From Oscillatoriophycideae cyanobacterium NC_groundwater_1537_Pr4_S-0.65um_50_18 (GTDB taxonomy: Bacteria > Cyanobacteriota > Cyanobacteriia > Elainellales > Elainellaceae): a stretch of 64,000 nucleotides of DNA. The notes under the pieces are model-generated. The model was given only the letters and a program-made list of their open reading frames with translations, made no database searches and was not told the origin of the DNA. Location of the stretch: assembly GCA_016208305.1 (NCBI GenBank), contig JACQYI010000058.1, positions 62,001 through 126,000 on the forward strand. Reading direction: 5' to 3'. A program made the translations under genes and the position numbers. Positions 1-64,000 of the stretch are shown piece after piece. How positions within the stretch are numbered: position 1 is the stretch's first letter; each line of letters starts with the position of its first letter.

Positions 1-423
1 GAGCTTCAGGCGGCTGGGCAGTCGGTGGCGATGGTGGGCGACGGCATCAACGATGCCCCGGCTTTGGCTCAGGCCGATGTCGGCATTTCGCTGCACTCAG
101 GTACGGATGTGGCGATCGAGGCGGCAGATATTGTACTGATGCGCGATCGGCTGAGCGCAGTGGTAGAGGCGATTCATCTCAGCCAAGCCACCTTTAGCAA
201 AATCCGGCAAAACCTATTTTGGGCGTTTGCCTACAATATTTTAGGCATTCCTGCGGCGGCGGGCTTGCTGCTGCCCACTTTAGGAATTGCTCTGAGTCCG
301 GCTACAGCGGGGGCATTTATGGCGTTTAGTTCAGTTAGCGTGGTTACCAATTCTTTGCTGCTGCGCCGCACGTTTGCGACCGCTGCCAAGCCCTCTGCTA
401 TGCCAATCCAAGATCACAAATGA
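1..423 (+). CDS. Copper-translocating P1B-type ATPase, C-terminal fragment
   Basis: Only the last 140 residues are in the window; the reading frame is open from base 1, so the gene starts to the left. The fragment begins in the cytoplasmic P domain with the hinge motif [10 protein letters not shown]. It ends with two membrane helices that carry the P1B-1 signatures: YN in helix 7 (residues AYNILG) and MxxSS in helix 8 (MAFSSV). These pairs ligate Cu(I) in CopA-type pumps, so copper export or delivery to thylakoids (CtaA/PacS-like) is the likely role. Cyanobacteria carry two such paralogues and the fragment does not say which one this is. A strong hairpin terminator follows 8 bases after the stop. 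Confidence 0.9.
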
Positions 424-430
424 ATTAACC

Positions 431-467
431 TTTTGGGAGTGCCGCGCGAAGCGCGGCACTCCCAAAA
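431..467. terminator. Perfect 17-bp hairpin, bidirectional terminator
   Basis: Arms 431-447 and 451-467 are perfectly complementary around a GAA loop. The T4 and A4 ends form the outer base pairs and give a U-tract on either strand. It lies between two convergent genes and can serve both. Confidence 0.85.
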
Positions 468-473
468 AACTTA

Positions 474-995
474 CTACCACAAAGCTGGGACAGGCGTTTC
501 TCTCGTTTCCGTTCGATCCGCACCCGAACTTGCAGGCGCTGCGTTAGGAGATTGCCGGAAGGCCGGGGCGAAGGGGGCTGCGGGCACAGGTTCTTCGGTA
601 TAAATCGGATCAGCCAGTAGAGAGCTGGTAAAAGGATTGGGTAAATCTGCGGTGCGAATGGTGGGGTCGCTCATAGATTGCTGTTTCATGAGATCGGTGT
701 AGAGGTTGTGCATGACCCGTCCGTCACCTGAGATCTCATTTTCAGGAAATGAGCCAAAAATCCAGAACGCATTGCGGACAAAGCGACGGTTGTAAAAATA
801 GGGTTGGTCAAATGTGAAGAAGGTATCTTCAATCTCGTCACTCACGGTGGGGCGATCGTCAGCCACTTCTTGTGCCATTGCCACGCTACCGCCTGCCAGC
901 ACAATAGAAACCGACAGCGCGACTGTGCCTAATATCTCTCTAAGCTTGAAATTTCTGTTGCAGAGACTGGCTGCATTCTTTGCCTGGGTATGCAT
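474..995 (-). CDS. Small exported protein of unknown function
   Basis: 173 residues. Residues 1-42 look like a Sec signal peptide: a basic n-region, a hydrophobic stretch (ILGTVALSVSIVLAGG) and an AMA-Q cleavage-like site. The mature part has an acidic start, an aromatic-rich segment (DQPYFYNRRFVRNAFWIFGSFPEN) and a Pro/Ala-rich C-terminus, with no cysteine. I recognise no family. It converges on the copper ATPase gene across a shared hairpin. The region upstream of the start (996-1287) is the common intergenic region with pyrE, which is transcribed the other way, so the two may share control elements. Confidence 0.65.
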   Translation of the reverse strand: MHTQAKNAASLCNRNFKLREILGTVALSVSIVLAGGSVAMAQEVADDRPTVSDEIEDTFFTFDQPYFYNRRFVRNAFWIFGSFPENEISGDGRVMHNLYTDLMKQQSMSDPTIRTADLPNPFTSSLLADPIYTEEPVPAAPFAPAFRQSPNAAPASSGADRTETRETPVPALW

Positions 996-1171
996 GGTTC
1001 ACTTATCCTTCTAAAGACTCTGAACTTGATGTCTTGCCCGATCGACCAAATCCTTAGTTAGAAGTTCATCACTCGTGCGATGTTCTCGTTCTGCTATTCA
1101 TTTTTTTGAAAGCCCTAACTCATCATAGAATCTATGATGAAAATTGGCGCATTTCAAGATTTGTCTAAATT

Positions 1172-1237
1172 TTGACTCAACATCATTGACCCAAAGTATT
1201 GACCTGAATAATTAACTCAAATTATTCACCCGACAGG
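1172..1237. repeat. Five degenerate 13-nt tandem repeats upstream of pyrE
   Basis: Units start at 1172, 1186, 1199, 1212 and 1225, the first 14 nt and the rest 13 nt long. The shared core is TT(G/A/C)AC(T/C)(C/T) followed by an A-rich tail; the first units read TTGACTCAA, TTGACCCAA and TTGACCTGA. The array lies between the divergent exported-protein and pyrE genes and ends about 50 bases before the pyrE start. It could be a regulator-binding array or a string of alternative -35 boxes. Confidence 0.7.
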
Positions 1238-1287
1238 TTAGCAGCTCTCTGACGTGACTCTTTGACCCACTTTATCCAGATTGCCCA

Positions 1288-1890
1288 ATGTCAGCCTCAC
1301 TTGAATCATTGTCTTTTATCGTCCAAACTGATTTGCCCTCCTTGCGTCAGTACCTGCTGGATTTATTTTGTCAAGTTGCTTACAAGCAAGGAGACTTTGT
1401 TCTCTCTTCAGGGCAGCACAGCACCTACTACATCAACAGTAAGCAGGTGACACTGCATCCTCAGGGCGGGGCGGCAGTAGGTCGTATTCTCCTGTCGATG
1501 TTGCCTCCTGAAACTGAGGCCGTTGCAGGGCTAACCCTAGGAGCTGATCCAATGGTGACTGCGACCAGCGTGGTGGGAGTCTATGAAGGCAAGGCGATCG
1601 TGCCCTTAATTGTGCGCAAAGAAGCCAAAGGTCATGGCACCCAAGCCTACATTGAAGGGCCGATCCTGCCGCCCGATACCGCAGTGGTGGTTTTAGAAGA
1701 TGTAGTCACGACGGGGCAATCGGCACTCAAGGCAGTCGATCGCCTGCGGCAGGCGGGCTACAAGGTGAACGAAATCATTGCACTGGTCGATCGCCATCAG
1801 GGTGGGGCAGAGCTATATGCCGAGCAGGGCATCCGCTTTCAGACCGTGTTTTCTATTACAGATTTGCAAACGCGATCGGCAGAGCTGTAG
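1288..1890 (+). CDS. pyrE: Orotate phosphoribosyltransferase
   Basis: 200 residues, normal length. The enzyme joins orotate and PRPP to give OMP in de novo pyrimidine synthesis. The PRPP-binding loop VVVLEDVVTTGQSA lies at about residues 131-145, and the flexible catalytic loop region (VRKEAKGHGT) at about 110-120. The ATG at 1288 was preferred because the protein begins at the usual distance from the LFCQVAYKQGDFVLSSGQ motif. The gene stands alone, followed by a compact hairpin at 1926-1946. carA, which feeds the same pathway, lies 5 kb downstream but is separately transcribed. Confidence 0.95.
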   Translation: MSASLESLSFIVQTDLPSLRQYLLDLFCQVAYKQGDFVLSSGQHSTYYINSKQVTLHPQGGAAVGRILLSMLPPETEAVAGLTLGADPMVTATSVVGVYEGKAIVPLIVRKEAKGHGTQAYIEGPILPPDTAVVVLEDVVTTGQSALKAVDRLRQAGYKVNEIIALVDRHQGGAELYAEQGIRFQTVFSITDLQTRSAEL

Positions 1891-1925
1891 AAAATTGGCG
1901 TTGTGGGCTTGAGGAATGTTGGTGG

Positions 1926-1946
1926 GAGGGGCGCTCAGCGCCCCTC
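1926..1946. terminator. 9-bp hairpin with TCA loop
   Basis: Arms 1926-1934 and 1938-1946 are perfectly complementary (GAGGGGCGC / GCGCCCCTC). It sits between convergent pyrE and the HEAT-repeat gene. There is no strong T-run, so termination is likely but not certain. Confidence 0.6.
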
Positions 1947-1953
1947 TGCCAGC

Positions 1954-2613
1954 CTAAGGAATCAAGTTTTCCATCGCTGCCCCAACAACACGATGATCTT
2001 CATCCTGGCGTAGCTGCGCCAAAGCTTCTCTGGCTTCAGGTTGATCAAAGTGCTTGAGGGCATAGGCAACCCGTACCCGGACATATTCCGCTTCGGCATG
2101 GCTTAGCGCCAGCAGTTTGGTCAGGGCGGCACTGTTTTGGCGCGACGCGGCCAAGGCTCCTAGCCCATCAATTGAGGCTTCCTGCACGGCAGCATCCTCT
2201 CCCGCCAAGCCCAACTGACAGACCTCCAGTACTTCTTCGGGACATTCTAGCTCGACCAAAGCCGCCAAAATGCTGCGTCGCAGCAGCCAGTGGTCATCTC
2301 TAAAGAAAGCCTCTACCAGGTGAGAGGCCGAAACTCGACCAAACAAAGAGAGCGAATTCGCCGCTTCTGCCCGCACGTTTGGCGTATTGTCAAACTTCAT
2401 GATTTGCAGCAAGGCCGCAAAAGAATCGGAGTTTTTCTGTCTACCCAACTCTCTAGCCACAAACGATCGCACCAGAAACTCTGGATCATGAATATGCTGA
2501 GTCAGTAGAGGCACAGCAACATCTGCGGGATAATCTTTGAGAGCTGAGACAGCCTTAAGCCGATATTGAAAGTCTGAGTGTTGTAAATCGGTTTCAATTT
2601 GATTGAGATCCAT
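1954..2613 (-). CDS. HEAT-repeat protein of the NblB / CpcE-CpcF lyase type
   Basis: 219 residues from the ATG at 2613 (MDLNQIETDLQ); an in-frame GTG at 2640 would add 9 residues. The whole protein is about five HEAT-like helical repeats with the cyanobacterial pattern of paired helices (e.g. DPEFLVRSFVARELG, TPNVRAEAANSLSLFG, DHRVVGAAMENLIP). Proteins of this size and repeat style include the phycobilin lyase subunits CpcE/CpcF and the phycobilisome degradation factor NblB. The exact member cannot be read from the sequence. The next genes, divergently transcribed, encode a DUF3598 protein and an orphan phycobiliprotein-like globin, which fits a bilin- or phycobilisome-related role (inference). 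Confidence 0.75.
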   Translation of the reverse strand: MDLNQIETDLQHSDFQYRLKAVSALKDYPADVAVPLLTQHIHDPEFLVRSFVARELGRQKNSDSFAALLQIMKFDNTPNVRAEAANSLSLFGRVSASHLVEAFFRDDHWLLRRSILAALVELECPEEVLEVCQLGLAGEDAAVQEASIDGLGALAASRQNSAALTKLLALSHAEAEYVRVRVAYALKHFDQPEAREALAQLRQDEDHRVVGAAMENLIP

Positions 2614-2827
2614 GAAAGCAAATCTGAATATTTTCTCCACTTTAGATCTGAAGGCGATCGGGCGTTGGCAATTTCAGGGATGAATTTTTGATATGTGGAA
2701 TGCCCACCCCCGATTCATCCGTTTCACTAATCCGCTTTGCAGGCGATCGAACAGTTGATGGGTGAAAGACTTTATAGATGGATGGCAGATAGATTAATGG
2801 CAGACTTGCAGGAGGATCAGCTCCCTG

Positions 2828-3694
2828 ATGAAATCTGAGTGGGACTGTGTTTTACAAAATTTGGGAGAATGGCAAGGGTCTTTTACCTCTTTTTCCCCCC
2901 AGGGTGAGCTAATCCAAGATATCCCCAGCCTGATTTTGCTGGAAGGGGTCAACCAGAATCAGAGTATCCACTTGGTGCTGAAACGGTTTTATCCCGTTCC
3001 AGAATCTGCTGAACTGCAACCCCGTGAGCTAGTGATGGATTTCAGCGCTCCGGCGGCAGGGGCATTCTTTTTTGAAACGGGGGCTTTCTCAGATGGGAGA
3101 ACTTCCTTTTCTTCCCATCAGCCCTTTGTGGCAGAATTTTGCCTGCTCGATGGCGACCCCAACCGCGATCGCTCGGCCACAAGCCGATTGCGTCAGGTGC
3201 TGATCTTCGACGCAGAAAACCAGCTTCAGCAAGTCACGCTGATCCGCGAGCATCGGAGCGACCTGCCTACGCCAGAGCGATCGCCCCTTAGGGTCGAGAA
3301 CTTGCTGGGCACCTGGCAGGGCAAGGCTGTGACGCGATACCCCCGACAGGCCACCGCCGACATTGCTGACATAACGACAACCTGGGTACGCCCCTCTGAG
3401 CATCGCCCCTCTAACCCTCAACTAATTCAGCAGGTTTTGGGTTACGAAGCGATCGATATCACGCTCAGCCAGGGCAATCTCTGCTTTGATCAAGAGGGGC
3501 AGTCTTACCAAACTTTGCTGTTGCCGGATGGGGCATCCTCAACCTATCCTGTGCAGATTTGCCCTCGCCAGCCTTTTTTCCTGGAGGCGGGTTGGTTACT
3601 AGCGCCCGGTGTTCGTCAGAGGTTAATCCGTCGTTACAATAGCGAAGGCGATTGGATCAGCGTCACCTGGATCAGCGAATATCAGGTTAGGTGA
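2828..3694 (+). CDS. DUF3598 family protein
   Basis: 288 residues, soluble, no signal peptide. Two related beta-rich halves start at about residue 4 (WDCVLQNLGEWQGSFTSFSPQGEL) and about residue 155 (VENLLGTWQGKAVTRYP). Each has the G-x-W opening typical of lipocalin-like (calycin) barrels, to which I believe DUF3598 belongs. A Shine-Dalgarno GGAGG at 2811-2815 precedes the ATG. The gene runs into the phycobiliprotein-like gene after 21 bases, so the two are probably co-transcribed. The bilin lyases CpcS/CpeS are also calycins, so a bilin-handling role is an attractive inference, not shown. Confidence 0.75.
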   Translation: MKSEWDCVLQNLGEWQGSFTSFSPQGELIQDIPSLILLEGVNQNQSIHLVLKRFYPVPESAELQPRELVMDFSAPAAGAFFFETGAFSDGRTSFSSHQPFVAEFCLLDGDPNRDRSATSRLRQVLIFDAENQLQQVTLIREHRSDLPTPERSPLRVENLLGTWQGKAVTRYPRQATADIADITTTWVRPSEHRPSNPQLIQQVLGYEAIDITLSQGNLCFDQEGQSYQTLLLPDGASSTYPVQICPRQPFFLEAGWLLAPGVRQRLIRRYNSEGDWISVTWISEYQVR

Positions 3695-3715
3695 ACTTTA
3701 AAAAAATCTCCTCTC

Positions 3716-4321
3716 ATGACAAAGCCACAGTTGAGCGAGAAAGCTCTTGAGCTAATCAAGAAAGCCCGGATTGTGAGTTTCAGCACCTGGCACACAACCT
3801 ATCCGCCAGAAACTATCCAACGGTTTCAGGCCGCCGATGATGCAGGCCGCTACTTAACCGATGAAGATCTAGAGCAGATTCAGGCGATCGCCCCTGATGC
3901 CAATCAGTTAGCCAGCCTTGAGGTGGTGAGAATGCTGCGCGATCGCGTCCGCGAAATTGTAGATGAGGCAAGAGGGCAAGTTTTGGAAACCTTTCCTCAC
4001 ATTACCCAACCGGGCGGCGGGCTGTATCCTGCGACCCGTGCCGATGCCTGCTGGCGAGATTTCTGGCATTTTCTGCGCTGCATGACCTATGGCATTGCCG
4101 GACAGCGCACCGACTACACCAGCGCTGAGGGCCTGCACTACATGCAGTTGCTCTATCAAGAATTGCAGGTGCCGCTAGATGCGATGGTCGTGGGGTTAGA
4201 AGGGATTAAAACCGCTAGCTTAAAACGGATTGAGCTAGACCCTAAAGTAGCCGAGCAATCAGCCGCCCTTGTGCCCTACTTCGATCGCTTAATTGAGCGA
4301 ATGAAGCAGTTTCAATCATAG
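3716..4321 (+). CDS. Orphan phycobiliprotein-like globin
   Basis: 201 residues. The C-terminal half matches the phycobilisome globin fold. The segment at about residues 106-125 (ATRADACWRDFWHFLRC) follows the bilin-site pattern R-x3-C-x-R-D-x4-LR, with the cysteine (Cys112) that binds bilin at position 84 in phycocyanin and allophycocyanin. It is followed by the usual helix with ELQVPLDAMVVGLEGIK. The N-terminus is longer and different from canonical subunits, and no alpha/beta partner gene is adjacent. It sits in a run with DUF3598 upstream and a DUF2127 membrane protein 11 bases downstream. A minor linker-associated or sensory phycobiliprotein is possible. Confidence 0.75.
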   Translation: MTKPQLSEKALELIKKARIVSFSTWHTTYPPETIQRFQAADDAGRYLTDEDLEQIQAIAPDANQLASLEVVRMLRDRVREIVDEARGQVLETFPHITQPGGGLYPATRADACWRDFWHFLRCMTYGIAGQRTDYTSAEGLHYMQLLYQELQVPLDAMVVGLEGIKTASLKRIELDPKVAEQSAALVPYFDRLIERMKQFQS

Positions 4322-4332
4322 TTTGAGCAACG

Positions 4333-4800
4333 ATGGAGAAAGAGCGGTCTGCCGGACTCACGACTATAGTGATCTACAAAGCTTGCGAAGCATTGCTGTT
4401 GGGAGCCACCTCGATCGCTTTGCTGTGGGTGCTCAAAGACCGTCAGGAGCTTGCGGCTTTCTCGCGATCTTATGCCCTCGAAGGCAAAGCAATGCTGATC
4501 GAACAGATCCTCAACCGATTGCTCAATGTTAATCCTAGGACAGTGGAATTTAGCGGCATTACAGCCGGAATCTATGCAGGGGTAACAGCGATCGAGGCGG
4601 TGGGTTTGTGGTATCAAAAAACCTGGGCAGAATTTTTGGTTATCGGACTAACGGGCATCGGCATCTTTCCCGAACTTTTTGAGCTATCTCAGGGCGTGTC
4701 TCTCCTAAAGCTGAGCGTTTTGGTGATCAATGTCCTCGTATCTTTGTATTTCCTTCGACGCCTTTTGCAAGGTAGACGAAAGAGCCGCAAGCGTCTTTGA
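4333..4800 (+). CDS. DUF2127 family membrane protein
   Basis: 155 residues with about four membrane segments, at roughly residues 11-30, 75-95, 100-117 and 125-143. The pattern (GLTTIVIYKACEALLL at the start; AIEAVGLWYQKTWAEFL; PELFEL) fits the DUF2127 family, whose function is unknown. The C-terminus is strongly basic (RRLLQGRRKSRKRL) and probably cytoplasmic. It starts 11 bases after the phycobiliprotein-like gene and is likely the last gene of that transcript. Confidence 0.75.
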   Translation: MEKERSAGLTTIVIYKACEALLLGATSIALLWVLKDRQELAAFSRSYALEGKAMLIEQILNRLLNVNPRTVEFSGITAGIYAGVTAIEAVGLWYQKTWAEFLVIGLTGIGIFPELFELSQGVSLLKLSVLVINVLVSLYFLRRLLQGRRKSRKRL

Positions 4801-4844
4801 AGCGTTTACTGAGGTGTTTAGGATGATGGGTGTTTGGGATTCGA

Positions 4845-5549
4845 CTATCTCCGAATATCTTCTCGAATGGCAGCCAAATCAATGTAGCGATCGGCCACGC
4901 TAATCAGTGCTTCGCTGGTCATAGAGTACAGGCTGACTACCTCTACCTGCACACCCTTATAGGCGATCGCATTGACTGCGTAGGTTAGATCCCCATCGCC
5001 GCTCAGCAGTACCATTGCCTTGCAGTAGCTAGACATTTGCATCATGTCTACTACAATTTCGATGGCTAAGTTGGCTTTTTTAGAGCCATCGATATGTTGA
5101 ATCAGCTCTTTGGCCACAACGCGGTAGCCATTTCGCCGCATCCAGAGCAAAAATCCCTGTTGCTTGTCGTTGGCGCGATCGACCCCGGTATAAAAATAGG
5201 CTCGCAAGAGGCGTCGCCCTCGTGTGAGCTTACACAACAGCTTGACGTAATCAATTTCTAAGTTGAGGTGCAGTGCCGCATAAAAGAGATTGGCTCCATC
5301 TACAAAAATAGCCACTTGCTCATAGCGCTCTTCGTCAGCGGGCAAAGGTTCTGTCGCAGGTCGCGATCGAGATTCTCTGTGGAGAGCCGAGAGATCGATC
5401 GCTGCATCAGCGGCATTTTCATTTTGAGTATTGGCAGCTTGAGCATTTATGGCTTGACCACTCAGCTTGCTGCGGTTCGCACTATTTTGACCAGACCCAT
5501 TGTTTTGACTCAGCACACTATTCTCATTCAGCAACAAGCGCTGCTCCAC
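4845..5549 (-). CDS. LabA-like NYN-domain protein
   Basis: 234 residues. The first 75 are low-complexity and Asn/Ala/Gln-rich. Residues about 76-230 form a NYN (PIN-like nuclease) domain with the acidic motifs VAIFVDGANLFYA and LLSGDGDLTYAV. The closest named homologue type is LabA, which in Synechococcus elongatus takes part in negative feedback on circadian output through RpaA. Other members are probable RNases. The catalytic Asp residues are present. The upstream spacer holds an 11-bp inverted repeat (5668-5701) that may be its operator or the terminator of the preceding gene. Confidence 0.8.
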   Translation of the reverse strand: MEQRLLLNENSVLSQNNGSGQNSANRSKLSGQAINAQAANTQNENAADAAIDLSALHRESRSRPATEPLPADEERYEQVAIFVDGANLFYAALHLNLEIDYVKLLCKLTRGRRLLRAYFYTGVDRANDKQQGFLLWMRRNGYRVVAKELIQHIDGSKKANLAIEIVVDMMQMSSYCKAMVLLSGDGDLTYAVNAIAYKGVQVEVVSLYSMTSEALISVADRYIDLAAIREDIRR

Positions 5550-5667
5550 ATCCGTTTGAGTGAAAGTTTGAGTGAAAAATTTAATGTTTTTTTTAGGTTC
5601 GCTTCAATCCTAGGGCGTTCTCGCAATCAAGTAAATAGCCCCTTAACGTGTCGCAATTTTTGATCTA

Positions 5668-5701
5668 TAGAGATAATTTTTTGATACATAAATTATCTCT
5701 A
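5668..5701. promoter_or_regulatory. 11-bp inverted repeat, operator or weak terminator
   Basis: Arms TAGAGATAATT (5668-5678) and AATTATCTCTA (5691-5701) are perfectly complementary with a 12-nt spacer. It lies 25 bases past the CSP41-like stop and about 120 bases before the LabA-like start, both on the minus strand. The AT-rich stem argues against a strong terminator. Confidence 0.5.
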
Positions 5702-5725
5702 CGATGGGTCACGGCTCAATCTATA

Positions 5726-6664
5726 TTACGAATTGTTTGTTGACTTGAGAATCGCCTCATCGATCGAAAAATCAATCGTAGCGCTGTCTCGTCCTGACGG
5801 GAGGTAGTCATTTTGAAACGAGTCTCTCAACCCCGCAACCACATCATACTGCGATCGCCAGTAGAGGTCTTTCTGGGCTTTGTGAATATCCGTAAAGAAA
5901 TGTTGAACCCGCATCGGAAAGGCTTTGCGTTTGCCCAAATCGAGGTGGGGATCATAGTGAACTAGCTTCAGCGCCTCCGGATCTTTGTCGGCTGCCATCG
6001 CACAGGCTTTTGCCAACCCATCAAAGCTAATGTAGCGATCGCCTGACACGTTATAAATTTGCCCCACGGCTCTGGGATTGCCCAACACCGCCACCATTGC
6101 GGCAGCGAGATCTTGCACATGCCCCCATTGGGTCAGATGCATCCCATTACCCGGAATCGGAATAGGGCGATCGCGCGTGATCCGATCGAAAAACCAGGAC
6201 TCTAAATCGTTGTAGTTTTGCGCCCCATAGATATAGACCGGGCGAATAGAGGTAAAGGGAATGCCCTGAGCTGCCAAATAAGCTTCTGTCTCGGCTTTAC
6301 CCTTGTGGCGGCTTTGAGGATCGATCGGATCGCTTTCCAGATGCGGCATCTGATCGGATTTTTGGTAAACCCCAGCAGAGCTAACGTAGACAAAATGCTT
6401 GATTTGCCCTTTAAAGATTTCGATCAAAGGCTGGGTGTCGCTGAGTTCGCGCCCGTTATTGTCAAAAATAGCATCAAACTGCTCATCCGCCAGCTTCTCT
6501 TTGAGTTGGGCAGGGTCAGTGCGATCGCCCAGAATCTGTTCAACCCCCACAGGCGCGGGCTGGTTCCCTCGGTTAAACAGCACCACGTCATGGTCTTGCG
6601 CCATGAGCAGACGGGTGAGGTAAATGCCGATAAACCGGGTTCCGCCCATGACTAAAATTCGCAT
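5726..6664 (-). CDS. CSP41b-like NAD-dependent epimerase/dehydratase-fold protein
   Basis: 312 residues. The N-terminus has the Rossmann motif GGTRFIG (residues 7-13), then YVSSAGVY near 92-99 and SIRPVYIYGAQNYNDLESWFFDRI. This is the signature of the extended-SDR branch that includes chloroplast CSP41 proteins, which bind RNA and ribosomes and stabilise transcripts. The catalytic YxxxK of true epimerases is altered (SRHKGKAE), as in CSP41 proteins, so sugar epimerase activity is doubtful. Expected in the cytoplasm; an RNA-stabilising role is inferred from the plant homologue. It is transcribed alone. Confidence 0.8.
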   Translation of the reverse strand: MRILVMGGTRFIGIYLTRLLMAQDHDVVLFNRGNQPAPVGVEQILGDRTDPAQLKEKLADEQFDAIFDNNGRELSDTQPLIEIFKGQIKHFVYVSSAGVYQKSDQMPHLESDPIDPQSRHKGKAETEAYLAAQGIPFTSIRPVYIYGAQNYNDLESWFFDRITRDRPIPIPGNGMHLTQWGHVQDLAAAMVAVLGNPRAVGQIYNVSGDRYISFDGLAKACAMAADKDPEALKLVHYDPHLDLGKRKAFPMRVQHFFTDIHKAQKDLYWRSQYDVVAGLRDSFQNDYLPSGRDSATIDFSIDEAILKSTNNS

Positions 6665-6826
6665 TGCTTCTCCGCAAGATGATCCTGAATATCTGGATGG
6701 GGTGGCTATGCTGGATGGCTGTGGCTGAACAGCTAGCCTTTCCTATCCTACGTTGCTGCTGTCCCTGTGAAACGGCTAATTCCTAAAAACTGGAGGTTGC
6801 CCAATTGTCACAACCGCCTCATAACC

Positions 6827-6840
6827 GTCACAGTTGTGAC
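6827..6840. promoter_or_regulatory. Inverted repeat GTCACA-GT-TGTGAC in carA upstream region
   Basis: A perfect 6-bp dyad lies 62 bases before the carA start. A half-site GTCACAAC occurs 20 bases upstream at 6807-6814, about two helical turns away. The bases resemble a CRP-type box turned inside out, and no known cyanobacterial consensus fits exactly. Confidence 0.45.
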
Positions 6841-6902
6841 TGTTCATCTTTGCCCTGCGGTCGTAGGATGGGAACGCTTACCTAATTCATGAGAGGAACT
6901 CT

Positions 6903-8084
6903 ATGCTGTTCTCTGGTGCTCAGCCCGCATTGCTTGTTCTAGCAGATGGAACGACCTACCGAGGCTGGTCGTTTGGTGCGTCGGCAACTGCTATTGGAGA
7001 AGTAGTGTTTAACACGGGCATGACGGGCTACCAGGAGGTGTTGACCGATCCCAGCTACCGAGGGCAAATTGTCACCTTTACCTATCCTGAGTTGGGAAAT
7101 ACGGGCGTTAACCCCGAAGATGAAGAGTCGGGTCGGCCTCAAGTCAAAGGGGCGATCGCTCGAAACATCTGCTCGCGGCCTAGCAACTGGCGATCGACGC
7201 AATCGCTACAAGACTACCTGAAAAAATATGGAATTCCCGGTATCTACGGCATCGACACCCGTGCTCTCACCCGTAAGCTGCGATCGGTCGGTGCCATGAA
7301 TGGCGGCATCTCTACTGAAATCCTAGATCCGGCTGACTTGTTAATGAAAATCCGGGAAGCTCCCAGCATGGCAGGACTAAACCTAGTGCGTGAAGTCACG
7401 ACCTCCACTACCTATGAATGGTCTGAAACAACCGATGCCGCTTGGGACTACACCACTTTGACGGCAAAACCGACTGACTCAGGGGCGATCGAACCCACCC
7501 TAACGGTCGTCGCGATCGATTTTGGCATCAAGAAAAATATCTTGAGACGGTTAGCCAGCTATGGCTGCCGGGTGATTGTTGTCCCTGCGGATACGTCACC
7601 AGAAGAGATTCTTAAGCACAACCCAGACGGCATTTTTCTCTCGAATGGCCCAGGCGATCCGGCCACGGTTGCGGAAGGGATTGCCACAGCAAAGGCGCTG
7701 CTGACCAGCGAAAAGCCCATGTTTGGCATCTGCATGGGGCACCAAATTTTGGGGCTATCGCTAGGTGCAGAAACCTTTAAGCTAAAGTTTGGCCATCGAG
7801 GCTTGAACCAGCCCTGCGGCATGAGCCAACAGCCTGTAGAAATCACCAGTCAAAATCATGGGTTTGCTATTAGCGCTGAATCTCTGCCCGACGCTGAAGT
7901 GGAAATTACACACCTCAATTTGAACGATCGCACGGTGGCGGGTTTGCGTCACAAGACTTTGCCGCTGTTTTCGGTGCAGTATCACCCAGAAGCCAGTCCT
8001 GGCCCCCATGATGCAGACTATTTGTTCCAGCAATTTGTGCAATCGATGCGGCAGCACAAGCAGCAAGGCGTCCCAACTGTCTAG
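6903..8084 (+). CDS. carA: Carbamoyl-phosphate synthase, small (glutaminase) subunit
   Basis: 393 residues, full length. The CPSase small-chain domain occupies about residues 1-150 ([18 protein letters not shown] at the start). A class I glutamine amidotransferase follows, with the nucleophile Cys277 (GICMGHQ) and the His361/Glu363 pair (QYHPEA). It hydrolyses glutamine and channels ammonia to CarB for arginine and pyrimidine synthesis. carB is not next to it, as is usual in cyanobacteria. A Shine-Dalgarno sequence (GAGAGGAAC) precedes the ATG, and an imperfect 20-bp hairpin closes the transcript. Confidence 0.96.
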
Positions 8085-8100
8085 GGGCGGGGACAAATGA

Positions 8101-8159
8101 ACCCCACAATTTTTTTGAACTCAGAGGCGCTGTCTCCGGGTTCAAAAAAATTATGGGGT
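8101..8159. terminator. Bidirectional terminator between carA and the hybrid kinase
   Basis: Arms 8101-8120 and 8140-8159 pair over 20 bp with one mismatch. The inner part is T7/A7, so a U-run follows the pairing GC part on either strand. It lies between two convergent genes. Confidence 0.8.
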
Positions 8160-8211
8160 CTATTAAACTCGCGACGCTGAGAGGCTAGGACGGGAACACT
8201 ACAAGATTTCA

Positions 8212-11200
8212 TTACAAGATGTCGTCACAGGGTGCGATCGCAGATTCTTCAGCGTTTAGAGTGGCGATCGCTTTGCTCCAGTGGGTCAACTTGTCAGCCA
8301 AGACCTGCTTTTGCACAGGTTTGCTCAGGTAATCATCCATGCCCACCTGAATACATCTGTCCTGATCTTCTTTCATCGCATTTGCCGTCATGGCAATAAT
8401 GACCGGGCGTTTGGGCTGACCCTGCCCCCCATCCTGAAGCCCTCCATTCTGAAGCTGCCGGATAGCTTGCGTCGCGGCATATCCATCCATTACGGGCATC
8501 TGACAGTCCATAAATATCAGGTCGTAGCCAATTTGCGACACTAAATCCAGCGCTTCTTTGCCGTTAGCGGCAACATCGGCCTTGTAGCCCAGGTTCTTGA
8601 GCTGATTGAGGGCAACTTTTTGGTTGACCAGGCTATCTTCAACCAAAAGAATTCTGAGTTTTTTGAGGGGGCGATCGCTAACGTTGCTAACCGACGCAGT
8701 ACTTACAGAAGGCAGCATGAGGCGATCGCTTTTTATCTGCGGCTCTGGGGGACGAGCGGCAGCAGGGTTTACCTGCATCAGACAATCCAACAATCGGGAC
8801 TGCTTGACAGGTTTTACCAGGTAGGCCGAGAATCCTAGCTCTCGTACCCGATTCATATCATTGTGGGGGCTAAGTGAGGTGAGCATCACCAGTTTGACGT
8901 GAGCCAGTAGCGGATGGGCTGCGATCGCTCCTCTCAGCAGTTCTCCATCTCTGTTGGGCATTTGCACATTCAAAATGACAACGTCATAAGGAGCGCTGCT
9001 GTGGCTGTGGGTCAGCATCTCCCAGGCAATCTGACTGCTTGCAGCTTCGTCAACCTGTATGCCCCAGCTTGCCGTCTGATGCCGCAAAATTTTGCGACTC
9101 ATGGCGTGGTCATCAACGATGAGCAGCCGTAGCCCATTCAGGCTGGATGTGTCGAGAGCCGCAAGCGCTTGAGGTTGCTTCTCAAAGGTTAGATCAAACT
9201 GAAACTTAGAGCCTTTCTCTGTAGCACTGCTGACCTGAATGGTGCCGCCCATCAGCTCTACAAGCTGCTTGCAAATAGCCAACCCTAGCCCTGTGCCGCC
9301 AAACTTACGCGTGGTAGAAGCATCGACCTGAGAAAAAGGAAGAAACAGTTTTTTTAGCGCTTCGGGTGCAATTCCAATCCCGGTATCTTCTACCGAAAAT
9401 AGGAGAGTGGCGATCGCTCCTGAGGCCGATTCAGATTGTAGGGAAATCCGAATGACCACTTCGCCTGTCGGGGTGAATTTAATTGCATTGCTGATCAAAT
9501 TGGTCAAAACCTGACGTAAACGGCTGACATCACCTCGCAGCAGAGCCGGCACCTCTGGTTCTACCCAGGTGGCTATCTCTAGCCGCTTGGCATGGGCAGA
9601 GGCCGCCAAGAGATCCACGACTTCCTCAGTACAGGCAACGACATCAAAATCTAAGATTTCTAGCTCCATTACGCCTGCTTCTAGCTTGGAGAAGTCCAGG
9701 ATTTCGTTCAGCAGCGTCAGCAGATTGTCACCGCTAGCGCGAATGGTTTCAGCAAAGTCATGCTGCTGGGCATTGAGAGGTGTATCTAGCAGCAGCCCGG
9801 TCATTCCTAACACCGCATTTAAAGGCGTGCGAATCTCGTGACTCAGGGTTGCCAAAAAAGTACTTTTCATCTGCGCTGCTTGCTCAGCCCGCTTGCGCGC
9901 CAGATCCAGCGCTTCATTCTGTTCGGCCAACTGCCGATTGCGAAGAATTTCTTGGGCTTGGATGCGCTGTCGTTCGACTTCACCCCGTTTGGCTTCGCTA
10001 ATGTCTACTGTTGTGCCTTCGTAATACAGCACTTCACCCCTGTCGTTGCGGATGGCCTGCACGCTCTCTGAAACCCAGGTGATGCTGCCATCTTTGCGAT
10101 AGACTTCAGACTCTAGATCGGTGATCTGATCTTGGGTTTGCATGCGCTCGACTAAGGCATAGCGTTGAGCGGGGTCAACATAGACCTGTTCAGCAATATT
10201 GCTCAAGCTTGAGATGAATTCTTGGGGTGAGGCATAGCCATAAATTTTGGCCAACGCTAAATTGGCGCTGAGCACACGCCCATCAGGCGTCGTTTGGAAG
10301 ATACCGACGATCGAATTCTCAAAAATGCTGCGATATTTTTCTTCGGTCTGTCTCAGCTCAGCTTCAGCCCGCTTCTGTTCTGTGATATCAATCCCAGTGG
10401 AAATAATGTATTTTGTTTGTCCTTGAGCATCTAAAAGGACGGTATTTGTCCATGAAATTAGGCGGCGATCGCCTCCTCTAGTCACCCAATTATTTTCATG
10501 GTTTTTAGGAAGCTGGGAAGCGTCAATCTGCGAAAAGGCAGTCTTCATGAATTCCGCTTCATCCGGATCAAGGAAAATGCCCCAAAACGGCTTATTCCGA
10601 ACCTCTGAAAAGGAGTATCCGGTAATATCCACACATTTTTGATTAAAACGAATAATTTTCCCAAATAAATCTAGAACAACGACCAGCGCATCTGTGGTAT
10701 CTACAACAGCGGTTACAAAGTCACGCTCTCGTTCTAAAACCTGTTCTATGATTTGTCTTTTCTTCGTCGCTTGACAAATAAAATAAAAAACTCCTGTCAA
10801 AAGGATAAATTCTAAAACCATACCCGCTACTAGGGTGTTGACGACGCGATTGCCAGGAGCCACGGCTTCTAGAGGTTCTAGGTTTTGCGGCTGCTGAACA
10901 TTTTCTGCGATTTCGGGCAGCTGCACCAAGCTGGCAAATTGGTAGTAGACTAGCCCATTCACTGCTATCAATAGAGCAGACGTAACGCCTAGCCAGCCAG
11001 CAACCCTCCGGACAAATGAATTTTTAGCGGGTTTTATCCCCCGACCCATACTAGAGCTAGTGGCCGATCGCTCAATTTCGGCTAAATTCCGACGGGTTTC
11101 AATCTGATCAACCACCTGCCGCGACAGAGCCTTGAGCGCATAGATTTGTTCGGGGGTGAGCTGTCGCGGCACATGGTCAATCACGCAAAGCGTACCCAGT

Positions 11201-11574
11201 TTGTATCCTTCAGCCGTGACCAGCGGAACACCTGCATAAAACCGAACAAACGGTGCGTTGAGGGTCAGAGGGTTGGAGGCAAATCGCTCATCTTTTAGAG
11301 CATCTGGGATGATAAAAATATCGTTTTGCAGGATGGCATGAGTGCAAAATGCCAAGTCGCGATGGGTTTCAGTCGGCTCCAATCCCACTTTTGCCTTGAA
11401 CCATTGCCGATGCTCATCGATAAGGCTCACGAGCGCTATTGGCGTCTGACAGATGTAGGCAGCGATCTGACAAATATCATCGAATGCGCGTTCGGGCGAG
11501 GTATCCAGAATATTGCATTGCTGGAGCGCCAAGAGCCGCTCAAGTTCATTTGCTGGGAGAGGAGCAATGCGCAT
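8212..11574 (-). CDS. Hybrid sensor histidine kinase, GAF-TM-PAS-PAS-HisKA-HATPase-REC-REC
   Basis: 1120 residues from the ATG at 11574; an in-frame TTG lies 30 bases upstream. Order: GAF-like domain (about 25-160), membrane helix about 195-215, short external loop, second helix about 250-272, two PAS domains (about 290-410 and 415-535), HisKA with phospho-His579 (LATLSHEIRTPL), HATPase with DTGIGI and GGTGLGLAI, then two receivers. The last receiver has Asp1023 (FMDCQMPVMDG). The first has Asn869 at the acceptor position (VILNVQMPNRDG) and so probably cannot be phosphorylated. The ligand is unknown. Unusually the GAF precedes the membrane helices. No separate response regulator is adjacent. 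Confidence 0.9.
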   Translation of the reverse strand: MRIAPLPANELERLLALQQCNILDTSPERAFDDICQIAAYICQTPIALVSLIDEHRQWFKAKVGLEPTETHRDLAFCTHAILQNDIFIIPDALKDERFASNPLTLNAPFVRFYAGVPLVTAEGYKLGTLCVIDHVPRQLTPEQIYALKALSRQVVDQIETRRNLAEIERSATSSSMGRGIKPAKNSFVRRVAGWLGVTSALLIAVNGLVYYQFASLVQLPEIAENVQQPQNLEPLEAVAPGNRVVNTLVAGMVLEFILLTGVFYFICQATKKRQIIEQVLERERDFVTAVVDTTDALVVVLDLFGKIIRFNQKCVDITGYSFSEVRNKPFWGIFLDPDEAEFMKTAFSQIDASQLPKNHENNWVTRGGDRRLISWTNTVLLDAQGQTKYIISTGIDITEQKRAEAELRQTEEKYRSIFENSIVGIFQTTPDGRVLSANLALAKIYGYASPQEFISSLSNIAEQVYVDPAQRYALVERMQTQDQITDLESEVYRKDGSITWVSESVQAIRNDRGEVLYYEGTTVDISEAKRGEVERQRIQAQEILRNRQLAEQNEALDLARKRAEQAAQMKSTFLATLSHEIRTPLNAVLGMTGLLLDTPLNAQQHDFAETIRASGDNLLTLLNEILDFSKLEAGVMELEILDFDVVACTEEVVDLLAASAHAKRLEIATWVEPEVPALLRGDVSRLRQVLTNLISNAIKFTPTGEVVIRISLQSESASGAIATLLFSVEDTGIGIAPEALKKLFLPFSQVDASTTRKFGGTGLGLAICKQLVELMGGTIQVSSATEKGSKFQFDLTFEKQPQALAALDTSSLNGLRLLIVDDHAMSRKILRHQTASWGIQVDEAASSQIAWEMLTHSHSSAPYDVVILNVQMPNRDGELLRGAIAAHPLLAHVKLVMLTSLSPHNDMNRVRELGFSAYLVKPVKQSRLLDCLMQVNPAAARPPEPQIKSDRLMLPSVSTASVSNVSDRPLKKLRILLVEDSLVNQKVALNQLKNLGYKADVAANGKEALDLVSQIGYDLIFMDCQMPVMDGYAATQAIRQLQNGGLQDGGQGQPKRPVIIAMTANAMKEDQDRCIQVGMDDYLSKPVQKQVLADKLTHWSKAIATLNAEESAIAPCDDIL

Positions 11575-11635
11575 GTCAGTACCGTAATCTTGCTGAAATC
11601 GCAAAGAAGCCGCAAAGGTTACTCAGCCATTAAAC

Positions 11636-11676
11636 CTCTGGGCTTTAACGGCCTGTTGATGACCTTAAAGCCAGAG
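11636..11676. promoter_or_regulatory. 12-bp inverted repeat upstream of the hybrid kinase
   Basis: Arms 11636-11648 and 11665-11676 (CTCTGGGCTTTAA / TTAAAGCCAGAG) pair with one bulged G. It sits 62-102 bases upstream of the kinase ATG, and downstream (on the minus strand) of the small membrane protein gene at 11819. It can be a terminator for that gene or part of the kinase leader. Confidence 0.45.
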
Positions 11677-11818
11677 CGTTCTCCTCTAAGCTACCACTGG
11701 ACATTCATCCTAAGCTCGTAAATAACCCGCAAACTTTTAGAGATTAGATAAAGAACGTTTGGATTTACCCGTACAAACGCTGATACGATCGCGACTGCTG
11801 CCGAACCCGCTCTATAAG

Positions 11819-12223
11819 CTAGTTTGCCGAAGGATTACGGGCACGCTCAATTTCTTCCAGCGTATTTAAAACTAGTCGCTTGGCTTGTAGCTTCCAGCCC
11901 CGCTTTTGTAGGACGATCGCGGCTGCGACTCCGCCGATAGTTGCCAAAAAGTCTAAAGGCTGAAACATAGAGATGCCAAACAGCAACCCCAGTCCGGCGA
12001 TTCCCCAAAATGGCAGGGCAACCGTCTGGCGCTGAGTCTCTAGCAGCTTGCTCAACCCGTCATTGGGCAATTCTTCTAGCAAAGCGGCCTTGATCTGCTT
12101 TTGCTCGGCTAGGGACACCGATAGACCAATTTTCTGCCGCAGCTTCTCGATTTTGCGAGCGTCAGTGCTGTACTGCGTCAACTCATCTTCGGCCATCATG
12201 ATCACGCGATCGTACTGTCCCAC
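11819..12223 (-). CDS. Small membrane protein, unknown function
   Basis: 134 residues. The GTG at 12223 is favoured because a GAGG Shine-Dalgarno lies 7-10 bases upstream; an ATG at 12199 is the alternative. The N-terminal 60 residues are helical and charged (STDARKIEKLRQKIGLS), followed by two membrane helices at about residues 73-90 and 92-107 and a short basic tail. No family recognised. It is transcribed toward the hybrid kinase but separated by about 240 bases containing a dyad, so co-transcription is uncertain. Confidence 0.6.
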   Translation of the reverse strand: MGQYDRVIMMAEDELTQYSTDARKIEKLRQKIGLSVSLAEQKQIKAALLEELPNDGLSKLLETQRQTVALPFWGIAGLGLLFGISMFQPLDFLATIGGVAAAIVLQKRGWKLQAKRLVLNTLEEIERARNPSAN

Positions 12224-12503
12224 GACTTACCTCATGTTCTGAATCAAAAATTTAGAGTCTGGGTGTTGCTGATTTTAGGGATAGATTCGTTGAAAGAGTC
12301 TCTCTGTGACCCCGGCAAAAATGAATACCCAGATTCAGCAATACCTCTATCAGTATGCCAGGAAGTCTGACCTTATCCTCCTTTGGCAATGCGCTGAATG
12401 GGACGGGGGCAAGATCTCAGTGATTTTGTGTGCTTCAGGAAGTACTTAAAGCCCTGTGTCGTCTTTTGTTAGATTGGAATGGGTAAAGCATGGGGCATAG
12501 TCA

Positions 12504-13049
12504 ATGAATGCAGATAAAACAATCTTTACCACTCGGTGGATTGCTGTTAAAGAATCTCCTAGAGGATTTCAGTACCTGGAGCGAAAAGGCAAAGATTCTG
12601 TGGCAGTATTTCTGCTGAGAAAAAGCAGCGACAATAGAGAACAGCATGAGGTGATGATTCGACAGCAACATCTCTGTATTGACAATCGAGAGCAGGATGG
12701 CGCGTTCAAGCTCTTTCCCTGTCCGGTTACGGGGGCACTGGAGGTGGGAGAAGCGCCGGAAGCTGCCGCCAGACGGGAGGTTCATGAAGAAACCGGATAC
12801 CTTGTGCAAGTTTCACCTCTGGGGCAATATATTGTGGGGACTCAGGTCAATGAGATGTGCTACTTGTACTATGCCGATGTCACCGGAGTAGAGCCAGAGG
12901 TGGCGCAACAGGATGGCACCTATATGGAATCGATCGCCAAAAATGAGTGGCATCCGTTTGAGTATTTAGAGACTTGTGAGTATTCAGCCTGTCAGATTGG
13001 CTACTGGAAGCTGCAAAACATACTCTTCAAACTAAACGCTCAAACGTAA
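12504..13049 (+). CDS. NUDIX hydrolase
   Basis: 181 residues. The Nudix box G-x5-E-x7-REVHEETGY is intact at about residues 76-98 (starting GALEVGE), with the metal-binding glutamates in place. The N-terminus (TTRWIAVKESPRGFQYLERKG) resembles the ADP-ribose / nucleoside-diphosphate-sugar pyrophosphatase branch, so a substrate such as ADP-ribose or a related dinucleotide is plausible. The next gene, 37 bases downstream, encodes a small membrane protein, and the two probably form one transcript. No Shine-Dalgarno is obvious before the ATG. Confidence 0.85.
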   Translation: MNADKTIFTTRWIAVKESPRGFQYLERKGKDSVAVFLLRKSSDNREQHEVMIRQQHLCIDNREQDGAFKLFPCPVTGALEVGEAPEAAARREVHEETGYLVQVSPLGQYIVGTQVNEMCYLYYADVTGVEPEVAQQDGTYMESIAKNEWHPFEYLETCEYSACQIGYWKLQNILFKLNAQT

Positions 13050-13086
13050 GTAAACGCTAGGGTTAGACAAATACTCCTGACTGACT

Positions 13087-13575
13087 ATGCTAATTAACCA
13101 TGCCGACTGGGTGAAAGAGAATCGGGAATATCTGATTAAACAAGCTGAGCTGTTGCAGAACGTGATTACCCGCATGGCCAACAACTCGTTAGCTGTGAAG
13201 CAGGTGGGGCTAACCGTTTGGGCGGCGATCGTGGGGTTTGGTTTTACGAATAAAAACGCTATTCTCTTCGTTCTAGCTTTCGGAGCTTTTGCCTTATTTG
13301 GCGTGCTGGATATCTATTATTTGTATTTAGAAAAGGCGTTTCGAAAAAACTTTAATCGACTCTCGCGCATTTTGGGTGGCTATGCCTTTGGCGAGGATGA
13401 GATATGGGTAGAGCAAATGCAGCAGCAGGGCAGAAACTTTCTCATTCCTGATTTATCACCTAATTTTTTAGGGCAGCTATTTAGCAAGGATAGTATCCTC
13501 AAATCTTGGGCAAATCTTCCCTATTTGATTACGCTGGTGTTGACGATTGTGCTGCTAAATGTGCCGTTGTCATAG
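13087..13575 (+). CDS. Conserved three-helix membrane protein, unknown function
   Basis: 162 residues. A helical N-terminal segment (WVKENREYLIKQAELLQNVITRMANNS) leads into a 2-TM hairpin at about 44-60 and 62-80. A basic cytoplasmic part follows, and a last membrane helix at about 145-160 (LPYLITLVLTIVLLNV). The layout resembles the SLATT-type 2TM proteins predicted as membrane effectors of nucleotide-triggered immune systems, but I cannot assign it to that family by eye. Its place next to a NUDIX hydrolase and close to TIR genes makes the question worth testing. Confidence 0.6.
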   Translation: MLINHADWVKENREYLIKQAELLQNVITRMANNSLAVKQVGLTVWAAIVGFGFTNKNAILFVLAFGAFALFGVLDIYYLYLEKAFRKNFNRLSRILGGYAFGEDEIWVEQMQQQGRNFLIPDLSPNFLGQLFSKDSILKSWANLPYLITLVLTIVLLNVPLS

Positions 13576-13597
13576 AATCAGTAAGGCTTAAGGCTAT

Positions 13598-13828
13598 CTA
13601 CGAGCTAAAGTCATCCGGTAGTTCTTTCAGTTCTACGCTCAGCGCCTCACACAGCGTCTTCATTTGGAGCACCGTCAAGCTGGCAATACTCTTCCCGCGT
13701 TCCCAATTGCTGACGGTTTTACCGCTGATATCCAACAAACGCGCCAAAGCTTCTTGAGAGAGTCCGGCTTTTTCTCTCAACTGCTTCAGGGTCATTGTTG
13801 GCTGGTGTTCAGGCTGGTTTAAAGGCAT
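13598..13828 (-). CDS. XRE-family helix-turn-helix regulator
   Basis: 76 residues, almost entirely an HTH_3 (Cro/C1-type) domain: LKQLREKAGLSQEALARLLDISGKTVSNWERGKS, split over two helices at about 14-47. An internal ATG at 13795 gives a 65-residue form that starts right at the domain. Neither start has a Shine-Dalgarno. A palindromic repeat (13841-13935) ends 12 bases upstream of the first ATG, so its original promoter was probably displaced or supplied by the element. It could be an orphan antitoxin or phage-type repressor. Confidence 0.7.
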   Translation of the reverse strand: MPLNQPEHQPTMTLKQLREKAGLSQEALARLLDISGKTVSNWERGKSIASLTVLQMKTLCEALSVELKELPDDFSS

Positions 13829-13840
13829 TTAATCGATCGC

Positions 13841-13935
13841 ATAGGTTAGGTTGAGCAGAGCGAAACCTAACATTCACAAGGTTAGGCGTTGGGTTACCCT
13901 GCGGGAAGCAAGCTACGTGCCTCAACCCAACTTAC
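13841..13935. repeat. Palindromic mobile-element-like repeat, copy A (95 bp)
   Basis: The ends ATAGGTTAGGTTGAG (13841-13855) and CTCAACCCAACTTAC (13921-13935) are inverted repeats with a few mismatches. The interior carries a second inverted pair (CGAAACCTAACA / TGTTGGGTT). It matches copy B at 14731-14806 through most of its length but has an extra block of about 20 bp (ACCCTGCGGGAAGCAAGC). Similar GTAGGTTGGGTTGAG palindromes are widespread in cyanobacterial genomes. Confidence 0.8.
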
Positions 13936-13971
13936 GGGCTAGCCGCTCGAAAACACCTCACCGATCGCCCC

Positions 13972-14000
13972 TTGACGATCGCCCGCTTTTCCTCTATGCT
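13972..14000 (+). promoter_or_regulatory. Sigma70-type promoter TTGACG-N17-TATGCT
   Basis: The -35 hexamer TTGACG (13972-13977) and -10 hexamer TATGCT (13995-14000) are 17 bases apart. The predicted start is about 14007, giving a leader of about 225 nt before the small gene at 14233. Confidence 0.6.
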
Positions 14001-14006
14001 CACACG

Positions 14007-14220
14007 TTATAGCTATTTGCAACTCGCCCTGCGGTAGCTGAATCCCCAAAAATCTAGCGCTACTCAAAGCTGCTGGTCACAGCGATGAGTAGCTAACCCC
14101 CAAACTGCGGTGCGGCAGTCTGGTGGCTAATGAGGAATTTTAACACTCCTTATAGCCGCTCTGATGCTTCATGCTTTCGGGGCGGCTAGGTTTTTGGGTT
14201 TCCTTCCCGAAACCCAAACC
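14007..14220 (+). ncRNA. Structured leader RNA candidate, about 215 nt, four hairpins
   Basis: Between a good promoter and the Shine-Dalgarno of the next gene lie successive hairpins. (1) GCTACTCA (14059-14066) pairs with TGAGTAGC (14086-14093), with an inner GCTG/CAGC. (2) AGCTAACCCCCAAACTGC is followed by GCAGTCTGGTGGCT (about 14091-14133), pairing imperfectly. (3) GCCGC pairs with GGCGGC (about 14155-14186). (4) GGTTTTTGGGTTTC (14189-14202) pairs with GAAACCCAAACC (14209-14220). The last ends one base before AGGAG. The spacing suggests control of translation initiation. It does not match the glutamine riboswitch or any other class I can recall. It could also be a free small RNA. Confidence 0.5.
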
Positions 14221-14232
14221 AGGAGAACTTTG

Positions 14233-14544
14233 ATGAATAATGCGTTTCAGTCGGATCATGCCGACCCCATTTCCCATAGCTCTAGTTTCATAGCGCCCGA
14301 TTTTGTTATCTTGCCCGAACCCGGCTTGCCCGATGTGCCTAAGGAAAAGGGCGATCGCGAACTTCTCTATGTGCTCGTCATCGGTTTCGAGGCGGGTGTG
14401 ATGGAAACGTTGTATGAGCTTCAGCGGCGCGGCTTTGCCAATGTCACCGACTGGAGCCGCAATTTGCCCCGTCCTGAAGAGTTCCCCCAACCGCGATCGG
14501 GTGAGGTGATGCGGATTTTGCAGCGGTATCGGCTGCGGGGGTAA
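14233..14544 (+). CDS. Small conserved-looking hypothetical protein behind a structured leader
   Basis: 103 residues from the ATG at 14233, chosen because AGGAG (14221-14225) lies 7 bases upstream; a longer in-frame start at 14164 would lie inside the hairpin leader. The N-terminus is Ser/His-rich and looks disordered. The rest (ELLYVLVIGFEAGVMETLYE, then LQRRGFANVTDWSR, then GEVMRILQRY) predicts a strand followed by helices. I remember similar short proteins in other cyanobacteria without a function. There are no membrane helices and no cysteines. An inverted repeat at 14558-14586 probably terminates the transcript. Confidence 0.65.
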   Translation: MNNAFQSDHADPISHSSSFIAPDFVILPEPGLPDVPKEKGDRELLYVLVIGFEAGVMETLYELQRRGFANVTDWSRNLPRPEEFPQPRSGEVMRILQRYRLRG

Positions 14545-14557
14545 GCAGGGGCACTGG

Positions 14558-14586
14558 ACCTCGGAGGTTTTCAAAACCTCTGAGGT
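14558..14586. terminator. 14-bp inverted repeat downstream of the small gene
   Basis: Arms 14558-14571 and 14573-14586 (ACCTCGGAGGTTTT / AAAACCTCTGAGGT) pair with one mismatch around a single base. It lies between the small gene stop and the transposase remnant, so it may instead be the subterminal palindrome of that IS200-like element. Confidence 0.6.
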
Positions 14587-14614
14587 TCTTGGGTGACACA
14601 TTCTCAATACTGCT

Positions 14615-15064
14615 ATGGCTCATCAACCTCGTGATCTGAAACCTGAATTCTGCTATCACATTACCGTTCGTTGTAATAATCGAGAATTTCGTTTAACTCG
14701 ATCGGAGTGTCGGGAAGTTGAGCAGATCGCGTAGGTTGGGTTGAGCAGAGCGAAACCCAACATTCACAGGCTTAGGTGTTGGGTTTCGTGCCTCAACCCA
14801 ACCTACGGGCTACTATGGCACTGTGCAGCAATTTACCGTAAGTTTTGCCAACGGTATCAACCCAAGCCGAAACCAGAAAAGCGAAATTACTGGGGCAGTC
14901 GATTGCTGGAGCAGATTAAAAAGAAGGGCAAACCGCGCAAGACCAGCCCCGGTCAAATGGATTTGTGGGAAGAGTGGGAAATTTCCTCAGAAATTCATGA
15001 GGTAGCCAAGAAATTTATTGCAGCGAATTGCTACAAATCCCCATCCGCAATGATCCCAGGTTAG
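14615..15064 (+). pseudogene. IS200-like / REP-associated tyrosine transposase remnant, core deleted
   Basis: The first 38 codons from the ATG at 14615 read as the N-terminus of a Y1-type transposase (MAHQPRDLKPEFCYHITVRC, then NNREFRLTRSECREVEQIA). A stop codon (TAG) then arises at the left edge of the palindromic repeat at 14731. After the repeat, the same frame continues as what I recognise as the C-terminus of this transposase (YRKFCQRYQPKPKPEKRNYW, GSRLLEQIKKKGKPRKTSPG, then EIHEVAKKFIAANC). The central part with the HUH motif and catalytic tyrosine is missing. So the element has lost its core and is dead. Attribution of both ends to one family is from memory of related proteins. Confidence 0.65.
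14731..14806. repeat. Palindromic mobile-element-like repeat, copy B (76 bp)
   Basis: Perfect 15-bp terminal inverted repeats, GTAGGTTGGGTTGAG (14731-14745) and its complement (14792-14806). A perfect inner 12-bp pair, CGAAACCCAACA (14751-14762) / TGTTGGGTTTCG (14777-14788), is nested inside. It interrupts the transposase remnant and shares sequence with copy A 0.9 kb upstream. Confidence 0.85.
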
Positions 15065-15182
15065 ACAGCTTAAAACATAGCTTGCGGTGCCAGGTATCGG
15101 ATCGCTGAAATGAACAGTCTACGTTAGAAAAGACCGCTGTTGAAAAACTTTAGAAACGGCTGAAACTGTTAAATGCTACAGT

Positions 15183-16253
15183 TTACAAGTCTGTGCGCGA
15201 GAGAAGAGATAACGACGACCACAACCCCACCCACTCCCTCATCACGACCCAACCCACTAATCCCAACCTACTCTTTTGAAGCCGAGGTGTCCAGATAGGG
15301 AGGTGACCCTTCTTTGCCGAGGTGTCAAAAGTTAAATCGCTGTAATAGATCCATTCTCCTTTTACGCGCCAGCCCACTCGATCGCCAAACTCATTCCAGA
15401 TCTTATCTCCTGAATACTTCCCATCTGGCTTGCCGCCACAGTCCAGATAAATTTTCTTTTGCACACTGAAACCAAACTGACCCTGGCTATACTTTACCCA
15501 GAGCTGATCGATTGTGCGGAGATCAGTACAAGGAAACTGCTCAATATCTTCGACTCGCAGCCAGCCTTCTTCCTGCCGCCCCATGACTTCGCACATTTTT
15601 TTAGCAGTTTCTTGATCTGCCTCTTTCCATTTTCCTGCCTTCAACAGATCTCGCAAGGGCTTGTAGTTGGTGTTGCGATCGGATCTCAGGTCATCAGTAT
15701 CGATCGATTGTCTCTGTTGATTAGCTAATTCTTGCTGTTTCCTCTCTGCTTCTGCGGCTTGCTGTTGTCTTAATTGTTCAGCTTGTTGGGTCTTTTGAGT
15801 GCGTCCTTTTGTAATCTCTGTTGCCGCAAGATAGACACCATCTACTACATCTGTATAGGCATCGTCGATATGTGTCCAGCTTACGATCGGCTTTGCTTTT
15901 TCGGGATATGCCTGAATTGCCGCCAAGGGCGTATATTTCCAACCACACGATCGCAAAATCACAGGCATCACCGTAGCTTCGCCTGCCTCGTGTCGCCGCA
16001 GTGCCTCCGGGATCTCTACTTGGTTGCAGTAGTCGGTATTGAGAAAGTCGGCGCTGATCAACAGCAAAATGATGTCTGCCGCATTCAGACGAGCTTTGAT
16101 CTCCTCATCCCAGCGAGTGCCCGGTAAGATCTGGCGATCGTGCCAACTGATGATGCCCTTTGTTTCCAGCGGACGCAGGTGAGCGAGTAACCCATCGCGC
16201 AACTCTTTGTCTTGCTTTGAGTAAGAGATAAAGACTTCAATGGTGTCCGACAT
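15183..16253 (-). CDS. TIR-GUN4 fusion protein
   Basis: 356 residues. A TIR domain spans about 4-145 (VFISYSKQDKELRDGLLAHL; ADIILLLISADFLNTDYCNQ), with a Glu (Glu80) where NADase-active TIR domains have the catalytic residue. A charged, Gln-rich coiled region lies at about 155-190. A GUN4 domain follows at about 195-325 (LRDLLKAGKWKEADQETAKK; FPCTDLRTIDQLWVKYSQ; FGFSVQKKIY). Classical GUN4 binds protoporphyrin IX/Mg-protoporphyrin and activates Mg chelatase; TIR-fused forms are probably sensors. The last 30 residues (GLVGWVVMREWVGLWSSL) are off-family. NAD cleavage triggered through GUN4 is an inference. It lies beside a MazEF-type pair and another TIR gene. Confidence 0.88.
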   Translation of the reverse strand: MSDTIEVFISYSKQDKELRDGLLAHLRPLETKGIISWHDRQILPGTRWDEEIKARLNAADIILLLISADFLNTDYCNQVEIPEALRRHEAGEATVMPVILRSCGWKYTPLAAIQAYPEKAKPIVSWTHIDDAYTDVVDGVYLAATEITKGRTQKTQQAEQLRQQQAAEAERKQQELANQQRQSIDTDDLRSDRNTNYKPLRDLLKAGKWKEADQETAKKMCEVMGRQEEGWLRVEDIEQFPCTDLRTIDQLWVKYSQGQFGFSVQKKIYLDCGGKPDGKYSGDKIWNEFGDRVGWRVKGEWIYYSDLTFDTSAKKGHLPIWTPRLQKSRLGLVGWVVMREWVGLWSSLSLLSRTDL

Positions 16254-16345
16254 CAGAGTTGGGCGAAAAGATGGCTTGCTTAAATTATATCCACAAGGTT
16301 TTATAAGCTAGACCAGAGGTTTGCGATCGATTATAGTCTGCTTGT

Positions 16346-16693
16346 TTACAGCCCCAAGCAATAACGGACAGCATTTTCAACCTCAAGCATTTTCTCGTTT
16401 GAGAGTTGACCTGCTGACTCTTCAGGAAATCGCTTTGCATCCAGCGATCGTACCTGGAACCCCAAAAAGACCGTTTCAAGCGGTAAACCACTCTCCTCTG
16501 GTAACACCCGGACATTCATGGGGTAATCTTTCAAGATATTACTGCCCTTTGTTCCCACTACAACCGTAACAACGAGGGGTAAACGGTTGATAGCATTGAT
16601 GGAGAGTACAAGTACAGGTCGTTGTCCAGCTTGCTCTCTGCCTTGAACTGGATTCAAATTAACAAAGTAAATCTCAGACCGTCGAATGCTCAT
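16346..16693 (-). CDS. MazF/PemK-type toxin
   Basis: 115 residues, normal length. Family features are RSEIYFVNLNPVQGREQAGQ, then RPVLVLSINAINR, the strand TVVVGTKGS, then GLPLETVFLGFQVRSLDAKR. MazF toxins are sequence-specific mRNA endoribonucleases. The ATG overlaps the stop of the upstream antitoxin gene by 4 bases (ATGA), showing translational coupling. The C-terminus (EKMLEVENAVRYCLGL) is intact, so the toxin looks functional. Confidence 0.9.
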   Translation of the reverse strand: MSIRRSEIYFVNLNPVQGREQAGQRPVLVLSINAINRLPLVVTVVVGTKGSNILKDYPMNVRVLPEESGLPLETVFLGFQVRSLDAKRFPEESAGQLSNEKMLEVENAVRYCLGL

Positions 16694-16905
16694 GCACTTT
16701 GCAATCCGTCCAGCTCCGTCAAGGTAAACTCCTGATTAATCGCTGTAATTTCAGCCTGTATTTCTGGATCGTTTGCCATCTCTAATAAGTCAGCTTCATC
16801 CGGTTCCCTAAGCTGACGGGCAATCCGTTCCAGAAGCCAGAGTTTTTCCCTTGCAGATAAATCAGCGATCGCTCGTTCGATCTTTAACAGATTCTGGGAA
16901 GCCAT
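16690..16905 (-). CDS. Antitoxin partner of the MazF-type toxin
   Basis: 71 residues from the ATG at 16905 (MASQNLLKIERAIADLSARE). The frame is open further upstream, but the extra residues do not look like protein of this family. It is a small acidic helical protein of the cyanobacterial type often found before MazF (KLWLLERIARQLREPDEADL), not a classical AbrB-fold MazE. Its C-terminus overlaps the toxin start. The region upstream (16906-17063) holds two dyads, TCGT-A-ACGA near 16931-16940 and AGGGT-N6-ACCCT at 16954-16969, that may be its own operators. Confidence 0.75.
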   Translation of the reverse strand: MASQNLLKIERAIADLSAREKLWLLERIARQLREPDEADLLEMANDPEIQAEITAINQEFTLTELDGLQSA

Positions 16906-16953
16906 TGCCGCAACATTAGATTTGAGGATATGTCGTAACGATAACATGGTGAG

Positions 16954-16969
16954 AGGGTAGCAAAACCCT
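16954..16969. promoter_or_regulatory. Dyad AGGGT-N6-ACCCT upstream of the antitoxin gene
   Basis: A 5-bp inverted repeat about 50 bases before the antitoxin start. Toxin-antitoxin operons are usually autorepressed at such sites. The arms are short, so this is tentative. Confidence 0.3.
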
Positions 16970-17063
16970 GAAATTATGTCTTGCGATCGCCACCTTTCAA
17001 TCTCAGAACCCGATCGCCCATCCATTAACATAGAACTAGATCCAGGGATAGGAAAATAGACAA

Positions 17064-17705
17064 ATGGTGCAAACGATCGCAGCAGAAAAAGTAACGCTCT
17101 ATGATTTGGAGCAGCGATTTCAGTTGCGGCAAATTGAAGACCCTTCATTCTTCCCAGAGTGGCAAGCAGACTTGCCTGCGTTGACGGAAACAGAACAGCA
17201 AAGACTGTTGCGCGTGCAGGCGATTGTCGCAAATCTGGAACGGCGATCGGTGTTAGAAAATACCGTTAAATTGGCGGTCGTTGCTCCCCTACTGGATTTA
17301 TCAGGGCTGTTCTTGCCCCCGTTCTACGTCAGCACAGAAGACTCTGTAGAGATTGAAGCTGCTGATGGAAACGTGATAGTGCGGGGTCGCATTGATGTTT
17401 TGGTACTACAGGATCAGCTCTGGGTGCTGGTCATTGAGTCTAAACGAGCTGAGTTTTCACCTAAAGTGGGCATTCCTCAAATCTTGTCTTACATGCTGGC
17501 TGCACCCAATGGAAACTTTCCTCGCTATGGGTTAGTCACCAATGGTACAGATTTTGTCTTCTTGAAGTTAATGATTCGAGAGGTTCCCCACTATGGGCGA
17601 TCGCGGCAATTTATCTTAGGGCAAGACCATGATCTAGAGCGCGTCTTGCAAATCCTCAAGCATCTGGCGGCCATGATTGAGTCAACAGGACAGCAGCAAG
17701 GGTAG
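17064..17705 (+). CDS. Stand-alone type I restriction HsdR N-terminal-like (HSDR_N) nuclease protein
   Basis: 213 residues. The middle part has the PD-(D/E)xK arrangement of the HsdR_N nuclease fold: RGRIDVLVLQDQLWVLVIES followed by KRAEFS, with the Asp of RIDVLV and the ESK triad at about residues 110-130. The helix QILSYMLAAPNG and the sheet YGLVTNGTDFVFLKL follow. Helicase and specificity subunits are absent, so it is not a complete type I system; such single-domain proteins are common in cyanobacteria and their role is unknown. It is transcribed divergently from the toxin-antitoxin pair. Confidence 0.8.
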   Translation: MVQTIAAEKVTLYDLEQRFQLRQIEDPSFFPEWQADLPALTETEQQRLLRVQAIVANLERRSVLENTVKLAVVAPLLDLSGLFLPPFYVSTEDSVEIEAADGNVIVRGRIDVLVLQDQLWVLVIESKRAEFSPKVGIPQILSYMLAAPNGNFPRYGLVTNGTDFVFLKLMIREVPHYGRSRQFILGQDHDLERVLQILKHLAAMIESTGQQQG

Positions 17706-17760
17706 AGCAAATACCCCCGTAAAAATCAGAGCATTCACCTTTGCGTTAAGCGAGTCTCAA

Positions 17761-19371
17761 CTAGGCCAAGAGTTTAAAGATGTGTTTCTGAAATTCCTCC
17801 AAGCTTCCCCAAGCTTTTCGGAACGTAGAGAAATTAGGGCTGTTGAAGGAGTGAGTATTGCCATCAGCATAGTTAGGACTGAATCCTAAAATATCCTTTT
17901 GGTGAGGAAGCTGATTCCAATCTTGTTCTGCAAGCCATACAGCTCTCACCCAACGAAAAAATCCTGAATCTGTTTTGCGAACTTGATCATCCAGAAATTC
18001 GACCACATGCGTAACTTTTGCGCGTTGATGCAAAATCATTAGATCTCCGGTTTTAGGGAGATCAACGCCATGACTGGTTGCCCGCCACATTAACTCGAAA
18101 GCTCTACTTTCTGGTCTCTCCATGCGATCGAGCGAATAAGCCCATTGCATTAAATTTGGATCTTTAATATTTTTGATGAAACGAAGTTTAGCGGGGTGGC
18201 ATTCTCGTAACTCCTTTGGGAGAATTGGTGATGGATCTATTTCTAAGATCTCTCCAGCTTCAGTTTGAGCGATGCCCGAAGTTTCAATTTGAGTAAGATC
18301 TAGGGAGACTGGTGGAGGTTCGATCGATGGTTTTTGAGTATCCCAAAACACTGATTTAGAAGGAGGAGGCAGATCTCCTGGTGCGACTTCTGGCACCGCA
18401 ACTATGGCTTTACCTCTGAGGCGGTAGACAAGGGTTTTCAAACTTTCTTCGTTATCAAGAATATATCTATCGTGAGAATTGAGTATGAGAGGAATATGAG
18501 CTACGTCCTGCTGAGAAAACACAACAGGGATGAATTTGGTATCTCTTGATAGATTGTTGTAAAGAGACTGCCTAATAATTGTTCCTTCCCACGTAGCTCC
18601 TCGCCCTTGCCCAGATTCCTCATCTCCCCTAAATCGCCGCCTATAGGTTTCAGTACAAACGATGAGCACAAAATCAGCCCATTCAATCCGTTTTTCCATC
18701 CATAAATCCCACCCATCTCTTGGGGTATATGGAGGCTTGGCTCTAACGTATTGATCTATATCTGTTTCAATCCCCCAAGGTTTTCGTAGGGTATTCGCCA
18801 CCGCCAAAACGTTGTTTTTGTGTTCTTCTGAGTCCCAGCTATAGCTGATGAAGACTTTTGTTGGCTCTTTGGCTTCCTCCGACACCTGTTTCTCCGGCAA
18901 AATGTGAATCTGGAGTGGTGTTGTGACGGGTGGTTTACCTAGTGCAGTCAATAGCTGCGTCCAGGCGAAGATCGGATCGTCTGGGTCAACAAAATTGAGA
19001 TAAGTCAAATAGCCAATGTCAGGCGGAAGCTCACAGGGTTCTTTGAGCAAAGGAATCAGCCGCAGCTCTTTATTTAGCGGATCGGGAGTCCAAAGCAGAT
19101 AGCGCTCAAACTCTGTCCATTTACTTTTCAGATAATTTGGCGTGAGCACCATCAGCGTTTTGCGGCTCGTGGTAGCAGCCCGTTTCAGCTCTGAAATAGC
19201 AGGCGCTCCTATCCGAAAATCTCGATAGTCAATGCAGCACTTCAACCCGGCATCTTCCAATCGCCGCAACAGTTCTCTCCGCACCCACTGATCTTGAGTG
19301 CTGTAAGAGATAAACACATCGTATTCATACGAATTCGAGTCAGAAGGCAGTTGCTCAGGGGAATGACTCAT
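17761..19371 (-). CDS. TIR-SEFIR protein with an unassigned C-terminal domain
   Basis: 536 residues from the ATG at 19371; an in-frame upstream start at 19464 has no domain support. A TIR domain spans about 17-150 (YDVFISYSTQDQWVRRELLR) with a catalytic-type Glu (Glu89, WTEFERYLLW). A SEFIR-like domain is at about 170-330 (KVFISYSWDSEEHKNNVLAV; WMEKRIEWADFVLIVC; RRRFRGDEESGQGRGATWEG). A Pro/Glu-rich linker follows, then a C-terminal module at about 400-536 (LMILHQRAKVTHVVEFLDD; FFRWVRAVWL; PHQKDILGFSPNY) that I cannot name. Its GD-LMILHQRAKVTHVVE start recalls EVE/PUA-like folds. Paired TIR/SEFIR domains suggest an immune signalling or cell-death protein. Confidence 0.8.
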   Translation of the reverse strand: MSHSPEQLPSDSNSYEYDVFISYSTQDQWVRRELLRRLEDAGLKCCIDYRDFRIGAPAISELKRAATTSRKTLMVLTPNYLKSKWTEFERYLLWTPDPLNKELRLIPLLKEPCELPPDIGYLTYLNFVDPDDPIFAWTQLLTALGKPPVTTPLQIHILPEKQVSEEAKEPTKVFISYSWDSEEHKNNVLAVANTLRKPWGIETDIDQYVRAKPPYTPRDGWDLWMEKRIEWADFVLIVCTETYRRRFRGDEESGQGRGATWEGTIIRQSLYNNLSRDTKFIPVVFSQQDVAHIPLILNSHDRYILDNEESLKTLVYRLRGKAIVAVPEVAPGDLPPPSKSVFWDTQKPSIEPPPVSLDLTQIETSGIAQTEAGEILEIDPSPILPKELRECHPAKLRFIKNIKDPNLMQWAYSLDRMERPESRAFELMWRATSHGVDLPKTGDLMILHQRAKVTHVVEFLDDQVRKTDSGFFRWVRAVWLAEQDWNQLPHQKDILGFSPNYADGNTHSFNSPNFSTFRKAWGSLEEFQKHIFKLLA

Positions 19372-19571
19372 GGGGCAATCGGCTTCAAAAATTTGTTCAA
19401 TGCTTCGATCGATTATAAGCCCCTTCTCCAAACCAACGGAAACACCTGCGATCGCCACCCACAACGGTAAAATTTAGAACGATTGCCCTCTAATTCTTAC
19501 CCCTTCATCTGCCATCGCCATCCTCCAACTTTAGTGCTAAGAACTTTGAGGCGCGATCGCCCCCACCAACC

Positions 19572-20783
19572 TTACTCATCCCTAACCGACCAGGCAATAA
19601 ACCGCTCGGTGTAATACAGCGCTACCTGATTCCCCAGGCCGCTAAACAGCGCATCAAACGCATGTTCTGACCAAGGTAGTTCGATATAGACAGCAGTGTT
19701 GCCCGCAGCCAGAAGGCGATCGCGCAATCCTCTGCCATATTTTGCCTGCACCACATGATCTCGCCCGCCATAGATCAGCAGCGTGGGTGGCATATTTGGA
19801 GTGATGTAGGTGTAGGGCGAGGCTTTTTCATAGAGCGCAGGTTTTTGATCGGGGGTACCGCCCAAAAAGGCTTCTAGCACAGCTCTGGAATTGATTGGAT
19901 CAGGCTGGGGTGGCTCTCGATAGCCGATCGTCAAATTGACAGGGCCATAATAATTGACGACAGATCTGACGGGCAGCGCCGCAGAGTAGGCGGCAATCAT
20001 AGCCAGTTGAGCACCTGCCGATCGCCCCATCAACACTAGGCGATCGAGATCGGCCTCTAGAGACCGCGCATGTTTTTGCAGGTAGGTAAGTGCCAGTCGC
20101 ACATCGTCAATCTGAACCGGAAACTGGTATTGCGGCGCATGACGATAATCAAGTGCCACAACGGTATAACCCTGCGCTGCCATATAGCGGTTGAAGTCGG
20201 CGTTGGCTGTAGGGCTGCCATTTTGCCATGCTCCCCCGTAGATTGTGACGATCGTGGGATACAGGCCAGATTGCGGAGGCTGATAGACTTGCAAAAACAG
20301 CGGTACTCCATCGGGCTGGGCAAACTGGATCGATTGCTGCCGAATTTCTTCTACCGCAAGATTACGCTCTGTAGAGATGCCTCGAAACACATCGACTAGC
20401 GCAAACGGCTGTGGCCGCATTTGAGCCTGAAGCTCTGGCGGAATCTGGGGCAGATAGTTTCCTAGCGAATGCTCCATGGCGCTACTGGCTCGCTGGCTGG
20501 CAGTAGCCACCTGACTCAGCGGATGGGCACTCAGCACCATGCCTGCAACGCTGCCAACGATCGCCAATGTAAATATCCAGTGGTTGGAAGGACTCAAGAG
20601 CAGAAACAAGAGCGCGATCGCATTTAGCCCAAATAGCCAGGGGCTAATTTCTGGCGCGCCCACGCCCAAAGGCAGCAGCGTGAACGTCGGGGCAGGAACC
20701 ACAATCCAAAGGCTCAAAAACAAGGCAACGCCACTGAGGAGCAGCAAGAAAAGCAGGAGCAAGTACAGTACCGTAGGTTTCAC
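19572..20783 (-). CDS. Membrane-anchored alpha/beta-hydrolase (esterase/lipase, HSL-like)
   Basis: 403 residues, GTG start overlapping the upstream methyltransferase stop by 4 bases (GTGA). Three membrane helices occupy about residues 5-30, 48-65 and 68-88. The hydrolase domain then has the oxyanion motif TIYGGAWQNG, the nucleophile elbow GRSAG, the acid in YGGRDHVV and the histidine in WSEHAFD. This set fits carboxylesterases of the hormone-sensitive-lipase type; the substrate is unknown. It is translationally coupled to a methyltransferase, which implies a shared function. Confidence 0.85.
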   Translation of the reverse strand: MKPTVLYLLLLFLLLLSGVALFLSLWIVVPAPTFTLLPLGVGAPEISPWLFGLNAIALLFLLLSPSNHWIFTLAIVGSVAGMVLSAHPLSQVATASQRASSAMEHSLGNYLPQIPPELQAQMRPQPFALVDVFRGISTERNLAVEEIRQQSIQFAQPDGVPLFLQVYQPPQSGLYPTIVTIYGGAWQNGSPTANADFNRYMAAQGYTVVALDYRHAPQYQFPVQIDDVRLALTYLQKHARSLEADLDRLVLMGRSAGAQLAMIAAYSAALPVRSVVNYYGPVNLTIGYREPPQPDPINSRAVLEAFLGGTPDQKPALYEKASPYTYITPNMPPTLLIYGGRDHVVQAKYGRGLRDRLLAAGNTAVYIELPWSEHAFDALFSGLGNQVALYYTERFIAWSVRDE

Positions 20784-21736
20784 TGGGGATAGAGAGTTTC
20801 AAGAATATCCTTCAAATTGGCATCCCAGCGCAGTGCCGTTTCCTGAGTCTTTTGGCACAGTACAGAGGTTGCCAGATAGGCAGGGCTTTTGTCCATATCA
20901 GCCGTAACTGCATGTAGTAGATGCGCCACGATCGCAGCCGATTCACCCAACGCCGTATCCAAAATCTTGAATCCCGTTTGGGCATTAAATAATCCATGCC
21001 AGCTTTGATCGGAGAACCGCCAAAAGTCCCAAGGTGTCTCATGCAGGGGAAACGTTTGGTGCGTTGCGATCATCACTAAACCTCCTGGCTTGAGAACGTG
21101 ATTGATCTCGATCGCCGCCTTCCAGGGCATCAGCAAATGCTCAAAAACAGAGATTGAAAAAACTGCGTCAAAAGTCTGCTGTGGGAACAAGTTTGATAAC
21201 GCGTGAGCATCTCCCACAACATCAACATTATCTCCAGCCACGATATCCATGCCCACATAGTCTACGCGATCGCCCAGCAGCGCCTTACGCACATGACCCG
21301 ATCGATTGCGAGAGCCAATTTCTAGCACTTTAAAGGGAGGCTGCTGAGCGCGAATTTGCTCAAAAAAGCGTTTGTGGAGCGCATGATAAGGATCGGTGCT
21401 AATTTTCCGCTCGACCAATCCTGTGGCTGTTTGGGTTGAGCCATCTGCCAGACTGAAGATGAGCTGCATTTGGCTCACCTGCTTAGGGGGCAGATCGACT
21501 GAGGCATGAAACTCAAAGCGGCTGTTTTGAGCAGCTTTGCCAAACTGATGTTCTAAATCAGGGCTGGGCAAGCCATAGCCTTTGACAGGAACTGCCTCAG
21601 CGCCTGGAAACTGGTAGGCCATAGAGACAATCGATTTTCCAGGAGATTTTTCAGGAGAACCTTCCGGACAATAAGCCCAGCCTTTGACAAAAACGATGCC
21701 TCGGAAATAGAGGAGTTCATCGACAAACCACTGCAT
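20780..21736 (-). CDS. Class I SAM-dependent methyltransferase
   Basis: 318 residues. The first 120 form an unrecognised beta-rich domain (FVDELLYFRGIVFVKGWAYC, with SIVSMAYQFPGAEAVPVKGY). The methyltransferase core runs from about 140, with motif I KVLEIGSRNRSGHV, the acidic loop YVGMDIVAGDNVDVVGDA, FDAVFSISVFEHL and LKPGGLVMIATHQ. A beta-rich N-terminal domain before such a core is seen in methyltransferases near glycan or polysaccharide genes, but no glycan genes are adjacent. It overlaps the esterase gene by 4 bases. Confidence 0.82.
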   Translation of the reverse strand: MQWFVDELLYFRGIVFVKGWAYCPEGSPEKSPGKSIVSMAYQFPGAEAVPVKGYGLPSPDLEHQFGKAAQNSRFEFHASVDLPPKQVSQMQLIFSLADGSTQTATGLVERKISTDPYHALHKRFFEQIRAQQPPFKVLEIGSRNRSGHVRKALLGDRVDYVGMDIVAGDNVDVVGDAHALSNLFPQQTFDAVFSISVFEHLLMPWKAAIEINHVLKPGGLVMIATHQTFPLHETPWDFWRFSDQSWHGLFNAQTGFKILDTALGESAAIVAHLLHAVTADMDKSPAYLATSVLCQKTQETALRWDANLKDILETLYPQ

Positions 21737-21781
21737 TTTTGTGCGATCGCCCCCGCCGTAAGATGATGATCCTGAATCTCG

Positions 21782-23992
21782 CTATGGCGCAGCACCCGAC
21801 AAAGCGGAGTGCTCTGACGAATACTCGGCCAGCTTTTTGGAAACCTCTGGATTATAGAGTCTCAGATAGTTCCAGTAGTTACCAAACACAGATTCGACGT
21901 AGCCTTTCGTTTCCGGAAACGGAATCTGCTCGATAAACCGATCGGGATCGCTAAATCCAAATCTGCTGATCCAATCGGCAACGCTTCCTGGCCCAGCATT
22001 GTAGCTAGCTACAGCAAAGAGTGAGTTATTGCTATATTCCCGATGGGTATAGTCCAGGTACCAAGTTCCTATCTTGATATTGTCACTGGGATTGCCCAAG
22101 CTGTAATCCTTTACCTTAATCTGTTTGGCAACCCAGTCGGCTGTTTCTGGCATCACCTGCATCAACCCGGTTGCACCCACTGAAGATTCAATCTTGGGTT
22201 GAAACCGAGATTCTTGTCGAATCAGAGCCGTTACCAACATGGGGTTAATTTGCAATTCTTTGGCTGATTGCTTAATGAGACCCTCATACGGAAAAGGATA
22301 GAGGGCTTCCCAGTATCCGACTTGCTGCCGCAGAGTTTTGTATTGCGCTTTTTCGGCGGCGGGTTCACGCGAAGACAAATTAGACAACATAAAAATGCCG
22401 TCTAGGTTATCGCCAACCCCCATACGCATTAGCCCATCTGTAAACTGTTCTGCCACCGTCGGCTGAACGCGATTGACAAATTCGGCTTGCCAGCGTGTCC
22501 AGGCATCCAAATCTTGCCCCAAGAGGTATAGTTCTTGAGTTGCGATCGACCCCGCCAAAGGAGTCGATCGCCGGAAAGACTCGGCAATTTGCGGCGACTG
22601 GGCGCGCACTGTTGTAAAATCGCCCACGTTCCAGCCCAGCATACTGGCCGATCGCCAAGCGTAATAGGAGTCAGGATAGTTACTCAACACATACTCAAAA
22701 GCCTGTTGAGACTCCTTTTTCTGACCCAGTTGCGCTGCCCACTTGCCAATCCAAAAAGAGGCTTCGGGCGCATATTCGCTATCCGGATTTTCTTGAGCCA
22801 ACTGCCGCGCCCATTCCCAGGCTGGCTTGATGTTGCCCTGTTTCACATGCTCTTCAACCTGCTTCCAGCGCAGCTTCGCCGCTGTTTCTGATTTGCTGTG
22901 CTGAGTAATCACCGACTGCTGAGCCTGCAATGCCGACTCTGGACTCTTGAGTGCCAGCAAGACCTCTGCTTTAACAGCCAAAGCTTCAGCTGCTCTGTCT
23001 GGAAACTGGTTAATGGCCTGATCCAGAAAAGGAACTGCCGCTTCAGGCTTATCCACCAGTTCGGCAATTTTGATCAGCGCCTGTCCGGCCTCTTTGGTCG
23101 TGGGGTAGGCTTGCAGCAGCTCTTGGTAAGCCACGATCGCATCTTTGGTTCTTTCTCCCAACTGCGCCCCTCGTCCAGTGCGATACATATTCAGCGGCGT
23201 GTTGGGTGCTTTACCGTAGGCTGCTCCAGCGCTGCCGTAATAGCCTTTTTCCCAAAAAGCAAAGGCGATCGCTTCCCAATCTTCTGGAGTCAGCTTAGAA
23301 GCATATTCTTCCTTCAGCCGATTCAGCACGCCCAGAATGCCGGGGGTATAGATGCCATGCCGCGCAATTTGCAGCAAGAGCTGTGGCTGGTCGGGCTTTT
23401 TCTCTAGCCTTGCCGAGGCTACATCAACCGCCCGAGGATGGCTCGGAAACTGGGTCAACACCTGATCCCAATATTGCGGATTGGTTTTGCCCAAGGCGTA
23501 GAGAGCCTCAGCCGCTGCTATATCTTTAGGGTGCTTTTGCAGCAAGGCTTTCCAGGTTTCGGCAGCTTTGGCAGGGTTGCCTGTGGCTGTGTAAGCCTGG
23601 GCACGCTTTGCCAAGATATGGGCTGCTAACACCGGATAGTCCTTCTCCAATCCCTCTAGCCAAGGCAACGCTTTACCCCCACGATCCTGCTGAATCAGAT
23701 CGGTCGCCAACAGGTAGCGGGCGCGGTTGCGATCGATCGAGGGCATTCCTTTGGCGATCGCCTCTAGCTTAGCGGCGCGGTTAGCGGGCTGAGTCGCGAG
23801 AGCCAGCACCTGTGAATTTGGATCTTGCGCCAAGCTGAGATCGGCGGTGGCTGGGGCAGCTGCAAGCCACTCTTTCATTGAAGGCATTTGAAAGTCACTT
23901 AAAAGATTAAGCGATGAAACGCCTGCGCCTAGCGTCAGTGCCGTTAGCCCAATGCCCGCTAGCCAAACCTGCTTTTTGTACTGATTCACCAT
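21782..23992 (-). CDS. Soluble lytic murein transglycosylase (Slt-type) with TPR-like repeats
   Basis: 736 residues from the ATG at 23992 (MVNQYKKQVWLAGIG), which places a signal anchor at 8-27. Long alpha-superhelical TPR-like repeats cover about 60-560. A C-terminal SLT (GH23) domain has the catalytic Glu594 in ALIRQESRF, followed by GATGLMQVMPETADW and YNAGPGSV. It cleaves the beta-1,4 bond of peptidoglycan to 1,6-anhydro-muramic products in the periplasm during wall turnover. The promoter side is the 24038-24405 spacer, shared with the divergent aminopeptidase gene. Confidence 0.92.
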   Translation of the reverse strand: MVNQYKKQVWLAGIGLTALTLGAGVSSLNLLSDFQMPSMKEWLAAAPATADLSLAQDPNSQVLALATQPANRAAKLEAIAKGMPSIDRNRARYLLATDLIQQDRGGKALPWLEGLEKDYPVLAAHILAKRAQAYTATGNPAKAAETWKALLQKHPKDIAAAEALYALGKTNPQYWDQVLTQFPSHPRAVDVASARLEKKPDQPQLLLQIARHGIYTPGILGVLNRLKEEYASKLTPEDWEAIAFAFWEKGYYGSAGAAYGKAPNTPLNMYRTGRGAQLGERTKDAIVAYQELLQAYPTTKEAGQALIKIAELVDKPEAAVPFLDQAINQFPDRAAEALAVKAEVLLALKSPESALQAQQSVITQHSKSETAAKLRWKQVEEHVKQGNIKPAWEWARQLAQENPDSEYAPEASFWIGKWAAQLGQKKESQQAFEYVLSNYPDSYYAWRSASMLGWNVGDFTTVRAQSPQIAESFRRSTPLAGSIATQELYLLGQDLDAWTRWQAEFVNRVQPTVAEQFTDGLMRMGVGDNLDGIFMLSNLSSREPAAEKAQYKTLRQQVGYWEALYPFPYEGLIKQSAKELQINPMLVTALIRQESRFQPKIESSVGATGLMQVMPETADWVAKQIKVKDYSLGNPSDNIKIGTWYLDYTHREYSNNSLFAVASYNAGPGSVADWISRFGFSDPDRFIEQIPFPETKGYVESVFGNYWNYLRLYNPEVSKKLAEYSSEHSALSGAAP

Positions 23993-24096
23993 CCGCCTAC
24001 CCAGCCCGTTATTTGTATACTCAGCTGCCCATAGCAATCTTTTACAAAGGTTCCGAATCGCATCAGCCCTCTTCGTCTAATTAAACCTAAGCTGAA

Positions 24097-24143
24097 ATGA
24101 TTTTTTTGAAAGAGGTGCGGAGCGCCCCTTGCGAAAAAATCAT
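24097..24143. repeat. Imperfect hairpin in the slt-pepA divergent spacer
   Basis: Arms ATGATTTTTTTG (24097-24108) and CGAAAAAATCAT (24132-24143) pair, with a GC-rich centre (GGTGCGGAGCGCCCC). It has a terminator-like form but lies upstream of both genes. The rest of the 24038-24405 spacer shows no gene and no obvious repeat. Confidence 0.5.
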
Positions 24144-24405
24144 ACATAAAACCAGCAACGCTCTAAAAGCTTATGGGTTCTGGCTCCTCATCCTAGCGCT
24201 TCTGGCAAAAATCGATCGCTCATAGAGACACAAACGGAGACTCAGAAAAACACAAATGCCTGCTCATTCTCTCAGAGGTTGAGATTATACGTAGGGCAAC
24301 TCAAAACCTTGGCATGCAATCTCCTGAGACGCCACACAAGCCCCGATCAAATTGCGCGATACTGGAAGCACAAGCTAATCATACGCATTACAAGTCGCAT
24401 CAATC

Positions 24406-25875
24406 ATGGATCTTCGAGGCATAAATACACCACGCTTAGAGTGGTCTGGAGACTGTCTAGTCATTGGGTTGTTTGAGAATGCGATCGAGCTGACGGGCGA
24501 CCTCACCGAGCTAGATCAACATCTCTCTGGCACCCTAACCGAACTGATCGCCGAAGCAGAATTCAAAGGCAAAGAAGGCAGCAGCGCCGTGGCGCGAGTC
24601 GGCGGCGGCAGCAGTATTCGCAAAATTGCGGTTGTGGGTTTGGGCAAAGCTGAGGCTCTCAAGCTAGATACTCTGCGCCGAGGAGCGGCAGTGGCGGCTC
24701 GGCTTGGTAAAAAAGAGAAGGTAAAAACGCTGGGCTTAAGTCTGCCCACATGGAATAATGACGCGGATCTGACCCTACAGGCGATCGCCGAGGGGATTGA
24801 GCTGGCACTGCATCAAGACAGCCGCTTTAAGTCGGAAGATGAGAAAGGGCTAAAGCTAGAGCAAATTGAAATCTTGGGCTTTAGCGATGGAGAAGCGGCG
24901 ATCGCCCGTGCTCGTCAAATCAGCCTAGGGGTAATTCTGGCGCGTGAGCTAGTTTCGGCTCCGGCTAACATCGTTACTCCCATCACAATGGCGGCAGCCG
25001 CAGAGGCGATCGCTCAGGAATACGGCCTGGAGCTGCAAATTTTAGAAAAGGCCGACTGCGAGAAGCTGGGCATGGGGGCATTTTTGGGCGTGGCTCAAGC
25101 TTCTGAGCTGCCACCCAAATTTATTCATCTCACCTACCGTCCCGTGGGGACACCCCGCAAAAAATTGGCAATCATCGGCAAAGGGCTGACCTTTGACAGC
25201 GGTGGACTCAACATCAAAGGCGCGGGCAGCGGCATTGAGATGATGAAGACCGACATGGGTGGTGCGGCAGCAACCCTGGGTGCGGCTAAGGCGATCGGCG
25301 CGATCAAGCCTGATGTGGAAGTCCATTTCATCAGCGCTGTAACCGAGAATATGATCAGCGGTCACGCGATGCATCCGGGCGATATCCTCACGGCCTCTAA
25401 CGGCAAGACCATTGAGGTCAACAACACGGATGCCGAGGGTCGCCTGACGCTGGCAGATGCTCTGGTCTACACCGATAAGCTGGGAGTAGATGCCATGATT
25501 GATCTCGCAACGCTAACGGGAGCCTGCGTCGTGGCCTTGGGCGACGATATTGCGGGCATCTGGACTGAGGATGAGGCGATCGCCTCACAATTTTCTCAGG
25601 CATCAGAGCTGGCAGGCGAGAAGTTCTGGCGCATGCCAATCGAGGAGAAGTACTTCGAGGGTCTAAAGTCTGTGGTGGCAGACATGAAGAATACGGGGCC
25701 ACGACCCGGCGGGGCGATTACGGCAACGCTGTTTCTGAAGCAATTTGTTAAAGATACGCCTTGGGCACACTTGGATGTGGCAGGGCCAGTTTGGACAGAC
25801 AAGGAAAATGGCTATAACAATGCTGGAGGAACAGGATATCCGGTGCGATCGCTGGTGAATTGGGTGCTGGGCTAA
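24406..25875 (+). CDS. pepA: Leucyl aminopeptidase (M17)
   Basis: 489 residues, full length. The M17 signature NTDAEGRL lies at about 340-347, with metal ligands in KGLTFDSGG (about 261) and the lysine/arginine of the active site in KTDMGGAA. It is a hexameric cytoplasmic metallopeptidase that removes N-terminal residues in peptide turnover. The ATG at 24406 was kept because the N-terminal domain begins normally; there is no clear Shine-Dalgarno sequence. It is monocistronic with a GC-rich terminator 75 bases after the stop. Confidence 0.95.
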
Positions 25876-25949
25876 ATTGGTCTCAAGCGTCCATCGCAGA
25901 TCGCTATCCCAAGTTGGTTGATCAAGTTAGTTTATCGACCAGCCTTTCC

Positions 25950-25979
25950 AACCCCCTAAGTTCTTTACTTCAGGGGGTT
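25950..25979 (+). terminator. Rho-independent terminator of pepA
   Basis: AACCCCCT (25950-25957) pairs with AGGGGGTT (25972-25979), followed by TCAACTTTTTT. Confidence 0.85.
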
Positions 25980-26027
25980 TCAACTTTTTTAGCCCCTGGC
26001 ATGAAGGGAGTCTGGCTCAGCAGATTT

Positions 26028-26072
26028 GGGTGTGAATCGTTGCGCGGCTCTGCCGCGCAACGATTCACACCC
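26028..26072. repeat. Perfect 21-bp hairpin with TCT loop
   Basis: Arms 26028-26048 and 26052-26072 are exactly complementary, GC-rich at the tip (GCGCGGC-TCT-GCCGCGC). There is no T-run after it on the plus strand. It is one of a set of 3-nt-loop hairpins in this window and may be a second terminator or an RNA-stabilising element. Confidence 0.8.
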
Positions 26073-26957
26073 TTAAGGCAGCATTTATGCAAGATCTCTG
26101 CTCAGGAAAACAGTCCTTTCTCGCTCATTTTGCAACAGTCGATGAGTAAGAGTTGAAAATCATGCTGCGAAATGCTCAGTTGCTCAAAAGATATTCTCTA
26201 GAGAGCATTTTTAATCAAAGTCGATCGCCAAATAGAAAAGCGGCAACCGCATTAGCAAAGGCTGTGTTGTAAATTACTTTTGGTTTCAGCTCTGCGAGTA
26301 TGAGAGAAACAAACGACACAATTTTTATCGCTTCCCAAATTTTATTCAGCACCCCACCGATTTCTCAATCTATTTTTTATCTGTCTCTAGATCGATATCT
26401 TTATTCTCTAGAGTGGTGAAGGCAGAAGAACCGTCATCAAAAATTTGTAAAAACCTCTGCCGTCGTTAACTCTACAGTTTGACAAAATACTAATGATCAA
26501 GCTTGTAGTTTCTGCCTAGATCATCCCACCAGAGCAGTTCATTAGAGTACCCAGTAAAGCCTCTAGGCAAGCATAATGACCCTATTTTTAGTTTTCAATT
26601 GTGGAGATGTAAAGGCATTGGGTGAGTTCAAATTTAATTTCACATAGGAAAACCGTTTAAGCGCGATCGCCACTTTTTCAAAGCGTGAATTTCGCTGCAT
26701 AGTACATGTTTAGAAAACTTAGGATTTTTGGTTTAAAAAGTTGCTTATTGTGTGAAATTATGATATTCGTAGAATAAATGAGCAATAACATGTGCCTAGT
26801 ATCTATTTCTAGGTTCTTTTAGGAAGTTGGAGACATCCCTCATAACTCGTTGGCTGAGGCGGTGAGGGTGGCTTGTTAGGTTCACATAGCCAGGTTGTCG
26901 GGCATGAAACTTGGATCAGAGTTAACCTTGCAATTATTGTTTTGAGGAGAGTGATCT
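26073..26957. other. Long AT-rich gene-free spacer (885 bp)
   Basis: No convincing reading frame on either strand. Weak features: an 8-bp hairpin AAATGCTC (26170-26177) / GAGCATTT (26203-26210) followed by T's; two copies of ATTCTCTAGAG near 26193 and 26403; and TTCACATAG at about 26639 and 26880. The last 20 bases hold the GAGGAGAG ribosome site of the next gene. Such a long leader suggests a regulated promoter or an unseen small RNA. Confidence 0.5.
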
Positions 26958-28034
26958 ATGGAGACTTTTGCTTATCTCCAAGTTGCTCAGGATTATGAAA
27001 ATCCTGAAAGCAAAGAGCTAGTTTTCTTGAAAGATGGTCTAGCTGCACTGAGTTCCTTAAGTGGAATGAAGCTTCCCAGCCAGACTCTTTTTGTTTTGCT
27101 GGGTGTGGCTTCTTCCGCTTTCATCCTAAACATCGCCAATGCTGCCCAAGCTGCCTTATACCGTGGGGACAGCGGCTCTGATGTGACCTACCTTCAGAAC
27201 CTTCTGAACGACAATGGCTACTCAGTACCCGTTACCGGCTATTTCGGTTCGGTCACCGAAGATCAGGTCTACAGCTTTCAGTACGATCAGGGCTTAGTGG
27301 GTGATGGTGTTGCAGGTAGCGCCACTATCGCTGCTCTCGAAGGCGGCTTTGTGCCTATTACGCCAGGTGGCGGTGGCAGCCTAAGCTATGGTAGCTCTGG
27401 CGCTTCTGTTACTGACCTTCAGTATGCTCTCAACAGTGCGGGCTATTTCTCAGGTCCTTACACGGGCTACTTTGGTTCTTCGACTGAGCAGGCCGTGATC
27501 AACTTTCAGTACGACAACTACTTGACGGCAGACGGTGTTGCTGGCCCCGCAACGCTAGCGGCTCTGGGTACAGGCGGCTTCCAGCCAATTCTGCCAGGTG
27601 GCAGCGCGCTCAGCTATGGGGATTCGGGAGCTGGAGTATCAAACCTTCAGTCTTTGCTCAACTCCAACGGCTACTCCGTTCCGATCACAAGCTACTTTGG
27701 TTCTCAGACCGAGCAGGCCGTGATCAACTTCCAACTCGACTATGGCTTGGTAGCTGACGGCATTGCTGGATCTAACACGATTGCCGCTTTAGAAGGCGGC
27801 GGCGGCTTCCTGCCCGTTCGTCCTGGGGTTGGCAGCACCTATAGCTTCGGGGATTCTGGCGCAGGAGTGTCCAACATTCAAGACTTGCTGAACGCCAACG
27901 GCTATCCAGTTCCCATCACGAGCTATTTTGGCTCCCAAACCGAGCAGCAGGTCATTAGCTTCCAAATTGACAACGGCATCTCAGCAGATGGAATTGTTGG
28001 CCCCCAGACCTATGCAGCTCTCTTGAGCCGATAG
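26958..28034 (+). CDS. Protein with four peptidoglycan-binding (PG_binding_1) repeats
   Basis: 358 residues. A short cytoplasmic leader (METFAYLQVAQDYENPESKE) precedes a hydrophobic segment (about 45-63, ending NAAQAALYRG) that acts as signal or anchor. Four PG-binding repeats of about 70 residues follow at about 66-130, 142-210, 218-283 and 292-357. Each has the form LSYGDSGAGVSNLQSLLNSN, then GYFG-S-TE-AVI-FQ, then ADGIAG-TIAAL, joined by Gly/Pro-rich linkers. No catalytic domain is present, so it is probably a cell-wall-associated structural or adaptor protein. SD: GAGGAGAG before the ATG. The next gene encodes a one-repeat paralogue. Confidence 0.88.
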   Translation: METFAYLQVAQDYENPESKELVFLKDGLAALSSLSGMKLPSQTLFVLLGVASSAFILNIANAAQAALYRGDSGSDVTYLQNLLNDNGYSVPVTGYFGSVTEDQVYSFQYDQGLVGDGVAGSATIAALEGGFVPITPGGGGSLSYGSSGASVTDLQYALNSAGYFSGPYTGYFGSSTEQAVINFQYDNYLTADGVAGPATLAALGTGGFQPILPGGSALSYGDSGAGVSNLQSLLNSNGYSVPITSYFGSQTEQAVINFQLDYGLVADGIAGSNTIAALEGGGGFLPVRPGVGSTYSFGDSGAGVSNIQDLLNANGYPVPITSYFGSQTEQQVISFQIDNGISADGIVGPQTYAALLSR

Positions 28035-28062
28035 CCTTGGGTTTGCCGATAGCCTTGGGCTT
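28027..28062. repeat. 18-nt tandem duplication across the stop codon
   Basis: GCCGATAGCCTTGGGTTT (28027-28044) is repeated at 28045-28062 with one change. The TAG stop of the peptidoglycan-binding protein lies inside the first unit. Confidence 0.75.
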
Positions 28063-28114
28063 GCAAATAAATTAGCCTTGAGTGAAGCAGAAAGTGGCCT
28101 TATTCAATTCCTAG

Positions 28115-28137
28115 ACATTAGGAATTGGATTGAGAGC
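28115..28137. repeat. 9-bp hairpin between the two peptidoglycan-binding genes
   Basis: CAATTCCTA (28115-28123) pairs perfectly with TAGGAATTG (28129-28137) around GACAT. There is no T-run, so it may be a weak terminator or processing site. Confidence 0.5.
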
Positions 28138-28279
28138 AGGACTGCTTTGCTCAAGCTCTTTTATAGATTTTTGGCGTAACTAAATTTTTCTACGCTGAAT
28201 TTAATGATGTCTGTGTCGTCCTGAATTTTATGGATTGAGCAGCGCTGATTTCTAAAAGTTGGGCTTGGAGAGCAATTTT

Positions 28280-28972
28280 ATGGAAGCTTTGGCTTTTCTT
28301 CACCTGGTTCAGGACTACGAAGATCCTGAAAAGAGACAACTTTGTATCTCATTAGAGAATTTAAATCCGTTAAACGGGCTGAACCATCCGTTATCTAGCA
28401 AGATGTTTTCCAATGCTGGGGCGATCGCCCTTCTGGGCATTTTGAGCGCAACTTGGGCGGCAGGTTTGGCTGAGGCCGTGTCTGCTGAAGTCTACGGTGT
28501 CAATAATATCTACGAATCAGACGCATATAGTTCTGACTACCGCTACAACAGACCCGATCCTTCCGTTGATAGTTACGCATATGTTTATGAGCCAGTCAGG
28601 GTGCGTCCTGATGGTGACAAGCTTGCTTCCGAACAAACTTGCGGCTGTGCTATCAATCCTTGCGGTGGCTTCCGTCCCATTCGGCCTCTGCCTAATCCAG
28701 ATTATCGGCCTGTGCGTCCTCAGCCTGTCAATCCGATCTATCGCCCCGTCCAGCCTGCAACTGGCGTATTCTTGCGGCGTGGAGATATAGGTTCGGATGT
28801 GCGCTATGTGCAAGACTTGCTGCGATCGGCAGGATATTTCAATGCCTCTTCTACAGGGTTTTATGCCACGTTGACGGAGAGCGGCGTTAAGGCTTTCCAG
28901 CGCGATCAGGGGTTGGGCGTAGATGGCATCGTCGGAGCGCAGACTTTGGCGGCTTTGGAAAGAGTGGGCTAA
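28280..28972 (+). CDS. Peptidoglycan-binding protein with one repeat, paralogue of the upstream gene
   Basis: 230 residues from the ATG at 28280; GGAG (28267-28270) is the ribosome site and a TTG 21 bases upstream is less likely. The N-terminal leader MEALAFLHLVQDYEDPEKRQ matches that of the upstream paralogue nearly residue for residue. A hydrophobic signal (GAIALLGILSATWAAGLAEA) follows at about 45-65. A Tyr/Pro/Arg-rich spacer with a CGCAINPCGG cysteine pair is at about 118-130, and a single PG_binding_1 repeat at about 163-230 (RRGDIGSDVRYVQDLLRSAG; GVDGIVGAQTLAALERVG). Probably exported to the wall. Transcribed separately or by read-through, as the gap is 245 bases. Confidence 0.82.
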   Translation: MEALAFLHLVQDYEDPEKRQLCISLENLNPLNGLNHPLSSKMFSNAGAIALLGILSATWAAGLAEAVSAEVYGVNNIYESDAYSSDYRYNRPDPSVDSYAYVYEPVRVRPDGDKLASEQTCGCAINPCGGFRPIRPLPNPDYRPVRPQPVNPIYRPVQPATGVFLRRGDIGSDVRYVQDLLRSAGYFNASSTGFYATLTESGVKAFQRDQGLGVDGIVGAQTLAALERVG

Positions 28973-29034
28973 CCACATTTGATCAAAAGCCTGAAGCCAT
29001 AAAGTTTTGATAGAAGAGTCCGATAGATCGCCAC

Positions 29035-29193
29035 GGGCGCATCTGGCAGTTTGGGGGAGTCACTAAATGTTACGAGAGTAGGAGAGTGGGATGATGCGAT
29101 ATGCCGTTGCTCGCTCTCTCATCCTCCCACTCTCCCATCCTCCCTCTCTCTCATCCCTAAAAATATCTGCTCCCTTAACAACGAGATTCACCC
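29035..29193. mobile_element. MITE-like element, copy 1 (159 bp)
   Basis: The left end begins GGGCGCATCTGGCAG (29035). The right end (29170-29193) is its imperfect inverted repeat, ending in CACCC. The interior is a long GA/TC-rich palindrome (GGAGAGTGGGATGATGCGAT ... CATCCTCCCACTCTC). It is a close relative of copy 2 at 55677-55855. No transposase gene is inside and no clear target duplication was found at this copy. Confidence 0.75.
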
Positions 29194-29395
29194 TTTAGCC
29201 TACTTCAGGCTTTGGTCGGTGAGCCACCTAGTTTCAGCCACCTGGTTTAAGCCACTGAAGATATGAAATGGGGTTAGTTTCAAAGTAAGCTGGGTTTCAG
29301 GCGATCGCCTTGAGACTTACAGATTTTGTGGTGCAAGGATTGTTGTCCCCTCTCCTGACTGATGGAAAAGTTGGGATGATACGAGAAAAATGAAG

Positions 29396-29442
29396 CAGGG
29401 TACCCTGTGGACTTGAGGAGTTAACTTGGTACAAGTGTACCA
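29396..29442. promoter_or_regulatory. Two GTAC-centred palindromes before the HAD gene
   Basis: CAGGGTACCCTG (29396-29407) is a perfect 12-bp palindrome. TGGTAC-AAGT-GTACCA (29427-29442) is a perfect 6-bp dyad. Together they lie 27-73 bases before the start at 29469, a typical operator position. The second resembles GTA-N6-TAC, two bases short of the NtcA spacing GTA-N8-TAC. Confidence 0.5.
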
Positions 29443-29468
29443 TACTTTCAGCGTAAGACTTTAACTTT

Positions 29469-30242
29469 ATGCCGCATCTCCAAGCCTTGATTTTTGATGT
29501 GGACGGAACGTTGGCAGACACAGAGCGAGACGGCCATCGCGTTGCTTTTAACCGAGCCTTTGTGGCGGCTGGGCTAGATTGGGTCTGGTCTGTAGAGCTT
29601 TATGGCAAACTGCTGGAGATCACGGGCGGCAAGGAGCGCATTCGCTTTTATCTAGACAACTATCTCTCCGATGCCAGCTTGCCCGACTCTTTTGCAGGCA
29701 GCCTATCCGAGCAGATTGCCAGCCTCCATGCTGCCAAGACCGTACATTACAAACAGCTTTTGCAGGAAAACGTGATTCCTTTGCGTCCTGGCGTGAAGCG
29801 GCTGCTGCTAGAGGCTCGCGAACAGGGCATTCGGTTGGCGATCGCCACCACCACCACGCCCGCCAATGTCACGGCGCTGCTGGAAAATGCGATCGCTCCA
29901 GAAGCCCTCGACTGGTTTGAGGTGATTGCCGCCGGAGACATTGTTCCAGCCAAAAAGCCTGCTCCTGATATTTATGAATATGCCCTGCAAGCGATGAACC
30001 TGACGCCAGAAGTTTGTTTGGCACTAGAGGATTCCCGTCAGGGTTTGCGATCGGCGATGCAGGCGGGGTTAAAAACGGTGATCACCGTGAATGGCTACAC
30101 CCAGAGTCAAGACTTTGCGGGAGCTGCACTGGTGATAGATCACTTTGGAGAGCCAGACCTGCCGTTTCAAGCGATCGCTGGAGATGGACAAGGCCAAGCT
30201 TACTTTGATGTAGCCCTAGCGAAATATCTGCTGGCAGCCTGA
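29469..30242 (+). CDS. HAD-superfamily hydrolase, CbbY-like
   Basis: 257 residues. Motif I is LIFDVDGTLADTERDGH (Asp nucleophile at residue 10), motif II is IAIATTTTP, motif III includes the Lys of PAKKPAPDIYEYAL, and motif IV is CLALEDSRQGLRSA. A helical cap follows motif I (VAFNRAFVAAGLDW, GGKERIRFY). This is the CbbY/phosphoglycolate-phosphatase-like branch; plant and Rhodobacter CbbY dephosphorylate xylulose-1,5-bisphosphate, a Rubisco inhibitor, which is a reasonable but unproved function here. Two palindromes upstream suggest regulation. A dyad at 30252-30267 follows the stop. Confidence 0.88.
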   Translation: MPHLQALIFDVDGTLADTERDGHRVAFNRAFVAAGLDWVWSVELYGKLLEITGGKERIRFYLDNYLSDASLPDSFAGSLSEQIASLHAAKTVHYKQLLQENVIPLRPGVKRLLLEAREQGIRLAIATTTTPANVTALLENAIAPEALDWFEVIAAGDIVPAKKPAPDIYEYALQAMNLTPEVCLALEDSRQGLRSAMQAGLKTVITVNGYTQSQDFAGAALVIDHFGEPDLPFQAIAGDGQGQAYFDVALAKYLLAA

Positions 30243-30251
30243 GATCTAATC

Positions 30252-30267
30252 CCTGACACCTGTCAGG
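30252..30267. terminator. Dyad CCTGACA-CC-TGTCAGG after the HAD gene
   Basis: Perfect 7-bp arms with a 2-nt centre, 10 bases after the stop. With so short a loop and no T-run it is a weak terminator candidate. Confidence 0.4.
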
Positions 30268-30370
30268 ACGGGCGATAGGCTGCCTCGGCAAGGCGGAAGG
30301 CGCTAGCGGAAGGGGGAACTGCGTAAACCTTTCAAAAAAATAAGCAGCAAGGCTAGAATATTGCTCAAAA

Positions 30371-30455
30371 GAATCTTTGCCTGAATAGAATCTTTGCCTG
30401 AATAGAATCTTTGCCTGAATAAAATCTGTGCCTCAATAGAGTCTGTGCTTGAAAT
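30371..30455. repeat. 17-nt tandem repeat, five units
   Basis: Units start at 30371, 30388, 30405, 30422 and 30439. The first three are identical (GAATCTTTGCCTGAATA) and the last two degenerate (AAATCTGTGCCTCAATA, GAGTCTGTGCTTGAAA). The array ends about 85 bases before the TPR gene, so copy-number change would alter the promoter spacing. Confidence 0.9.
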
Positions 30456-30538
30456 CGGTGGCACTGAAGATGCGTTTGAGGCAGTTCACAAAGATTTTTG
30501 CCCTGATACAATGCAGATGATCTAAGCTTACTGAGTGT

Positions 30539-31435
30539 TTGTTGTCCTCTTCGCAAATTCTGGCTGTGTTTAAACGAATTTCCTTTGCTTCCCTCCTGAT
30601 TGTCTCTAGCATTTGGGGTATTGTTCAGCCTGTTTATGCTCAGGCGTTGGTTCCCCATGTGTTGCAACTCGATCAAAAGCAATTGGAGGAACAGGGTTTA
30701 GGTTTAGCCCAAGAAGCCGCTCAATTGGCTCAGTTTCAGCAGTATCCGCTGGCGCTCTCGCGGGCACAGTTGGCGTCACAGTTGGCTCCTAACAACCCCC
30801 AAGTCTGGGCTTTGCTAGGCAGTCTGTATTTAGAAGCTGGAGAAGTTGATCCCGGAATTCAAGCGCTGCTCAAAGCTCAATCGCTCGATCAAACCAACGA
30901 AAGCGTCTTTTTTGCGCTGGGCGATGCTTACTTTCAGCAGGAAAAATACGATGCTGCGATTCAGTCGATTCAGGCGGGTCTAGCGCTCAAGGCTGATGTG
31001 CCCGAAGCGCTGTTTAGCCTGGGAAATGCCTATTACAAGCTGCAACGCTACGACGAAGCGATCGCTCAGTACCGCAAGGCCGTTAGCCTCAACGACACAT
31101 TTTGGCCTGCTATCAACAACGTGGGGCTAGTGCTCTACGAAAAGGGAGATGCCGACGGAGCTTTGAAAGAATGGCAGCGTGCTGTAAAAATTGATGGGAA
31201 TCAGGCAGAACCCCAGTTGGCGATCGCCATTGCTCTCTATGCCAAAGGCGACACCGCTCAAGCCGTCAGCCTCGGAGAAGCTGCCCTCAGAATTGACAAC
31301 CGCTATGGCGATCCAGAATTTTTGCAGCAAAACCTCTGGGGCGCTCGTCTGGTGAACCAAGCCAAGACCTTTTTGGCACTACCGCAAATTCGCAATGCGA
31401 TCGCTCAAGGCAGCGCGACACCTGAACCCAATTAG
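30539..31435 (+). CDS. Exported TPR-repeat protein
   Basis: 298 residues from the first possible TTG at 30539; a GTG at 30566 (giving MFKRISFASLLIV) is an equally good or better start and no ATG is available. Residues about 10-32 form a signal peptide (SLLIVSSIWGIVQPVYAQAL). About six TPR units cover residues 50-265, e.g. AQLASQLAPNNPQVWALLGS and ALFSLGNAYYKLQRYDEAIA. The protein has no catalytic motif and is probably a periplasmic or thylakoid-lumen scaffold. The 17-nt tandem array lies upstream. Confidence 0.85.
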   Translation: MLSSSQILAVFKRISFASLLIVSSIWGIVQPVYAQALVPHVLQLDQKQLEEQGLGLAQEAAQLAQFQQYPLALSRAQLASQLAPNNPQVWALLGSLYLEAGEVDPGIQALLKAQSLDQTNESVFFALGDAYFQQEKYDAAIQSIQAGLALKADVPEALFSLGNAYYKLQRYDEAIAQYRKAVSLNDTFWPAINNVGLVLYEKGDADGALKEWQRAVKIDGNQAEPQLAIAIALYAKGDTAQAVSLGEAALRIDNRYGDPEFLQQNLWGARLVNQAKTFLALPQIRNAIAQGSATPEPN

Positions 31436-31560
31436 GGTTGAACCTGTGTAGCAATCAGCTCTCCTGCTTCCTAAGTTGCAGGGGCAGCTTTGCGCGATCG
31501 CATCAACTGCACAAAGGTATCGCTGACGGTATGGTCTTTGGTGTCGGCAGCGTAGGGCAA

Positions 31561-33534
31561 TCACCAAGTTAGGTTTAGCCCTTGGTTGGTCATGTACTCT
31601 TGCAGCTGCGCCACTAGATTTTGCGACAGCACTTCAGGCGGCAGCACATCTGGCAAATTAGAGCGATCTTGAAACGTCAGCCATCCTGCCGTAGCGCCTG
31701 CTGCGCCACCGATCACCCACTCCCCATAATGTACTCTTGTGGCGGCATTGACGATATGGGTGGCGGCAATGCTCTTACCGCCAATTAGCAAATTATCAAT
31801 GCCTTGAGGAATCAAAGCCTCCAACGGAATTTGAATGGGGCGAATCAGCGTTTCATCATCTACAGGGGCACTGCTAGCTTCTCCAGTATCCATAGAGTTG
31901 CGGTAGCGGCAACCATGCATATCGATCGCGTAGTGGGTTAGCCCAACCGCCGTAGCGCTAAAATCTCGTCCGCCTGTCATATCGCGCCGCAGATCAGACT
32001 CTTGCATCATGAACTGATTTTGCCCATAGGCAGGTCTGCCCAAGATCCTTCTGCCTTCTCGGATGTAGGGCATCATGCTTAGCCCAGACAACGTTCCCAT
32101 AGGCGCATTGGCACCCATGAGATAGGTCAAGGGTTTGTCGGGTGTTGCCTTGGTCTGTATCAGCCATTCGCCAAAAAGCATGGCATGTTCTTCGGCATGG
32201 CGTAGCGAACTTAACGACAGCCCTCCCATCCAGTTGCTATGTTGCCCAGACGCCGCAATCTTTGACTCATTCAAAATCAGAGGTGGGTCCATGAATACCC
32301 AATCATTGCCCCGATTCCAGTTAATCATGGTGATATCCCCCGCTGCCGGAGGGCCAAAGCGCGGATCATCCCTTTGGGTACTCACCACCCGACGATACTT
32401 AAATAGGCTGGCTCCATCAAACATCGGAAAGCCTTCTAGATCATATTCCCGCTGATGTTCGCTACGAGAATAGTCCGGCTGAATTTTGGCTAAGACATCG
32501 CGACTGTAGCCGCGATCGTCCAAAATGGCCATCGTAAATGGAAAGGTAAAAGCCTGCGTACAGTCGGGGTTGTCTTGCCGCGATGCATAAAGTTCGCTGG
32601 TGGTGGCCTGGGCTTCTGAACCTAAGCGATAGGGAATGCCTGCCCAGCCGACAAACTCGCCCGTATCGGTCGCATCAATCACAATCATCCGCTTGCCAGC
32701 CGGAGGCTGAAGCCGAATCGGCACTTTTTCAAACACCTGATCAGATGACCAAGAATACCAGGACGGCAATTCCTGCGATGGGCGACCTTTGGGCGCATAG
32801 TTGGGGTCACGGGGCGATCGCTGGACGGCATAGACCGCCGTAATTTCTCGTCCAGTTGGGTCAAACTCTGCTCCCTTAAAGGCAGTGCTGGTTTGCCAGC
32901 GGCTGCCCGGAGCTTTTTGAGCCGCTGCCTCTAAAAACTGCTGTGACACTTCGGCTCCAATCCTAGGCAGAAAACAGAGTGTTCCGACCCAGCAGCTATT
33001 GAGGTTAGCAACGGGCTGCGCTCCTGATAGCCCTGTCCAGGCAGGCAAGGTGACTGTTTGCTGTGCTACAAGCTGTTTAAAGGCAGTCCAGCTGGCTGAA
33101 AAGCTTCCTCTGTTCCGCATCGACGTCGATTCATCTAGTGCCGAAACCCCTTGAGAGCTGATCTGTCCGCCTAACCAAGGCGAAAGCTCGACCAGACAGG
33201 TTTTTGCGCCTGCCTGCATCGACTCTGACGCGGCTGAAACGCCCCCCAAAGTACCGCCAATCACCACGACTTCGCACTCCCATATCTCTTGAGGGTTGGG
33301 CAAGGGCGAGAGTTGAGGTCTGCCGCTGAGTCGGTTTGCTAGCTTATCGAAGGTTGTAGCATCTAGCGCTTTTGCAGTTTCAGTGACGATCGATCCTGCC
33401 GAAGACATGGGCGTAGCTGCCCCACCCCAGGAATAATATTGCAGCGCTCCCAAAAGCCCGCTTGCACTGACTGGAATCAGCAAACCTAAGATTACCAATT
33501 GGTTCAGTTGACGGGACGAGATCTGTGGATTCAC
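31561..33534 (-). CDS. Exported or membrane-anchored FAD-dependent oxidoreductase (FAD_oxidored family)
   Basis: 657 residues with a GTG start at 33534. A signal/anchor helix lies at about 12-30 (QLVILGLLIPVSASGLLGAL). The dinucleotide-binding motif VVVIGGTLGGVSAASESMQA is at about 88-107, with WLGGQISSQGVSALDES soon after. A conserved GKRMIVIDATDTGEFVGWAG and a C-terminal NLLIGGKSIAATHIVNAATR complete the FAD-binding fold. Family members are of unknown substrate; some sit in polysaccharide or sulfur oxidation loci, but no such genes are near. It is transcribed alone. Confidence 0.85.
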   Translation of the reverse strand: MNPQISSRQLNQLVILGLLIPVSASGLLGALQYYSWGGAATPMSSAGSIVTETAKALDATTFDKLANRLSGRPQLSPLPNPQEIWECEVVVIGGTLGGVSAASESMQAGAKTCLVELSPWLGGQISSQGVSALDESTSMRNRGSFSASWTAFKQLVAQQTVTLPAWTGLSGAQPVANLNSCWVGTLCFLPRIGAEVSQQFLEAAAQKAPGSRWQTSTAFKGAEFDPTGREITAVYAVQRSPRDPNYAPKGRPSQELPSWYSWSSDQVFEKVPIRLQPPAGKRMIVIDATDTGEFVGWAGIPYRLGSEAQATTSELYASRQDNPDCTQAFTFPFTMAILDDRGYSRDVLAKIQPDYSRSEHQREYDLEGFPMFDGASLFKYRRVVSTQRDDPRFGPPAAGDITMINWNRGNDWVFMDPPLILNESKIAASGQHSNWMGGLSLSSLRHAEEHAMLFGEWLIQTKATPDKPLTYLMGANAPMGTLSGLSMMPYIREGRRILGRPAYGQNQFMMQESDLRRDMTGGRDFSATAVGLTHYAIDMHGCRYRNSMDTGEASSAPVDDETLIRPIQIPLEALIPQGIDNLLIGGKSIAATHIVNAATRVHYGEWVIGGAAGATAGWLTFQDRSNLPDVLPPEVLSQNLVAQLQEYMTNQGLNLTW

Positions 33535-33654
33535 GGTAGGAGGCTCGTTAAAACGAAAATCAGGAAAGTTGAGATCAATTTCAAGAAAAACGGGAGTCCA
33601 TCAAAAGAGAGCTGCCCTGATTAGCGCTTTTCATTTTAGATGCATAGACCCCTC

Positions 33655-33668
33655 CGCTATATATAGCG
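33655..33668. promoter_or_regulatory. Palindrome CGCTATATATAGCG upstream of the FAD oxidoreductase
   Basis: A perfect 14-bp palindrome about 120 bases upstream of the minus-strand start. The TATATA core could double as a -10 element. Confidence 0.45.
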
Positions 33669-33906
33669 AAATTTTGAGACTTTGGCTCAATTTAAAGGTC
33701 AAAAGCCTAGAAAATTTTTTGAGTAAGGTATTTTTGGCTAAGCACCCTTGGCGATAGGCTTATTCTCCCAGAATGAGAGAATGTTCTAGCGCTACGGCGA
33801 ACCCAGCGACGCCTGAAACAGACCTTGCTAAAGGATATCAAGATGCAAGAGGCATGGAATACGCACCCGCAGCCATGTCCCTACAATGCCCCAACAACAG
33901 CCATAA

Positions 33907-33942
33907 GCGCTCAGGTTAGGGCAGTGATGCTAACCTGAGCGC
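33907..33942 (-). terminator. Perfect 13-bp hairpin after the GH10-like gene
   Basis: GCGCTCAGGTTAG (33907-33919) pairs exactly with 33930-33942 around a 10-nt loop. It lies 70 bases past the stop of the minus-strand hydrolase gene. The rest of the 33535-34012 gap has no gene; it contains the palindrome at 33655-33668 and short imperfect repeats. Confidence 0.65.
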
Positions 33943-34012
33943 AGATTTTGAAATGTGTGGAAAGGACTGAACCTCTCTGGGGACATCTGAGGAAATCAGC
34001 TCTTGATTCAGA

Positions 34013-35281
34013 TTAAACACCTGCGCTGTAGGTGCGGATATCTGGCCGGGTCGCAGGACTCGCAAACAGAGCTTCGATCGCTGCATCTCGGTTATTCAAC
34101 GTTTCGTAGAAGAAGAACGAAATACCGGAAAATTGGCGATCGCGAGCAATTTGTACCTGGCGCTGAATTTGCCCCGTCTCAACATTGAGGGCACTCAGTC
34201 CGGTCAGGATGCCAATACCGACAGGAATCTTACGCCGCACAGCTTGCAGCTCAGGACGGCTTAGCTCTGAGGTGAAACGGTTGTTGTCTGTGCGATAAAC
34301 CTGGACAATCAGTTCGTCAATAAAGCCTAGACGCTGCCAAGCGTACCAGTCCTGGAGGTGGGTCTGGTAAGCATAGTCTTTGGGGTTGGGCGATAGTGAA
34401 ATAATGCAGTCGGGCTTGTGGGTTTTGACCGCAGAATAAATTTTCACCATCAGGTCAGAAAGCTTGCCCGCACGCCACTTCATCCATTCTGGATCTTGAG
34501 GATTGGTGGGAGGAGTTTTGCCTTTGTGTTCCTGTTTGTAAAGCTGTACGGTGTAGGCATCGTAGCCCACAGAGACGGGCATGCCCAGATGGTCGTCAAA
34601 CTGGATGCCATCTACATCATATTTCGTCACCACTTCCGTCACCAAGTCAGTCAAGAACTGCTGCACTTGAGGATGCGCCGGACTGAGCCAAACCGATCGG
34701 TCTGAGCCATGAACATTAAAAATTTTATTGCCGTCTTGCCGAGACGAAACCCAATCAGGGTGAAGACGCACTAGTTCTGACTCGGCTGGAGCCATCAGCC
34801 CAAACTCAAACCAGGGGATCACCGCTAGATCTCGCCCATGCGCCAGATCTACGGCTTCCTCTAGCATGTCGCGCTTTTCAAAAGCTGGCTCAGGATCTAT
34901 TTTTTGTCCACTTGCTGCTTCTGCCACATCGCTGGGATAAAGCGTATAGCCGCCATTCCAAACCGTCGGATAAATCGTGTTGAAGTTGAGCCGTTCTAGC
35001 CGCCGAATCCCTTGACGCAGGTTGTCTTTAGAAAACAGCACCTCGCTGTCGATGTTTGTTAGCCAGACTCCCCTAATTTCTGCGCTCGACGCCGCCGGAC
35101 GCGCCGAAACCTGCGCCAGAGCCACCGCTGGAAAACGCGCCATCAGGGCGATCGCCATTCCTAGCCCTAACAAGCCGACCGATCGCAGCCGTCGCTGCCA
35201 AGACGCAATCGATCGGTTTGCCTGACTTTTACCCTTCAACTGCTGCAACCAGCTCAAAACCCTCTGATGACTATCTACCAT
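34013..35281 (-). CDS. Glycosyl hydrolase-like 10 (GHL10/DUF187-type) exported protein
   Basis: 422 residues. A signal anchor sits at about 33-56 after a basic n-region (RRLRSVGLLGLGMAIALMAR). The GHL10 TIM-barrel domain covers about 68-380: EIRGVWLTNIDSEVLFS at its start, FNTIYPTVWNGGYTLYPS, DLAVIPWFEFGLMAP, and VDGIQFDDHLGMP with its acidic pair. It resembles predicted periplasmic glycosidases acting on cell-surface polysaccharide. The substrate is unknown. The gene is single, with the hairpin at 33907-33942 downstream. Confidence 0.87.
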   Translation of the reverse strand: MVDSHQRVLSWLQQLKGKSQANRSIASWQRRLRSVGLLGLGMAIALMARFPAVALAQVSARPAASSAEIRGVWLTNIDSEVLFSKDNLRQGIRRLERLNFNTIYPTVWNGGYTLYPSDVAEAASGQKIDPEPAFEKRDMLEEAVDLAHGRDLAVIPWFEFGLMAPAESELVRLHPDWVSSRQDGNKIFNVHGSDRSVWLSPAHPQVQQFLTDLVTEVVTKYDVDGIQFDDHLGMPVSVGYDAYTVQLYKQEHKGKTPPTNPQDPEWMKWRAGKLSDLMVKIYSAVKTHKPDCIISLSPNPKDYAYQTHLQDWYAWQRLGFIDELIVQVYRTDNNRFTSELSRPELQAVRRKIPVGIGILTGLSALNVETGQIQRQVQIARDRQFSGISFFFYETLNNRDAAIEALFASPATRPDIRTYSAGV

Positions 35282-35488
35282 AAGCTAGATGTCAAATCCT
35301 CCTCACAGGTTCACCACAATTGCCGTAAACACCACACATGGTTTAACACCATAGAGCATTTTGGTTGGCTTTGTAAATTTGATGGGGAGAGAATTGAGTT
35401 TTTAGATTTTGGATCTTGGAGATAAAAAACTTTCCGAACCCTTTAAAGCTGCAGAATCGGAGGATGCAAGGGGCTTTAAAACTCAGAT

Positions 35489-38400
35489 TTAATCCAGGCT
35501 GGGCTGTCCAAACCCGCCCCCCCCTGGCGTTTTAATTACAAACACATCGCCAGATTGCATCTGAACTTCGGCTTTGCTGCCTAGAGACTCGATCGCCCCA
35601 TTCTTTCTTTCCACAAAGTTTTGCCCCACGGCGCCCGGTTCGCCGCCTTGCAGCCCAAAAGGAGGAATGACGCGATGCCCCGACAAAATCGTGGCGGTCA
35701 TGGGTTCTCGGAAGCGAATTCGCCGGATGACGCCATTGCCGCCGCAATGCTTCCCCTGGCCGCCGCTGTGAGGACGGATGCCAAAGCTTTCCAGTAAGAC
35801 AGGAAAGCGCCATTCCAACACTTCTGGGTCGGTGAGGCGGGAGTTGGTCATATGGGTTTGCACAGCATCGGTGCCGTCAAACGTTGCCCCTGCCCCCGAT
35901 CCACCGCAGATAGTTTCGTAATATTGATACTGGGCATTGCCAAAGGTGAAATTATTCATGGTGCCTTGACCTGCCGCCAGTACTCCCAAAGCGCCGTAGA
36001 GGGCATTGGCGATCGCCTGGGACGTTTCCACATTTCCAGCCACCACTGCCGCCGGATAGCGCGGATTCAGTAGACAGCCCTCTGGCACGACGATCTCTAG
36101 CGGCTTCAGGCATCCGGCATTTAAAGGAATATCGTCTTCTACTAACGTGCGAAACACGTACAGCACGACGGCCTTGCAGATGGCGAGGGGCGCATTGAAG
36201 TTATTGGGCTGCTGGGGTGAGGTGCCCGTAAAGTCGATGCGGGCGCTGCGATCGGGCGCATTAATGGCGATCGCCACCTGAATCTGGCTGCCATCATCCA
36301 TGTCATAGGTAAAGTTGCCGTCTTGCAAGACGCTGATCACCCGCCGTACCGACTCTTCGGCATTGTCTTGCACATGCTGCATGTAGGCTTGCACAATTGG
36401 CAGACCATAATGGGTCGCCATCCGCTGTAGCTCTTGAGCGCCGCGCTCGTTGGCGGCAATTTGGGCTTGTAGGTCGGCTAGGTTTTGCCCCAGATTGCGG
36501 ACGGGGTAATCGCTGGAGGTGAGCAACTCTACCAGCGCCGCTTCGCAGAAATGCCCTTGATCGACAAGCTGAAAGTGATCGATCAGAATGCCTTCTTGGG
36601 CGATCGTCGTGCTGTAGGGCGGCATTGAGCCAGGGGTGATACCGCCAATATCGGCATGGTGTCCGCGTGAAGCCACATAAAAATCGGGAGCAGCCGCAAA
36701 CTCAGGCGCATCTGCCGTCAGAAACACCGGAGTGATGACCGTGATATCGGGCAGGTGCGTGCCGCCGCTATAGGGATTGTTCAACATATAGACATCGCCC
36801 GGTTTCAACCCGTGGCCTTTGGCCGCAATCAGGCTGGCAACGCTTTCGCTCATCGAGCCAAGGTGAACCGGAATATGGGGCGCGTTGGCGATCAGATCGC
36901 CTTGCTGGTTGAACAGGGCGCAAGAGAAATCTAGACGCTCTTTGATATTGACGGAGGCGCTAGTGTTTTGCAGCGTCACGCCCATTTCTTCCGCGATCGC
37001 CCGAAATAGATTGTTGAAAATCTCCAACAGCACCGGATCAGGCTTGGCGGCATCCCAGGCTTCTCGCCTGACTTCTAATGCCTGACTTCGCCGCAAAACC
37101 AGATGATTTTGTGCCGTCAATTCAGCTTGCCAGCCCGGTTCGACCACGTTCGTGCCTGTCGGCTCGATGATCAGGGCAGGGCTGGAAATACGATCGCCCC
37201 CCTGCAAATCGGCTCTTAGAAAAACGGCAGTTTCATGCCATTGGCCTTTGCTGTACATCGGCACTGTAGCGATCGGGGAAAGCGGCTGCGATCGCGCCAC
37301 AGAAATTTCGGGTTCGGCAGGAGCCGCCGTTTTGCCGATAACCTCGACGGAAACCGCTTCAACGATCAGGGCTTTGTTTTCGACGGCAAAGCCATAGCGT
37401 TGACGATAGAGCTGCTCAAACTGCGCCTGCATTTCGGCAAGGCTGCCAAAGTCCACCATCAAAGCCGAGTCGGTGCCGATGTAGCGCAGATGGGCTTTGG
37501 GCAAGATCTCGATTGGGGCATCACTCTGCTGCCGAATATCCGCTACCCCCTCTGCCGTGAGGTCTGCTAGAACCTGCTGTAGCTGCGGCAGTAAAGCCTC
37601 GGTCAACTGCGCCTCGATCGCCCGTTCTCGAATGGTGCTGAGATCGGCCAGACCCATGCCGTAGGCCGACAGCACGCCTGCGTAGGGGTGCAAAAAGATT
37701 TGCTTCATGCCCAATGCCTCAGCAATCAGGCAAGCATGCTGACCGCCCGCACCGCCAAAACAGCAGAGCGTGTAGGCCGTTACATCGTAGCCGCGCTGCA
37801 CCGAGATTTTTTTGATGGCATTTGCCATTTTGTCGATGGCGATCGCCAAAAATCCCTCGGCTACCTGTTCGGGAGTGGGATGCTCTCCTGTTTTTTGAGA
37901 GATAGCGATCGCTAGTTCAGCAAATTTCTGGCGCACGATCGCGGCATCCAGCGGCAGGTTGCCCGCTCGCCCAAACACCTGCGGGAAAAACTCAGGCTGC
38001 AATTTGCCTACCATGACGTTGCAATCTGTGACTGCCAGTGGCCCCCCCTGGCGATAGCAGGCTGGCCCCGGATTTGCCCCGGCAGACTCTGGCCCAACTC
38101 GGTAGCGAGCGCCATCAAAGCTGAGCAGAGAGCCGCCCCCCGCCGCCACGGTATGAATCGCCATCATGGGGGCACGCAGCCGCACCCCCGCCACCTCAGT
38201 TTCAAAGGTGCGTTCATAGGCTCCGTTGAAATGCGACACATCTGTTGAGGTGCCGCCCATATCAAAACCAATAATATTGTCAAATCCGGCTCTCAGGCTG
38301 GTCTGAACTGCGCCAACAATGCCTCCGGCAGGCCCCGATAAAATACTGTCTTTGCCCTGAAATAGCTGAGCATCGGTGAGTCCACCGTTGGACTGCATGA

Positions 38401-39223
38401 ACATAAGTTTGGGGAGGCGATCGTCCTGCAATTCGCCCTGTAGCTCAGCCGCAATCCGATCGACATAGCGGCGCAAAATCGGGGATAGGTAAGCATCCAC
38501 CACGGTTGTATCGCCGCGACCGATCAGCTTCATTAAAGGACTGACGCGATGGGAAACCGAGATCTGGGTAAAGCCAATTTCCTGGGCGATCGCTGCCGCC
38601 TGTTGCTCATGATCGGAGTAGCGGTAGCCATGCAAAAAGGCGATCGCACAGCTGCGAATGCCGTCAGCATAGGCCGCTGCGAGGGCAGCCGTCAGCGAGG
38701 CGGTGACTAATGGCTGCAACTCTTCACCCTGGGCGCTGTAGCGTTCTTCAGCCTCAATCACGGCTTCATAGAGCATTTCCGGGAGGATAATCTGTCGCGC
38801 AAAGATATGAGGACGGTTTTGGTAGCCAATCCGTAGCGCATCGCGGAAGCCTTGGGTAATCACCAGCACCGTGCGATCGCCCTTACGCTCTAGCAGGGCA
38901 TTGGTCGCAACGGTTGTCCCCATTTTGACTACGGCGATCTGCTCAGCCGGAATTGGCGCACCTGCCGCCACACCCAACAGATCGCGGATGCCTTGCAGCG
39001 GCGCATCGCTATAGCGATCGGGATTTTCGGACAAGAGCTTGTGAATCACCAGCTTGCCATCCGGGCGCTGTGCCACGATGTCGGTAAAGGTGCCGCCGCG
39101 ATCGATCCAGAACTGCCAGCGGCGGGTGCCGGAAGCAGTACTATAAAGCTCAGGGCTATGAAGCTTAGGGCTGTGTTCAGCGGCAGCATTAAGCAAATCT
39201 TCAGGATGAGAGGCGGAATTCAT
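35489..39223 (-). CDS. 5-Oxoprolinase / hydantoinase A-B fusion
   Basis: 1244 residues from the ATG at 39223. The N-terminal half is the HyuA (ATPase) part, with Hydant_A_N at the start ([20 protein letters not shown]) and the actin-like ATP site [14 protein letters not shown]. The C-terminal half is the HyuB part ([47 protein letters not shown]). The fused layout is that of OplaH, which hydrolyses 5-oxoproline to glutamate with ATP in the gamma-glutamyl cycle. The first 30 residues have low complexity ([12 protein letters not shown]). The start lies 3 bases from that of the divergent gene at 39226, so one of the two starts may be mis-set. Confidence 0.93.
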
Positions 39224-39225
39224 CA

Positions 39226-39888
39226 ATGTCTTCTCCGAGAAAATTTGGGGTTAGCCCTAGCTTAAAAAGTTCTGGCTTAACGCGGAGTGTGGCGATCGCC
39301 TCTCTCCTCTTCGTTTGGGTGACGGTATTCTGGGTAACAGCCCTGTTGGGGACAGCCCTGCCCGCCACCGCCAGCCTGCTGCGAACCGCCGACGCCGGGA
39401 CGATCGTTGTGCAGTCGCGGCGCACCTTGCGCGACCAAAATCGGCAAAGTTGGCAGGCGATCGCCTTCAAGCGCGTGCAGCCCGACCTGTCCGATCAGCC
39501 CCTCTACCTACGTCTGGTGGCTTTCCCCGACAGTGTTGCCATCGATCATCCTCAGCCGATTCTCTTGAGCAATATCCAGGGTCAGGTGTGGACGGCTGCC
39601 GATCGCTCTGATCAGATTGCAGCCTTTCCTCAGCCTAGCGTAGGACAGTATGAGCTTCAGGCCGTCTTGCCCAACCTATCCGATCAACCCCTGCGGTTAG
39701 AGGTGCCTACGGTGAACGGAGAGGCGATCGTTCTGCGGATTCCGATTGCGCTGATTCAGGAATGGCGAGTCGTCGCCCAGTCTCAAGTGAGCCAGCTAAC
39801 GCAAGATTGTGGCCAGTTTCCCTTAGAAGCCCGACAAAACCCAGATTTCCCGGAATGGACAGGATGCAGAGGTCAGTTAGGCATGTGA
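39226..39888 (+). CDS. DUF3122 family exported protein
   Basis: 220 residues. The N-terminus holds a basic region and a long hydrophobic signal segment ([20 protein letters not shown]). The mature part ([44 protein letters not shown]) fits the cyanobacterial DUF3122 family of unknown role, probably periplasmic or lumenal. The start nearly touches the 5-oxoprolinase start on the other strand, which is unusual for divergent genes. A later start would cut into the n-region, so I kept 39226 with reserve. Confidence 0.75.
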
Positions 39889-40106
39889 AGCCATTCATTT
39901 TCTGTCCGCAATTTTCCGGTTGTGAAGGACTCAGCCTGTAGATGAATGTTCTACCCAGTCTGATATTGCCTCAGTCTCCTCACCTTCTTGCCTTCTGGCC
40001 TCTTTCATAGCCAAAAATCAGCCCCTTACCCCTGGCAGTTCCCTGCCTCGACGTGCCAGAATTTACGTAGATCCTAGACCTATCCTCTGTTTCTCCCGTT
40101 CTCACC

Positions 40107-43061
40107 ATGACTGCAACGATCCCCGCTCTCGCCAGCCAATATGACCCGGCCACCGCTGAAGCCAAGTGGCAGAAAGCCTGGGAAGAGAACCAGGTCTTTA
40201 AGGCAAACCCTGAGCAAGGCGGTGAACCTTACTGTGTCGTCATTCCGCCTCCCAATGTCACAGGTAGTTTGCATATGGGGCATGCCTTCGAGAATGCCCT
40301 GATTGACACCCTGGTGCGCTACCACCGTATGCTGGGCAAAAACACCCTGTGGCTTCCCGGCACCGATCACGCCAGTATTGCGGTACAGACGATTTTAGAG
40401 AAGCAGCTCAAGGCTGAAGGGCAGACGCGAGACAGCGTTGGCCGAGAGGCGTTTCTGGAAAAAGCATGGCAGTGGAAAGAAGAATCGGGCGGCACGATCG
40501 TCGGTCAGTTGCGGCGCTTAGGTGTTTCGGTAGACTGGACGCGCGAGCGCTTCACAATGGATACAGGGCTGTCGGAGGCCGTGCTGACGGCCTTCACCCA
40601 GCTCTACGCTGAAGGCTTGATCTATCGCGGCAAGTATCTGGTCAACTGGTGCCCCGCTAGCCAGTCGGCTGTGTCTGATCTAGAAGTAGAAAATAAAGAG
40701 GTGAACGGCAGCCTCTGGCACTTCCGCTATCCCCTAACGGATGGTTCCGGCTTTTTGGAAGTGGCCACCACTCGACCCGAAACAATGCTGGGCGATACGG
40801 CAGTAGCGGTCAACCCCGAAGACGATCGCTACACCCATCTCGTCGGCAAAACTGTAAGACTGCCGCTGATGGGTCGCGAAATCCCGATCATTGCCGATGC
40901 CTATGTCGATGCCAGCTTTGGGACAGGCTGCGTCAAGGTGACTCCAGCCCATGATCCCAACGACTTTGAGATGGGCAAACGCCACAACCTGCCCATGATT
41001 TCAATTATGAACAAAGACGGCACGCTCAACGAGAATGCCGGGGAGTTCCAAGGGCAGGATCGATTCGTCGCCCGCAAAAACGTGGTGAAGCGCCTCGAAG
41101 AAGAAGGCTTCCTGGTCAAAATTGAAGATTACAAGCACACCGTTCCCTATAGCGATCGCGGCAAGGTTCCGGTAGAGCCGCTGCTCTCGACCCAGTGGTT
41201 TGTCAAAATTCGCCCCCTGGCCGATCGCGCCTTGGAATATCTCGATCAGCAAAATGATCCGATCTTTGTGCCCGATCGCTGGACGAAAGTCTATCGAGAC
41301 TGGTTGGTGAATCTTAAGGACTGGTGTATCTCGCGGCAGCTCTGGTGGGGACACCAAATTCCGGCCTGGTATAACGTGGCGCATACCGGGGGCGAAATCA
41401 CCGACAATACGCCGTTTGTCGTGGCGCAGAGCGAGGCGGAAGCGTGGGAAAAGGCGCGATCGCAGTGGGGCGACCTGATCCATCTTGTTCAAGATCCCGA
41501 TGTGCTAGATACCTGGTTCTCTTCGGGGCTATGGCCTTTCTCGACGATGGGCTGGCCGCAGCAGACGGCTGATTTAGCTGCCTACTATCCCACCACAACG
41601 CTGGTGACAGGCTTCGACATCATCTTTTTCTGGGTGGCGCGCATGACGCTCATGGCGGGGCACTTTACCGGAAAGATGCCCTTCAAAACCGTCTATATTC
41701 ACGGGCTAGTGCGGGACGAAAACAACAAGAAAATGTCCAAATCGGCTAACAATGGCATCGATCCGCTGCTGCTGATCGATCGCTATGGCACCGATGCCCT
41801 GCGCTACACGCTGATTCGGGAAGTCGCCGGAGCCGGACAAGATATTCGCCTGGAATACAACCGCAAAACGGACGAATCCACCTCAGTAGAAGCCTCCCGT
41901 AACTTCACCAACAAACTGTGGAACGCTTCCCGCTTTGTCATGATGAACCTGGATGGCAAAACGCCTGAGCAGCTAGGTCAGCCTCAAGCCGAGACTTTGG
42001 AGCTGAGCGATCGCTGGATTCTCTCGCGCTACAACCACATCGTTCAACAAACCCGCAAAGACATCGACAGCTACGGGCTGGGTGAGGCCGCCAAAGGGCT
42101 ATATGAGTTCATTTGGGGCGATTTTTGCGACTGGTACATCGAGCTAGCCAAATCGCGCCTCCAGCCAGAAGCTCCGGCGCGTCAGGTGGCTCAACACGTG
42201 CTAGGTCATGTGCTCGAAGGAACATTGCGCTTGCTGCATCCCTTTATGCCTCACATTACCGAAGAAATTTGGCACACCCTCACCCAGACAGAAGACAGCC
42301 AGTATCTAGCGCTGCAAGCTTATCCAACGGCAGATACACAGCTAATGGATGCTGATCTAGAGCAGCGGTTTGATTTGCTGATTGACACGATCCGCACCAT
42401 CCGCAACCTCAGAGCCGAAGCAGACATTAAACCGGGGGTCAAAGTCAAAGCCTTCCTCGAATCTGAGAGCGATCGCGAACGCCAGATTTTGACTTCCGGC
42501 CAGTCTTACATTCAGGACTTAGCCAAGGTTGAGCATCTCGCGATCGCAGTTCCCACTGCTCCTCAGCCTGAGCAGGAGAAAATCACCCCCGCATCAGATA
42601 GCTGGCGCGATCGCCCGGTGATCGTCATGCTGGTGCTGCTGACGATGGGCTACTTTTTCCTAGATTCATTGGTTTACGTCAGCGTCATGCTCAAGGTGCT
42701 GTGGGATGTCTTAATCGATAAAAAGCCAGTTCCGACCGTTCCGCCACGCCGCTTGTCCCAGAAGCAGCCTACGGCTCAGGCGATCGCTCCTCAAGCCGTT
42801 CCTCAAATGATTGCGGGCGTAGTTGGCACGATTCAAGTGCTGATTCCCCTCGCGGGCGTGGTGGACATGGATGCGCTCAAATCGAAGCTGCAAAAAGACT
42901 TGGGCAAAGTGGATGCTGAAGTGCAGTCTTTGACGCAGCGCCTCAGCAGCCCCAACTTTGTCGATAAGGCTCCTGCGGCCGTGGTGCAAGCGGCGCGAGA
43001 GGCGCTGGCAGAAGCGCAAAAGCAAGCCGAAATCTTACGCGATCGCTTGGCGTCTCTGTAA
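40107..43061 (+). CDS. valS: Valyl-tRNA synthetase with membrane-spanning CAAD-type insert
   Basis: 984 residues. The class Ia core has the HIGH-type motif [14 protein letters not shown] (about 46-59), the editing domain and KMSKS (about 542-546). The anticodon-binding domain follows at about 640-790, and a C-terminal coiled coil ([20 protein letters not shown]) at about 920-980. Between the last two, residues about 830-885 break the normal fold: a WRDRP turn, a hydrophobic helix ([20 protein letters not shown]), a second one ([12 protein letters not shown]) and a Pro/Gln linker. This matches the position and nature of CAAD, the domain that ties some cyanobacterial synthetases to thylakoids. 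A hairpin terminator follows. Confidence 0.95.
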
Positions 43062-43086
43062 AGGTGGCGATAGGAGTGTTGAGGTC

Positions 43087-43129
43087 AGGATTTTTGTTGC
43101 GTAAACTTTGCCCAGGCTACAAAAATCCT
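43087..43129 (+). terminator. valS terminator hairpin
   Basis: AGGATTTTTGT (43087-43097) pairs exactly with 43119-43129, extended by GGT/ACC. The rest of the 43130-43402 gap has no gene; a small hairpin ACCTC-TCA-GAGGT lies at 43306-43318. Confidence 0.65.
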
Positions 43130-43402
43130 TACCTAGGACTCTCTAATTTGGCATCTGATCTAGCCTTCGGCAGGTTACGCTTTAGAGAGCAAACTTCTTA
43201 GGGTTTTGCGGCCTGCCCAGCCTCCCCAAAATCCTAATTTGTCAGCTAATCCGTTCACTTGAGTGAAGATTTTTGGTCTGAAAGCTATCTTCCTTTAAAA
43301 AAGCAACCTCTCAGAGGTAAATCTTGTTAGCTTAGAGGAATAGGGCGCTCGGACAAGATTAAAAGATATACTTTCTCTCAAGATTTGTTACCTTTCTGCG
43401 GC

Positions 43403-43879
43403 ATGTTGCATCTGGCTCAGGTGAAGAAGAAAGACCTTGAGGGCAAGGTGATGTTACAGTTGCTTGCTCAGCAAAAAGCTGAGTACGCATGGCTCATGAT
43501 GACAGAAGAAAACTGCGCTATTTGGGTAGACGCAGAGGATTGTTATGAAGGAGCGTTGGTACTCGTAGAGATTTCTCCGACTCAGGAAGTTCAGAAAATT
43601 CAAGATGCAACCCATTGGGTTTTAGATATCGTTAAGCAATATCTAAGTACGGGCATTACGCCCGATTTTCTGCAAGATGAAGTGCAGCGTGCCGAACAGT
43701 GGAGACAGTCGCTGACGCTGCAAAGCCAGGAGCTAGGGAGGCGGGCGCTCGAAATGGAGGCTCGTCGGGATCAAATCCAAGAGCTTGAAGAAAACCTGAA
43801 GCAAGAAAAGAAAAAGCTTGAGCTAATGGAACTTCAGCTTAAGGCGAGTGTGGATGAGGCACAGCCCGATTCAGAATGA
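43403..43879 (+). CDS. Conserved-looking hypothetical protein with C-terminal coiled coil
   Basis: 158 residues from the ATG at 43403 (MLHLAQVKKKDLEGKVMLQL). The N-terminal half is a mixed alpha/beta domain (YAWLMMTEENCAIWVDAEDC; GALVLVEIS). Residues about 95-150 form a long coiled coil with heptad leucines and glutamates. The tail is acidic. I recognise no named family. It is 19 bases upstream of the metallo-hydrolase gene and probably co-transcribed with it. Confidence 0.7.
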   Translation: MLHLAQVKKKDLEGKVMLQLLAQQKAEYAWLMMTEENCAIWVDAEDCYEGALVLVEISPTQEVQKIQDATHWVLDIVKQYLSTGITPDFLQDEVQRAEQWRQSLTLQSQELGRRALEMEARRDQIQELEENLKQEKKKLELMELQLKASVDEAQPDSE

Positions 43880-43898
43880 TGTGTTGCACAGGTGCCAG

Positions 43899-44888
43899 AT
43901 GACTTTAATCGATTCCGGCCAAAAGCCTCAAGCCATCCATTTTGCGCTTGATCATCCCGCTTCAGGCAATTTAGCGGTGGAATGGATTCACGGGTCGATC
44001 TCTTCAAAGCACAATCAAGATCCAGACATTCAGGTGCATGCCTACAACGAGCATACCTATATCCTGCGCCAAAACATGGCTGTGCATGCTGAAGCACCGT
44101 TTATGTATCTCTTGTTTGGCAACGATCGCGCCATGCTGCTAGACACAGGGGCGACAGAGTTTGCAGAATTCTTTCCCTTGCGCAAAACAGTCGATCAGCT
44201 AATCGATCGGTGGTTAGCTCAGTATCCTCGTCCGGTCTATTCTCTGGTTGTTGCCCATACCCATTTGCATCTAGATCACATTGAAGCGGACTCCCAGTTT
44301 TTCGATCGCCCAGACACCGAAATTGTTGGTTTAAGTCTGTCAGAAACACAGGAGTTCTACGGGTTTACCCACTGGCCTGAGGAAAGGGTTGAGTTTGACT
44401 TGGGAGGGCGCGTCCTTCAGGTGATCGCCACGCCAGGGCATGAAGAAGCGGAAGTTTCGATCTATGATCCCTACACGCAAATCCTGGTCACAGGAGATAT
44501 TTTTTACCCAGGGCGACTTTATGTTCGAGATTGGCCAGCTTTTACAGAGAGCATCGATCGCCTGATCAGTTTTGCCGAAACTTACCCCATTACGCACATC
44601 ATGGGTTGCCATATCGAGATGACTCGCACCCCTGGCAGAGATTATAAAATTCGCACCACATACCAACCCGATGAACCTCCCCTGCAAATGACGGTGGCGC
44701 AACTCAAGGCTGTGCGTGATGCGATCGAGACAATCAATGCCCGTTCGGGTGTTCATGTCTTTAACGACTTTATTATCTATAACGGGATTCCAGAAGGATA
44801 CTTTGGAGATGACCCAGATGGCGCTCTCGTTGCCTATCTGGCTCGAAATCAAGAGGGATACCGCCGTCACAAAAAGCAGGTAGGGTGA
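43899..44888 (+). CDS. Metallo-beta-lactamase-fold hydrolase
   Basis: 329 residues from the ATG at 43899 (MTLIDSGQKPQAIHFALDHP). The metal motif HTHLHLDH starts at residue 120 (His122, His124, Asp126, His127). Further ligands are expected in IATPGHEEAEVS and LVTGDIFYPGRLYV, and MGCHIEMTR supplies the last His. A C-terminal segment of about 70 residues (LQMTVAQLKAVRDAIETINA) is outside the core fold. The substrate is unknown; similar proteins include glyoxalase II-like and lactonase-like hydrolases. It follows the coiled-coil gene by 19 bases. Confidence 0.85.
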   Translation: MTLIDSGQKPQAIHFALDHPASGNLAVEWIHGSISSKHNQDPDIQVHAYNEHTYILRQNMAVHAEAPFMYLLFGNDRAMLLDTGATEFAEFFPLRKTVDQLIDRWLAQYPRPVYSLVVAHTHLHLDHIEADSQFFDRPDTEIVGLSLSETQEFYGFTHWPEERVEFDLGGRVLQVIATPGHEEAEVSIYDPYTQILVTGDIFYPGRLYVRDWPAFTESIDRLISFAETYPITHIMGCHIEMTRTPGRDYKIRTTYQPDEPPLQMTVAQLKAVRDAIETINARSGVHVFNDFIIYNGIPEGYFGDDPDGALVAYLARNQEGYRRHKKQVG

Positions 44889-44925
44889 GGGAGTGGGTGA
44901 GGGAGTGAGAGAGTGAGAGAGTGGG
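44884..44925. repeat. GTGAGGGA/GTGAGAGA low-complexity run
   Basis: A purine-rich 8-mer repeated about five times with changes, overlapping the hydrolase stop codon. It recalls the interior of the MITE-like elements but lacks their ends. Confidence 0.6.
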
Positions 44926-44946
44926 TTATACAGGGAAGTATTGATG

Positions 44947-44968
44947 AGGTGCGCGTAGCGCCGTACCT
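44947..44968. terminator. Short GC-rich hairpin between convergent genes
   Basis: AGGTGCGC and GCGC-CGT-ACCT pair around GTA with a bulge. It lies 6 bases before the end of the response regulator gene. Confidence 0.45.
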
Positions 44969-44973
44969 TAATC

Positions 44974-45351
44974 TCAAGATACCCAGTTGAGAATAGTCTG
45001 AATTTGAGCGACTAGATGGCGTGCCCGAAAGGGTTTTGTAATCACGCCCATAACGCCTCGCTGAATAAATTGCTGATGTTCATATTGACTTGTTTTTGCG
45101 GTCAGTAAAATCATGGGCGTATGCTGAGTGGTTTCATGGGATTTCAACTGATCAAATGTGGCTAGCCCATCTAGCTCAGGCATCATGACATCCAATAGGA
45201 TTGCGTCAAACGTTTCTTGTTGAGCCTTAAGCAATCCTTCTGCGCCAGAAGCGGCTGTGACAACCTCCCATCCTGCCGCAGCCTCTAAACTAATCTGAAT
45301 CACCTTGCGGACACCACCCTCATCATCAATTACTAAGATTCGCTTGCTCAT
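44974..45351 (-). CDS. Single-domain response regulator
   Basis: 125 residues, one receiver domain: acidic pair VIDDEGG, phospho-acceptor Asp54 (AILLDVMMPELDG), Thr in MILLTAKT and Lys in VITKPFRARHL. There is no output domain, so it acts as a phospho-shuttle or protein-binding switch. It is the last gene of the minus-strand operon, 78 bases after the kinase stop. Confidence 0.92.
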   Translation of the reverse strand: MSKRILVIDDEGGVRKVIQISLEAAAGWEVVTAASGAEGLLKAQQETFDAILLDVMMPELDGLATFDQLKSHETTQHTPMILLTAKTSQYEHQQFIQRGVMGVITKPFRARHLVAQIQTILNWVS

Positions 45352-45429
45352 GGATTAATGGCTCATCAACGAGTTCATTTTGAATTTTTCAGTCGCGTGA
45401 TAGAACAAGACAGCCGGTTAGAGGAGCCG

Positions 45430-48423
45430 TTAGGCGGGTTCCAAAGCAGGCAATAAAACATAAAAACAGCTCCCTGTTCCCAAGACACTTTCAGCCCAAA
45501 TATATCCCCCATGTTGCTGAACAATACTCCGGCAGATAGCCAAACCTAATCCTGTGCCTCCTTTTTGGCGAGAATCAGAAACATCGACCTGTTGAAACCG
45601 TTCAAAGATGGCTTCGATCTGATCAGGGGGAATGCCGCGCCCTTGATCTTGAATTGAAAAAAGAATGTAAGGGCTAAAGGAAAGAGAAAAAGGTAGAGAA
45701 AGGAGTTTTTTACTCTGATTTTCTAGCGCTGTAGGCTGCGAAAGAGTACCCGCAGGCTGCGAAAGAGTACCCGCAGGCTGCGAAAGAGTACCCGCTTCAA
45801 TGGGTTCAAATCTATTGGCTTGTTCCCCCTCTATTGGCTGATTCATTAACTGAGTATTTAACCAAACCGTACTCCCTCTGGGTGAAAATTTAATCGCGTT
45901 GCTCAGCAGATTTGTAAGCACTTGAAGGATGAGATCGCCATCTAACTGCAAGCTAAATGAGAAGGGAGAAACAGATAGATGAACTCCAGCATCGTCAGCG
46001 ACTAGCTGCATTAAATCGATCGCTCTTAAGATTAATTCTCCGATGTCATAAGACCGCTTTACAAGCCCCACCTTGCCAGATTCTAATCGTTCTAAATCGA
46101 GGATATTATCAACTAGATAAACTAACCGCTCCGTTCCCTCAGCCGCAATTTCAAGGAGTTGTTGAGCGCGATCGGACTGTAAATCAATCAGCCCATCTGA
46201 CATAAGATCAACGGCTCCATGAATTGCAGTTAAGGGGGTACGAAACTCATGACTCATCACTGAAATAAATTCATCTTTCATTTGCTCCACTTGGTGGCGT
46301 TCTGTAATATCTTCTCCAATGCCCAGTAATCCATTAATTGCGCCTTGCGAATCTCTAAGTTGGGTAATGTTCCATGCGACTCGTCGAGTTTCCCCTGACT
46401 TCGTTACAATATCCCTCTGAAAATAGGCAGGAACCTGCTGTATCAGCAATTCTTGAGCATAGGTTTGGGCAGCTATTTGATTTTGAGGTGAAACTAAAGT
46501 CTCAACGAAATTTTTTTCGAGTAGCTCTTTTCGGGTGTAGCCTAGAACTTCGACGGTAAAGGGATTGACATAGGTAATGTTGAGCTGTGTATCCACTCCA
46601 ATCACCAGTAGCCGAACATCCTCCATTACCGTGCGCCAACGTCGTTCAGCCTCTCGCAATACTGCTTCAACTTGTTTCCTTTGCTTGAGTTCTTTCTGAA
46701 GTCGTTGGTTGATCTGATTTAGTTCAGTCGTGCGTTCGATCACAAGAGCTTCCAAATGATCTTGGTATTGTTTCAGCTCTGCTTCGATCCGTTTGCGATC
46801 GGTAATATCTTTGACAATTCCTGCAATTCGTTCCACTTGTCCAGCCTGATCAAGAATTGGAAAAGTTCGCGCTAAAACCCAGCGAATGTCTCCTGTTGGC
46901 TGTACGATACGATATTCTAAACTCTGTTCCAATGGGCTACAAACCGTTTTTACCGTTGGCGGCAATTGTGCTTGGTCATCAGGGTGAAGGGCGGCCATCC
47001 AAGAGCGAGGATTTTGGTAAAGGCTAGAACAGGTGCGTCCCCAGATCTCTTCGTAGGCCGGACTGATGTAAAACATCTGGCTATAGTCGGGTGCTGCAAT
47101 GAAGAAGACATCTCGAATATTTTGGGTGAGCTGGAGAAACTTTTGCTCATTCTGGCGGAGTGCAGCCTCAATTTGTTTAATGTCTGTAATATCTCGAAAG
47201 TACCAGATTCGGCCAAAATCATCCCCTTCAAACGACTTGACTGCTGCGGAGTAGCGATCGAAGATTCGGCCATCCTTGAAGAAAATTTCATCTCGACCAA
47301 TGATCTCTGGGTGCTGATTGAGGTAGTCAATTTGCCTGAGAAACTCTTCTGGATCTGTTAATTGATCGAGTACTGTTTCTCGGAGCTGCCGATCATGTTC
47401 AATGCGAGAAATCGTCTCTTCTGGAATGTGCCAAAGCTGACAAAATCGTTGATTGTAAGATACGGCTTGCTGGTTTTCGTTTGTAATTAAAATTCCATCG
47501 ATTGCAGCATCTTGCTGAACCTTTAACATGGCATTACTGCGTCGCAACGCTTGTTCTGCAAGTTTGAGATCTGTAATGTCAGTAGTTGTTCCAATCAACC
47601 GAACAGTGATGCCCTGCTCATCTTGTAGTGCAGTCCCTCGTGCCATCAGCCAGCGAATTGAGCCATCTTTATGAAAAACACGGTGCTCAATTGCGAAGTC
47701 TGACCGATGGCCTTCTACACAAGCTTTTGACATTTCAAACACGGCGGCCTGATCTTCGGGATGGCAATAGCTAAACCAAGCCTCGCAACTATTGGGAAGC
47801 TCTATTTCGCTATAGCCGAGAGAAGATTTGATATTCGGATCGAGATAAAATTCGCCCGTTTGCGGATTGAGTTCCCATACGCCTACCCTGGCCGACCGCG
47901 TGGCTAGCACATAGCGCTCTTGGCTCTGGCGCAGCGCTTCTTGAGCCTGCTTACGCTCAGTAATGTCTTGAAAGTGCCAAACTCTACCGTAATAGACGCC
48001 TACGGACGATCGCATTGGGGCAGAGTGCCGCTCAAGAATGCGCCCATCTTTGAGAAAAATCTCATCATGGCTAATTTCTTCTAGGTTTTGATAAACGGCT
48101 TCGACTCTAGCAACAAACTGGTCTGGATCTTGCAGTTGTGTTAAAGCAGTCTTTAAGATGAGCCAATAATCGTTCGTGGCAATGACAGATTGTGGAATGC
48201 GCCATAATTCACAAAACCGTTGATTATGAAAGATGACTTCTCGATGTTCATTGACTACCCAAATGCCCGCCACCGAAGTTTCTCGCTGTGCCTGCAAGAG
48301 TGCATTACTGCGTCGCAGATCTTCTTCTATGCGTTTGCGATCGCCCAATTCGGCTCGTAACTGTTCTATTTCGGCAAGCAACTGCTCGTGGGTTTTATCT
48401 AGGTCGTCAATGGGATAAGTCAT
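45430..48423 (-). CDS. Multi-PAS sensor histidine kinase
   Basis: 997 residues from the ATG at 48423; a TTG 12 bases upstream is less likely. An N-terminal coiled coil (6-40) is followed by five PAS/PAC units, at about 42-160, 165-285, 292-410, 415-540 and 590-705. HisKA has His725 (VMSHEFRTPLTAIHG), then HATPase with NAIKFSP, DQGRGIP and GGTGLGLAI. No membrane helix, so it is a cytoplasmic sensor. PAS1 and PAS3 are clear internal duplicates (RRSNALLQAQ / RRSNAMLKVQ; NQRFCELWRIP / NQRFCQLWHIP). Three copies of a 7-residue repeat (AGTLSQP) sit inside the ATPase domain. It lies between two regulators in the same operon. Confidence 0.93.
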   Translation of the reverse strand: MTYPIDDLDKTHEQLLAEIEQLRAELGDRKRIEEDLRRSNALLQAQRETSVAGIWVVNEHREVIFHNQRFCELWRIPQSVIATNDYWLILKTALTQLQDPDQFVARVEAVYQNLEEISHDEIFLKDGRILERHSAPMRSSVGVYYGRVWHFQDITERKQAQEALRQSQERYVLATRSARVGVWELNPQTGEFYLDPNIKSSLGYSEIELPNSCEAWFSYCHPEDQAAVFEMSKACVEGHRSDFAIEHRVFHKDGSIRWLMARGTALQDEQGITVRLIGTTTDITDLKLAEQALRRSNAMLKVQQDAAIDGILITNENQQAVSYNQRFCQLWHIPEETISRIEHDRQLRETVLDQLTDPEEFLRQIDYLNQHPEIIGRDEIFFKDGRIFDRYSAAVKSFEGDDFGRIWYFRDITDIKQIEAALRQNEQKFLQLTQNIRDVFFIAAPDYSQMFYISPAYEEIWGRTCSSLYQNPRSWMAALHPDDQAQLPPTVKTVCSPLEQSLEYRIVQPTGDIRWVLARTFPILDQAGQVERIAGIVKDITDRKRIEAELKQYQDHLEALVIERTTELNQINQRLQKELKQRKQVEAVLREAERRWRTVMEDVRLLVIGVDTQLNITYVNPFTVEVLGYTRKELLEKNFVETLVSPQNQIAAQTYAQELLIQQVPAYFQRDIVTKSGETRRVAWNITQLRDSQGAINGLLGIGEDITERHQVEQMKDEFISVMSHEFRTPLTAIHGAVDLMSDGLIDLQSDRAQQLLEIAAEGTERLVYLVDNILDLERLESGKVGLVKRSYDIGELILRAIDLMQLVADDAGVHLSVSPFSFSLQLDGDLILQVLTNLLSNAIKFSPRGSTVWLNTQLMNQPIEGEQANRFEPIEAGTLSQPAGTLSQPAGTLSQPTALENQSKKLLSLPFSLSFSPYILFSIQDQGRGIPPDQIEAIFERFQQVDVSDSRQKGGTGLGLAICRSIVQQHGGYIWAESVLGTGSCFYVLLPALEPA
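45733..45795 (-). repeat. In-frame 21-nt minisatellite, three units, inside the kinase gene
   Basis: Identical units at 45733-45753, 45754-45774 and 45775-45795 encode AGTLSQP three times. They fall between the N-box and the G1 box of the ATPase domain, in a poorly conserved insert of about 45 residues. Confidence 0.92.
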
Positions 48424-48489
48424 AGGTAGGGGCAATGCGCTTGCCGTCTATTTTAGAGGCTGAAATAACCTAAATTAAAAGCCCAGGCG

Positions 48490-50400
48490 CTATGACCTAG
48501 GCTTGTTACGCTTAAGCTGATTAATGATACGAGCCACCAACTCTGGCTCAATAATCGGTTTTCTTACATAGTCATTCGCTCCCGCTCTAAACACCTGATA
48601 GATTAAGTCGGCATCAATGTTGACAGAGAGAAATAGCACAGGCAAATCTTCCCAGCGAGGGTCATTGCGAACGACTTGGCATAAATCTAAACCACTCAAC
48701 TCTGGCATCACTAGGTCGAGAATCACTAAATCGGGCTTGGTTTGCTCTAAGACTGGCCAAAACCTGCTGGGATGATTCACAAGCTCTACCTGAAAGCCCC
48801 AAGGCTGAAGGATAGTAGACAGCTGATCCAGAATGATAGAGTCATCATCGACCACCAAGACTTTGCCTTCTAGGGGCGCAGAATTTTGCAGAGCTTGAGC
48901 GATCGCCGATAGGATGCGTTGGGGGGTTACAGGAGTTTGCAAAACAGTATGTCCACCTAACCGCGCAATTCTAAGTCGTTCGCCAAAATTGTCTTGTTCT
49001 GTCAGCACAACAACGGGTACAGGCGGTTGAATTTTTGCCAGCGCTTCCATTAGCTCAAAGCCACTGGCTGCGACTTCTACAACACTCAGGTCAAGCAAAA
49101 CGACATTTGGACGCGCCTGGGAAATCGCTGCGATCGCATCAGCGGGGCTGAGGATGCTAATTTGCCAAGTCTGGGCGATCGCGTTATCGCAGAGCTGTGG
49201 GCCAAATGATGCAGTATTGCCTACGACCAGGATGCGCTGTTGCTGTGCCGTTAGCGATCGGGAGGGGAAAGGGGGAAAAGTAGATTGAATATTTAAAGTG
49301 AATTCAATTGCGGTGATCTGTTCAAACAAAGCCGCAGTTTCTGAGGAAGGCAGACCGCTTGAGTCGGGTATATTGGCCAAAACAGCCTCAATCTGGCGAC
49401 AGGCTTGAGACAGCCCATGCAGCTCAAAACTGCCTAGAGAACCTGCTAGCGTATGGGCTTCTCGGCAAGCCTGTTGACGCAGCGAGGCGTTGAGGTTGCC
49501 CTCGGCCAAAGCCGTGATTGCCTGCTGAATCACTCTAAGGCGATCGCGATATTCTCCTCGGTAGCGTTCCCAGGCTTCAACCAGTTCAGGTGGAATCGAT
49601 AACCCTGACTGTGTAATGCCTTGACCCGATCCGCCCGAACGTTGAGCGGGTAACGGCTCATCCCGTGATCCAGGCTGAGGAAATTCAGGCTTGAAAGATT
49701 CAGGCTTAAGACAGTCCGCTTCAGGCGGTTGGCTAACCTTGAGGCGATACCCTAATCCATAAATGGTTTCAATTAATTCTTCACATCCTGCCTGCTTGAG
49801 TTTTCGCCGTAACGCTTTGACATGTGCCCGTACTCCATTTTCAGTCGGAGCTTCCTCCAAAGCCCAAAGGTGATTAATCAAAGCACTTTGGCTAAAAATC
49901 CGCTGCTGATTTCGCAAAAACAGTTCTAGTAGCCTGTACTCTTTGCCCGTCAGATTCAAGGGCTGACCGTTGTAGGTGACGATGCAGCTACTCAGGTTAA
50001 GCTGTAATCCTTCCCAAGCCAAAATTGACGAGCGATCGGAACTTTCTCGTCGCAGCAAAGCTCGCATCCGAGCCAGCAATTCATCCACATTAAACGGTTT
50101 GACCAAATAGTCATCTGCTCCAGCATCTAGCCCTGCGACTTTATGCATTGCACTGTCTTGGGAGGTGATCAAGATCACGGGCGTAAAATCTTTGCGATCG
50201 CGCAGCTTCTGGCAAAAGCGAATCCCATCTATCTGAGGCAGCATGACATCGAGCAAAATCAAGTCATATTGAAAGGCTTCTAGCAACTCCCATCCTATTT
50301 GCCCGTCCGCAGTCGTTTCCACCAGATACATCTTCTCGGTCAGCGTTTGGGTCAGCAACTCAGTTAGAACCTCATCATCTTCTACCAATAGAATTTTCAC
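48490..50400 (-). CDS. OmpR-type regulator REC-wHTH-HPt-REC-REC
   Basis: 636 residues. The first receiver has Asp51 (LILLDVMLPQIDG). A winged-helix DNA-binding domain follows at about 130-225 (LTGKEYRLLELFLRNQQRIF; VRAHVKALRRKLK). A histidine phosphotransfer domain with HTLAGSLGSFELHG is at about 275-370. The second receiver (about 388-500) lacks the acidic pair (ILVVGNTASFG) and looks degenerate. The third is intact (VLVVDDDSIILD; LVILDLVMPELSG). It is the first gene of the phosphorelay operon, with the kinase 66 bases downstream. The HPt allows phosphate transfer from a hybrid kinase. Confidence 0.92.
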   Translation of the reverse strand: MKILLVEDDEVLTELLTQTLTEKMYLVETTADGQIGWELLEAFQYDLILLDVMLPQIDGIRFCQKLRDRKDFTPVILITSQDSAMHKVAGLDAGADDYLVKPFNVDELLARMRALLRRESSDRSSILAWEGLQLNLSSCIVTYNGQPLNLTGKEYRLLELFLRNQQRIFSQSALINHLWALEEAPTENGVRAHVKALRRKLKQAGCEELIETIYGLGYRLKVSQPPEADCLKPESFKPEFPQPGSRDEPLPAQRSGGSGQGITQSGLSIPPELVEAWERYRGEYRDRLRVIQQAITALAEGNLNASLRQQACREAHTLAGSLGSFELHGLSQACRQIEAVLANIPDSSGLPSSETAALFEQITAIEFTLNIQSTFPPFPSRSLTAQQQRILVVGNTASFGPQLCDNAIAQTWQISILSPADAIAAISQARPNVVLLDLSVVEVAASGFELMEALAKIQPPVPVVVLTEQDNFGERLRIARLGGHTVLQTPVTPQRILSAIAQALQNSAPLEGKVLVVDDDSIILDQLSTILQPWGFQVELVNHPSRFWPVLEQTKPDLVILDLVMPELSGLDLCQVVRNDPRWEDLPVLFLSVNIDADLIYQVFRAGANDYVRKPIIEPELVARIINQLKRNKPRS

Positions 50401-50573
50401 GCCGACCTCTGCAATCTTTTACGCCTATCGGAATTCTAGCGAAGCACGATATCTCTCTGTTGAAACCCCATCTACAAAGCTTTGAAGATAATTTCAATGA
50501 ATGCTTTTTTCACCGCAGCGATTGCCTATATGCCGCGTTCCCTCACAAACGTTAGAACTCGGCTGTTCGCAGC

Positions 50574-51170
50574 TCAACTCTGTTTGACTGGATAAAGCCA
50601 ACCCTTAAACAGTCGCGTCACTTGAGGCATCACCACCCAAGTCATGATAGGCATCATGATCGCAATGTTAACCAGCGTGGCCAACCCAGACGGCAACCCA
50701 CGGGTCAAAGGGCTGAGTAAACCGGGCATCAGTGAAATCATCGGATAGATACCAATAGCACTGACGATCGCAGTTTTCCATTTAGGCGGCGGGCTGATAT
50801 TGGGTCGTTCAGGTAAGGCAAACCAAGCCTCCAGACCATTGACCCGCTCCACCTGAGGAGGAGCCTCTGCCAAAGCCTCTGCCCGCGCAATCCAGCCTTG
50901 ACAAATAGGCGAGTTTTCCCAGTTTTGTAAGTTTTTGAGTGTATCAAACCGCAAAACAAGCTGCCATTTTCCCTGCCTTGTGGAAGGATATAGAACCTCA
51001 CTTCCCAAATAGCCTGAGAAGGTGCTAGCCGCCAGGATTACCTTTTGCAAGGTTTCCTCAAACGCAGCTTCATGTCCCTGTCGAACTTGATGAACGATCG
51101 CAATAGTAACGGGTTCAGTCGATGAATCTTGGGCATAGTCAGGATTGGGTGTGAAACCATCTTTTCTCAT
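50574..51170 (-). CDS. ABM-domain protein with C-terminal membrane helices
   Basis: 198 residues. An antibiotic-biosynthesis-monooxygenase (ABM) ferredoxin-like domain covers about 20-115 (VTIAIVHQVRQGHEAAFEET; GYLGSEVL; WQLVLRFDTLKNLQNWEN). Two membrane helices follow at about 132-150 and 163-183. SD AGGTGA precedes the ATG. It is the last gene of a four-gene minus-strand run, 37 bases after the porin stop. Membrane-tethered ABM proteins are unstudied; heme or quinone chemistry is possible. Confidence 0.82.
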   Translation of the reverse strand: MRKDGFTPNPDYAQDSSTEPVTIAIVHQVRQGHEAAFEETLQKVILAASTFSGYLGSEVLYPSTRQGKWQLVLRFDTLKNLQNWENSPICQGWIARAEALAEAPPQVERVNGLEAWFALPERPNISPPPKWKTAIVSAIGIYPMISLMPGLLSPLTRGLPSGLATLVNIAIMMPIMTWVVMPQVTRLFKGWLYPVKQS

Positions 51171-51207
51171 AGATCACCTGTGGATTGAACTATTTAAGCT
51201 ACAGAAC

Positions 51208-52839
51208 TCAAAATGAAAAGACGGTGCGAAGAGTACCAACGAGGATGGTGTCGTTGCTACTTTGATTACCTGCATGAGTGATGACCTGCAACAAAGGCGT
51301 TAACCGTAAATTCTGACTAATGGGGAAGTTGTAGAACACTTCTAGGTTGGTTTGAGTTGCGTTACCCACTTCGCGCAAAATAAAGGGCTGCGCGACTCCC
51401 ATTCCTGCCAAATCGCTTTCGACAAATACATCTTGCAATGCAACTCCTGCTGACCAGTAGTTGGGTCGAATATCTCCTAACGTTGTGTCCGAGTAGGAAC
51501 TATAGGCATAGCGAGCAAAAAGACCTAGCTGTTGATTAATTGAGTAATCAATATTGGCTCCTAACGTATGGAAATTACTACCTAACACTTTGCCAATACT
51601 GGATTGCAACCGCACCTTTAAGGCTGGAACCGGAGCGTATTCCAACTCCAAAGCTCCTAAATAAGGATCGCCAAACAGACCTCCCTCTGCCCCCCCACCC
51701 TGTGTCGGAAACAGGCGAATGTCGCCAGGTTGCCCACCCCCCAAGAGCTGCTGATTTTCGGGAAGGTTTTCTGTGGCGCTAGCCGCAATGTAGACGGCTC
51801 GTAAGGCTATAGCTGCTTGTGGCGATCGCCAAGAGATCACAGCCCCCGCACCCGCAGGTCGGGGCAAGAGCAGAAAGTTATTGACCAAAGCCTGCGTCGA
51901 GAAATCACGAAAACTGACGTTAGCATAGCGATTTTGATCAATAAAGTCAGTGGCGACCAGTCTAGGGCCGATGGTGAGGCTTAAATCAGGCGTAGGGGCA
52001 AAGGTGTAATAGAGGCGAGCTACGCTCAGTTGTTGAGTGCCAGGAACGGCAAAATCCGTTGCGCTCCCTAAGTTAGGTTCGAGTGCGCCCGCAGCATTAT
52101 CTCCGGAGCCAGGGCTGGCAGCCAAGAGGCGGAGCTTGAGCAAATCAGTGCCGCTAAAACTTGTATTGAGGTCAAGGCTAAATCGGTACAGCAGCGTTGG
52201 ATTGGGTTGATCACGGCTGATCACCCCACCTAGAGGGCTAATGATGCGATCGCCGCTAAACCCACCTGCATTAACGGCCACAATAGCCTGACCCGACAGG
52301 GTAGTGGTGGTTGAAAAGGCATGGGTTTCCAGTTGAGCTAGCTGAGCTTCTAGAGCCTCTACTGAACCCTCTAAAGCTATCAACTCCGCAGAAAACTCTT
52401 GCTGAAGTCGCTCTAGGGTGACTAAATCTTCGCGGTTGAGCCGCGCAGCGATAGAACGATCGGCACCTGCAGCCAGCGAGTCTAGGCAAGCCTTGAGTCC
52501 AGCAGCAAATTCCTGCCGAGAGAGGGCGCGATCGCCCTGAAAAGTCTGACTTGCCGCAAGACATTGATACTGTTCTACAAGCGACTGAAGGGCTTGATAG
52601 GCCCAATCTGTCGGTTGCACATCAGTCAGTTGACTCACTGAAGACATTTGTTCAGCGATTGCCGCATCCGCGCCAACTGAGATCTCGTCTCTCCCATCAT
52701 TTGCTGAAGGGGATATCTCTGCATCTTTGACAAACACTTCAGGCTGAGTTTGGGCTGTTGCTAAACCCGTTCCTGCCCCAACCATTCCTACCCAAACCAT
52801 GAGGGAGCTAATCACCCAGAGTGGAAAAAATCTACACAT
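51208..52839 (-). CDS. SLH-domain OprB-type porin (iron-uptake porin family)
   Basis: 543 residues from the ATG at 52839; a GTG just before it is the alternative. A signal peptide is at 1-30 (VGMVGAGTGLATAQ). An SLH-like domain is at about 68-120 (VSQLTDVQPTDWAYQALQSL; DRALSRQEFAAGL). A short coiled coil follows at about 140-165, then an OprB-like beta barrel ending in aromatic F (GTLRTVFSF). The family (SomA/SomB, slr1841-like) forms outer-membrane pores linked to the peptidoglycan and includes members that admit inorganic ions. It is co-directional and 46 bases after the isomerase gene. Confidence 0.9.
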   Translation of the reverse strand: MCRFFPLWVISSLMVWVGMVGAGTGLATAQTQPEVFVKDAEISPSANDGRDEISVGADAAIAEQMSSVSQLTDVQPTDWAYQALQSLVEQYQCLAASQTFQGDRALSRQEFAAGLKACLDSLAAGADRSIAARLNREDLVTLERLQQEFSAELIALEGSVEALEAQLAQLETHAFSTTTTLSGQAIVAVNAGGFSGDRIISPLGGVISRDQPNPTLLYRFSLDLNTSFSGTDLLKLRLLAASPGSGDNAAGALEPNLGSATDFAVPGTQQLSVARLYYTFAPTPDLSLTIGPRLVATDFIDQNRYANVSFRDFSTQALVNNFLLLPRPAGAGAVISWRSPQAAIALRAVYIAASATENLPENQQLLGGGQPGDIRLFPTQGGGAEGGLFGDPYLGALELEYAPVPALKVRLQSSIGKVLGSNFHTLGANIDYSINQQLGLFARYAYSSYSDTTLGDIRPNYWSAGVALQDVFVESDLAGMGVAQPFILREVGNATQTNLEVFYNFPISQNLRLTPLLQVITHAGNQSSNDTILVGTLRTVFSF

Positions 52840-52885
52840 CACAGGATTTATGAAAGGTTTTACCCAGCCAAAACGGTATCACTTG

Positions 52886-53743
52886 TTAATCGGGGCGATC
52901 GGCCATTGCCAACACTAATTGATCAAAATTTGCCTGTGCCCGATGACCGATTTCTGAAGGAGATAATTCATCAAAGGCATCTGAAAAGAGTTCAAGCCCA
53001 ACTGAAGATAGTCCCCCTATGGTCTTGAGAATCTGCATCAAGCCCAAAACATCCATTTCTCCGTCACCTGGTAATAAGCGATGGTGCATCAAGTCTTCAA
53101 ATAAAGAGCCATGCAGCTCTGTAAGTGCGTCAGCAAGCTGCACCCTAAAAATCAGCTCGCCTGGAATAGAGGCGAGGAGTGATGGATTGGGCGTACCTCG
53201 AAAGTAATGCCAAGAGTCAATGAGTAGCCCCCCGTTAGGACGGTTGGCTTGACGCACAATCTCCCAGGCTGTTGCTAAATCAGGAATGCTAGAAAAGGGC
53301 ATAAACTCCAGATGCACCTTAAGACCAAACTCACGCGCGCGATCGCAAATCCGCGCAAAGTTCTCAACAAAAACATCGAATGGATATACCCTGCCAAAGG
53401 TTTCGATCACGTTGATAGACTCCACACCCAACCTCTCCGCCATCTGTAAAAAGGCAGTTTCCTCAAAATTCACAAAGGCAAGATCCTCTGACGATAGACT
53501 TGCAGGGCTTTGCCAATCGGGGAGCCATTGCGTCAATGGATCGAGCACCGCTAACCGAATCCCATAATCGGCACTGATGCGTCGCATCTCAGCAATGGAT
53601 AGCCCGCCTGCGGTGAATCGCTGCACATCGATCGGAAACAGCGTCATCGCTGGGAACCCTCCCACTACAGCTGCTATGAGGCGTTCTTCAAAAGACTTGG
53701 TGCGAACCGTTGCTGCCCACAGAACATCATAGTTTTTTTGCAT
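52886..53743 (-). CDS. Sugar phosphate isomerase/epimerase-like TIM barrel (AP_endonuc_2)
   Basis: 285 residues from the ATG at 53743 (MQKNYDVLWAATVRTKSFEE); AAGGAAA upstream acts as ribosome site. The xylose-isomerase-like TIM barrel is seen in LAVLDPLTQWLPDW, GVESINVIETFG, LKVHLEFMPFSSIPDL, GGLLIDSWHYFRG and GDGEMDVLGLMQ, which carry the acidic and histidine metal ligands. The true substrate (sugar, inositol, hydroxypyruvate or 3-dehydroshikimate) cannot be read from sequence. It starts 20 bases after the isochorismatase-like gene stop. Confidence 0.85.
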   Translation of the reverse strand: MQKNYDVLWAATVRTKSFEERLIAAVVGGFPAMTLFPIDVQRFTAGGLSIAEMRRISADYGIRLAVLDPLTQWLPDWQSPASLSSEDLAFVNFEETAFLQMAERLGVESINVIETFGRVYPFDVFVENFARICDRAREFGLKVHLEFMPFSSIPDLATAWEIVRQANRPNGGLLIDSWHYFRGTPNPSLLASIPGELIFRVQLADALTELHGSLFEDLMHHRLLPGDGEMDVLGLMQILKTIGGLSSVGLELFSDAFDELSPSEIGHRAQANFDQLVLAMADRPD

Positions 53744-53763
53744 CGTGCCTATGTTTCCTTTCT

Positions 53764-54351
53764 CTAAAAGCGATTGCCCCAATAGCTAAATTCTTGGTAG
53801 AGCTTCCCGACATCAGCCCCTTCTGGAGTTTGCCAGTCTTTCATAATTTCTGAGGCGATCGAAGCCCAAGACACCATGACGGCTCCAGCCTGAGTCATCC
53901 TCAGCATGGCGGCAGTTTCGTTTAAGCTAGTGTCGGAACCTGAAACATCGACAACAACATAGGGTTCATAACCACCGCCGATTAAATCAACCGTGAGCTG
54001 AAGGGTGCAGATATCTAATGAAATTCCCCCTAGCACGACTTTCTGACGACCTGTTTTAGCCAGGGCATCCCGAAAGGCAGGCTCATCCCAGGCGCTGGGG
54101 GTATGGCGTTCAACCCTGACGGCATGGTCAGCATTGGCAATGACTTCTGCAAAAAATTTGCCGCGAAATCCACCTTCTTCGCCCAGCATGATAGTCGGTA
54201 GGTTGAAAATTTTTGAAAGTCGGGTAAATGCCTCTGCATTCTTTCGTAACAGGTCATGATCAATGGTTTTAATCCCAGGAAAGAAGCCGTCTAAAAAATC
54301 CACCAACACAACGACGCAGTTATCACGAGTCAATTTTTCACTGTAATTCAT
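53764..54351 (-). CDS. Isochorismatase-like cysteine hydrolase (YcaC type)
   Basis: 195 residues. The catalytic Asp is in VVLVDFLDGF and the nucleophile Cys115 in GISLDICTLQLTVDL, with the cis-peptide-like VVLGG before it. The EEGGFRGKFFAEV and HTPSAWDEPAFRDAL segments match the YcaC branch of the family rather than true isochorismatase. The substrate is unknown. First gene of the four-gene operon. A dyad at 54407-54425 lies about 60 bases upstream. Confidence 0.87.
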   Translation of the reverse strand: MNYSEKLTRDNCVVVLVDFLDGFFPGIKTIDHDLLRKNAEAFTRLSKIFNLPTIMLGEEGGFRGKFFAEVIANADHAVRVERHTPSAWDEPAFRDALAKTGRQKVVLGGISLDICTLQLTVDLIGGGYEPYVVVDVSGSDTSLNETAAMLRMTQAGAVMVSWASIASEIMKDWQTPEGADVGKLYQEFSYWGNRF

Positions 54352-54406
54352 GCAGAGTCTCTCGCTTTGTTAGATCATTTACATCTCTAAGACCTGAACC
54401 CAAATC

Positions 54407-54425
54407 GTTTGAGAAACGCTCAAAC
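54407..54425. promoter_or_regulatory. Dyad GTTTGAG-N5-CTCAAAC upstream of the hydrolase operon
   Basis: Perfect 7-bp arms, 54407-54413 and 54419-54425. The position, 56-74 bases before the minus-strand start, suits an operator. Confidence 0.55.
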
Positions 54426-54435
54426 TTGACTTAAA

Positions 54436-54467
54436 AGGATGGTTGAAAAGTAGGATGGTTGAAAAGT
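54436..54467. repeat. 16-nt tandem duplication
   Basis: AGGATGGTTGAAAAGT occurs twice without a gap, at 54436-54451 and 54452-54467, just upstream of the operator dyad. Confidence 0.85.
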
Positions 54468-54666
54468 GCCGATCGCTATCCGAATAGCCCCCTTTTCTGG
54501 CTTGCCGCAGGCGCTAGATCCCAATGCTGGGCGATTTTGAACAAAAATTCGCTATGCGCTTTGCACATGCAAGCGAACAAAAATTTCCCAGAGTTGGGAG
54601 GCAAATGCAGAACATTTGATACTTTTCAAACATCCTCTAAGGATCGCCAATTAATTAACCTGTAAC

Positions 54667-54708
54667 AGTTTTTAGAAGTGTTGCGCGGAGCAGGATACTT
54701 CTAAAACT
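54667..54708. terminator. Imperfect hairpin in the SDR-isochorismatase spacer
   Basis: AGTTTTTAGAAG (54667-54678) pairs with CTTCTAAAACT (54698-54708) with one bulge. On the minus strand it is downstream of the SDR gene by about 115 bases. The remaining part of the 54352-54823 gap contains no gene. Confidence 0.45.
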
Positions 54709-54753
54709 ATTGGATTTTATTTAATCTTTGATCCTAAGCAGACCAAAACCCAT

Positions 54754-54810
54754 CACAACACTGGGTTATCAACACAACACTGGGTTATCAACACAACACT
54801 GCGCTATCAG
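54754..54810. repeat. 19-nt tandem repeat, three units
   Basis: CACAACACTGGGTTATCAA at 54754-54772 and 54773-54791 is exact; the third unit at 54792-54810 differs at two positions. It ends 14 bases before the SDR stop. Confidence 0.88.
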
Positions 54811-54823
54811 CCATTCCTGCCGC

Positions 54824-55561
54824 TCACGACACAACTGGAAGCATCTTTGCCATCATTTTTTCAAGCGCTTTGGGATCTTTCAGCAAATAGGCTGCTATTT
54901 CCTTAGCTTGTTCACCCGGATAGACATCCTCAACTTCATCGATCACGGCTTGCAGTGCATCTTGAACCACAACCTCAGGCGCAACTTTGGGGGGTGGAAA
55001 ATCCTTGCTCATCCCAGTGTCTACCGTGGCAGGCATCACTCCAACGACCAAAGTACCTTGAGCCGCGAGTTCTGCTCTCAGCCCCTGAGTCAGCAACAGA
55101 GCTGCTGCTTTCGAAGCGCTGTAAGATGCATTCATAGGAAGATTGACTTTCCCCAATATGCTCAGCATGTTGATCATGGCACCGCCCCCATTTGCCTTCA
55201 AAACTGGAGCAAAAGCACGGCATATTGTTAAGGTGCCAAAATAGTTCACTTCCATTTCGGCTCTGGCACTAGAGAGATCAGGCGCAGAAATAAATCCTTT
55301 GAGTAAACCAATTCCTGCATTGTTAATTAATAAGTTTACGTCACCGTAGTTCTTTGCCGCTGTTGCAACAGACTCCTCGTTGGTGATATCTAAGGGAATA
55401 AAAATAACGCGATCGGGAACGGTGATATCTGCGATCGACTTCAGGTTTCTGACTCCAGCATAAATACGGGCTACTCCAGCAGCCTGTAAGGCTTCAACGT
55501 AGTACTGTCCAATTCCCCCATTTGCGCCAGTGACTAGGGCGACTGAACCTTCAATTTGCAT
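54824..55561 (-). CDS. Short-chain dehydrogenase/reductase
   Basis: 245 residues from the ATG at 55561, with GGAG 8 bases upstream. The frame is open further but without family residues. Classical SDR motifs: cofactor loop TGANGGIG (about 12-19), NNAG (about 80), the catalytic Ser in MINMLSILGKVNLP, YSASKAA with Tyr and Lys. The residue after beta-2 (ARIYAGVRN) has Arg, favouring NADP(H). The substrate is unknown. The MITE-like element at 55677-55855 lies in its upstream region, between it and the divergent ArsR-family gene. Confidence 0.9.
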   Translation of the reverse strand: MQIEGSVALVTGANGGIGQYYVEALQAAGVARIYAGVRNLKSIADITVPDRVIFIPLDITNEESVATAAKNYGDVNLLINNAGIGLLKGFISAPDLSSARAEMEVNYFGTLTICRAFAPVLKANGGGAMINMLSILGKVNLPMNASYSASKAAALLLTQGLRAELAAQGTLVVGVMPATVDTGMSKDFPPPKVAPEVVVQDALQAVIDEVEDVYPGEQAKEIAAYLLKDPKALEKMMAKMLPVVS

Positions 55562-55676
55562 AGGTGACTCCAAGAATCTTAAATTAATAAATAATAAAAA
55601 TGTGAATATTTTGTGAATGCCCTGGTACGTAAGAAGCCTTGATAAAGCTGTGTCGCAGAACCGCAAAAAGGATAGA

Positions 55677-55855
55677 GGGCGCGTCTAGCAGTTGGGGGAA
55701 CCTCTAAATGTTACGAGAGTGGGAGGATGTTACGAGAGTGGGAGAATGTTACGAGAGTGGGAGGGTGGAATGATGCGATCGCCATTGTTCGCTCTCCCAT
55801 CATTCCACTCTCTCATCACTCAAAATATCTGTTCCCCTAACGACAAGATGCACCC
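55677..55855. mobile_element. MITE-like element, copy 2 (179 bp), with probable 9-bp target duplication
   Basis: Terminal inverted repeats of 25 bp (55677-55701 and 55831-55855) match at 19 positions, left end GGGCGCGTCTAGCAG. The flanks AAGGATAGA (left) and AAGGATGGA (right) differ at one base, as expected from an old 9-bp duplication. The interior is GA/TC-rich palindromic DNA. A 19-nt unit (ATGTTACGAGAGTGGGAGG) is present three times at 55708-55764 and once in copy 1, which accounts for the length difference. There is no coding capacity. Confidence 0.8.
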
Positions 55856-55980
55856 AAGGATGGATTGAGCAGATTCTATTTTCTCTAGCTTCAAAGTCCT
55901 CCTATTTTTTCCAAAAGCTGGATTTTGCGATCTTGCAATCTACGCATATCCTGTAAATCGATAAAGCAAACGGCACACCC

Positions 55981-56033
55981 TTGACATTTTTGAGTAGTGC
56001 ATTTACTCTAATCATAATTAACTGCGCGGTTAA
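55981..56033 (+). promoter_or_regulatory. Promoter and operator-like dyad of the ArsR-family gene
   Basis: TTGACA (55981-55986), 17-base spacer and TACTCT (56004-56009). Just downstream TTAAC-N6-GTTAA (56018-56033) forms a dyad, a typical ArsR-family autorepressor site, ending 19 bases before the start codon. Confidence 0.55.
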
Positions 56034-56052
56034 ATACTGTTTCCTATCTTCA

Positions 56053-56478
56053 ATGTCCACTGTTCACGAAGTTTCTCCTAAAGAGCATCAATTAAGCCTT
56101 ACTTTTGCTGCACTCGCTGACCCTACCCGTCGTGCCATTTTGGCTCATCTCTCTCAGGGTGAAGCCTCTGTCACTGAGCTAGCCCAACCGTTCGATATGA
56201 GTCTGCCTGCCATTTCCAAACATTTGAAAGTGCTAGAGCGTGCAGGATTGATTACCCGGAGTCGGGAAGCCCAATGGCGACCTTGCCAGCTAGAGGCTAA
56301 CCCGCTTAAGGATGTGGATCAATGGCTCGAACCATACCGTCAATTTTGGGAACAAAGTTTCGATCGCCTAGATGGCTATCTCCAGGAATTGCAAGCTCAG
56401 GAATTGCCAGCAGGGCAAGACAAAGTAGGACAAGAGAAAGCAGGACAAGAGAACGCAGAGCGTCAGCCCAAGATGTAA
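56053..56478 (+). CDS. ArsR-family transcriptional regulator
   Basis: 141 residues from the ATG at 56053 (MSTVHEVSPKEHQLSLTFAA). The winged-helix HTH at about 15-95 contains LADPTRRAILAHLSQGEASV, then MSLPAISKHLKVLERAGLIT. No metal-binding cysteines, so it belongs to the metal-independent branch (SdpR/PF12840-like, often autorepressors). The C-terminus ends in a repeat GQDKV-GQEKA-GQENA encoded by a 15-nt tandem array. It is divergent from the SDR gene and may control it. Confidence 0.87.
   Translation: MSTVHEVSPKEHQLSLTFAALADPTRRAILAHLSQGEASVTELAQPFDMSLPAISKHLKVLERAGLITRSREAQWRPCQLEANPLKDVDQWLEPYRQFWEQSFDRLDGYLQELQAQELPAGQDKVGQEKAGQENAERQPKM
56413..56457 (+). repeat. In-frame 15-nt tandem repeat at the ArsR C-terminus
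   Basis: Three units at 56413, 56428 and 56443, consensus GGACAAGAGAAAGCA, encode GQ(D/E)(K/N)(V/A) three times. Confidence 0.85.
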
Positions 56479-56621
56479 TATTTTGGTCTTGCAGAGAGAT
56501 CTGTTTCGGTATGCCGCCTCTGACCCGGAATGCGATCGCCCATCCCAACGATGACTCTCAAAGAATGGCCAGACGAGAGTTTCAGCAATGGGGCGATCGC
56601 AAGTCCCTGAAAACGTCAAAG

Positions 56622-56653
56622 TGACTGAGCTGGATCTGCCCCTTGCTCAGTCA
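56622..56653. terminator. 9-bp hairpin between convergent ArsR and FkbM genes
   Basis: TGACTGAGC (56622-56630) pairs exactly with GCTCAGTCA (56645-56653). Confidence 0.5.
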
Positions 56654-56675
56654 AAGGCTTAAAGCGGCTTAAAAA

Positions 56676-57446
56676 CTAAAAAGTATGGAATGCCTTACGG
56701 CTGGGCGCATGGAGATAGGCGATCGTATCCACTGAAACATGAATTAAGCTGTATCCTAACTGCGCCAAAAACGCAAAGCATTCTTTTTGGTCATCTAGAG
56801 ACAGCAGCGAATGTTCAAAATTAATAATGGCAGGTTTCATCACATCAAACGGAATCATCTTAATGATTTCAAAGTCATAGCCGATCGTATCAATCACTAG
56901 TAGATCGACCTGGTTGACGTGATGTTTTTCCAGCAGTGTTTGGAAGGTCAACGCAGGTAAGGGAATCGTTTCAACCAAAGATTCAATGTCGCCAGGCAAA
57001 TGCAAATCTTGCTTTTGACCACTTAACAAATCCAGCATCTTATCTCGATCTAAGCTGGCAATTTGGTAGCACCACATGGGTAACTGATACTGTCCGTCAT
57101 CTCGGATAGCATAGAAATTTGCAGTGCCGTTTTGTGCAGCAATTAAAGAGTTCTCAAAATCAAGCTGAGGGTGATCTCTATAGTTTTCTACCAGCCGCTT
57201 AAACATACTGGGCTGAGGCTCTACCAAAAGTCCACGCAGTCGATGTTTGTGAATTAACTCTGTAACAGGATCAGCGGTCTTACCATCATTGGCACCAATT
57301 TGCACAAAGAAAAGATCTTGATTCTGCTGCATATAATTTTGCAAAACCAGATCCAAAACATCAATGTAAGGCAGCTCGACAGAAGGGCGAATTTTAGAAA
57401 TCCGATAGCCTAACTGATTGGCAACTTGCTGAAGCACTTGTTTCAT
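56676..57446 (-). CDS. FkbM-family methyltransferase
   Basis: 256 residues. The SAM-binding motif FFVQIGANDGKTADPV is at about 46-60, then GLLVEPQPSMFKRLVENY with the acidic loop residue, and VDLLVIDTIGYDFEIIKMIP, typical of FkbM proteins that methylate sugars or lipids. The N-terminus is helical with no membrane segment. No glycan gene is adjacent; FkbM genes are often transferred singly. The gap 57447-57837 to the divergent AraC gene is AT-rich. Confidence 0.87.
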   Translation of the reverse strand: MKQVLQQVANQLGYRISKIRPSVELPYIDVLDLVLQNYMQQNQDLFFVQIGANDGKTADPVTELIHKHRLRGLLVEPQPSMFKRLVENYRDHPQLDFENSLIAAQNGTANFYAIRDDGQYQLPMWCYQIASLDRDKMLDLLSGQKQDLHLPGDIESLVETIPLPALTFQTLLEKHHVNQVDLLVIDTIGYDFEIIKMIPFDVMKPAIINFEHSLLSLDDQKECFAFLAQLGYSLIHVSVDTIAYLHAPSRKAFHTF

Positions 57447-57837
57447 AAAATTTAGTTTGAATGCTTAAATGAGTGTTAATAAGTCAAGCCGCTTCAACCT
57501 ACCAAAAGCTTGCAAGAAATCCAGGTTTTTTAGCTTGAAGTGTTAATTAATTCTTACTATCTTCATAGTTTCGACTATATCAAAATTAGATCTACATAAA
57601 GCTTTTAGCGTTGCTGATTTTAGATGGAATTTTCTCTAGATCGGCAATTTTAGTTCAAGTAAAATTAGAGTAAAACTATAACTATTTGCGTATTTACAAA
57701 ATCCCTCTTTTAAGGCTAAGGCACTACGTAATGAGGCTAAGACAAGTTATTTTTTGAAAGCCTTGTGTAGCGCCATACCGATGAATGACTAGGCAAGAAT
57801 TAGGCACAATAGAGGCATCCCTGAGCCGTGACAGGTC
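57447..57837. other. AT-rich divergent spacer (391 bp)
   Basis: No coding potential on either strand and no strong dyad. It must hold the promoters of both the FkbM and AraC-family genes; several TATAAT-like hexamers make a specific call impossible. Confidence 0.5.
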
Positions 57838-58770
57838 ATGAGAGAATCAAGCCAGCCCGTCAAACTACTGGATTATTGCCAAGAGAGTGCATCCGATCAG
57901 ATTGTTCCGAAACCTGCTGCTCTAAAGAGTATGGGTTGGCAGGGGATGCACCTTGAACTCCACCAGCAACCTACCTTTGCCACCGATGAACATCACCACA
58001 CAATGCATGTGTTGGCTTGCGGGCTGATGGATTCATCCAACCGGAATGCACCCGGAATGCGATCGCTCGATGGCAAGCAGTCCCGCGAAAGACGGGGTGC
58101 CGGAGATATTGCAATTATTCCAGCAGGAGCAACTCATTCCTGTAGTTGGGATACGCCTGCTCAATTTATGGTGCTGGCAGTTGAGCCAACTGTCCTGAAA
58201 CAAGTGGGGCAGGACTGGGTTAATCCTAACCAGATTGAACTGCTGCCCCGATTTATGAGCGAGTCAGATGCGTTTATCCAAAGCCTCTTTTCGACCCTCA
58301 AACGAGAGGCTGAGATCGGAGGAATGGGAAGTCATTTGCTGGTAGACAGTCTTAAAACAGCATTAGCCGTTCATTTGTTACGAGAGTACTGTGCGACTCG
58401 ACCCAAACTCTCCCGGTATCGAGGTGGCTTATCTCAAATCACGTTAGCTTTGGTGAAAGACTATATCAACGATCATCTCCATCAAGAATTGAAATTAGAG
58501 AGTCTGGCGGCGATCGCTCAAATCAGTCCCTATCATTTTCTTCGGCTGTTTAAGCAAAGTATGGGGATTACGCCTCATCAATATATTTTGCAGTGTCGGT
58601 TAAATCGGGCAACCCACCTTCTGCACCATAGCGAGTTGAGCATCGTCGAAATTGCGATCCGAACTGGCTTTTGTGATCAAAGTCATTTAACGCGATATTT
58701 CAAACGCATGACGGGTGCGACACCTAAACAACTCCTGCAATCCCGATCGCTTTCTAAAACCGCTTTGTGA
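57838..58770 (+). CDS. AraC-family regulator with N-terminal cupin domain
   Basis: 310 residues. The cupin-like sensor domain covers about 30-125 (FATDEHHHTMHVLACGLMDS; GDIAIIPAGATHSCSWDT). The two-helix-turn-helix DNA-binding domain is at about 205-305 (LKLESLAAIAQISPYHFLRL; IVEIAIRTGFCDQSHLTRYF). The sensor ligand is unknown. The gene is followed 116 bases later by a MAPEG-family gene in the same direction, possibly its target. Confidence 0.9.
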   Translation: MRESSQPVKLLDYCQESASDQIVPKPAALKSMGWQGMHLELHQQPTFATDEHHHTMHVLACGLMDSSNRNAPGMRSLDGKQSRERRGAGDIAIIPAGATHSCSWDTPAQFMVLAVEPTVLKQVGQDWVNPNQIELLPRFMSESDAFIQSLFSTLKREAEIGGMGSHLLVDSLKTALAVHLLREYCATRPKLSRYRGGLSQITLALVKDYINDHLHQELKLESLAAIAQISPYHFLRLFKQSMGITPHQYILQCRLNRATHLLHHSELSIVEIAIRTGFCDQSHLTRYFKRMTGATPKQLLQSRSLSKTAL

Positions 58771-58886
58771 TGGGCTTGACCCAAATCCACAGGATCGCAA
58801 GAATATCCCAAACCTCCGCAACTTTTTTCTAGAGTCTGGATGCACTGACTTCCTACAGTAGGAGCAGACTTTATGGGAGAAGAAAG

Positions 58887-59351
58887 ATGCAAATTGAACA
58901 ACAGGCAAATCTGGCGATCGCTGACAGCTTATCCGTCCTACCGATGACGGTTCCGCTGTGGGGACTAGTCTTGTTCATCCTTTGGACGATCGCAGTTGTG
59001 GTTTTCTTACTTGTCGTGAGAATTCGGCATTTAGCAGCAGGAGGCAGCCCTAAAGATTTTGGTTTAATGGATGATAAAAACTTGATGTGGCGCTTATTTC
59101 GAGTCCAGTCTAATTTGATCGAAAATCTGCCGCTGTATCTAGGAGTGGTGTTTCTCTTGACAGTAAGAGGGGTATCTGGAACTGCCGTCGATCTGGTAGT
59201 CAGCGTCTACATTACCTTCCGGCTTTTACACTCTGTTGTTCACATTATGGGGGCTGATCCAAGATTACGGATTTTGAGCTTAGCTATTCAATTCATTTGT
59301 TTGCTGGGTTTAATATTTATGGCAGTCTTGCAATTTACGCCTGGGTCTTAA
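58887..59351 (+). CDS. MAPEG-family membrane protein
   Basis: 154 residues with four membrane helices at about 20-45, 75-95, 100-118 and 130-148. The MAPEG signature is RLFRVQSNLIENLPLYLGV with the conserved R-x-x-x-N-x-x-E-x-x-P arrangement. MAPEG proteins (microsomal GST / eicosanoid branch) use glutathione in membranes for detoxification. GGGAGAAGAAAG before the ATG is the ribosome site. It converges on the XRE-type gene, with 15 bases between the stops. Confidence 0.9.
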   Translation: MQIEQQANLAIADSLSVLPMTVPLWGLVLFILWTIAVVVFLLVVRIRHLAAGGSPKDFGLMDDKNLMWRLFRVQSNLIENLPLYLGVVFLLTVRGVSGTAVDLVVSVYITFRLLHSVVHIMGADPRLRILSLAIQFICLLGLIFMAVLQFTPGS

Positions 59352-59366
59352 GGGCGAATGGTTTTC

Positions 59367-60203
59367 CTATCCCACAAGTTTCCAGTTGCGTTCTGTCGTT
59401 TCATCTGCGGGAAATAAACATTCAATCCTAAGTTCTTGCAGGGTAATGTCGTAGGGTGTCCCTAACGTGGCGATCGTAGAGAAAAATTGCAGATCCAAAT
59501 CCGCTCGTTTGAGATGAACGGTAAGCAACAGAGTGTTTTGGGCAAGTCGCTCAGACCCATGCCAAACCTCAGCAATACCCGGATAACGCATTAACTCATC
59601 TAGCAATGTTTTGGATTGTTCGCTTTCCCCTTCTGCGATCGCCTCTCGGTGCAGCCGTTGTAGCAAATGCCCTGAAAAATCCTCCCAGTTGACAACAAAC
59701 GGACGCAACCCCTGCGGATGAAACATTGCTCGCATGAGGTTGATTTTGCCATCTCGGTAGAAGTGAGTTTGTAGCTGCTCTGGGGAAATGAAAGCCGTCA
59801 GCAGCCGAGTTGCAGCCTTGTTGGTCAGGAGTAAATTCCAATAGCGATCGACCACAATTGCCGGGTAGGGTTCTTGCTGTTGCAGCATGAAATCAAGGGC
59901 TTTGCGAACGGAAGCCATTTCAGGAGCCGAGAGATCGGTCTCTGCATGAATTGGGGCAAATCCAGCCGTCGTCAGCATCAGGTTTTGCTGTCTCAACGGA
60001 ATTTCTAGAACATCCGCCAATTGCAGCACCATTTCTCGACTGGGTTTGGCACGTCCCGATTCGAGAAAGCTGATATGACGTTGAGACACTTGACTGGTGA
60101 CAGCTAAATCAAGCTGGCTGAAACCCCTTTGGCTGCGCCATTGCTTCAGCAGCAGTCCAAATGAGTCAAGTTGGCGATCGGGGGTATGGGTCTGTTGTGG
60201 CAT
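59367..60203 (-). CDS. XRE-family regulator with MmyB-like ligand domain
   Basis: 278 residues. The HTH_31/XRE domain at about 10-70 contains LLKQWRSQRGFSQLDLAVTS, then RHISFLESGRAKPSREM. The MmyB-type PAS-like domain at about 105-270 has QQQEPYPAIVVDRYWNLLLT, then NLMRAMFHPQGLRPFVVNWE and TLGTPYDITLQELRIECLFP. Such regulators often control adjacent reductase or efflux genes in response to a small, perhaps lipid-like molecule. The divergent gene's promoter region carries a perfect dyad (60221-60237) 18 bases from this start. Confidence 0.9.
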   Translation of the reverse strand: MPQQTHTPDRQLDSFGLLLKQWRSQRGFSQLDLAVTSQVSQRHISFLESGRAKPSREMVLQLADVLEIPLRQQNLMLTTAGFAPIHAETDLSAPEMASVRKALDFMLQQQEPYPAIVVDRYWNLLLTNKAATRLLTAFISPEQLQTHFYRDGKINLMRAMFHPQGLRPFVVNWEDFSGHLLQRLHREAIAEGESEQSKTLLDELMRYPGIAEVWHGSERLAQNTLLLTVHLKRADLDLQFFSTIATLGTPYDITLQELRIECLFPADETTERNWKLVG

Positions 60204-60220
60204 GAAAAAATCTGAGTTTG

Positions 60221-60237
60221 ATTACCTGGCAGGTAAT
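60221..60237. promoter_or_regulatory. Operator-like palindrome ATTACCT-GGC-AGGTAAT
   Basis: Perfect 7-bp arms with a 3-nt centre in the 90-bp space between the XRE/MmyB gene and the divergent DUF2834 gene. It is the natural candidate for the regulator's own binding site. Confidence 0.75.
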
Positions 60238-60293
60238 TGCTTCAATTATCTGCTTTCTGCATGATAAAAGCATACCGAATGGAGGTAAACCTG

Positions 60294-60659
60294 ATGTTGA
60301 AATCAACGACTGTCTCGACAACGCCAATACTTCACTCAAGGAAGTCTATTTATTTACTCCTGACGATCGTCGGTACGATTATTCCCTGGTTCTGGCTGTT
60401 GCAAGATCCGGCTGCGCTTTTGTCTCCAAGCTTGTTTTTACAAAAAACATTTGTGAATAACATTGCAACGACCTGGGCAAGTGATTTGATTCTTTCAGCG
60501 ATCGCTTTCTTTTACTTTGCCTGGATTGAATTGAAGCGACTGCAAGTTTCTCGGTCATGGATCATCTTGTACATCGGTTTGACCTTTGGCGTAGGGCTTT
60601 GCTGTTCTCTCCCCTACTTTCTGTACCGCCGAGAGCAATGGCTGCATGAAAAAGCTTGA
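60294..60659 (+). CDS. DUF2834 family membrane protein
   Basis: 121 residues from the ATG at 60294, set by GGAGG (60281-60285) 8 bases upstream. Three membrane helices lie at about 18-38, 58-78 and 88-110. The segment IGTIIPWFWLL-like (TIVGTIIPWFWLLQDP) and FFYFAWIELKRLQVSRSW fit DUF2834. Function unknown. Its last 14 bases overlap the GNAT gene, so the two are co-transcribed. The operator dyad upstream suggests control by the divergent XRE/MmyB regulator. Confidence 0.82.
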   Translation: MLKSTTVSTTPILHSRKSIYLLLTIVGTIIPWFWLLQDPAALLSPSLFLQKTFVNNIATTWASDLILSAIAFFYFAWIELKRLQVSRSWIILYIGLTFGVGLCCSLPYFLYRREQWLHEKA

Positions 60660-61173
60660 GCCGGGGTATCAAATCCGCTCTGCTCACATTGAGGAACTTC
60701 CTTTACTGTCTGGTATCGAACTATCAGCGGCGAGGCTGTTCCTCAATACGCCCTATTCATTTCTAGTTCAGGCTGACCCCTTACCCTTAGACTATGTGCA
60801 GCAACGATTTGCAGCAGGACAAGTCTGGGTTGCGGCTGATTTGCATAACAGGATTGTGGGTTATGCCGTGACTCAGGAGGTAGATGCCACCCTCTACCTC
60901 CAACAGATTGATGTTGAGCCTGCTCATGCACGCAGAGGGATTGGATCGGCGTTGGTGATGATAGTTCTGGCCTGGGCGAAACTTCAAGGCTATGCCTTTC
61001 TGTCCTTGTCCACTTTTCGAGATATTCCCTGGAATGCACCTTTTTATTCAAAGCTGGGATTTTGTCCGCTCGATGAATCCAACCTAACACCAGGGTTTCA
61101 GCAAATTCGGTTGCAAGAGGCTGAAGCGGGATTGCCTATAACGGAGCGAGTCATTATGCAGCGTGAGTTGTAG
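60646..61173 (+). CDS. GNAT-family N-acetyltransferase
   Basis: 175 residues. The acetyl-CoA-binding motif A VEPAHARRGIGSALV is at about 94-108, preceded by GYAVTQEVDATLYLQQIDVE and followed by FLSLSTFRDIPWNAPFYSKL with the usual Tyr. The substrate (amine, aminoglycoside-like or peptide) is unknown. Its start overlaps the DUF2834 gene. Confidence 0.9.
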   Translation: MKKLEPGYQIRSAHIEELPLLSGIELSAARLFLNTPYSFLVQADPLPLDYVQQRFAAGQVWVAADLHNRIVGYAVTQEVDATLYLQQIDVEPAHARRGIGSALVMIVLAWAKLQGYAFLSLSTFRDIPWNAPFYSKLGFCPLDESNLTPGFQQIRLQEAEAGLPITERVIMQREL

Positions 61174-61233
61174 CGGTACTCACAGCGACAAGAACGTCTG
61201 AAGTAGCGTGGCTAGGGCTATATCCCAAACGGA

Positions 61234-61272
61234 TTGACAGGTCTTTGTCAATATGACATAATGCTGTCATAT
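61234..61272 (+). promoter_or_regulatory. MarR promoter with overlapping operator; mRNA probably leaderless
   Basis: TTGACA (61234-61239), 17-base spacer, CATAAT (61257-61262). The perfect dyad ATATGACA-N6-TGTCATAT (61251-61272) covers the -10 box and the first two bases of the ATG at 61271. Transcription should start at about 61269, leaving almost no 5' leader. Confidence 0.75.
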
Positions 61273-61735
61273 GAGTGAGCCGAGCGCTAATGGTAGTACC
61301 TTCACTGAACTCATCCTTGAGGTCTTTCGGTTGAATGGGCTTTTGTTAGAAGCGGGCGATCGCTTGACCCATCCGGTTGGGTTAAGTAGCGCCCGCTGGC
61401 AGGTGCTTGGTGTCGTAGAACATCAGCCTACATCCGTTGCCCATGTCGCTCGTATCATGGGGCTAAGCCGCCAAAGTGTTCAACAAACGGCTAATGCTTT
61501 GGCCGCCGACGGATTTATCATCTACACCGACAATCCTCACCATCGTCGTGCCAAATTAATGACTCTGACACCTAAGGGTCGTAAAGCGCTGGATTATGTG
61601 CAGCACTGTCAGGTAGATTGGGCAAATCAAGTCGGTGATGCACTGTCATTAGAGGCGTTAAGGACTGCCGTTACAGTTTTACGACAGCTAGAAAAACACC
61701 TCGAAATGCACAAGCCTGATGTTCTGGACGAGTAA
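61271..61735 (+). CDS. MarR-family transcriptional regulator
   Basis: 154 residues. The winged-helix core at about 30-115 contains SSARWQVLGVVEHQPTSVAH, then VARIMGLSRQSVQQTANALA and the wing DNPHHRRAKLMTLTPKGR. MarR proteins repress their own and neighbouring genes until a phenolic or other ligand is bound. There is no Shine-Dalgarno sequence, consistent with a leaderless message. A VOC-family gene begins 38 bases downstream and is likely in the same operon and regulon. Confidence 0.92.
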   Translation: MSEPSANGSTFTELILEVFRLNGLLLEAGDRLTHPVGLSSARWQVLGVVEHQPTSVAHVARIMGLSRQSVQQTANALAADGFIIYTDNPHHRRAKLMTLTPKGRKALDYVQHCQVDWANQVGDALSLEALRTAVTVLRQLEKHLEMHKPDVLDE

Positions 61736-61773
61736 TGATACTTACCGCCCATTGTTTCATTGAGGAAAGAACG

Positions 61774-62202
61774 ATGAAAATTACCGCTTCAGCCCTTTCA
61801 CTCAACGTGGATGATGTCACGGCATCCGCTACGTTTGTGAAGCAACACTTTGGCTTCAGCGAACAGATGTCAGCCGATGGCTTTGTATCCCTTTCTAGGG
61901 AGGATGCGGGATTCAATCTGGTTTTCCTGAGAACGGGGTTGAAAAGCTTTAAACCCATCCACATGCGTGAACATCGGGCAGATGGCCTGCTGATTGCGTT
62001 TGTAGTGAATGACATTGATACTGAATATGCGCGACTTCAGGCCGAAGGTGTACCGATCACGACCCCGATTGAGACTGAACCTTGGGGGGAACGATTTTTT
62101 CAAGTGACAGACCCCAATGGTGTTGTGATTCAACTGGTTGAGTGGATGACCCAACCTGATCAATCCCAACCGGATCAATCGGATCAACAGAGTGCTGCGT
62201 GA
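61774..62202 (+). CDS. VOC-family (glyoxalase/bleomycin-resistance-like) protein
   Basis: 142 residues from the ATG at 61774, fixed by GAGGAAAG at about 61760. An ATG at 61735 overlapping the MarR stop would add 13 residues. The betaalphabetabetabeta modules are visible (VDDVTASATFVKQHFGFSEQ; AFVVNDIDTEYARLQAEGVP; TDPNGVVIQLVEW), with a Glu/His-type metal site in the second half. Such proteins bind or detoxify small molecules; co-operon with MarR suggests a resistance role. The C-terminus is Gln-rich (QPDQSQPDQSDQQS), from a 15-nt repeat. Confidence 0.88.
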   Translation: MKITASALSLNVDDVTASATFVKQHFGFSEQMSADGFVSLSREDAGFNLVFLRTGLKSFKPIHMREHRADGLLIAFVVNDIDTEYARLQAEGVPITTPIETEPWGERFFQVTDPNGVVIQLVEWMTQPDQSQPDQSDQQSAA

Positions 62203-62356
62203 ACGCATTTAGTTTTTGTTTCTCTGGCGCACTGTCACCCTTTTCTCTATGGGGTTCAGGAGCATTCATAGACACAGCACCGAATTGAAATTGGCGGTTT
62301 TGGCTTACCTACAGCAATTATCCCTCTGCGTTAGAGCTTCAGCATCAGAGAATTCT

Positions 62357-63436
62357 CTAATCTGCATAGCCTAAACCGAGCAGCAGCAATAAAAAGAAGT
62401 TGCTGACAATCGCTACTGCTCCAAAACCGCTGCTTAGCAGCATAAACGCTTTGATCGATCGATGGGTTCGCAACCCAAGCAAAGTTGCAGCAGCGGTTGC
62501 CAGAACGATCGCGACTGCAATGATTAAGGTTTGAAAAATGGTGGAGGGAATTGTTGATGTTTCTAGCCCAAAATTGAAGCTAATAAAACCGAGAATTTCG
62601 CGAACGTTCCAACTTAGAGCTTGCCAGCACAAGCCAAAAACACCAAGACCACTGCCAAGGCTCAGCAGCACAGTAAGCAGGTGATTTGTCCGCCGCGCCA
62701 GCAAAGATAACGTTGCGATCGCGATCACAATGCCACTGACGATCGAAATTCCCTTGACGAGCAGGCTCCAAGTCTCTGGAACAAAGCCGTAGGGTGTTAC
62801 CTCATCAAAGGGTATACGCCCCAAAAAGCCTCCCATAACCTGAAAGCTTCCAAATCCACAAAATAAGCTGGCAAAAGTTTTGGCAACTATGTTCGGACAT
62901 TGCCAAGCGAAACTTGCGGCAATTAAACCAGCAGCAACCGATAGTCCTGTACTAATCCAAAATAGGCGAGTTTCTCCGAGCTGACTCAACAAATTCATTC
63001 CCCAATATTGCTGCTGGAGCGATCGCAGTTCTGAAGAATTTAAGCCTAGATTGTTGACTTCGTAAATTTGAGCTATGACTGGTGCATAGGTTGCACCTCT
63101 GTTTTCACAACCGATCGCTTTGCCCTCATAAAAAGCGCTGCAACTGCTGAAATGGTAGTCATCGAATCCATTCTGACTGCTGCGGCTCAGGTTTATCTTT
63201 AGCAGACGATTTTGAATTTCTGTTTGACATTCAAACTGTTTGTTTTCGCTCACGCAGCGGAAAATGCGATTGGGCAAGTAGACGATCGAGTTCTCTTCTC
63301 GAATTGACAAGCTTGCAAACGGAGCATTGTGGGGAACGCTAGGCGCGTTTGAAATTAGCAGCATCAGAAACGCGATCGTCAAGACAGTCCAAAGCGCGAT
63401 CGCGAATCGAGATAGGAATAATCCAGTTCTCTGCAC
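62357..63436 (-). CDS. Multi-pass membrane protein of unknown function
   Basis: 359 residues with a GTG start at 63436 (MQRTGLFLSRFAIALW). An N-terminal anchor at 8-28 precedes a periplasmic domain (about 30-155) with four cysteines (FRCVSENKQFECQTE; FSSCSAF; GCENRG) that could form two disulfides. Six or more hydrophobic helices follow at about 160-180, 190-215, 225-245, 255-280, 295-318 and 330-355. No family recognised. It is transcribed alone. Confidence 0.65.
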   Translation of the reverse strand: MQRTGLFLSRFAIALWTVLTIAFLMLLISNAPSVPHNAPFASLSIREENSIVYLPNRIFRCVSENKQFECQTEIQNRLLKINLSRSSQNGFDDYHFSSCSAFYEGKAIGCENRGATYAPVIAQIYEVNNLGLNSSELRSLQQQYWGMNLLSQLGETRLFWISTGLSVAAGLIAASFAWQCPNIVAKTFASLFCGFGSFQVMGGFLGRIPFDEVTPYGFVPETWSLLVKGISIVSGIVIAIATLSLLARRTNHLLTVLLSLGSGLGVFGLCWQALSWNVREILGFISFNFGLETSTIPSTIFQTLIIAVAIVLATAAATLLGLRTHRSIKAFMLLSSGFGAVAIVSNFFLLLLLGLGYAD

Positions 63437-63765
63437 CGTTTCTCTCCAGGTTGTTTGAATCGATGCCCTCCCTGACTCTTTCGGTTGAACGCGTTCTCCT
63501 GTCTCGCCTTCACTTTACACACTCTTTAAGCAATCGCGAAACGGGCAAAAGAACATTGAAAGCTTTAAGCATGGAGCGATCGCGTTATGTCGTTGGGGCT
63601 AGGTTTGCATTGAAGGCGATCGCAACATATCGTCTCTACTGGAGATTTAAGCTGCTTAACGAAAAAGCTCACCGGACGCAAATAACTTTTGCAGCCTAAC
63701 CAATGCACTTTCGGCGTTCCAGTACAGTAATTTGTCAGACTACTGCGCCCGTCAACTACAGTACT
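63437..63765. other. Gene-free spacer (329 bp)
   Basis: No supported gene. The right end (about 63719-63771) holds several CAGTA/TACTG half-sites in both orientations, just downstream of the small minus-strand gene; they may act as a terminator. Confidence 0.45.
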
Positions 63766-63972
63766 CTACTGCCCACGCCCTGGTTTGCAATCTGCAAAAC
63801 CCAACGCCTCTGAGTCAAGAAAACTTGCAATCGCCATCTCAATCACTGCCTCGATTGGATACTCAATCTCAGTAGCACGCTCAATCAGAGCCGTCCGAAT
63901 TCGTTTAGGCAATCGCCCTAAAATAACCTCAGCATCGGCGCGAGAAAGTTGCTCTTGAAGTTTGGCTTGCAT
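63766..63972 (-). CDS. Small antitoxin-like protein
   Basis: 68 residues, ATG at 63972 with AAAGGTGA as ribosome site. It is helical, with an N-terminal QAKLQEQLSRADAEVILGRL, then LPKRIRTALIERATEIEYPI, EAVIEMAIASFLDSEALGFA. The RIRTALIERATE-x-EYP segment resembles ribbon-helix-helix or other short antitoxins of cyanobacterial toxin-antitoxin modules. No toxin reading frame follows in the 330 bases downstream, so a partner, if any, is outside the window or lost. Confidence 0.55.
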   Translation of the reverse strand: MQAKLQEQLSRADAEVILGRLPKRIRTALIERATEIEYPIEAVIEMAIASFLDSEALGFADCKPGRGQ

Positions 63973-64000
63973 GGCATCACCTTTCAGTCAGGATCTGGGC

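What the first reader, a model, noticed from the sequence alone, without database searches (positions are those of the whole stretch)
13972..14544. Structured leader RNA with its own promoter before a small uncharacterised gene
A good promoter (TTGACG-N17-TATGCT) is followed by about 215 nt that form at least four consecutive hairpins (stems at 14059-14093, about 14091-14133, about 14155-14186 and 14189-14220). The last hairpin ends one base before the AGGAG ribosome site of a 103-residue protein. The 8-bp and 12-bp stems are near-perfect. This is the layout of a translational riboswitch, thermosensor or autoregulatory leader, and it matches none I know.
Basis: partly seen in the sequence, partly recalled or inferred. 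Interest (0 to 1): 0.75.

Follow-up and report, generated by a model that had tools for sequence, protein, structure and literature searches.

The report
Antisense-controlled repeated leader-gene unit
The structured leader is real and is one copy of a short gene unit scattered up to about 29 times through some cyanobacterial genomes, in which a small RNA made from the opposite strand probably switches each copy off through its own pair of RNA loops, much as plasmids count themselves.

Summary
The leader (about 14007-14232) and its 103-aa gene are real, fold better than chance (z -4.8), match no Rfam family and covary across genera. They are one copy of a dispersed unit: promoter, ~200-nt leader, 65-119-aa orphan protein; 11-29 places in each of six related genomes, present in 29 of 36 genomes of the order. 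A riboswitch is not the best reading. The nearly invariant P4 loop reads TAnnnT (often TGnTAAAAT) on the opposite strand, a -10 box; a U-tract follows the opposite-strand P2 hairpin. The 84-nt opposite-strand RNA would fold into two hairpins (z -7.1). The tips of P2 and P3 are hypervariable (P2 0.57-0.66 difference per site against 0.02-0.03 for the rest of the core in the two closest paralogue sets) and enriched in the YUNR kissing motif; none of 791 within-genome pairs shares both tips. Blocking the antisense-covered stretch flips the predicted fold from P1/P4 to a strong terminator (P5). Best model: antisense-controlled transcription attenuation of the pT181/pIP501 kind, one private sense/antisense pair per copy. 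Antisense transcription, termination, protein function and means of dispersal are not shown.

The parts
13972..14000 (+). sense promoter TTGACG-N17-TATGCT
   Evidence: TTGAy-N15-19-TAnnnT upstream of 97 of 147 parsed copies against 1.9% in shuffles
14010..14040 (+). P0, 5' hairpin
14045..14057 (+). P1 5' strand; its A-run is the U-tract of the antisense RNA
14059..14093 (+). P2 hairpin; hypervariable tip 14073-14079
14100..14123 (+). P3 hairpin; hypervariable tip 14108-14115
14125..14130 (+). GGCUAA, 5' strand of P4, antiterminator (pre-emptor) of the terminator's 5' side
14125..14157 (+). P4 hairpin
14137..14145 (-). putative extended -10 of the antisense promoter, TGTTAAAAT read on the minus strand, in the P4 loop
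14048..14131 (-). putative antisense RNA, about 84 nt, two hairpins, U5 end about 6 nt behind the last stem
   Evidence: fold only; no transcript data
14153..14195 (+). P5 in its long form (14153-14188) plus U-tract 14191-14195: putative intrinsic terminator
14186..14198 (+). P1 3' strand, overlapping the terminator base and the SD-proximal hairpin
14189..14220 (+). SD-proximal hairpin (P6), alternative to P1
14221..14225 (+). ribosome site AGGAG
14233..14544 (+). 103-aa protein of an unnamed family

Best explanation
The leader is an antisense-RNA-controlled transcription attenuator and, with the small gene behind it, one copy of a dispersed multicopy unit. Transcription from 13972-14000 makes the leader. 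Left alone it folds into P1-P4, which keeps UAGCC (14153-14157) and CUA (14186-14188) out of the terminator, so the gene is read. An antisense RNA, started at the opposite-strand extended -10 in the P4 loop (about 14131) and ended behind anti-P2 (about 14048), meets the leader by loop-loop kissing at P2 and/or P3, covers GGCUAA, and lets the P5 terminator form: the gene is off. Because both RNAs are read from the same DNA, a loop mutation changes both partners at once, so copies drift into mutually blind pairs. Shown by computation: covarying fold, conserved opposite-strand -10 signature, terminator-like elements on both strands, exclusive folds, different loop pairs in all copies compared. 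Inferred: that the antisense RNA is made, that it kisses and terminates, and that selection against cross-silencing drives the loop diversity.
For: Covariation: 22 of 48 pairs with double-sided changes, score 0.288 against 0.162 shuffled, 0 of 500. Opposite-strand hexamer in the P4 loop, 152 copies: TAAAAT 72, TAAACT 26, TAAGAT 21, TATGAT 9, TACACT 5, TACAAT 4, TATCAT 4, TATAAT 2, 9 single or gapped; T-12, A-11 and T-7 in 149, 150 and 148 of 152. TGnTAnnnT in 90 of 147 against 3.4% in shuffles. Antisense fold z -7.06. Hairpin of -10 kcal/mol or better within 8 nt of a U-tract: sense 108 of 151, antisense 112 of 151; with the middle of the core shuffled 78 and 67. Switch: window copy; 151 copies, terminator-base pairing 0.23 free to 0.72 blocked, 112 rise by >0.2, 1 falls; control on 100 of them, real 0.22 to 0.70, shuffled 0.23 to 0.37. 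Tips; 0 of 791 within-genome pairs share both. YUNR on either strand: P2 106 of 147 against 51 for shuffled tips, P3 76 against 51.
Against: No transcript data. No -35 box on the opposite strand (best match 2.46 of 6, shuffled 2.72); the consensus scan of the window finds no opposite-strand promoter or terminator, and its one sense terminator-like site is no more than chance (0.9 expected). The antisense U-tract stands about 6 nt behind the last stem in the window, a poor terminator. 33 of 151 copies lack the antisense A/U-tract and 26 the sense U-tract; other criteria on the first 60 copies gave 49 sense and 34 antisense terminator-like hairpins. 57 of 147 lack TG. P1 covaries little (1 of 13 pairs double-sided) and the long P5 has 3 of 11 (254 of 500 shuffles do as well). 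One of five covariation measures (pair types, 58 against 59.5) does not exceed shuffles. CUAG pairs of P1 are broken in 5 of 32 seed rows. With 3 and 20 pairs sharing P2 and P3, chance alone expects about 0.1 pair sharing both, so the zero does not by itself prove avoidance (my arithmetic). P3 tips do not exceed third codon positions in the G019 and f10 sets.
Confidence: 0.65

Rival explanations
1. A new riboswitch or protein-autoregulated leader: P1-P5 is an aptamer for a metabolite or for the small protein itself, and P1 against P6 or P5 is the expression platform.
For: Covarying multibranch fold; P1 overlaps P6 and the terminator; leader and protein occur together in 143 of 151 copies.
Against: Hypervariable tips in otherwise constant copies; the most constant loop has exactly the free and fixed positions of a -10 box on the other strand. 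In the 8 plasmid loci opened, protein relatives lack the leader.
Confidence: 0.15
2. A type I-like toxin-antitoxin unit: the small protein is toxic and the antisense RNA is its antitoxin; loop diversity keeps each copy an independent addiction module. Compatible with the antisense part of the best explanation.
For: Small orphan protein under putative antisense control in many dispersed copies; a type I candidate with a two-hairpin antisense RNA is reported from Microcystis (PMC12390103, abstract and section 2.5).
Against: The model of a relative is a beta-alpha-beta domain, not a membrane peptide; none of 88 family members has a PADLOC match below E 0.05; the antisense RNA would lie in the leader and act before the mRNA exists.
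Confidence: 0.2
3. A mobile element whose P2/P3 tips are guides for target DNA, as in IS110 bridge RNAs.
For: Dispersed copies with mostly unrelated flanks and tips that differ copy by copy.
Against: No recombinase in the unit and none among the 25 commonest families of 110 flanking ORFs; does not explain the opposite-strand -10 signature. Loop-to-flank matching was not tested systematically.
Confidence: 0.05
4. The loop diversity is only a mutational hotspot of hairpin tips without function.
For: Two within-genome pairs of P2 tips are exact reverse complements (L138/L139, L153/L167), as tip inversion would give.
Against: The P4 tip in the same RNA is constant (0-0.10); YUNR enrichment.
Confidence: 0.1

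Closest known systems
pT181 / pIP501 plasmid attenuators (leaders of plasmid rep genes with antisense RNA)
   Same: 5' leader folds ON by default; an antisense RNA from the opposite strand forces a terminator hairpin (PMC3753616, introduction read); a U-turn loop matters for pIP501 (title of Heidrich and Brantl 2003, seen in the reference list of PMC7430163).
   Different: Here 11-29 dispersed places per genome in six genomes, in front of an orphan small protein, not a rep gene; no Rfam family on either strand.
IncI-complex / IncK RNAI
   Same: Top-loop and interior-loop letters, not stem letters, decide compatibility (abstract of PMC10724649).
   Different: Plasmid replication control; here many copies in one genome.
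pSYSA ssr7036/asRNA1 of Synechocystis 6803
   Same: Cyanobacterial small gene overlapped by an abundant antisense RNA, kissing proposed (PMC9978351, abstract, section 13, section 23 part 1).
   Different: asRNA1 covers the coding sequence, not the leader; R1 finds nothing there and the proteins do not align.
msoT1/msoA1 of Microcystis (type I toxin-antitoxin candidate)
   Same: Small protein with cis-encoded antisense RNA of 56 or 83 nt, thought to form two hairpins (PMC12390103, abstract and section 2.5).
   Different: Toxin with predicted membrane helices; antisense RNA at the 3' end of the gene.

Membership tests
pT181/pIP501-type antisense attenuator | antisense RNA made from the opposite strand of the leader | tested here: inconclusive
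   -10 signature, fold and terminator-like end present; no -35, no transcript data
pT181/pIP501-type antisense attenuator | exclusive antiterminator and intrinsic terminator in the leader | tested here: met
   by computed folds only:
pT181/pIP501-type antisense attenuator | pairing specificity carried by hairpin loops | tested here: inconclusive
   hypervariable tips, YUNR enrichment; no interaction assay
pT181/pIP501-type antisense attenuator | controls a plasmid replication initiator | tested here: not met
   downstream gene is an orphan small family
Rfam families, plasmid ctRNA families included | score at or above gathering | tested here: not met
   both strands
Riboswitch | ligand-dependent switch of a conserved aptamer | not testable with these tools
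   no ligand assay
Type I toxin-antitoxin | toxic small protein silenced by antisense RNA | not testable with these tools
   beta-alpha-beta model; toxicity not measurable here
IS110-type bridge-RNA element | recombinase encoded with the RNA | tested here: not met
pSYSA ssr7036/asRNA1 | homologous RNA and protein | tested here: not met

The most novel reading that the evidence does not exclude
A dispersal-prone chromosomal gene family with its own incompatibility system: a new copy is silenced by the antisense RNA of its parent until its tips have changed, so each genome gathers some 10-30 mutually blind sense/antisense pairs, a natural orthogonal RNA code larger than the engineered 7 x 7 set of PMC3753616.
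Probability: 0.35. Interest if true: 0.9.

Novelty: new variant of a known kind. Interest (0 to 1): 0.74.

Why it matters
Antisense-controlled attenuators are known to me mainly from plasmids, and a paper on engineering them speaks of an apparent dearth of natural ones (introduction of PMC3753616). Here single genomes hold 11-29 places with constant stems and switch and copy-specific recognition loops: a natural experiment on RNA-RNA specificity, a source of orthogonal regulators for cyanobacteria, and a test of whether plasmid-style incompatibility shapes chromosomal gene families. It also gives a handle on an unnamed protein family with relatives on cyanobacterial plasmids.

Tried and rejected
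P2-P3 kissing within one copy: looked for by eye in the list; a few copies allow UACC/GGUA, others do not; dropped. Loops as anticodon mimics: by eye, no fixed frame; dropped. Loops as DNA guides: see rivals; loop-to-flank matching not tested. pSYSA ssr7036/asRNA1: rejected. Plasmids: two relatives and the window stretch find nothing; a third relative finds 12 cyanobacterial plasmids; 8 opened, no leader in them. Phages: one relative, nothing. Viral contigs: two relatives, nothing. Folds: no PDB or BFVD match at E <= 0.001. Empty site for the window copy: flanks scattered in G005, inconclusive. Antisense -35: none. In one search the mean P2 duplex energy is spoilt by failed duplexes; one search replaces it: cognate tips -13.4 (P2) and -13.4 (P3), non-cognate -3.8 and -3.3; non-cognate within 0.5 kcal/mol of cognate 9 of 1565 and 44 of 1582.

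Full report
What is there. The window lies in a 6.94-Mb assembly; its genus-mate G005 has two contigs of the same lengths as the Drouetiella hepatica (cyanobacterium) contigs that one search found. The promoter, a leader with z -4.81 and a 103-aa ORF are confirmed. No Rfam family fits the leader, no Pfam or NCBIfam family the protein.

A family, not a single leader. Relatives of the protein occur in 28 of 36 genomes of the order, the leader DNA by blastn in 19 of 36. Covariance model R1 (32 sequences, 156 positions, 48 pairs) finds the RNA in 29 of 36 and in 14 of 386 genomes of a phylum sample under stricter filters, 12 of these with 50 bits or more. One relative of the protein occurs in 18 of 388 genomes of a class sample at E 1e-8. 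Six genomes searched more deeply give 135 matches down to 21 bits; without 21 opposite-strand self-matches, removed by hand, 114 places remain: G000 11, G005 11, G022 22, G027 20, G010 29, G019 21. Of 151 copies with a core of 140-200 nt, 143 have an ORF of at least 50 aa just downstream, 137 of them with a loose family motif; for 8 none was found. One protein copy of the own genome (L036) has no leader match.

Fold. In P2, 11 of 12 pairs of the main helix, and in P3, 5 of 7, show double-sided changes. Over the whole structure the covariation score is 0.288 against 0.162 in shuffles (0 of 500), and sliding partners by 1-3 columns drops paired cells from 84.7% to 33-50%. One of five measures (pair types, 58 against 59.5) does not exceed shuffles; related sequences can exceed shuffles without structure, and the alignment was made by me. 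P1 varies little and is weakly tested.

Dispersed unit. Six copies of the own genome align from roughly 30-40 bp upstream of the -35 box to the stop codon, with flanks mostly unrelated. Six copies in G027 and four in G019 look alike, though some share longer upstream flanks. For two copies (L182, L179) part of the downstream flank matches G005, and the held G005 stretch with 1.5 kb upstream of the match holds no unit. Of 110 flanking ORFs the 25 commonest Pfam families are ordinary (167 families in all, 25 shown). How the unit spreads is unknown.

Hypervariable tips. In eight paralogue sets chosen by me the P2 tip differs by 0.38-0.66 and the P3 tip by 0.21-0.65 per site. In the two closest sets (G000, G027a) P2 differs by 0.66 and 0.57, the rest of the core by 0.027 and 0.017, third codon positions by 0.18 and 0.12, the P4 loop by 0. 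P2 exceeds third codon positions in all eight sets; P3 does not in G019 (0.21 against 0.33) and f10 (0.28 each). Rest-of-core is high (0.236) in G022, some of whose copies carry P5 inserts. Among 96 parsed copies of six genomes (791 within-genome pairs) 3 pairs share the P2 tip, 20 the P3 tip, none both; independence would give about 0.1, so this is a description, not a test. L138/L139 and L153/L167 carry P2 tips that are exact reverse complements (chance not computed).

Opposite-strand promoter and terminator. The P4 loop AUUUUANCA reads TGNTAAAAT on the other strand. Over 152 copies the hexamer is TAAAAT 72, TAAACT 26, TAAGAT 21, TATGAT 9, TACACT 5, TACAAT 4, TATCAT 4, TATAAT 2, 9 single or gapped. 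Fixed positions 1, 2 and 6 with free positions 3-5 are the mark of a -10 box (recalled). TGnTAnnnT is found in 90 of 147 against 3.4% in shuffles. No -35 is seen and a consensus scan finds no opposite-strand promoter or terminator in the window. The opposite strand 14131-14048 folds at -41.8 kcal/mol, z -7.06, into two hairpins and a U5 end; the U-tract is about 6 nt off the stem. Hairpins of -10 kcal/mol or better near a U-tract: antisense 112 of 151, sense 108 of 151, against 67 and 78 with the middle shuffled; other criteria on the first 60 copies gave 34 and 49.

Switch. Free, the window leader pairs GGCUA with UAGCC (0.94, 0.93, 0.47 for its last three pairs) and the terminator base is open (0.00-0.03); with 14048-14130 blocked the base closes (0.88-1.00) and P4 is lost. 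Over 151 copies the mean goes from 0.23 to 0.72, 112 rise by >0.2, 1 falls. For the first 100: real 0.22 to 0.70 (69 rise, 1 falls), shuffled 0.23 to 0.37 (27 rise, 2 fall), so part of the effect is trivial and part is not. YUNR, a U-turn motif proposed to help loop contacts (PMC7430163, passage), is in 106 of 147 P2 tips on one strand or the other against 51 for shuffled tips, and in 76 against 51 for P3.

Reading. These parts match antisense-controlled attenuation: ON by default, OFF when antisense RNA forces the terminator (PMC3753616, introduction). Loop letters alone can separate such systems (IncK1/IncK2, abstract of PMC10724649). This explains variable tips on constant stems, the constant P4 loop and the two U-tracts together. 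Not shown: that the antisense RNA is made, that it terminates transcription, that cross-silencing drives the diversity.

The protein. 65-119 aa, one nearly invariant Trp, variable N terminus. The model of relative L071 is beta-alpha-beta, mean pLDDT 80.4, pTM 0.60, without a structural match at E <= 0.001 and without a convincing family match. Relatives on 12 cyanobacterial plasmids; in the 8 opened no leader is found. So the RNA control belongs to part of the protein family.

In print. The searches (open-access library only) listed no paper that I recognised as describing this family; that does not prove absence.

Noticed in passing
13843-13935 and 14731-14810: Two similar palindromic repeats (GGTTGGGTTGAGCAGAGCGAAACCCAAC...) flank the unit.
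   Followed up: no
15183-16253 (-) and 17761-19464 (-): Two ORFs with VFISYS-type motifs, TIR-domain-like by recalled motif.
   Followed up: no
16346-16693 (-) and 16690-17232 (-): An ORF resembling PemK/MazF toxins by recalled motif, with a possible antitoxin gene directly upstream.
   Followed up: no
L043, L045, L062 (P5 loop): Copies from G022, G020 and G021 carry an insert of roughly 80-100 nt inside the P5 loop; the rest of the RNA is intact.
   Followed up: partly
L138/L139 and L153/L167 (P2 tip): P2 tips that are exact reverse complements of each other in the same genome, as inversion of the hairpin tip would give.
   Followed up: partly
L256 1619-1918 (Trichormus variabilis plasmid D): Plasmid relative of the small protein between parG and a replication-related gene, without the leader; relatives in L259 and L260 lie beside tyrosine recombinase genes.
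   Followed up: partly
L036 (G000:C47:38911-39114): A relative of the protein in the window's own genome for which R1 finds no leader.
   Followed up: no
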